DNA of 25,371 nucleotides from a virus: positions 1 through 25,371 of the IMG/VR virus record IMGVR_UViG_3300042121_000051; one strand, written 5' to 3'. A program made the position numbers and the translations under genes. The notes beneath the pieces were generated by a model. The model had not been told where the DNA came from and did no database searches. It saw nothing but the letters and a program-made list of their open reading frames with translations. Positions 1 through 25,371 of this stretch are shown in pieces; the first letter of the stretch is position 1, and every line of letters starts with the position of its first letter.

Positions 1-2
1 CT

Positions 3-122
3 ACGCTCGATACTTCTGGTATTGTGCAGGCACTCGCTGAGTTGGCAGGAAAAGCACCGGTCAACTCGTCGGAGCGTGGCCCAAACCTCCTGCCTGACGC
101 AGACGAGGATTCTACTTACTGA
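3..122 (+). CDS. 3' end of an unidentified (probably virion) protein
   Basis: This is the C-terminal 39 residues of a protein whose start lies left of the window. The third forward frame is open from the window edge to a TGA at 120-122. The visible tail contains AGKAPVNSSERGPNLLPDAD and ends in DEDSTY, a polar, acidic terminus with no recognisable domain. The stop lies 15 bases before the start of the giant virion RNA polymerase gene, so the two are probably cotranscribed. In N4-type genomes the gene just upstream of the vRNAP encodes a virion protein, which makes a structural role likely by position only. The other two frames are a shadow or are closed early. Confidence 0.6.
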   Translation, partial: TLDTSGIVQALAELAGKAPVNSSERGPNLLPDADEDSTY

Positions 123-137
123 TAAGGGGATACAAAT

Positions 138-3100
138 ATGGCAAACGGCAACGAGAACAACGGTTTCGACCAACTGTTCCCTGCCGGCCTGCCTGCCGCA
201 CAGACAGGGGGCTTTCGCCCCCTTTTTGATACCGCTGCGAAAGCAGAACAGGTAGCGGCAGCTTCTGAAGACAAGAAGCAGTCTCTTATCGACAAGATGG
301 GTTACGACTACGACGACACCATTGGAATGGGCGTTAACCTCGCCGCTTCCCTTGCGTCCGGTGCCAGCCGCTTGGTTGGTAACCTCGCAACCCTTCCAGT
401 CGATTTGATCTCTGGTTTGGCCCAAGGCTCTGTACCTGAAGAACAGGTCCAGGCATTCAACCGTGTGCAAACTGGTCAAGCATCTGATGCTGACCGTGCA
501 TTGTTGAATCAAACTGCACCGTTTGAAGACGGTGTGCCGCAAACGTATCTGGAACGCCTGCAAGGCACCCAAGGTTTGCAAGAAGTCGGTCAGAACATCG
601 ACGATTTCTTCGATATCTCCAGCATCGTGGACACCACGGAGCGTGATCGCCTCAGTCGCGATATCCGGGAAGAAACTGCCGGTGGTGTTGCAGATCTGCG
701 CCGTGCCTCCGATGAATTCGAAGACGGCAAGTATCTCGACGCTGCGGTCACTGGTGTGACTGGTTTGGCTTCGACTGTGGGCAATGCGCTCGCAGCCGGT
801 GCATCCAATCCCCTGGCCACGACTGAGTACGTGGTAGAGAACATTCCACAACTGCTGGCTGCGGCCTACAGTGCCCCTTCTATGGTGGCCTCGAACGCCG
901 GTTACGGTTTCGACGCTTACCGTGAAGGTGTGCGCGAGTTCTTCGACAAGAACGAAGGCCAACTGCCAAACGCTGATCAGCGTGCGGAAATGGGTCTGTT
1001 CGCGGCATCTGCGGCACTGGCTGAGCAAGTCGGTGATGCAACCATGCTTCGTGGTTTCCGTAACGCCGGTACCGGTTCCGCCTCCAAGGCAATGGCCTCG
1101 GCTGCGGGTATCGGCGGTGCAATGACCCGTGAAGGTGTTACTGAAGGCTATCAGACCTACGCGGAAGCGCGGGCCAAGCTGGAAGACCCATCTTTGGAAG
1201 AGATCGTCGAAGGCGCCACTATTGGTGCGCTTGTCGGCGGTAATTTCCAAGGTGCTGTAGAACTGGCGAAAGCCGGTGCTCCAACAGAAGATGCTGGCAC
1301 ACGTGCTGCATCCGCTGAAGCTTTTACCGCTGCTGTTGAATCCGGTGATGTTTCGCCCCTGACCGATGCAGAATCCGCCACTTATAATCCGGTTCGTGCT
1401 GTTGAAGCACTGCACCAGATGAATCTGGCAGAAGGCGCTGATGTCGAGGCAAACCTCGCTCAAGTTGACCAAATTCAGCAAGATGTGACGGCTGATGTGT
1501 CGGCTCTGCAAGCCCGTCTGGAAAACACTTCCCCGGAAGCTGTGGCCCGGATCGGTTCGATCGTTTCTCAGCTTGAGGCCGCTGGTGCAGACCAAGCCCA
1601 AATCGCCGAGATGCGTGAGATCCATGAGGCTGTGTCGAGCTACACCCCAGAACAACGGAAAGCTGATGAGGCTCGCCTTGCTCAACTGGAAACCCAGTTG
1701 GGTGGCATTCATAAAGCAGCCGAGCGCATGCGCGTAGACGCCAGCCCTGAGCCGGCTGAAGTCGAAAGCATCGCTACTGAAGCACAGGCAGGTGATGTAC
1801 AGGCGGCTGACCGTCTGTTGACCCTGACCATGACCAACCCTGATTCCGTGGACACCCAGGTCGCTGATGCTCTTGCACAGAGTGAAGCCCTGTCTGAGCC
1901 GCAACGTATCGCCATGCGCCTTTTCAGCGAGGCTCAGGTGGCAACCAACGCCCTGAAAGGCCTTACTGGCGTACGTTCGGACATTGCCACTGGTGGCGAC
2001 GGTTTCAAAGGTATCTCGCAATATCGCAATGCAATCCGTATGGCCCTGGCCAATGGCAACGAAGGTGCAGCCCGCTCGCAAGTCGATGGCATCCGCGCAT
2101 TCGCAGCCAGCCGAGAGTCGAAACTGAACGCCATCACCGCTGCCTTCGAGCAAGTGAAGGGCACAGACAATTCGATCAATCTCGTGCGGAATCAGCAAGG
2201 TGAATGGGGTCCGACTGATCTGAAGGGCAAAGCCCTGAAGAAAGCCGGTGGTGTGGAAGTCTCGGCACGTTCTTTCAAGCTGCGCGACGGTGTGGCTGCG
2301 GAAGCTGACGTTTTGACCAAGACTGCTGCTGCATTCGAAGCTCTGGTAAATGCTGCTCCCACTCCTGTTTCGGCGCCGGTTGTGCAACCGACGGCTGAGG
2401 TACAGGGTGACGTTACCCCGGCAACTCCTGAAGCTGCGGCCACGCCTGCTGTTGAACCTGCATCGGTAGCTCCGGTAGCAGACGAAACACTTGCGTCCAC
2501 TGCACCTGACGAAGCTGCGATTACCCCAGAAGATGTCCCGAGCGTGACCGATAAGGCGCAGGCGAATGCCGGCCAACTCACCACAATCGGCGAGCGAACT
2601 GGTGCGGCGGTAACTGCCGACAACTACCGTTCTATCAATCTGGTTTCCGAGCTGTTTGAACAACAGGCCGGCAATGAGACTGATGCAAGCGTTCGCCCGC
2701 TGGTAGCTGTCAAAGACTTCGCTTCGGCCGTACAAGCCGGCGAAGTGCAGGCCAAGGACTTCATTGATCAAGAAGGTGACCTGACTGGCCCGCAAACCCA
2801 AGCCCTGAACGCTTTCTTTAACTTCGCGCAATACTCTGCGCAAGCGATCCGCGACCAGTTTAAGGTGACTGAAACTCGTGCCAAACGCCCGGACTTCTTC
2901 TATCGGGATATGGCGCAGTTCCTTCAGAACGCGGATGGGCAAATTGATGAGAACTTGGCGACTGCCGTCTCGTACGGCATGTTCTCCTGGGCCAACGAAA
3001 ACGCAACTCAACTGCGTAATTCTGACGAGGGTATCAACGCTATTCTGTTGAAAGAACTCGATTCTGAGATCTCGTCTGCTGCCTACAAAGAACTGTCGCT

Positions 3101-6100
3101 GATCGGTACGCGTGAAGCCGTGGTTGCCTCGCAACTCGGCGGACGTATCGTTCAAGCGATGGGTCTGCGACCAAACCAGCAAGGTACCAATGCCGAGCTG
3201 AGCAAGCTGGAAGCCTCTATCGGTGCCCGGGCTATCGCCGCCATGGTGAAGCTGAACATCGTTGAGCGTATCCAACTGCCAGACGTGAAACTTCAGGCAT
3301 TAATGAATTCTGGTGAGCAAGGCGACCCCCGCAAAAACCATGTCTTCGTCCGCGTAAAATCGGTTGAAGTGAATGGCAAGCGCGAGCCAGCTCCTATCGT
3401 CAAACGTATCCGTGAACGCAACGTCGGCTCGCAGTCGGTGGTTGCCAAACTGATGTCGGTTGAAGCGGCCGGTGTTGAACCGAGCTACACCCCGGTGAAG
3501 TTCGACCAGGCATTCGCCAAGCGCACTGGTCAAGCCGTCCCGAAAGGGCTGGCCGAGACACAGAATAAGGAAGGCGCCAAAGCTCACGTTGTTCGTCAGA
3601 ACATGTGGCATGTCTGGGGCCGACTGAGCAAGCAGGCGCTGTATGCAATGGGTGGTGTGGTGAGCACGTCCGATGCTCCGACTCACGTCGAGAATCTGGC
3701 TTCCCGCCAAGCGAAGAACGATGGGCTGATTCAGCAAGTCGAAAACTTCGACACCTTTATCAAGGCCATGGCTGCTGATTCGAGCACTGAAGGTCTGGAA
3801 CAGCCGCTGTACTTCGGCCGTTCGGTCTGGAAGCCTCAGCGTGTTGGTTTGACCGCCAACGTGGTGAATCCACAGACTTCGAAGATCCACCGTCACATGC
3901 TGGCCATGCAAGGTTGGAATGCGTCCGTCGAGCTGGCTGATGCTGCGTCGATGAACAACTTCAAGCTGCGTGTGCTGGAAGCGTTCGGCAAGAAGACTGA
4001 AGCGACCAATACCCCTGTTGTGCTGGCCGGTTACGACGCTGTCGTGTCGAATCCTGCAATTCAGGCGGGTATTGATGCGTTGGTCGACGTGCTGCGCGAT
4101 GTCGGCACTACCAACGAAGAAGCTATCGTTGCTGCGGTAAAAGCCGGTGGTGAGAACTTCCATTCGTTCGATGCACTGGTTGCCCTGGCTGAACAGCGTA
4201 TTGCTGAGCAGGACGGCAAGCCTTCGTTCGAAACGAGCATGATGGGTGAGGTTGACGGTGTCACCAACGGGCCAATGCTGTCCCTGCTGATGCTGGGCGC
4301 CAAAGGCTTCGAAACCATGAACCAAGGTGGGTTCTTCGAGCTGGAAAGCCCGTACTCGCAGTTCAATGACTTCCACGCGGTCGATGGCAACCTCGACCTG
4401 TATGAGTCGAACATTGCCGGTGCGTTGAACCGTCTGCAAGGCCGCAACGTCAACATGCTGCAAGCCATGCAGGTAATCACCGGCCAGTTGCAAACTGCCG
4501 AGGGTAACGTGACCTCCAAGGGTCGCAACATCATCAAGAAGCCTCTGACTGCACTGATGTTCGGGTCCAACCCGAAAACAGCGGTAGAAGGTATGGCTGA
4601 TGGTTTCGTTGAAGCGATTTACAGCCGTATCGAAGATGCTGCTGCGAACCGTGACAATGCGGCAATTACTGCACTGTTCTCCGCGGTCAATACCCTGATG
4701 CGTCTACCAAAGGCTGCACTGCCGGTAAACGCCGGCTACGAGCAGGCATTGGAAACCAAGCTGACCGAACAGCAGAAAACTGCGCTGAAGAAGTCGTTCT
4801 ATGAGCTGTTGGGTAAGCCAACTGAAGATGCCCTGGCGGATAACTACGCGACCTTCATTGCTCGCCGTAACGTGATCAACCAGACCGCACAACTGTCGTT
4901 TGACCTGTACAACGCGGTACGCGAAGGCGTCACCGAATTCGTTGAAGGTTCCAGCGCGGATGTGGCCCGCAACAATGCTGGTGAAGCGATTCGTACCCTG
5001 ACCAAAGAGCAATTGACCCAAGTCGATGCACTGATGGGTGATATGGCGCCGATCCTGCAAACTGCCATGTCTCAGGCGGCAGGTCAGCGTGAAGCGGGTA
5101 TGTACATGGCGAAGTCGCAGCGTAAGCTGGATTCCTCGCTGCCTTACGAACAAGAAGTCGCTTTCGGTGATCTGGTGAATACCATCGCACCGGACGGGCA
5201 ACTTCAAGGCATCGGTTCGTCGCGTGTGTCGTCTTCGCGTACTGAGGATATCGACCCGGGCGTAATGCCGTTCATTACCTCGATTCACTCTTCCGACTCC
5301 GCGATTGCCTCGGCAGTCTACGGTGAAATGGAAGCGCTCAACGTTCACGACGCCTTGGGTGTCGATCTGAACAATGTGGCGAAAGTGGGTCAAGAACTGA
5401 ACAAGGCTACCTTCGAAACCCTGCTGAACTATTCGTCGCCGACGGCCATGTCCAACATGTTGGATGAAGTGCTGGCTGGTGTCGCTAAAGCGATGCAGAA
5501 CCCGGATCTGGCCGCTCGCATCCAGCCAAAGTTGCGCGAGAAGATGATTCAGCGTGCTGAGAAGAAGCGCGGCGGTATTGCGCAGCAACTGACCGCTATC
5601 CGTGAAACTGCCCGTCAGGCAGACACCGATAAGCTGTCGATGATGGCTGAGCTGAAGGCAATCGGTCAGTACGCCACTGAAGGTGGTTCGTACGTGGTAA
5701 CCGACGCTGATCGCGAAGCTGCTGCCAAGAAACTGGCTGAGGTGGGCACTTCGTTCAATGAAGGCGCTGAATCTGTTGCTGAAATGCTGGACGTTGCTGC
5801 GGCTGTCGATTCTGCTGTGTATCAGCCGGGTCAACGCGCTGTGCTGGCCAACTCTTCGGTAACTACGCTGGCGCCGGCTACTTCCCTTAACACTCTGGCT
5901 TCGCTTGAGCAAACCAGTGCAGTTGAGCAGGTCATTGCTTCCATGGTTTCGGGTAACCGTACTCTGGGCGATGCTGTGCAGATTCTGCCTGAGCATCAAG
6001 CCGCCGAGGTGATCAACGCCGTAAACACTGCGTCTGAAGAGAAGCTGTCGGTATGGGGCCAGTTGGGTACCCCTGTGGTGCAATCTGACGTGAATCTGGT

Positions 6101-9100
6101 GGAACTGCTGTCGGGTAACAACCTGTCGGCGCACAACCTGATTGATTCGCTGGTTGCCTACAGCCAAGACCCGTTCCAGCGCACTGTGCTGCAAATGGCC
6201 AAGAAAGGTATCCCTGCTGGCGTGCGTGTGAACTACATCACCGCCGAGACTGGTCCTGAAGGTGCATTCGGTGAAGGTGTGGACAAATCCCGTGGTTGGT
6301 ACGCACAGCGTAACGGCACCGAGGCATTGTTCATCAAATCGCCTGAATTCGTTGAATCGGGTATCACTCCGGAGCTGTTGACCCACGAACTGGTACACGC
6401 TGCCCTGGCCAACTTGGTTGATCAGCATGATGGCGCCAATACGGTCGCCGGTCGTGCAGTGGCTGATCTGGAAAGCCTGCGGCAGATCGCTGACGAGTTC
6501 ATCGCCAACAACGGTGAGATGTCGGCACGCTTCCGCAATGCCGCCTCTAATGTGCATGAGTTGCTGGCCTGGGGCCTGACCAACAAGGCATTCCAGCGCG
6601 ATGTGCTGTCCCAAGTCCAAGTAGAGCAGCGTAACCGCAGCTTCCTCGACGGTCTGAAGACTTTCATCAGCAAGCTGACCACTCTGCTGTTCGGCGACAA
6701 TAAAGTGTCGGCAAACAACGGTATGGCCAACTTGGTAGCGAATGCTGCCGGTCTGTTTCAAGAAGCTGCCGCTGTACGCGATGCCCGTGCAACCAAGACG
6801 CACAAGTACGAAGATGCGGTCGATCACCTCAATGCCATGACGGCCGAGCAAGTGTTTGACGCACTGGCTTCGGTATCGGGTGTGCAAACGGATGTTCGCC
6901 ACGTTGAGTACCTGAAGAACCTGCTGGCTGAGACAGTTGACCCAGTCTATGGCCCTTACGGTGCATTTAAGGAGCAAGCGTCGGCAAACCGTGCGCTGAC
7001 TCCGCTGGATGTATTCCTGAAGGCTGTGAACACCGGCAAGCTGCCATTCAGTTCGGAAGCAACGGCCAATGCCTTTATCCTGTCGCAACAGGAAGCATTT
7101 GTACTGGAATCGGTCGAAGCCACCGTGGCCTTTGCCATGGAGCACAAAGACACGCTGTTCGTGCGCCAAGCGCTGGAAGATTTGTTCAAGGAAGCACGAG
7201 CGACCCTGAACAAAGATGGCCGCAACTTCCACAAGGGAATCTGGGCTACCGCAAGCCAGAATGAGAAGGATATCGCCAAAGCGAAATGGGACTTCGTGTT
7301 CCGTCCGCAAGCGGGCATCACCGGCAAGAATGCTTACCTATCGCGCTTTGCAGCGTTGGGTCTGGCCTCGGCTGAAGTACGCAACGTACTGGCGTTCTCT
7401 ACGGCGAATCTGGAAACCCCACTGAAGGAACTGCCGTGGGCCAGCCGCCTGACCGAGCTGTTCCGTCGTCTGATGCAACGCCTGTCCTCGTTGATGACCA
7501 AGGTCACCCCGGGCATGGCGGGCAATCAGGCACTGCGTACCCTGGTCGAAGACCTGGTGGATATCGAAGCCAAGCGTAAAGCACGCATGGGCCAAGACAA
7601 GCTGGGCTCGCTCGACCAGATCGAGACGGTGCTGACGGCAGCGGGTGAAACCGTGCGCGAGAAAGCGGATGCTTTCGGGCAGTCGAAATTCTTCCGCAAC
7701 TCCCGTATCCCGGGCGTTCCGTTTGTGGGTGCAGCGATCTCGACACTGGCTGGCGACCGTCTGGATGACGTGCTGGAGCACATCAACACCACCCGCGACC
7801 ATTACATGAAAAGCCGGCAGGGCTTGGCTACCGGTCTGCTCAGCGAGTGGCGTGGTGTCTACGACTCCCGTCGTCTGGCGGCTGAGCTGTTCAAAGGCGC
7901 CAAGGCCATCGAGCAAGAGCGTAAAGCGGTAATCGAGAACACGGCTCAGGCTGTGAACGAGGCTTTCGCCAACCAAGGGCAGGATCTGACCCAGGACCAG
8001 CGCGATGCACTGACCAAGGTGTTCTTGCGTACCAACGCTCAGGCCATCGCCGAGGTAAAAGGTGTGTCCGGGCTTCGCGATCTGATGGAAGATCCGGCGC
8101 AAATGGCTGCGTACCGCGCCGATCTGGAAGCTCAGGTCACGGCGATGTCGGGCAATGCCCGGTACATGATCAGCCAGACCAAGGACTTGGCGCACCACAA
8201 GGTGATTGGTGGTTCGACCTCGGCCAACCTGATGCTGTCGACCGGCAACATCGCGGCCATGTACGGCACCAAAAAAGCTGGGCAGGATGCTCATCTTATT
8301 GCTGGTTTGACGCCGTTGCTGGAGCAGTTGGTGGGTGTGTATGCACTGGCTTACTCCGGTGATGTCGACCTGAACAATGCGAAGCAAGTGCTGCGTACCG
8401 AGATGAACCGTCAAGACGGTGGCAACGGTGTCGAGTTCATGCTGAAGCTGCACACAGGTCTGCAAACCAAGGCGACCAAGGAGCTGTTCGCTGGTACCGA
8501 AGCGCTGCAACAGACCGGTTATGTGGCCGAGATCCATGACAACAAGATCGAAGTGTTGCTGGTCGATCAACGTGACGTGGAAGCTCACCAGCGCGCTGGG
8601 TACACCGTAGGCACCCGTCTGCAGATGGACCCGAACGTGAAGGCGCTGCAAGGCGGTTCGCGTGTCCTGATGACCCGTAGGGGCTCTGGCCAGAACGCCC
8701 TGTTGACCGGCGCCATGTCGTTCACCGGAATGAACGCCAAAGGGTCGAGCCCGGTCACTGAAGCGCTGAACATGATGCAGGGCACGCAGACCACGTCGGC
8801 TGCCGTACGCCAGCAGATTGCAGCGGCCAAAGCCGGGGCAATCGCTGACTTGTTCAACCGTGGTTCGAATTACGACCCGCGCAATGCCCAAGCAGGGCAC
8901 ATGGCCCCCACCCTGGCGCCTGACGGTCGCATAGCTGACTACCGTCACCTGATGGTCGAACACAATCGCGATGTCCTGTTGGACCGCGATAATTCGATGG
9001 ATCAGGTGATGGGAGTCATGGCCGGTCAGATTGCGGACAAGGTGTCGTCTGCTGCGCAGAACGCGGATGTGGTGCGGTCGATGTACGACCAGTACCGTGC

Positions 9101-10292
9101 GGACTACACGTCGCGCCCAGCTTCGTACTTGCGTGTGGCTGCGGATAGCAATGATGCAACGCTGGCTGAGGCATACCGCCTGCTGCCAGAAAGCACCAAG
9201 CGTGAAATCAAGAAGGTGTGGAAAGAAGACGCGATGTATGTGCCGGCTGACCAAATCGATCTGATTTTTGGCTACCGTAAGTTCAGTTTGACCAATGCGT
9301 TCGCTGCGCTGCCGACTGACCGTAACTTGATGGAAAAGACCCTTGTAGGGATCACTTCCGCCATGTTCGGTGAGAAAGCTGCACTGCGCGTCGGGCAAGC
9401 CGAAGACATCATGCAAGCACTGGTCAAAGAGATGAAGGACATCCTCGTTGTGAAAAACGTGATGACTTTGGCCGGCAACATCATGTCCAACATGACATTG
9501 CTCGCTTGGGAAGGGGTTCCGTTGCAGAAGGCGATCTCTTCGCACGCAATCGCAATCAAAGGGGCTATCGACTACCGTAAGGATTCGAAACGCCTGATGC
9601 AGTTGCAGCAATCGGTTGAGATCGGCTACTTAGCGGATACTGAAGCGGCTGAGGTGGAAATGGTGGAATTGCGGGATCGTTTGGCGCGTAACCCGATCAA
9701 ACCGCTGATTGATGCCGGACTTATGCCGACAATCGTAGAAGACGTTGAAGTTGACGATAATCGCTACACCTACAAGGCTCACTTGGAGCACAAGGTGGAA
9801 CGGTTCACTTCTAAGGTGCCAGCCTGGATGCGTGCGGTCGGTCGTCAGGTCTACATGACGCATGACACTGCAACCTACAAGTTCCTGAGCCAATCGACCC
9901 AGTTGTCCGACTTGGTGTCTCGTTATGCGCTCTATGAGCACGCAACGACTCGCCGGAAAGATCCGCTGAGCAAAGCTGATGCATTGCGTCTCGCCGAGGA
10001 CAGTTTCGTAAACTACGACCTGCCTTCGCACCGTACCCTGCAATATCTCAACGATATGGGTATTGTGATGTTCACCAAGTATTACCTACGGATTCAGAAG
10101 GTAATCATGCGTTTGGTGAAAGAGCGTCCTGCACGTGGCCTGATTCTGGTGGCGCTGGAGCATTACCTGTCTGGTTTGCAGTCGGTGCTGGATTCGAGCT
10201 GGACGAACAAGATCGGCAACAATCCGCTGCAAGATGGGGCACTTGGTTACCTTGGCTCGTTGAAAGAGCTTCCGGCAATCAAACTGCTCTGA
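138..10292 (+). CDS. Giant virion RNA polymerase (N4 vRNAP-like), 3384 aa
   Basis: Likely a DNA-dependent RNA polymerase packaged in the virion and injected with the genome to transcribe early genes. Polymerase motifs of the T7/N4 single-subunit family lie in the middle third: a TxxGR-like segment around T1247-R1252, motif A EVDGVTNG (D1373), motif B RNIIKKPLTALMFG (R1463, K1467, F1475, G1476; pattern Rx3Kx7[Y/F]G) and motif C NVHDALG (H1737, D1738). Their spacing is close to that of N4 vRNAP. A Pro/Ala-rich linker at about 735-805 separates an N-terminal domain with Gly/Ala-rich amphipathic stretches. A zinc-peptidase motif HELVH (2083-2087) with a possible third ligand in HELLAW (E2141) lies after the polymerase part. 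The remaining ~1200 residues are unassigned, probably for packaging or injection. The ATG follows GGGGAT with 8-base spacing. The length matches N4 vRNAP (about 3500). Polymerase identity is fairly sure; the protease role is inference. Confidence 0.88.
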   Translation: MANGNENNGFDQLFPAGLPAAQTGGFRPLFDTAAKAEQVAAASEDKKQSLIDKMGYDYDDTIGMGVNLAASLASGASRLVGNLATLPVDLISGLAQGSVPEEQVQAFNRVQTGQASDADRALLNQTAPFEDGVPQTYLERLQGTQGLQEVGQNIDDFFDISSIVDTTERDRLSRDIREETAGGVADLRRASDEFEDGKYLDAAVTGVTGLASTVGNALAAGASNPLATTEYVVENIPQLLAAAYSAPSMVASNAGYGFDAYREGVREFFDKNEGQLPNADQRAEMGLFAASAALAEQVGDATMLRGFRNAGTGSASKAMASAAGIGGAMTREGVTEGYQTYAEARAKLEDPSLEEIVEGATIGALVGGNFQGAVELAKAGAPTEDAGTRAASAEAFTAAVESGDVSPLTDAESATYNPVRAVEALHQMNLAEGADVEANLAQVDQIQQDVTADVSALQARLENTSPEAVARIGSIVSQLEAAGADQAQIAEMREIHEAVSSYTPEQRKADEARLAQLETQLGGIHKAAERMRVDASPEPAEVESIATEAQAGDVQAADRLLTLTMTNPDSVDTQVADALAQSEALSEPQRIAMRLFSEAQVATNALKGLTGVRSDIATGGDGFKGISQYRNAIRMALANGNEGAARSQVDGIRAFAASRESKLNAITAAFEQVKGTDNSINLVRNQQGEWGPTDLKGKALKKAGGVEVSARSFKLRDGVAAEADVLTKTAAAFEALVNAAPTPVSAPVVQPTAEVQGDVTPATPEAAATPAVEPASVAPVADETLASTAPDEAAITPEDVPSVTDKAQANAGQLTTIGERTGAAVTADNYRSINLVSELFEQQAGNETDASVRPLVAVKDFASAVQAGEVQAKDFIDQEGDLTGPQTQALNAFFNFAQYSAQAIRDQFKVTETRAKRPDFFYRDMAQFLQNADGQIDENLATAVSYGMFSWANENATQLRNSDEGINAILLKELDSEISSAAYKELSLIGTREAVVASQLGGRIVQAMGLRPNQQGTNAELSKLEASIGARAIAAMVKLNIVERIQLPDVKLQALMNSGEQGDPRKNHVFVRVKSVEVNGKREPAPIVKRIRERNVGSQSVVAKLMSVEAAGVEPSYTPVKFDQAFAKRTGQAVPKGLAETQNKEGAKAHVVRQNMWHVWGRLSKQALYAMGGVVSTSDAPTHVENLASRQAKNDGLIQQVENFDTFIKAMAADSSTEGLEQPLYFGRSVWKPQRVGLTANVVNPQTSKIHRHMLAMQGWNASVELADAASMNNFKLRVLEAFGKKTEATNTPVVLAGYDAVVSNPAIQAGIDALVDVLRDVGTTNEEAIVAAVKAGGENFHSFDALVALAEQRIAEQDGKPSFETSMMGEVDGVTNGPMLSLLMLGAKGFETMNQGGFFELESPYSQFNDFHAVDGNLDLYESNIAGALNRLQGRNVNMLQAMQVITGQLQTAEGNVTSKGRNIIKKPLTALMFGSNPKTAVEGMADGFVEAIYSRIEDAAANRDNAAITALFSAVNTLMRLPKAALPVNAGYEQALETKLTEQQKTALKKSFYELLGKPTEDALADNYATFIARRNVINQTAQLSFDLYNAVREGVTEFVEGSSADVARNNAGEAIRTLTKEQLTQVDALMGDMAPILQTAMSQAAGQREAGMYMAKSQRKLDSSLPYEQEVAFGDLVNTIAPDGQLQGIGSSRVSSSRTEDIDPGVMPFITSIHSSDSAIASAVYGEMEALNVHDALGVDLNNVAKVGQELNKATFETLLNYSSPTAMSNMLDEVLAGVAKAMQNPDLAARIQPKLREKMIQRAEKKRGGIAQQLTAIRETARQADTDKLSMMAELKAIGQYATEGGSYVVTDADREAAAKKLAEVGTSFNEGAESVAEMLDVAAAVDSAVYQPGQRAVLANSSVTTLAPATSLNTLASLEQTSAVEQVIASMVSGNRTLGDAVQILPEHQAAEVINAVNTASEEKLSVWGQLGTPVVQSDVNLVELLSGNNLSAHNLIDSLVAYSQDPFQRTVLQMAKKGIPAGVRVNYITAETGPEGAFGEGVDKSRGWYAQRNGTEALFIKSPEFVESGITPELLTHELVHAALANLVDQHDGANTVAGRAVADLESLRQIADEFIANNGEMSARFRNAASNVHELLAWGLTNKAFQRDVLSQVQVEQRNRSFLDGLKTFISKLTTLLFGDNKVSANNGMANLVANAAGLFQEAAAVRDARATKTHKYEDAVDHLNAMTAEQVFDALASVSGVQTDVRHVEYLKNLLAETVDPVYGPYGAFKEQASANRALTPLDVFLKAVNTGKLPFSSEATANAFILSQQEAFVLESVEATVAFAMEHKDTLFVRQALEDLFKEARATLNKDGRNFHKGIWATASQNEKDIAKAKWDFVFRPQAGITGKNAYLSRFAALGLASAEVRNVLAFSTANLETPLKELPWASRLTELFRRLMQRLSSLMTKVTPGMAGNQALRTLVEDLVDIEAKRKARMGQDKLGSLDQIETVLTAAGETVREKADAFGQSKFFRNSRIPGVPFVGAAISTLAGDRLDDVLEHINTTRDHYMKSRQGLATGLLSEWRGVYDSRRLAAELFKGAKAIEQERKAVIENTAQAVNEAFANQGQDLTQDQRDALTKVFLRTNAQAIAEVKGVSGLRDLMEDPAQMAAYRADLEAQVTAMSGNARYMISQTKDLAHHKVIGGSTSANLMLSTGNIAAMYGTKKAGQDAHLIAGLTPLLEQLVGVYALAYSGDVDLNNAKQVLRTEMNRQDGGNGVEFMLKLHTGLQTKATKELFAGTEALQQTGYVAEIHDNKIEVLLVDQRDVEAHQRAGYTVGTRLQMDPNVKALQGGSRVLMTRRGSGQNALLTGAMSFTGMNAKGSSPVTEALNMMQGTQTTSAAVRQQIAAAKAGAIADLFNRGSNYDPRNAQAGHMAPTLAPDGRIADYRHLMVEHNRDVLLDRDNSMDQVMGVMAGQIADKVSSAAQNADVVRSMYDQYRADYTSRPASYLRVAADSNDATLAEAYRLLPESTKREIKKVWKEDAMYVPADQIDLIFGYRKFSLTNAFAALPTDRNLMEKTLVGITSAMFGEKAALRVGQAEDIMQALVKEMKDILVVKNVMTLAGNIMSNMTLLAWEGVPLQKAISSHAIAIKGAIDYRKDSKRLMQLQQSVEIGYLADTEAAEVEMVELRDRLARNPIKPLIDAGLMPTIVEDVEVDDNRYTYKAHLEHKVERFTSKVPAWMRAVGRQVYMTHDTATYKFLSQSTQLSDLVSRYALYEHATTRRKDPLSKADALRLAEDSFVNYDLPSHRTLQYLNDMGIVMFTKYYLRIQKVIMRLVKERPARGLILVALEHYLSGLQSVLDSSWTNKIGNNPLQDGALGYLGSLKELPAIKLL
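206..227 (+). terminator. Intrinsic terminator inside the vRNAP reading frame
   Basis: A perfect 7-bp stem AGGGGGC/GCCCCCT with a TTTC tetraloop is followed by four more T residues (five counting the last stem base). It lies 68 bases into the vRNAP coding sequence and encodes residues of the segment TGGFRPLF. By sequence it is as good a rightward intrinsic terminator as the one at the end of the gene. Whether translating ribosomes suppress it cannot be told from sequence. Confidence 0.7.
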
Positions 10293-10295
10293 AAT

Positions 10296-10325
10296 AAAAA
10301 AGCCCCCTAGTTTGGGGGCTTTTTC
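10296..10325. terminator. Bidirectional intrinsic terminator between convergent genes
   Basis: The stem AGCCCCC/GGGGGCT (10301-10307 and 10314-10320) has the 6-base loop TAGTTT. It is flanked by an A-run on the left and a T-run on the right, so each strand shows a U-tract after the hairpin. It begins just after the vRNAP stop codon, and the stop codon of the leftward membrane-protein gene sits partly in its loop. It should end both the rightward virion transcript and the leftward operon. Confidence 0.9.
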
Positions 10326-10516
10326 TTTGCGTCGAACACGAACTCTTTGATCGCTGCCCAAACCAGAAAGACAATGAAGACAAGTACGCAGAGCAATGCC
10401 CCCAAGAAGGCAATGATCTTGAACACGTACCCAAACACCACGAATGTCGTGATCAGGGCGAGCAGCGCGCCGATCCCGAAAAATATTCCCAGAATCAGCC
10501 GTGCTGCCCGGATCAA
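10307..10516 (-). CDS. Small two-helix membrane protein, 69 aa
   Basis: Unidentified. The protein is mostly hydrophobic, with two likely transmembrane segments (about residues 6-30 and 33-55) and a positively charged end, DAKKKPPN. Size and topology would allow a holin-like or membrane-associated early function, but nothing specific supports that. The start is a TTG whose last two bases are shared with the TGA of the upstream gene (TTGA overlap). There is no good Shine-Dalgarno sequence, so expression probably depends on translational coupling. It is the last gene of the leftward block, and its stop lies in the bidirectional terminator. Confidence 0.6.
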   Translation of the reverse strand: MIRAARLILGIFFGIGALLALITTFVVFGYVFKIIAFLGALLCVLVFIVFLVWAAIKEFVFDAKKKPPN

Positions 10517-10863
10517 TGCCGTACTGGGGATTTGATCATCACGGCTCGCCCGAGGGGGAGGTCGTCGAGGTACAAAGTGCCGGTGGCCGGGTCAATGTGC
10601 CAACCTTTAGGTTGATTCCCGGTAGCTGTAGCAGCCTGGGGTTTCACGTCTTCTGGCGCACCTTTAGATTCACCCGGCGAAGCGTGGCCAGCATTGCCAG
10701 CCTGACCGGACACTTTCGGTTCTTCGAACAGTTTTGCAGCAGCTTTTGCTAGAGTCGAGGCTTCAGCGCTTTGATTGATGCCATAAAGCATCTTTGCAGC
10801 ACTTGCCAGCATATTCGCCGCTTGGGCGTGTGCAAGCAGAGCTTCGTCGCAGATTTGGCACAT
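10513..10863 (-). CDS. Hypothetical protein with N-terminal CxxC, 116 aa
   Basis: Unidentified. It begins MCQICDEA, a CxxC pair at residues 2-5. An Ala-rich probable helix follows (residues 8-45), then a Gly/Ala/Pro/Lys-rich linker and a short C-terminal segment GWHIDPATGTLYLDDLPLG. The open frame extends upstream to 11031, but I chose the ATG at 10863 because AAGGA lies at a good distance before it and the upstream extension runs through a 23-bp inverted repeat with no coding character. The two cysteines could bind metal only together with others, since no second pair exists; oligomerisation or a redox role is equally possible. It overlaps the downstream membrane-protein gene by four bases, so the two are translationally coupled. 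Confidence 0.65.
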   Translation of the reverse strand: MCQICDEALLAHAQAANMLASAAKMLYGINQSAEASTLAKAAAKLFEEPKVSGQAGNAGHASPGESKGAPEDVKPQAATATGNQPKGWHIDPATGTLYLDDLPLGRAVMIKSPVRH

Positions 10864-10884
10864 ATTGCATTCCTTCTGTTGGTG

Positions 10885-10961
10885 GGTGTTCTGGAAGTAC
10901 ATCTGCCGTCGCTTCCCATGGCAACACTCATTCAGAGTGGCAGATGTACCACCAGAACACC
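10885..10961 (-). repeat. 23-bp imperfect inverted repeat in the leader of the CxxC gene
   Basis: Arms 10885-10907 and 10939-10961 match at 21 of 23 positions around a 31-base spacer. Read on the leftward strand, the two non-matching positions become one U-U mismatch and one G-U wobble. On the rightward strand they are A-A and A-C. This favours a function as leftward RNA. The stem ends about 21 bases before the ATG at 10863 and leaves the AAGGA ribosome site outside. Confidence 0.75.
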
Positions 10962-11012
10962 ATCCAAGTGCAAACCTCTCCGAAGAGTCAGCTTGCGGGG
11001 ATAATGTTCCGG

Positions 11013-11029
11013 GAAAGTTACCAACTTTC
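11013..11029 (+). promoter_or_regulatory. Candidate vRNAP hairpin promoter (rightward)
   Basis: A perfect 7-bp stem GAAAGTT/AACTTTC encloses the 3-base loop ACC; on the template strand the loop is GGT. Known N4 early promoters are template-strand hairpins with a 5-7 bp stem and 3-base loop (GGA in P2), with transcription starting 11 bases from the loop centre. Here that rule gives a G at 11032, the start of the hairpin-dense region. No convincing sigma-70 boxes lie at the same place. The assignment is inference from architecture. Confidence 0.4.
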
Positions 11030-11242
11030 AAGTTTATAGGTTATTAGTCACAAACTTGCTCGTTTGTGCATACCGGACTTCGGCGTTCGGTATGTTGTGC
11101 TGTGCTTCGATAACCCCTTCCCATCAGCGGTAAGGGGAACGCAATTGCGGCTAACTTGCTCGCTCGCGTACCACATTTCAATAGATGAATACTTGGGGCT
11201 TACTCGCCCCATGTTTCCTGATTTGTCAGTTAACAATGCCCT

Positions 11243-11340
11243 AGGAGGCATTGGGGAGCAATTTGCCTACAGTGCTGCGCCATATCGATAGCTTCGTGCC
11301 CTCGGCACCCGATCTGGCAAATTGCTCCCCAATACCACCT
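11243..11340 (+). repeat. 25-bp inverted repeat within the structured region
   Basis: Arms 11243-11267 and 11316-11340 pair at 23 of 25 positions; the inner 18 bp (11250-11267 with 11316-11333) are perfect. The 48-base spacer holds a small hairpin at 11296-11308. The outer part of this stem uses the same bases as two alternative local stems (11234-11253 and 11328-11334/11382-11388), so two folds are mutually exclusive. Confidence 0.8.
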
Positions 11341-11647
11341 CTACACTTGCCATGTGCAAGCACATCACAGTTACAGAGGGATATTGGGTTCGATCTTATG
11401 TTCGAACAGACATACCGACTATATGCCAGTCGGGTCAGCAGCCCCTGCCCGGGGTCAGGGTTTAAGAGGCACCTCAGCATTGTTTCTGCACCTGCTGTAG
11501 CTAACAGCGTTTCTGTGTCCAGAAGAGGTGCCATAAATACGGCTCGTTGTTTTTCAAGCATGACACAGCATAAATGCTGAGTATTACTCGCCAACTTCAG
11601 TTGGTTTTGCTGTTCAGTACCGATCACAGCATTATTCGTTCTTTATT

Positions 11648-11687
11648 TACAGGAGTCCGAATGACACAGTCCCCTCCTGTATTTTTT
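11648..11687 (+). terminator. Rightward intrinsic terminator ending the structured region
   Basis: The stem TACAGGAG/CTCCTGTA (8 bp; 11648-11655 and 11674-11681) is followed directly by six T residues (11682-11687). The 18-base loop is long but can form an inner GAC/GTC pair. The opposite strand has no U-tract after the stem, so it works only rightward. It stops transcription nine bases before the 3' end of the convergent leftward gene. Confidence 0.65.
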
Positions 11688-11699
11688 ATACTGGTTTAG
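11661..11699 (+). CDS. Possible 12-residue peptide MTQSPPVFFILV overlapping the terminator
   Basis: An AGGAG is placed six bases before an ATG that opens 12 codons and a TAG. The frame runs through the terminator stem and its T-tract. It could be a leader peptide, but the AGGAG is also the 5' arm of the terminator stem and the short ORF may be chance. Nothing downstream on this strand would be controlled by it. Confidence 0.15.
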   Translation: MTQSPPVFFILV

Positions 11700-11899
11700 T
11701 CCAGTTCCGAACGCATCTCGCTTCTAGGAGCCCAACCGTTGCTGGTTTTCACCATGCAGCCGATTGAGCCGCTGAAGCGCACATTGCGCTCAGTTTGGTA
11801 GCCGTACCACTCACACTTGCTCCAGCCGATCCCGTAGCCGATGGCCACGATAACGAGCACCAGAATAAGGATGGGCAGTACGACTTTTCCGTTGCGCAC
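11696..11899 (-). CDS. Small single-pass membrane protein, 67 aa
   Basis: Unidentified. A short basic N-terminus (MRNGK) is followed by one strong transmembrane helix (about residues 6-26, VVLPILILVLVIVAIGYGIG). A ~40-residue soluble part carries two cysteines (in KCEWYG and IGCMVK) that could form a disulfide if it faces the periplasm. The start is a GTG directly after the TAA of the TerB-like gene, with AAAGG seven bases upstream inside that gene's end. The pairing with the TerB-like protein suggests they act together at the membrane. It is the last gene of the main leftward operon; beyond it lies the antisense strand of the structured RNA, and I see no leftward terminator there. Confidence 0.65.
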   Translation of the reverse strand: MRNGKVVLPILILVLVIVAIGYGIGWSKCEWYGYQTERNVRFSGSIGCMVKTSNGWAPRSEMRSELD

Positions 11900-12346
11900 T
11901 TAGGCGCCTTTGCGGATTTCGAAGTGCTCTTCGCTCAGGCGATAGCCCAGCTCACGCGCCACTTCTTCGATCACCTTGCGCTCGGCCGGCTCGATTTCAC
12001 CGTCCGACTTCGCGATGGCCAGGATGTTGAGGACCACGTCTTCAACGTGTTCATCGTTGCCCTGGATGTCGCGCAGCTCACGCAGGATTTTGCTACGGCC
12101 GACCAAGAAGTCGCCATCCAGCAGATCGCTGAAACGACGAATGGTCTTGCCGATTTCGGCACCGAAGTGCTTCAGGTTTTCGTTACCCGAGATGAGCTTT
12201 TCGAGCTTGTTCAGCTCGTCCTTCTCGATGTCACCATCAGCAGCGGCGACCAGCAGGCCACCGCCAACGATGGCTTCCATCAGGTCACGGTTTTCAACTT
12301 TCTTGGCCCCACGGAACAGCTTGCCAGCGAATTTACCGAACATCAT
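11900..12346 (-). CDS. TerB-like (tellurite-resistance TerB family) protein, 148 aa
   Basis: An all-helical protein resembling the TerB fold. It shows two similar acidic segments, AADGDIEKDELNKLEKLI (about residues 34-51) and AKSDGEIEPAERKVIEEVA (about 110-128), typical of the TerB family, whose paired acidic residues can bind metal. The N-terminus is basic (GKFAGKLFRGAKK). TerB proteins are linked to membrane-associated stress and phage-defence systems in bacteria; the role in a phage is unknown. Two consecutive ATG codons exist. The first (12346) overlaps the previous stop as ATGA; the second (12343) has the better spacing to AAGGA. It is followed without a gap by the small membrane protein. 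Confidence 0.7.
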   Translation of the reverse strand: MMFGKFAGKLFRGAKKVENRDLMEAIVGGGLLVAAADGDIEKDELNKLEKLISGNENLKHFGAEIGKTIRRFSDLLDGDFLVGRSKILRELRDIQGNDEHVEDVVLNILAIAKSDGEIEPAERKVIEEVARELGYRLSEEHFEIRKGA

Positions 12347-12813
12347 TCATTCCTTATGAAAGCATCCCGTTCGGCTAAAAGCCGGGGCGGGGCTGCATCA
12401 ATTCTGGTGCGCATGTCTTGGGCACGGGCTACGCCCGCTTCCCATTCTGTGCGATTGAAGTCGTCACCTATATTAAAGGCGTTGACCAGTTGTGACGGGT
12501 TCGGGTGGGCAAGTGCCTGTTCCAAACCAAGGTTGTAAGCTGCGGTTGTCGCCGACGGTACCGGCTCCGGTGAAGTGCCGGTCAGTTCGTACTGGGTCAT
12601 GAAGCCTACATAGGCGACATTGACCAACACAGCCCCTTCCCCCAACTTGCGCTGCTCTTTAGCCGCGGTCAGTTGAGGGATGGTGAGGCTGCGCTTGTCG
12701 GACCAGACGTACGCACTGGCCGGCATATAAGAGCCGACCTGAGGGACAGACCACACCGCAAGGTACCAATGGCGCTTGCGGGCACTCGGGTCTTGTGACG
12801 GGTGCTGATACAT
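12343..12813 (-). CDS. Hypothetical protein, 156 aa
   Basis: Unidentified. A basic, aromatic N-terminus (ARKRHWYLAVWSVP) leads into a segment VLVNVAYVGFMTQYEL that looks like a buried strand or helix. A linker rich in Pro/Ser/Thr and a charged helical C-terminus follow. There is no signal peptide and no metal or nucleotide motif. The ATG at 12813 is preceded by AGAGG at six bases. Just upstream lies a GC-rich hairpin with a GUAA tetraloop. The stop overlaps the TerB-like start (ATGA), so the two are coupled. Confidence 0.6.
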   Translation of the reverse strand: MYQHPSQDPSARKRHWYLAVWSVPQVGSYMPASAYVWSDKRSLTIPQLTAAKEQRKLGEGAVLVNVAYVGFMTQYELTGTSPEPVPSATTAAYNLGLEQALAHPNPSQLVNAFNIGDDFNRTEWEAGVARAQDMRTRIDAAPPRLLAERDAFIRNE

Positions 12814-12829
12814 GTTCTACCTCTGGTTT

Positions 12830-12847
12830 GCCCCAGTTACCTGGGGC
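12830..12847 (-). promoter_or_regulatory. GC-rich hairpin with GNRA tetraloop before a ribosome site
   Basis: A perfect 7-bp stem GCCCCAG/CTGGGGC carries the loop GTAA on the leftward strand, a GNRA-type tetraloop. It lies between the stop at 12856 and the ribosome site of the next gene, and no U-tract follows, so it is not a classical terminator. mRNA stabilisation or processing is possible. Confidence 0.6.
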
Positions 12848-12855
12848 GTGCAGGA

Positions 12856-13194
12856 TCAGTCGAACAGGTTGTCGTCATCGCCACCGCCAGCGGTTTCCAG
12901 CTCCGGCACTTCAGCCGGCGCAGTTTCGGCGGCAGCCTCGACTGGTGCAGTGGCCGGGGTCGGTGCAACCGAGGCAGAGCCAGCTTCGGTCGGGGTCACG
13001 GCGGATTGCTTTGGGGCATCAGCCACCACCACAACCGGTGCTTCGGTGTCCAGTACGCAGGTCAGTTCTTTGGTGCCACGCTTGAAAGCGAACTCGGCGG
13101 TAACAACGTTCGGATCGAACGCGGTCATGCCTTGAGCTTGCAGGTAAGCGCACAGTGCTTTGGTAACGTCGTTGTGAGTCAGAGTCAGTTGCAT
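12856..13194 (-). CDS. Small protein with SSB-like acidic C-terminal tail, 112 aa
   Basis: Unidentified family. The N-terminal ~60 residues look like a compact alpha/beta domain (QLTLTHNDVTKALCAYLQAQ, then strands around LTCVLDTEAPVVVVAD). A long Ala/Pro/Glu/Thr linker follows, and the protein ends in GGGDDDNLFD. The phage's own SSB ends in EVDSLFD, so both carry an acidic linker and a D-[SN]-L-F-D tip. In cellular and T7 SSBs an acidic tip with an aromatic residue recruits partner enzymes, so this protein may share or compete for SSB partners (inference). The ATG has AAAGGA seven bases upstream. It overlaps the end of the RuvC-like gene by 10 bases. Confidence 0.65.
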   Translation of the reverse strand: MQLTLTHNDVTKALCAYLQAQGMTAFDPNVVTAEFAFKRGTKELTCVLDTEAPVVVVADAPKQSAVTPTEAGSASVAPTPATAPVEAAAETAPAEVPELETAGGGDDDNLFD

Positions 13195-13754
13195 GTTTGC
13201 GTTCCTTTATGGAATTGAATGAGTTGTTTGTACTGATTCGTCAATAAACCAGCATAGATCGCGCCCACGGCATCAGCCATGTGCTCAGCGTCACCCAAGT
13301 GGATGTCGCCATTGGACTTGCGCGGCCAAGGCGCTTCCGGGTGTTGCTTCACTGCCCAGTCGATCATTTGCTTCTTGGTAGCCGTGCGGCTGCCATGAGC
13401 GGCAAGCTTGACCTCGTTGGGCGTTACTTCAATGAATTGCGCGGAGGCGCGGAGGCTTCCCAGTATTCCAATACAGATCCCAGAACAGAGAGAGGCTCGG
13501 GCGCTTTGACTGCCTTGCGGAATCTCGGCGAAGATCAAGTTCGCAGCCAGGAAAGGCATCACGCCCTCATATAGCTGGTTTGCCGTGCTCAAGTCTTTGG
13601 AGTTCTGGCGGACCTGTTTGCCCTCGGGTGGATTGCTACGCACAACCCGCAGGGATTTGATGGTCAGCACTCCGGTGTCGATATCGATCGATCCCCCGGC
13701 AATTCCCCAGTTACGCGAGGATGGGTCCATGCCCGCGATACTGAGGCGAGCCAT
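13185..13754 (-). CDS. RuvC-like Holliday-junction resolvase, 189 aa
   Basis: Probably cuts four-way or branched DNA made during phage replication, recombination and packaging. It has the RNase H-fold order of RuvC: first strand SIAGMDPSSRNWG with D10, then LIFAEIPQGSQSARA with E77, a Lys-rich region (VKLAAHGSRTATKKQ, 115-129) in the place where RuvC binds DNA, and DAEHMADAVGA with H158 and D161 at the end. The four acidic or His positions match a metal-dependent active site, and the length is normal for the family. The ATG shares one base with the previous TAA (TAATG), and the gene overlaps the next one by 10 bases, so it is embedded in the operon. Confidence 0.8.
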   Translation of the reverse strand: MARLSIAGMDPSSRNWGIAGGSIDIDTGVLTIKSLRVVRSNPPEGKQVRQNSKDLSTANQLYEGVMPFLAANLIFAEIPQGSQSARASLCSGICIGILGSLRASAQFIEVTPNEVKLAAHGSRTATKKQMIDWAVKQHPEAPWPRKSNGDIHLGDAEHMADAVGAIYAGLLTNQYKQLIQFHKGTQTCN

Positions 13755-14305
13755 TACACGCCAGCGCGTGAAAGGCGACGCTGAAGCACGGCAACATAGT
13801 CTTTCATCAAGCCATGTTGCTCACGCAGGTCAGCGATCTCGTCCACCGACATATTGAGTGAATCGAGGACACCAGCATCCAACTTCACAAGGAATTCGGA
13901 AAGACCCATCAGACGAGCGGCAACCTGATACATCTCGGTGATAACACGCTGCACATGGTCAGGAAGCTCACGCTGTTCCTGAGTCAGTGGGCGATTACCG
14001 CGGTGGATGTCTTCAGCCAGCATAAAGCCGGCCAGCGGCCACAATTGGTCACGCGCATCACGATGGCTGAGCTGCTTCGCCAAACCTTCGTCATAGTTCT
14101 CCGGGGAGACGCTGCCGAGGTTCTTGCCAACGACCTTCAGGCCGTTATGCAGAGTGAGGATGCAGAACATGATGGAATCGCCGACCTTGATCAGTTCGGT
14201 TTCTTTCACCATGCCATCAATCATGGCCGGGGTGACGCGTGGGGCGGTAGTCAGGCCTTTGGCTTGAATCACGGATTCCAGCGCTTGTTCAGCGGGTGTA
14301 GACAT
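13754..14305 (-). CDS. Phage Gp49-family protein with crAss001_48-like C-terminus, 183 aa
   Basis: Function unknown. Residues ~34-100 match the pattern of the Gp49 family of phage proteins: a Cys-x2-Thr-Leu-x-Asn-Gly core (FCILTLHNGLKVVGK), then a VSPENYDEGLAK segment, then WPLAGFMLAE. Residues ~115-183 (ELPDHVQRVITEMYQ ... LMKDYVAVLQRRL) look like the helical crAss001_48-related family, giving a possible two-family fusion. The ATG has AGGAG six bases upstream. The gene sits between SSB and resolvase, so a link to replication is plausible by context only. Both assignments are from recalled family patterns. Confidence 0.6.
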   Translation of the reverse strand: MSTPAEQALESVIQAKGLTTAPRVTPAMIDGMVKETELIKVGDSIMFCILTLHNGLKVVGKNLGSVSPENYDEGLAKQLSHRDARDQLWPLAGFMLAEDIHRGNRPLTQEQRELPDHVQRVITEMYQVAARLMGLSEFLVKLDAGVLDSLNMSVDEIADLREQHGLMKDYVAVLQRRLSRAGV

Positions 14306-14321
14306 GGACAGCTCCTAAAAG

Positions 14322-14339
14322 GGGCCGGTTACCCGACCC
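14322..14339 (-). promoter_or_regulatory. Intergenic hairpin with GUAA tetraloop downstream of the SSB gene
   Basis: On the leftward strand GGGTCGG pairs with CCGGCCC (one U-G wobble) around the loop GTAA, and CTTTTAGG follows. On the other strand the wobble is a C-A mismatch, so it is a leftward RNA structure. It could be a weak terminator or processing hairpin that lowers expression of the genes after the SSB. Confidence 0.5.
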
Positions 14340-14349
14340 ATGGTGGTGT

Positions 14350-15144
14350 TCAGTCGAACAGCGAATCGACTTCGGCGCCGGAAGCGTCGGTCGGGGTACC
14401 AGCAGGACCAGCACCGCCACCTTCAGGCACCAACTTGTCGGATTTGACTTTGTTGACGACCTTGCCTTCGTTGGCTTCGACCCATTTCGGGTAGAAGTCA
14501 GCAACTGGAGTGATGCCTTTCTGCTTGGCTTCGCGCAGCTCAGCAATGGTGCACTTGTTGTCAGCGTAGAAGATCTTGCTGACTTCGTTGGTGAAGCGAG
14601 TGATCGGTGCGCCGGTAGCATCGCAAACTGGCAGGTATTCGTCTTTGCCGTTCACACTGACCTTTTTGGTCTTGTTCTCTTCGACCTTGACGACGCCCAG
14701 GATGAATTGCTTGCCCAACAGCTCGGTGGCCATCGGCACTTCAGTCGGAACGTCGGTCTTGGTGTCGAAGTTGCGCAGCTTGACGATTTTGGTTTCGAAA
14801 GTCAGAGCATTCAGCTCTTTCTTAGCGCAGAACATTGCGATGGCGTTCATGTTGTTGAAGCCAGGCAGGTAGGACTTTTTGCCGTCTTTTTCGTAGTACG
14901 GCTTGTTGCCTTTGGCATCGCCCGAGGTGACCCACTCGGTGAACTTGAACTTGCGACCGTCCGGGCCTTGAACTTCGAGGTTCATGGAACCAGCGCCACC
15001 TTTGGACTTGCCTGCATAAGCAGACAGGATGGTGACCAGTACGGCAGCCGAATCCCAGATGAAGCTGCCGCCCAAGCGGTCGCTGTCGGTTTCGATAGAT
15101 TCGTTAGTGGTGTTAGCGGTGTTGGCAAAAGGGTTAAGGCTCAT
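14350..15144 (-). CDS. Single-stranded DNA-binding protein (N4 gp45-like), 264 aa
   Basis: Likely coats single-stranded DNA during replication and recombination. In N4 the corresponding protein (about 265 aa) also activates the host sigma-70 polymerase at late promoters. The size, the place after the nuclease/primase/ATPase genes, and the C-terminal layout (Lys-rich KVVNKVKSDK, Gly/Ala/Pro linker, acidic tip EVDSLFD) fit. The body is rich in Lys, Asn and aromatic residues (for example AYAGKSKGGAGSMNLEVQ and GKKSYLPGF) as expected for a DNA-binding fold, but no exact domain motif can be read off. ATG 15144 has GGAG eight bases upstream. Confidence is high for an SSB-type protein, moderate for N4 orthology. 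Confidence 0.72.
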   Translation of the reverse strand: MSLNPFANTANTTNESIETDSDRLGGSFIWDSAAVLVTILSAYAGKSKGGAGSMNLEVQGPDGRKFKFTEWVTSGDAKGNKPYYEKDGKKSYLPGFNNMNAIAMFCAKKELNALTFETKIVKLRNFDTKTDVPTEVPMATELLGKQFILGVVKVEENKTKKVSVNGKDEYLPVCDATGAPITRFTNEVSKIFYADNKCTIAELREAKQKGITPVADFYPKWVEANEGKVVNKVKSDKLVPEGGGAGPAGTPTDASGAEVDSLFD

Positions 15145-15183
15145 GGTGTTGCTCCAAAATTATGAGAAGAGAAATTCACAACA

Positions 15184-15198
15184 GCCCACGGAGGGGGC
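15184..15198 (-). promoter_or_regulatory. Hairpin with GGA loop (template strand) upstream of SSB
   Basis: GCCCAC and GGGGGC pair with one mismatch around GGA on the + strand. It lies between the ATPase stop and the SSB ribosome site. It has the same shape as the hairpins at 15950-15964 and 20068-20082 and could be a vRNAP-type promoter or an intergenic RNA hairpin; the mismatch makes it the weakest of the three. Confidence 0.25.
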
Positions 15199-15207
15199 CA
15201 CAGTTAC

Positions 15208-15921
15208 TCAGTTATAGTAGGAATCGAGACGGTCGATGACCATCTGGATGTCGTTGTCGATAAACGTTTCGTTGTCGCCCCAGAGCATCATCGGGCCACG
15301 GATACGGGTGTTGATCGTGTCCTTGGTGACCTGAGTCTGGAAGACGTGTTTGAAGCCGACGACTTTCTCGCGGTCGGTGATTTTCAGCAGGTCGTTCTCT
15401 TCGGTGAGGTCGTCCAGCTTGATCTTCTGGCACATCAGCACCATGGAGAAGTAGGCTTCGATGCCTTGGTTCTTCAGGGAGCCGGCGACCGGGATCGCGG
15501 TTTCCATGACCATGGCAGTTTCGTTGTACACGTCGAGGACGTGAGCCAGGAAGATGACCTTCTTGGTGGACTTGGCAACATCGACCTGCATGGTCGAGCG
15601 GAAGAATTCAGCGAAGTTGCCCCACGCGGCACGGCCGTCAACGGCGGTGCGAACGTACTGGCTGATGTACATATCAAGCCAGAAGGTCAAGGTGTCAACG
15701 ATGATGACCTTGATGTGGTCCTGCTTCTCAGCCCACGCGAAAGCTTCTTTCACTTGGTTTGGGTTGGTCACCGTCTTTTGGGTGAACTTCGCCGGGAAAG
15801 GCAGTCGCTTGCCCGCTTCACAGTTCAAATACAGAACCGACTCTGGATCGCGCAGATTGCGCAGGGAAGCAGACTTGCCGCTGCCCGACTTGCCGCAAAT
15901 GAGCGCCAAATGTTCGTTCAT
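15208..15921 (-). CDS. P-loop ATPase (AAA_24 / RecA-like), 237 aa
   Basis: A nucleotide-binding ATPase of the phage AAA_24 type, probably a recombination mediator or replication accessory factor. Walker A is GKSGSGKS (residues 10-17) and Walker B is KVIIVD (D76). A later strand KKVIFLAHV ends in a polar His, as in RecA-like sensors. The frame opens 24 bases earlier, but I chose the ATG at 15921 (MNEHLALICG) because AGGAG lies seven bases before it. It is flanked by helicase-primase and SSB genes, the place of the N4 gp44-type protein by my recollection of N4 gene order. A GC-rich hairpin lies just upstream. Confidence 0.75.
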   Translation of the reverse strand: MNEHLALICGKSGSGKSASLRNLRDPESVLYLNCEAGKRLPFPAKFTQKTVTNPNQVKEAFAWAEKQDHIKVIIVDTLTFWLDMYISQYVRTAVDGRAAWGNFAEFFRSTMQVDVAKSTKKVIFLAHVLDVYNETAMVMETAIPVAGSLKNQGIEAYFSMVLMCQKIKLDDLTEENDLLKITDREKVVGFKHVFQTQVTKDTINTRIRGPMMLWGDNETFIDNDIQMVIDRLDSYYN

Positions 15922-15949
15922 AGGAATACTCCTGAATGAGATCACAAAA

Positions 15950-15964
15950 GCCCCGGGACGGGGC
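15950..15964 (-). promoter_or_regulatory. 6-bp hairpin with GGA loop, intergenic, leftward
   Basis: A perfect stem GCCCCG/CGGGGC surrounds GGA on the + strand; leftward RNA would read TCC in the loop and then TTTTG. The stem size and GGA loop copy the N4 P2 promoter hairpin, and the first G in the leftward strand comes 12 bases from the loop centre (N4: 11). The alternative is a weak intrinsic terminator (GC stem plus four T). Confidence 0.4.
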
Positions 15965-15975
15965 CAGTGTGAAGG

Positions 15976-18132
15976 TTAAGGGCGGGCTGCCAGCTCTTTG
16001 CCGACAGTGACCATGATAGAGCCAAGAATCTCGGCTTCGGACAGCTTGTCGGCCAACTTATCGTTGAGCGATGTGACGCAGTCCTTGATCTCCGCCCAGT
16101 TCTTCCCGGCTTCGATCAACAAACGGGCATAGCGGTGCAGCATGACATTACGGTTGCCGTCACCCGTGTTGTTGATGATCCAGCGCTCGAGATTGTCCAT
16201 TTGCTGCTGGGAACCCAGCCGCTGAAGACGTTCTTCGTTTTTACTGGTTTTCGGGATGAAGGGCAGGACATCAAACAGCTCGCCCTCGGTTTGCTCGAAG
16301 TGAGCGCCATGCGACATCCACTTCTTGCTCCGGTGAGTACAGGACTCATCCACTTCGAACGGCAGGGATTCCAGCACGTTCTTCATGAATTCCTTGTATT
16401 CCTTCGCGTCCATTTGCAGGACGTAGTTCGTCGGAAGAACAATGCGGAACCGGTTTGCATCGTCGGTGTGACGCTTGGTCGTGTAGTAGATCGCCGAATA
16501 ATCTTTCATCAGCATCTTCGCCGTGGACAAGTTCATCGTCCCGTCGATATCCAACACGATCATGTTGAAGCCGGGGATACAGGTATCCTCGGTACGATGG
16601 CCACCGTGAACATGGTGATTAAGCCAGTGCAGGTCAGTTCCTGTGACAAGACGTTCCAGTTGAGTCCATGGGGCAGTCTTGTTTGCGTAACCATGCGCCG
16701 GGTGTTCACCGGCACCGCCACGGGCATACGACACCACCATCTTGGTCAGGTCAGTGACCTTCAGCTTCTCGCCGCGCAGGAACTCAATCCCGTCGGTGAA
16801 AGCTTTCTTGATGATGACGTTGTTCTTGTAGCCCCAGGCGATTGCCATCTTGACCATGTCGGCCCGCGATGCCTGACTGCCCTTGTAATAGGGCAAGTCT
16901 TGCATCAGGTCCGGCTCGGTCACTTCCGTGCCACAGTTGCCCAGATAGTTCGCCAGCTTTACGTATGGGCGTTCACGAGACAGCAGAAGCTCGAAGGCCT
17001 TACCGCTTTCTTCAGCCAGTCGAACTGCTTGGTAGAAATGCGTCTCCGTCAGCTCCGGGGAGCCGTCGATGAATGCATAGGCACCAGCAGCCTTCAGGGC
17101 TTTGAAATATCGGTGAGAGATTTCCGCTTTGCGTTGTTCTTCGTGTTCGGGCAGGGCATCAGCCAAACGCTCGCAGTCGATCTTGTACTGGATCACCAGC
17201 AAGCTGGTTTCCTTGGTCATGGTCAACACAGTGTTCATGTTGTGCGAATCGGCCAAGTAACCCAGTTTTTCGCTGAAGTTTTCCACGAACGTGGACGAAA
17301 CCTTGTTCGTCATGCGGTCGTAGATTTCTTCAGCCGACAGGGTCAGATCGCGGGTGCTTTCTTTACCATAACTGAAGAAACAGCGGCGAGCGTAGCCGGT
17401 ATCGAGCAATGAAATCAGCTCGTCTTCCGTCTTGCCACCATCGAGCAATTTCGACGGTGTGCCGAACATCATGAGGTTCGTCGGCGTGTTGCCGTCGATT
17501 TCCTCGTGACGGACGTTCTCGGCAGTCACTTTGGTGATCTTCTGACGAATGCCGCCCATATCGAACAATTCCAGCAGTGTTGTGAGCACTTCGGAACTGG
17601 ACGACAGGTTGGAACCGATTTCGTCGATGATCAGGTTGACTGCGCCCGCATCTGCGAGCAACAGCTTGTGACGCATCTGCTTTACCGCAGCCGGGGTACC
17701 GGAGTCGAAGCTATAAACCAGAGGGCCAAGGGAGGCGAACTCCTTCTTGATTTTCTCCAGCTCGAAGTCGTATTCCGTCGAATCCCGTGACGAGCGACGC
17801 AGCGCCAGCTTTTCGAGATGCGGTTCAGCAGTGAACGGGAAGTTTTCGAGGAAACGGGTACGGAATTGGTTGGTGATTTCCTTTTCCAGAATGTTCGTCG
17901 AGAAGCCTTTACCGGCACCGGATGTGGCGAGGTTCAGCGCGTACATGTTGACCGGGATGTCACCCCGATCATGGGTGCGGATCAATACCCGCATCTGTGA
18001 TGCAATCATGCACAGGTGGAACGTCGTCAACACGCGGAAGAACAAATGGTTCGAACTCTGCGTCTTTTCACACAGAATGCGCACCACGTCCTCCACTTCG
18101 GGGTTATACGACATGTCTTCGACAGCTTTCAT
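15976..18132 (-). CDS. Helicase-primase (N4 gp43-like), 718 aa
   Basis: Likely unwinds DNA and makes primers at the phage fork. The N-terminal half is a P-loop ATPase resembling DUF3987-type helicases: Walker A ATSGAGKG (69-76), Walker B LIIDE (167-171), and an arginine pair GYARRCFF (247-253) that may act as a finger. The C-terminal half resembles an archaeo-eukaryotic primase: VLDIDG with D528 and D530, TTKRH (551-555) in the place of the sxH motif, RFRIVLP (561-567) and DESCTHRSKKW (595-605). A PriCT-like tail follows (GNRNVMLHRYARLLIEAG, 659-676). ATG 18132 has GGAG six bases upstream. The gene is downstream of the nuclease with a 16-base gap. Helicase-then-primase order is unusual. Fusion assignment is from motifs only. 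Confidence 0.75.
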   Translation of the reverse strand: MKAVEDMSYNPEVEDVVRILCEKTQSSNHLFFRVLTTFHLCMIASQMRVLIRTHDRGDIPVNMYALNLATSGAGKGFSTNILEKEITNQFRTRFLENFPFTAEPHLEKLALRRSSRDSTEYDFELEKIKKEFASLGPLVYSFDSGTPAAVKQMRHKLLLADAGAVNLIIDEIGSNLSSSSEVLTTLLELFDMGGIRQKITKVTAENVRHEEIDGNTPTNLMMFGTPSKLLDGGKTEDELISLLDTGYARRCFFSYGKESTRDLTLSAEEIYDRMTNKVSSTFVENFSEKLGYLADSHNMNTVLTMTKETSLLVIQYKIDCERLADALPEHEEQRKAEISHRYFKALKAAGAYAFIDGSPELTETHFYQAVRLAEESGKAFELLLSRERPYVKLANYLGNCGTEVTEPDLMQDLPYYKGSQASRADMVKMAIAWGYKNNVIIKKAFTDGIEFLRGEKLKVTDLTKMVVSYARGGAGEHPAHGYANKTAPWTQLERLVTGTDLHWLNHHVHGGHRTEDTCIPGFNMIVLDIDGTMNLSTAKMLMKDYSAIYYTTKRHTDDANRFRIVLPTNYVLQMDAKEYKEFMKNVLESLPFEVDESCTHRSKKWMSHGAHFEQTEGELFDVLPFIPKTSKNEERLQRLGSQQQMDNLERWIINNTGDGNRNVMLHRYARLLIEAGKNWAEIKDCVTSLNDKLADKLSEAEILGSIMVTVGKELAARP

Positions 18133-18150
18133 TGATTTCTCCGTGTTTGG

Positions 18151-19134
18151 CTACAGGACCAGATCGCCGCACGCAATGAGTGCGTCTTTCTGTTTGCATG
18201 CGAGGAATCCCGCGCAATATTTGCATCCTGTGACACCGCCGCGTTTGGTGACTACGACGCCACCCTTTGTGGCGACAAGAAGATCAGCATCGGCTTTGTT
18301 GTCAAAGTTTTTGGTAGATCGGGCACCGGGTTCGTGTGCTTTCTCCGGTTTGGCGAAATAACGATAGGTGTCCGGCTTTCTCCACAGATCCTTGTCGGAA
18401 CAGGGGGGCATATCTTCTTCCGGCGCATGCTCAAGGTCAATGAGCTGCTGAACCTTGCCTTCGACGTAGACTTGCGTCTCTTCGAGCGACAGGAGCTGCA
18501 GCTTGCGCGTATGCATGCGCGCCGGTGGGTAATTGTCCGGGTTCATGTTGCGATCCCGGCCATTCCAGTCGGTGAACTGGAAGGTGAGGTTCATCCAGTC
18601 TTTCGTTACCAATTCTGGGTTGAGCCAGCGGTACATACTGCCTTGTAGGACGTAATTCTCGAAGTCTGCGTTGAGGTACTTCCATACCGACGTATTCTTC
18701 AAATCCTCGACGGCACCGTCACCGATGAAGTCAAACTTCCCGGATACGGTGATACCGAGCACGTCCTTCTTGCTACGGATCTCGGTGTAGACCGGAATGA
18801 TGCCACCGGCTGCAACTTCTTCCGCGGTCGGGTTAACCCGGACCTTGCGCGCTACGCCGGGTGGGTTACCCAGGGCAATCAAGGTATCAACCAGCTTGGG
18901 CGACTTCCACGCTGCCTCGAAGGCGTCATGGATCGCGGTGCCGTTACTGCTCGGGATCATGTCGGCAACGTCCTGAGACAGCATCCCAGGCGGTACACGG
19001 CGGGCCAGGATCACTTGCTTCACTGGTTTCAGCAGTGTGGTGACCGACAGGCCGGCTTCTTCCCGGTCATACGTCTCATGCGCGAGGTAAACCTGCGCGA
19101 AGAGCGACAAACCAGTGTTGTTGGTGAATTTCAT
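18151..19134 (-). CDS. PD-(D/E)XK nuclease, RecB/Cas4-like, 327 aa
   Basis: Probably a DNA exonuclease used in replication or recombination. The order of motifs is that of the PD-(D/E)XK superfamily: GTAIHDAFE with H69, GKFDFIG with D135, VEDLKNT with D144 and K146, and QGSMYRW with Q164 and Y168. Four cysteines, C245 (PPCSDKDLW) and C304, C307, C313 (GCKYCAGFLAC), lie where related phage and Cas4/AddB nucleases hold an iron-sulfur cluster. The open frame extends ten codons further, but the ATG at 19134 has a GGAG upstream and overlaps the previous stop (ATGA). Active-site residues all look intact. It is the N4 gp42-position gene by my recollection of N4 order. Confidence 0.8.
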   Translation of the reverse strand: MKFTNNTGLSLFAQVYLAHETYDREEAGLSVTTLLKPVKQVILARRVPPGMLSQDVADMIPSSNGTAIHDAFEAAWKSPKLVDTLIALGNPPGVARKVRVNPTAEEVAAGGIIPVYTEIRSKKDVLGITVSGKFDFIGDGAVEDLKNTSVWKYLNADFENYVLQGSMYRWLNPELVTKDWMNLTFQFTDWNGRDRNMNPDNYPPARMHTRKLQLLSLEETQVYVEGKVQQLIDLEHAPEEDMPPCSDKDLWRKPDTYRYFAKPEKAHEPGARSTKNFDNKADADLLVATKGGVVVTKRGGVTGCKYCAGFLACKQKDALIACGDLVL

Positions 19135-19511
19135 GCTTGATGCTCCGGTTGTTCGGCCAGCCACGCCCCGAGGGTGCGGTGGGCTTCTTTGAGGTCGTGG
19201 TAGACGGATTTGCCACCAGTGCGACAGCCAGGCACCAGAAGCTTCTTGCGTGCGTGGTACAGGCGCGAGGATGGCAATGGGAATAGATCATCCACCCGAT
19301 AGGTGTCGATGGCCCGCCAGTGCTCCGGCAGAGGTTTCCAGTAAGCTGGGAAGTCCTTGGCCAGTTGCTCAGCTTCGGTATCGCCTTGTCGGGCCTTAGC
19401 GGCAAAAAGCCCGTAATTTACCAGTCCACCATCGTTGTTGACGCGGTAGATGTGATCTTCGTGCAGTTCGTTACCATCTGTGTCGCGAATGTTCTTTAAT
19501 GGGGCAATCAT
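19131..19511 (-). CDS. Hypothetical protein, 126 aa
   Basis: Unidentified. A soluble protein with a mixed charged sequence; visible landmarks are NELHEDHIYRVNNDGG, an aromatic patch (FPAYWKPLPEHW) and a basic segment RLYHARKKLLVPG that might touch nucleic acid. No catalytic motif is evident. The frame opens at a GTG at 19517, but AGGAG overlaps that codon; the ATG at 19511, five bases after AGGAG and overlapping the previous stop as ATGA, is the likely start. It ends in an ATGA overlap with the nuclease gene, so the two are translated together and may cooperate. Confidence 0.65.
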   Translation of the reverse strand: MIAPLKNIRDTDGNELHEDHIYRVNNDGGLVNYGLFAAKARQGDTEAEQLAKDFPAYWKPLPEHWRAIDTYRVDDLFPLPSSRLYHARKKLLVPGCRTGGKSVYHDLKEAHRTLGAWLAEQPEHQA

Positions 19512-19975
19512 GCGCACTCCTGTTGGGTTTGGTTTTTAAGTCGCTGACGCAGCTCCGCAAGCGTTGGTTCCCGGCGAATGAGAACACGAGGTTTCAAATG
19601 CTGGGTCAAGCGGATGATTATCAGCTTTACGGCTGCCATGTAACGGCGAGCTTGCCGGTCTGACAGATTCAGCACGTCAGCGATGTGCTCACTGGAGATG
19701 GACTCCATATAAGACATGACCGCAAACAGACGGGTCGGGGACAGGTTGCCCCCTGAGCCGTGATCCAGGGTGCACACACCAACGACGATGTCTTCTATCA
19801 ACTTGTTGTCGCTGAGGCGTAGGAAGTACGCACAGCGCTGCTGGTGAGGGTTATGCAACGTCCGCACACGGTTGGTGCTTGGAATGTACTTTGGTCGTAT
19901 TGCCATGTTCACTCGGTCCGTCCGAGACGTCCCTAAAGATGCAGCCAGATTCGGGTACCGGGTTTGGATATACAT
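19508..19975 (-). CDS. Helix-turn-helix DNA-binding protein, first gene of the leftward operon, 155 aa
   Basis: Probably a DNA-binding regulator or replication initiator. Residues ~94-118 (SSEHIADVLNLSDRQARRYMAA) form a clear helix-turn-helix with an Arg-rich recognition helix. The N-terminal third is basic (RTDRVNMAIRPKYIP) and the C-terminus is Lys/Gln-rich. Three starts are possible. I chose ATG 19975 (MYIQTRYP) because AAGGA sits six bases upstream; ATG 19906 has only a poor ribosome site. It opens the cassette that continues with the nuclease and helicase-primase, and it adjoins the divergent regulatory gap, so self-regulation there is plausible. Confidence 0.65.
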   Translation of the reverse strand: MYIQTRYPNLAASLGTSRTDRVNMAIRPKYIPSTNRVRTLHNPHQQRCAYFLRLSDNKLIEDIVVGVCTLDHGSGGNLSPTRLFAVMSYMESISSEHIADVLNLSDRQARRYMAAVKLIIIRLTQHLKPRVLIRREPTLAELRQRLKNQTQQECA

Positions 19976-20231
19976 CGGCCTTCCTTGGTTAATTTTTGAT
20001 CGATCGAAACGGACCCATGTATATAAGAGGGGACTCACCTCCCCGATTTGCCTCAGCAATCGCAAAGGCTCCCGGAGGGAGCAACGTCACCTCACCCCCA
20101 CCAAACCCCACCCGGGCACGACACGCCGAGCGAAGTGCAAGGGAGCACGACGCGCAGCGGCGCGCGGACTGCCGCACGAGAGCGTAGGTGTGGAGTGACC
20201 AGAGAATTGAACAAAAAACATACAAACAAAG
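19976..20231. other. Leader of the leftward operon, non-coding
   Basis: About 255 bases without a credible gene. Two hairpins can be seen: GGGGA/TCCCC (20029-20044) and GCTCCC/GGGAGC with a GGA loop (20068-20082). An AT-rich patch, TTATATAC on the leftward strand near 20020, could be a -10 element, but no convincing -35 lies upstream. The stretch 20100-20200 is very GC-rich and repetitive in GCG/CGC. This is the most likely place for the leftward operon's promoter. Confidence 0.5.
20068..20082 (-). promoter_or_regulatory. Candidate vRNAP-type hairpin promoter for the leftward operon
   Basis: A perfect 6-bp stem GCTCCC/GGGAGC surrounds GGA on the + strand, which would be the template for leftward transcription. 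GGA is the loop of the N4 P2 promoter hairpin. On the leftward strand the first G lies 12 bases from the loop centre (20063). It stands about 90 bases upstream of the first gene of the operon. A plain RNA hairpin or weak terminator (CTTTG follows) is the alternative. Confidence 0.35.
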
Positions 20232-20259
20232 AAAAACCCCCAGAGGAATGGAGGTTTTT
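20232..20259 (-). terminator. Leftward intrinsic terminator in the divergent gap
   Basis: On the leftward strand AAAAACCTCC pairs with GGGGGTTTTT (10 bp including one U-G wobble) around an 8-base loop, with a five-T run completing the stem and CTTTG beyond. On the + strand the wobble is an A-C mismatch, so leftward termination is favoured. It would stop leftward readthrough from the tail side before it enters the replication operon. Confidence 0.65.
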
Positions 20260-20477
20260 GGTCTTGAGCACTTTTTAACCAATTATAAGTGATGGATTCT
20301 GCTGCTGACCGGCCGCGATAGTAGTTTGGGGAATAGACGTACGTCAAGTGTCGCAAACCCCCGTCGTCTTTCGCATCCTGTCGCTGCTCGCTGCGCTCCC
20401 AGCTCGGGCGCGACGACGACTGGTGTTTGCTAGGGAAAAGGGGTGTAGAATCGGCCAACTTATGTTAAGGGGGCTTT
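20260..20477. promoter_or_regulatory. Upstream region of the tail module with a long inverted repeat
   Basis: No gene is seen. An interrupted inverted repeat pairs GCAAAC (20353-20358) with GTTTGC (20425-20430) and CGTCGTC (20362-20368) with GACGACG (20412-20418). A palindrome GACGTACGTC lies near 20335. TAGAAT at 20446-20451 could be a -10 element, without a good -35; TTATAA at about 20284-20289 is -10-like on either strand. A strong ribosome site, AAGGGGG, precedes the tail gene. Promoter calls here are weak. Confidence 0.45.
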
Positions 20478-21758
20478 ATGAGCGAAGTTTGTTCCATCAC
20501 CGCATCCGGTGACTATGTTTGTGGTACCGGGGGTTGGGGTGGCCCAAAGCCCGGAGATCCGAACACATCTGACCTATTGCTGCATGCAGTGCCTGCATTT
20601 GGCGGTATTGACCTGACTTGGACGTGGCCTGACACCTTTCCTGAAGCTGTAGCCTACACCACGATCTATCGTGGTCTTTCGGCTGACTTCAACGGTGCAG
20701 CGGTGCATGTTGCAGCAGCGTCCGGCAATTTCTTCTACGACCGCATCGAATACGGTGTTGTGACCCAGTTCTACTACTGGATCATCGTTCACTCCGTTTA
20801 CGGCACACCTTCACGATTAATCGGACCGGCCTGGGCAACTGCTAAGCCTCGCATCGAAGAGATGATCGAAGAGCTGACCGGGAAGATTGACGCTGGCGTT
20901 CTGGCAGTTTCGTTGAAATCTGAGATCGCCCGCATCGAATTGAACCACCTGAACATCACGCAGGAGCAATTGGATCGCCAAGGCGAAGATGATGCACTTG
21001 CAGCACAAATCACTGTGGTGGGTGCGTATTCCGACGAGACTCGCGCACTTCTGCAAACTGAGGTTCTTGCGCGTACCTCTTCGAACGAGGCGTTCGTCTC
21101 GACGGTGAACACGCTGTGGGCTGAGGTGAACGGCAACATTGCTGCGGTACAGACCCAAATCACAGCTGTTGTGGACGATGTGCAAGCACTCGCGCAGCAA
21201 ATCACCACTTTGGAAACCCAGTTCGGTGAAGACTTGGCTCAAGTCTCCCAAACGCTGGAAACCAAGATTGACGTGGTAGATGGCAAGGTTGTGTCCATCG
21301 GTGCCCTGTACACGGCAAAAGTCAACGTGAACGGTTTAATTGGCGGCTTCGGTATCTATAACGATGGTACCGAGGTGGAGGCCGGCTTTGACGTGGATCG
21401 CTTCTGGATCGGTCGCACTGGCGCCAACAAGCGCAAGCCTTTCATTGTTCAGAACGATGTGGTGTACATCGACGATGCTGCGATCAACAAGCTGACCTTC
21501 AGCAAGCTGCGTGATGAATCAGGCAGCTTCGTTGTGGCCAATGGCAAGGTGAAGGCACAGTACATTGAAGTGGACACTTTGGTGGTGCGGGCAGCGCAAT
21601 CGAACAACTATGTAAATGCCTCCACCGGTTGGTCGTTGGCTGCCAACGGTGACTTCCAAATCAACGGTCGTGGTGGTGCCGGGCGCTTGCTGATTCAAAG
21701 CAGCGGCGTTTACGGGTATCACTCCAACGGTGTCATGGCCTTTGCGTTGAGTATCTAA
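20478..21758 (+). CDS. J-like tail protein (DUF1983-type central fibre), 426 aa
   Basis: A virion protein of the adsorption apparatus. After a short N-terminus with two cysteines (MSEVCSITASGDYVCGTGG), residues ~30-115 look like a fibronectin type III-like beta domain (IDLTWTWPD ... YYWIIVHSVYG). Residues ~118-265 form a long helical, coiled-coil-prone segment (RIEEMIEELTGKIDAG ... QQITTLETQ). The C-terminal part (~270-426) resembles the end domain of lambda J-type tail proteins: GGFGIYNDGTEVEAGFDVDRFWIG, IDDAAINKLTFSKL and a small beta-rich tip. The ATG has AAGGGGG four bases upstream. It heads the rightward tail module and nearly abuts the next gene. Receptor contact is likely but not shown. 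Confidence 0.72.
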   Translation: MSEVCSITASGDYVCGTGGWGGPKPGDPNTSDLLLHAVPAFGGIDLTWTWPDTFPEAVAYTTIYRGLSADFNGAAVHVAAASGNFFYDRIEYGVVTQFYYWIIVHSVYGTPSRLIGPAWATAKPRIEEMIEELTGKIDAGVLAVSLKSEIARIELNHLNITQEQLDRQGEDDALAAQITVVGAYSDETRALLQTEVLARTSSNEAFVSTVNTLWAEVNGNIAAVQTQITAVVDDVQALAQQITTLETQFGEDLAQVSQTLETKIDVVDGKVVSIGALYTAKVNVNGLIGGFGIYNDGTEVEAGFDVDRFWIGRTGANKRKPFIVQNDVVYIDDAAINKLTFSKLRDESGSFVVANGKVKAQYIEVDTLVVRAAQSNNYVNASTGWSLAANGDFQINGRGGAGRLLIQSSGVYGYHSNGVMAFALSI

Positions 21759-21759
21759 T

Positions 21760-22062
21760 ATGGCTGGTTTACAGACGTGGGATAGCGCCGGGCGCCTGAC
21801 TGTTGATATGACCATGCATATCAGCCAGATGCAGGGGTATGTGGATACCGGGGGTGGCAATGGGGCTATCGGCATCCCGGGACCGCCCGGGGGCAAGACT
21901 CAGTTCTTTATTGTGGTGCCCTTGCAGGACATGCAGAACGAGAAAGGTAAACGCCCCGGGGTGACCCTTTCCGGTGGTGTGCTGTCATGGGCCTACTCCT
22001 ACGCTACCAACGGCTGGGGCTACTTTTCGGCGAACTGCCGCATTTTCTACGGGTATTACTGA
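21760..22062 (+). CDS. Small tail protein with collagen-like patch, 100 aa
   Basis: Probably a minor tail or fibre-associated protein. It starts with LQTWDSAGRLTVD (residues 4-16), a motif common in small phage tail proteins and repeated in the next gene (LKTWDTTGRITFN). A Gly-rich stretch with GIPGPPGG (38-45) is a miniature collagen-like element. The C-terminal half is rich in aromatic residues (WAYSYATNGWGYFSANC), typical of beta-rich tips. The ATG comes one base after the previous stop and the end overlaps the next start (TGATG), so the three tail genes are translationally coupled. There is no good ribosome site of its own. Confidence 0.6.
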   Translation: MAGLQTWDSAGRLTVDMTMHISQMQGYVDTGGGNGAIGIPGPPGGKTQFFIVVPLQDMQNEKGKRPGVTLSGGVLSWAYSYATNGWGYFSANCRIFYGYY

Positions 22063-22955
22063 TGTCCAATCTGCTGGTTTACAAAGACACCGGGGAGCTG
22101 CTGTTTGACACCAACTTGATCAGCTATGGCTTGATCAAGTCCGGGTACATGGTTTATCTCGAATCATGGATACGTCGTGAGTACCTGAACAACAACCAAG
22201 ACCCGAATAACGGGGCTAATTGGTCGCCGGTGCAGGTTCACTACGATCCGACGCACACTGACACTTTGCATGGGTTTACCGTGTGGGGCTGGATCTCGCC
22301 GATCTGTTTCATCACGGGGCCAGGGTGCTTGAACGGTACCCGCATAAATGGGGATGGTTCCATGACGTTCCTGTATTCCAATGCCGGTACCTCCACCAAG
22401 TTCTTCTGCTTCGACCTGATGGCCGACAACTTAGGGGGTTCGACCTTCCTGAAGACGTGGGATACCACCGGGCGTATCACATTCAACTCGTTGCAGCCTC
22501 CGTTGAACGTCGTGGCTGCCTACCAAGCGCCGGGGCCGGGGAGTGTTGATCAGTTTGGGCGTTACAAGGAAACCTATGCGGGTGGCTACACACAAAGTGA
22601 GCCGGAGTTGGGTCCAGCGTCCCCTTGGCGCCGTAAGCGTGCAACTTCGCGTGTTGACATCGGATTGAGCGCAGTTGAGTACGCTGTTTACTTGCCTTGG
22701 AGTCGGTCGGTCATATTCAACGACTTCAACGATTTCAACGGTTTCTTCAACGCATCTCAGTACGGCGGGCAAGAAGGTGCCTATGGGCGGTTTGGGGGTA
22801 TCTCTTTCCTGTTTGGCGCTTCTGCCGGGACTACCAGTGGCAGTCTTAACACGACTGGCTATAGTGCTGGCATTTCCTTCAGCAATCTACCAACTGACCG
22901 TTATCCGGTAGCTTTGATTATTCATACGGCTGGTTTGATCTTTCCGTACAACTGA
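22062..22955 (+). CDS. Tail protein with YKDTGELLFDT N-terminus, 297 aa
   Basis: Likely a tail or appendage component. The N-terminus, LLVYKDTGELLFDTNLISYG, is of a kind found at the start of Pseudomonas phage tail proteins. The rest is rich in Gly, Asn, Ser and aromatic residues with no long helices, as in beta-structured fibre tips. The motif LKTWDTTGRITFN at 130-142 also occurs in the previous 100-residue protein, so the two probably share a fold unit. A local repeat FNDFNDFNGFFN lies at about residues 227-238. The start overlaps the previous stop by one base; a longer frame opens upstream at 21987 but is a shadow of the preceding gene. The gene is followed by a rightward terminator. Confidence 0.62.
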   Translation: MSNLLVYKDTGELLFDTNLISYGLIKSGYMVYLESWIRREYLNNNQDPNNGANWSPVQVHYDPTHTDTLHGFTVWGWISPICFITGPGCLNGTRINGDGSMTFLYSNAGTSTKFFCFDLMADNLGGSTFLKTWDTTGRITFNSLQPPLNVVAAYQAPGPGSVDQFGRYKETYAGGYTQSEPELGPASPWRRKRATSRVDIGLSAVEYAVYLPWSRSVIFNDFNDFNGFFNASQYGGQEGAYGRFGGISFLFGASAGTTSGSLNTTGYSAGISFSNLPTDRYPVALIIHTAGLIFPYN

Positions 22956-23003
22956 TGCCCTGTTTGCGGACGTAATCCGCCATTAGTGATAAAGTTCGCC
23001 CTA

Positions 23004-23027
23004 CCGCCCACACTCGGGCGGTTTTTT
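23004..23027 (+). terminator. Rightward intrinsic terminator before the tail fibre gene
   Basis: A perfect 6-bp stem CCGCCC/GGGCGG with a 6-base loop is followed by six T residues. It lies 49 bases after the previous stop and only 15 bases before the ATG of the fibre gene, whose ribosome site GGAG starts three bases after the T-run. The fibre must therefore be made by readthrough or from an RNA that forms this hairpin. Confidence 0.85.
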
Positions 23028-23041
23028 ATAGGAGACAGCCA

Positions 23042-25255
23042 ATGACTGCTGTTTTGTTCAAATTTTCGCATCCTGACGGGACTCCGGTAGTTGATGCGCC
23101 GTTTCTCGTTACAACGCGGAAACCGAGCTTCGATGAGACGCTCAACAACGGTATTCAGGTGTCGGGTGATGTTAACGGCACCACTGACGCTCAAGGCGAG
23201 GCAACCCTCGAATTGATGGCGGGATTCGCCACGTATTACCTGATTATGAATAATCCCGGCGCGGTACCGGGTGATGATGGTTGCACTGCTGGTTTGCGCT
23301 ACCGCTTCATGGTCGTTGAGTCCGCAACCACACTGCATGTGGAAGACCTGATTGTCACGACCCCTACATGGTCGCGGCCGTGGGATGAGGTCGCTTTACA
23401 GATCATCATCGACGCCAAGGTCACTGCGACCGACGCTGCCGACCGCGCCGAAGCTTCGGCTGTAGCAGCCGACGCGAGTGAGCTGGCGGCCAAGACCTCT
23501 GAGGACAATGCCAAGCTCAGCGAAAACGCGGCCAAGGCCAGCGAACTGGTGGCTATCGACAAGGCAGCTCAAGCCAGTGCTTCGCAAGTGGCTGCCCTGG
23601 CCTCCGAAGTTGCAGCGCAGGCCTCTGAGGATGCTGCCGCAGGTAGTGCCCTGGCAGCGCAAGCCTCTGCTGATTTCGCGGCTGGTGCCGTCGTGGATAT
23701 GCAGGCGCAGGTCGATGAAGCCACTGCGCAAGCAGGCATCGCCACTACTGCGGCGAACACTTCGACTGCCAACGCTGCGCTGACTGCCGCGGACCGGGTT
23801 GCCACGGCTGCCGACGCTGTTGCTACGGAAGCGGACAAGGTGGCTACGGCAGCGGATGTCGTCACCATCACTGGTTTGAAGACTGACGTGACGGCCCTCA
23901 AGGATGAAACCTTGGGTTACCGCGATGACGCGATGGCCGCGGTGGGCACTCTCGGGGCAATCATCCAGGACGGTGGGCCTATCGACTTGTCTGGCGGTAC
24001 GTATCCGACTGCACCGACTCACTCGACCATGTGGAAGGTCACTGTTGGCGGTACCGTGTCTGGCCCGCAAGGCGATACCTACGGCATTGGCGATTCCTTG
24101 TTCTACGCCAAAGACCAAGACCTGTTTTACAAAATCGACAACACTGAGAACGTGTCGTCGGTAGCGGGCAAAACCGGTGTCGTGACGCTGGTTAAAGCGG
24201 ATGTGGGCTTGCCTCTGGTAGATAACACAGCGGATTCGGCCAAACCTGTCAGCACGCCTCAACAGAACGCGCTGGACCTGAAAATCGACAAAACCAGCAT
24301 CGTTGATGACCTGACCAGCACCGACGCCACTAAAGTGCTGTCGGCCAAGCAGGGCAAGTCGCTTTACGATCTGATCCAAGCCAACAACGTGACTCTGGTG
24401 GTTTACGAGTTCTTGGCCACGGCTGGGCAGACTGTATTCTCGGGTGTCGACGCCAATGGCCTGACACTGTTGTACACCGCAGGCACGGGCACCATTGTGC
24501 TGCGCAACGGTGTGCAACTGGAAAAGACCGTCGATTACACAGCTACCGACGGCAGCTCTGTGACCTTCGTGACGGCCAACGATCTGAACGATCTGATCCA
24601 AGTCATGGCGTTCGGCACGTTCTCGGTGGCCAACCACTACACCAAGGCTGAAGACGACGCGCTACTGCTGACCAAAGCCAACAAAACCAGTACTGATGCT
24701 GGTTTCGCGGATCGCTATACCAAAGCTGAAGATGATGCCCGGTTTGTGCAGAAAACCGACGTTATCGATGTTGCTCATGGTGGTACCGGTGGCAACACAC
24801 AGGAAACGGCACGTACTGGGCTGGGGCTTAAAACGGCTGCTGTTGCTGACATTCTGGGAACCGTTACGCAGACTGGAGGTGTCCCAACGGGCTCCATTAT
24901 CGAATACACAACTGATGGCGCAGGAAGTACCTGCACCCGCTTTGCAGACGGTACACAAGTGTGCACCTATCGCTTTCGTTCACCCACTGTATACGCCTTG
25001 GATGTTGCAGTAGGGCCGATGTGGCGCACGCGTGATACAGCCATTTTGGTGAGCGGCGTTAACTACCTCAAAGCCTTTGTTGGCGAGCTGCCCAAACTGA
25101 GTTATACGGTGCGTATGGATAGCTGGTACGGATTTCCCGGCCTAGTTGCAGGTACCCGTACACTCACAGCCTGGGTACCAGCGCATGTTATTACTCTTGC
25201 ATCGGTATCCACCACGCTTGAAATTGACTGTATCGCTTGGGGCCGTTGGTTCTAA
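23042..25255 (+). CDS. Long tail fibre protein, 737 aa
   Basis: A trimeric-type tail fibre for host recognition. Residues 1-125 form a beta-rich N-terminal attachment domain (FSHPDGTPVVDAPFLVTTR). Residues ~125-290 are an Ala/Glu/Ser-rich coiled-coil repeat like the stem of lambda Stf-type fibres. Then come a fibre signature SSVAGKTGVVTLVKADVGL with PVSTPQQNALDLKIDK, two copies of YTKAEDDA near residues 520-570, and a hinge DVAHGGTGGNTQETARTGLG before a ~125-residue C-terminal tip that should bind the receptor. ATG 23042 has GGAG seven bases upstream. A terminator lies directly before the gene. The heavy repeat content makes it a likely site of recombination between phages. Confidence 0.82.
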   Translation: MTAVLFKFSHPDGTPVVDAPFLVTTRKPSFDETLNNGIQVSGDVNGTTDAQGEATLELMAGFATYYLIMNNPGAVPGDDGCTAGLRYRFMVVESATTLHVEDLIVTTPTWSRPWDEVALQIIIDAKVTATDAADRAEASAVAADASELAAKTSEDNAKLSENAAKASELVAIDKAAQASASQVAALASEVAAQASEDAAAGSALAAQASADFAAGAVVDMQAQVDEATAQAGIATTAANTSTANAALTAADRVATAADAVATEADKVATAADVVTITGLKTDVTALKDETLGYRDDAMAAVGTLGAIIQDGGPIDLSGGTYPTAPTHSTMWKVTVGGTVSGPQGDTYGIGDSLFYAKDQDLFYKIDNTENVSSVAGKTGVVTLVKADVGLPLVDNTADSAKPVSTPQQNALDLKIDKTSIVDDLTSTDATKVLSAKQGKSLYDLIQANNVTLVVYEFLATAGQTVFSGVDANGLTLLYTAGTGTIVLRNGVQLEKTVDYTATDGSSVTFVTANDLNDLIQVMAFGTFSVANHYTKAEDDALLLTKANKTSTDAGFADRYTKAEDDARFVQKTDVIDVAHGGTGGNTQETARTGLGLKTAAVADILGTVTQTGGVPTGSIIEYTTDGAGSTCTRFADGTQVCTYRFRSPTVYALDVAVGPMWRTRDTAILVSGVNYLKAFVGELPKLSYTVRMDSWYGFPGLVAGTRTLTAWVPAHVITLASVSTTLEIDCIAWGRWF

Positions 25256-25263
25256 CTAATTAC

Positions 25264-25279
25264 TGCCCCGCAAGGGGCA
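25264..25279 (+). promoter_or_regulatory. GCAA tetraloop hairpin before the next fibre gene
   Basis: A perfect 6-bp stem TGCCCC/GGGGCA with the GNRA loop GCAA is followed by AACC and then the ribosome site AAGGAG. The bases after the stem (GGGGCAAACCAAGGAG) resemble those after the leftward hairpin at 12830-12847. There is no U-tract, so it is not a classical terminator. Confidence 0.55.
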
Positions 25280-25295
25280 AACCAAGGAGTAACAC

Positions 25296-25371
25296 ATGTC
25301 GAAAGCACTATTGAAGTCAAAGAATATCTTGGGGATTGCCGAGGGTGGTACCGGGGCAACTTCCATGGGGG
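25296..25371 (+). CDS. Start of a further tail fibre gene (cut by the window end)
   Basis: Only the first 25 codons are visible: MSKALLKSKNIL then GIAEGGTGATSMG. The AEGGTG element occurs in many phage tail fibres and echoes the VAHGGTGG hinge of the preceding gene, so this is probably another fibre or tip protein. A strong AAGGAG stands seven bases before the ATG. Confidence 0.6.
   Translation, partial: MSKALLKSKNILGIAEGGTGATSMG

Follow-up and report, generated by a model that had tools for sequence, protein, structure and literature searches.

Shizishanvirus/Littlefixvirus-type Pseudomonas phages carry a large structured noncoding RNA within their leftward middle-gene operon, and covariance models built from it (R1 and R2) point to a new RNA family with covarying helices and a single-copy, syntenic location on the operon strand. 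In the window, the 25,371-base virus record analyzed here, the whole structured region spans about 830 bases (10864-11695, minus strand), from the upstream ORF's stop codon to the downstream gene's start codon, limits set by the flanking coding sequences rather than by transcript ends. Fold z-scores, an ORF-poor gap in relatives and the balance of G-U against A-C pairs delimit the region, and comparative sequence analysis shows its RNA-level structure, strand, conservation and single-copy syntenic location. As to function, we infer with modest confidence that this RNA, about 0.65-1 kb in size, is released from the operon transcript and acts in trans.

Genomic setting of the RNA

The window is a fragment of a Pseudomonas-type Schitoviridae (N4-like) genome; among named phages, the Pseudomonas phage phCDa comes nearest (Shizishanvirus; primase 87%). 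On the plus strand, the gene for an N4-type virion RNA polymerase (vRNAP; 138-10292) is faced by leftward middle genes on the minus strand, including those for a primase (15976-18132) and for Sak4-like, SSB, RuvC-like and TerB proteins. Between the convergent vRNAP gene and middle operon lies a perfect 11-bp inverted repeat (AAAAAGCCCCC/GGGGGCTTTTT, 10297-10324) that looks like a bidirectional terminator. The structured RNA sits within the operon between a 67-aa ORF (11696-11899, minus) and a 116-aa ORF (10513-10863, minus; ATG start), the latter encoding a small CxxC protein of unassigned family for which a Pfam search gave no match. A small protein is encoded downstream of the RNA in every lineage, and the upstream gene varies among lineages while the RNA persists. 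Comparing these proteins across the two phage groups revealed no homology (hhalign probability 1%), and they need not form a single family. The TerB-like gene upstream in the operon (11900-12346, minus; PF05099, E 3e-12) has no counterpart beside the RNA in phCDa or L005 by blastn.

A tRNA search of the window found none. In relatives, tRNA genes are encoded on the RNA's strand and either adjoin its region or lie inside it (L004, L005, L007, L011, L013, L014, L020 and L029). L007 carries an intact tRNA-Arg(UCU) gene within the RNA region (8387-8462, minus), which recalls the tRNAs in the GOLLD linker. Littlefix (L013) has two T-arm-like pieces (GGTTCGATTCC) between the 3' strands b and c described below (8692-9022, minus); these resemble incomplete tRNAs incorporated into the RNA.

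Folding, strand and absence of coding capacity

The dense local stems described in an earlier note on this DNA are real. The stretch 11032-11690 folds with z-scores of -8.9 (minus) and -7.2 (plus), and on neither strand did any of 20 dinucleotide shuffles fold as well. The closed multi-branch element at 11468-11532 and the long stems reported there are also borne out, for example the 25-nt stem formed by 11243-11267 and 11316-11340 (92%). In a scan of the whole window (674 segments of 150 nt), 10876-11100 and 11251-11400 were among the strongest segments. The extent first proposed, 11032-11687, was too narrow: structure without ORFs continues from 11695 down to 10864 and takes in a hairpin with 29-nt arms at 10879/10967, where segments reach z-scores of -6 to -7. 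The absence of a credible gene was confirmed. All four longest ORFs, on both strands, are interrupted in relatives by stops or frameshifting indels (gap lengths include 1, 4, 7, 37, 62 and 119), and a coding region was rejected since none of the four survives.

Pair composition indicates that the structured RNA is read from the minus strand. Read in this direction, the helices contain 52 G-U against 0 A-C cells in the core and 46 against 3 in the 3' domain, and some G-U pairs are invariant. These counts and invariant pairs exclude the rightward strand preferred in the earlier note, and the plus-strand RNA was rejected. The putative rightward terminator near 11649-11690 lacks its T-run in some relatives; on the minus strand, its bases make up the RNA's 5' hairpin and candidate pseudoknot. 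The supposed vRNAP-like hairpin promoter (11049-11068) combines a 7-bp stem with a 6-nt loop, unlike vRNAP promoters; the early promoters predicted for LUZ7, LIT1 and PEV2 precede genes 1, 12 and 13 and are built of 4-5 nt stems with 3-nt loops (PMC3715699). Early expression by an injected vRNAP is consequently unsupported, because the locus belongs to the leftward middle-gene operon and the hairpin geometry is not that of a promoter. Both the vRNAP promoter and a conserved rightward terminator were rejected. What stands of the original reading is a large ornate phage RNA, now backed by abundant covariation; its strand, boundaries and early-promoter story were wrong.

Covariation and family models

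In about a dozen distinct genomes, the corresponding locus is a gap poor in ORFs and roughly 0.6-1 kb long. Relatives were gathered from vRNAP-anchored loci and phage records, and an alignment of the 3' 240 nt of ten sequences yielded 59 consensus pairs, 15 of them changed on both sides. For the core alignment, this ten-sequence work was extended with L007, L011, Littlefix (L013), L014 and 98PfluR60PP (L029). The 3' core comprises 24 pairs in 12 sequences with 97.9% of cells paired and 14 of the 24 pairs double-changed, so that the compensatory changes the earlier note had suggested seeking in relatives are indeed found. None of 500 shuffles was as good, and at most 48% of cells paired when the sequences were slid. 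The sequences of alignment A5 were hand-cut at helix ends, which somewhat favors the a:b helix, but the slid and shuffled controls are clear.

Outside its building set, model R1 matches 98PfluR60PP (4e-9), Littlefix (9e-7), L011 (2e-6) and L007 (3e-4), in each case at the same locus and on the same strand, and these four represent the independent finds. R1 also matches phCDa, which was part of its building set, and R2 was built from all twelve sequences; matches of this kind hold by construction. R2 gives one strong match per genome, syntenic and on the operon strand. The core thus occurs in phCDa, Littlefix, 98PfluR60PP and uncultured relatives, a modest number of independent lineages (two groups, about a dozen genomes). 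Neither model matches LUZ7, PEV2, LIT1 or other N4-like phages. Among vRNAP-linked loci of other N4-like phages no member outside the Shizishanvirus/Littlefixvirus-type clade was found, and scanning viral and genome contigs for patterns before applying R2 returned only members of the same clade. An alphaproteobacterial contig (L260; R2 E 0.03) had been picked by a model-derived pattern and was treated as a chance match. Among the papers searched, none describes this RNA; the report on 98PfluR60PP lists one tRNA and does not mention an ncRNA (PMC6325676).

Alternative pairing of three strands at the 3' end

Comparative and folding analyses show a conserved 3' domain in which one strand, b, can pair with either of two others, a or c (all positions on the minus strand). 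Strand a (CCGGAACAUUAUCC, 10999-11012) follows stem 3 (GAAAGUUGGUAACUUUC, 11013-11029), in which 97.2% of cells are paired and 5 of 6 pairs are double-changed. The pairing of a with b (GGAUGGUGUUCUGG, 10952-10965) holds in 12/12 sequences, and 6 of its 10 pairs are double-changed across the family; taken by itself, the ten-sequence set shows weak a:b covariation, with one double-changed pair. The two strands flank a hairpin (GCAAGCUGACUC..GAGAGGUUUGC, 10970-10996) that is 100% paired and contains G-U pairs (39-59 and 41-57) invariant in 12/12. Strand b is common to a:b and b:c. With strand c (CCAGAACACCCACC, 10881-10894) it forms part of a terminal branched hairpin with conserved CCACUC..GAGUGUUGCCAUGGGAAGC (10879-10967), b:c being 99.5% paired with four double-changed pairs. 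A C-to-U change in b is accompanied by G-to-A changes in both a and c (columns 152, 96 and 217). In predicted folding ensembles of 9/9 sequences, 9.5-14 a:b pairs are expected without c, and with c present a is displaced, leaving 0-0.5 a:b and 9.4-12 b:c pairs. Strand c lies 126-142 nt downstream of b in L011, L013 and L029 and about 57 nt downstream elsewhere. The ribosome-binding site AGAAGGA (10871-10877) begins 3 nt after strand c and the downstream gene starts 17 nt after it. Between the RNA and this gene, the minus strand has no terminator-like site.

Exchangeable modules in the 5' part

The 5' hairpin (ACAGGAG...CUCCUGU, 11649-11680, minus, as for all features below) is 92.9% paired in alignment A8 with two double-changed pairs. 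Its loop AUUCG (11658-11662) may form a pseudoknot with CGAAU (11634-11638). This candidate (11634-11662) is 100% paired in six relatives with one U-A to U-G change, and the covariation support is weak as the pairing is largely invariant. A stem UGCUGU/ACAGCA around an invariant GAUCGGUACUGA (11608-11631) shows a C-G to G-C double change in L006/L020, and the adjoining hairpin CCAACUGAAGUUGG (11591-11604) is 100% paired in six relatives. The most conserved block (11380-11433; 92-100% identity over 35-86 nt in relatives) consists of hairpin CCGACU../AGUCGG (11415-11433) and hairpin GUUCGAACAUAAGAUCGAAC (11388-11407), followed by CCCAAUAUC, strand x1.

Two sequence cassettes recur on unrelated stems. 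Cassette I (AGAAACG-stem-GCAGGURCAGAAACAAUG, or AGAAACG...ACAGAAACAAUG) is borne by the GGCACCUC/GAGGUGCC stem of the multi-branch element (11468-11532). In the window, as in L002 and L005, the hairpin that carries it lies on the 5' side of the conserved block. In L003, L012, L006 and L020 it occupies a different position, the apex of the central hairpin, on unrelated stems. In the window this central long hairpin (11235-11340; arms 11243-11267/11316-11340), the ends of which can pair alternatively as x1:x2 and x3:x4 hairpins, bears cassette II (CGAUAUGGCGCAG) at its apex. Cassette II (CGAURURGCGCAG) is likewise found on different stems and positions, both cassette counts resting on simple patterns. 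The arms of the central hairpin have been swapped wholesale and are still complementary in L002, L003, L004, L006, L009 and L012. Taken together, these comparisons indicate that modules are exchanged under selection for structure. The loop of a hairpin at 11235-11252 contains a self-complementary CCUAGG, kept in L002, L004, L005 and L012, which is a possible kissing-dimer site.

Hairpins with a GAGYAA-type hexaloop are a further hallmark. The window contains UGGGGC-GAGUAA-GCCCCA (11194-11211) and CACAAAC-GAGCAA-GUUUGUG (11049-11068), the latter replaced in relatives by UGCGAGC..GCUCGCG or UGUGUGC..GCACACA. Using the pattern C-[GA]A[GA][CU][AGU]A-G with a stem of at least 5 bp, 23 sense and 1 antisense hexaloop hairpins were counted in 16 RNA regions, with 1-3 per RNA. 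This amounts to 1.6/kb in sense against 0.01/kb elsewhere, a roughly 170-fold enrichment. Another hairpin (CCCCUU...AAGGGG, 11115-11138), taken from the consensus fold prediction, is invariant in close relatives. A hairpin with conserved CCGAAGUC (11069-11094) keeps its stem pairs in alignment A1 with single breaks, most pairs being double-changed, and its spacing to the next conserved hairpin is fixed at 91-92 nt.

Comparison with known large RNAs

Searches with Rfam models, the check proposed in the earlier note, gave no match to the large RNAs. At gathering thresholds nothing credible was found in the window or its relatives, GOLLD and ROOL included, and at E<=10 the best window matches, a miRNA family (E 0.67) and Pistol (E 1), were not credible. 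The GOLLD model (RF02032) at E<=10 found no match in the window or in 9 records. The ROOL model (RF03087) did not match the window, and a further search of the records was silent, as it was for its control genomes.

GOLLD is phage-borne, with tRNA genes nearby and a conserved 3' region next to a more variable 5' region (PMC12286853). The new RNA resembles it in being phage-borne, in its similar size and in having tRNA genes nearby in relatives, one of them inside the region, although the window fragment itself has none. It also shares the conserved 3' and less conserved 5' organization, the core being common to both groups and the 5' modules being replaced. In contrast to GOLLD, it bears hairpins with hexaloops, cassettes that have been exchanged and a strand exchange at its 3' end, is not matched by the GOLLD model and was found here only in Shizishanvirus/Littlefixvirus-type N4-like phages. 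ROOL (659 nt for env-120) occurs in phages near tRNAs and has an ornate fold and an unsettled function (PMC12286853). The new RNA is similar in size, setting and ornate folding but is not matched by the ROOL model. Like the new RNA, the large OLE RNA, with its protein partner OapA, directly adjoins a small protein gene. That pair is found in different organisms, and here the RNA has no Rfam match and the neighboring protein no Pfam match.

Few structured RNAs of very large size are known from phages, and there is no settled view of their role. The present family, without an Rfam match, is carried by isolated, cultivable phages (phCDa, Littlefix and 98PfluR60PP), which makes deletion, probing and infection time courses practicable. 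Three-strand exchange and cassettes on unrelated stems offer handles on the folding and evolution of such RNAs.

A proposed function in trans and its alternatives

We propose that the RNA is made from the minus strand within the leftward middle-gene transcript. As the polymerase leaves the 5' part, its hexaloop hairpins and exchangeable cassettes would fold in turn, and strand a would first pair with b around the CUGAC/GAGAGG hairpin. Emerging c would then take b from a, giving a long duplex beside the ribosome site of the downstream gene. This b:c duplex probably sets the 3' boundary of the RNA, for example as a cut site for a double-strand (RNase III-type) RNase. Cleavage would free a stable RNA working in trans, perhaps a scaffold or a self-assembling particle of the kind suggested for GOLLD and ROOL, with the neighboring CxxC protein as a possible partner. 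A role in trans is favored because the upstream gene varies while the RNA persists, because the cassettes move independently and because tRNA genes of relatives share the RNA's strand, as for GOLLD and ROOL (PMC12286853). Since no promoter or terminator bounding a discrete RNA was found, the RNA may be just part of an mRNA. More speculatively, it could be a third self-assembling or scaffold RNA of lytic phages besides GOLLD and ROOL, in which recombination moves cassettes between variable arms and the conserved co-transcriptional strand exchange times release or assembly.

The chief alternative is an elaborate cis-acting leader, in which the a/b/c exchange would serve as a riboswitch-like, thermosensor-like or translation-coupling timer platform for expression of the downstream gene and the 5' modules would tune it. 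In every case the exchange element precedes a gene for a small protein, an arrangement that suits cis-regulation and speaks against action in trans; mutually exclusive helices are classical leader anatomy, and strand c ends immediately ahead of AGAAGGA. The pairings leave this ribosome site uncovered in both states and make no terminator, however, and some 600-700 nt of conserved or exchanged upstream structure far exceeds what a leader needs. Nor do the two groups share detectable homology in their downstream proteins. We regard a leader as possible but doubtful. Several small RNAs processed from one transcript and acting alone, for example as RNA or protein sponges, would explain why modules shift as units between positions and why the hexaloop is present up to three times. 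The rigid order and spacing of the 3' domain and the preservation of the whole as one block in every relative make such a reservoir unlikely.

A role of the palindromes as DNA, in replication, packaging or as single-stranded vRNAP hairpin promoters with the RNA being incidental, draws on the dense inverted repeats on both strands and on the use of DNA hairpins by N4-type vRNAP (PMC3715699). Selection on duplex DNA would not produce the strong G-U over A-C bias, the loops are 6 rather than 3 nt and the locus is not early (PMC3715699); this reading is very improbable. We give equally little credence to a degenerate array in which decayed phage tRNA genes left the stems behind. The tRNA genes beside or inside the region in eight relatives and the T-arm-like pieces of Littlefix are in keeping with such decay, but the window has no tRNA, hexaloops and cassettes are unlike tRNA arms, and the stems are maintained by compensatory change instead of decaying.

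Other structured stretches at the same locus

Additional N4-like genomes contain structured sequence at this position. L038 has a gap at the locus without a match to the models. In the uncultured L010 (7898-8808) and L023, a 0.9-kb ORF-free structured stretch (z -5.7, minus) is unmatched by R1 and R2; its features include a loop resembling GAGUAA and, ahead of a ribosome site, a long terminal hairpin. In PEV2 (Litunavirus), the gp67/67.1 region at the same locus and strand is structured over about 0.4 kb (z -6.6, minus), and its record annotates an overlapping ORF as 'Very strongly transcriptionally expressed'. In contrast to the new RNA, the PEV2 element has a terminator-like hairpin (AGCCAGCU..AGCUGGCUUUCUU). 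Because neither R1 nor R2 matches it, its expression lends positional support only. Smaller structured stretches of this type are present in PEV2 (L030, 7884-8290), LIT1 (L251, 552-959) and LUZ7 (L056, 6496-6764). They share a GGACUCUUUUUA motif and a terminator-like AGCCAGC..GCUGGCUUUCUU, and likely represent a separate or distant RNA.
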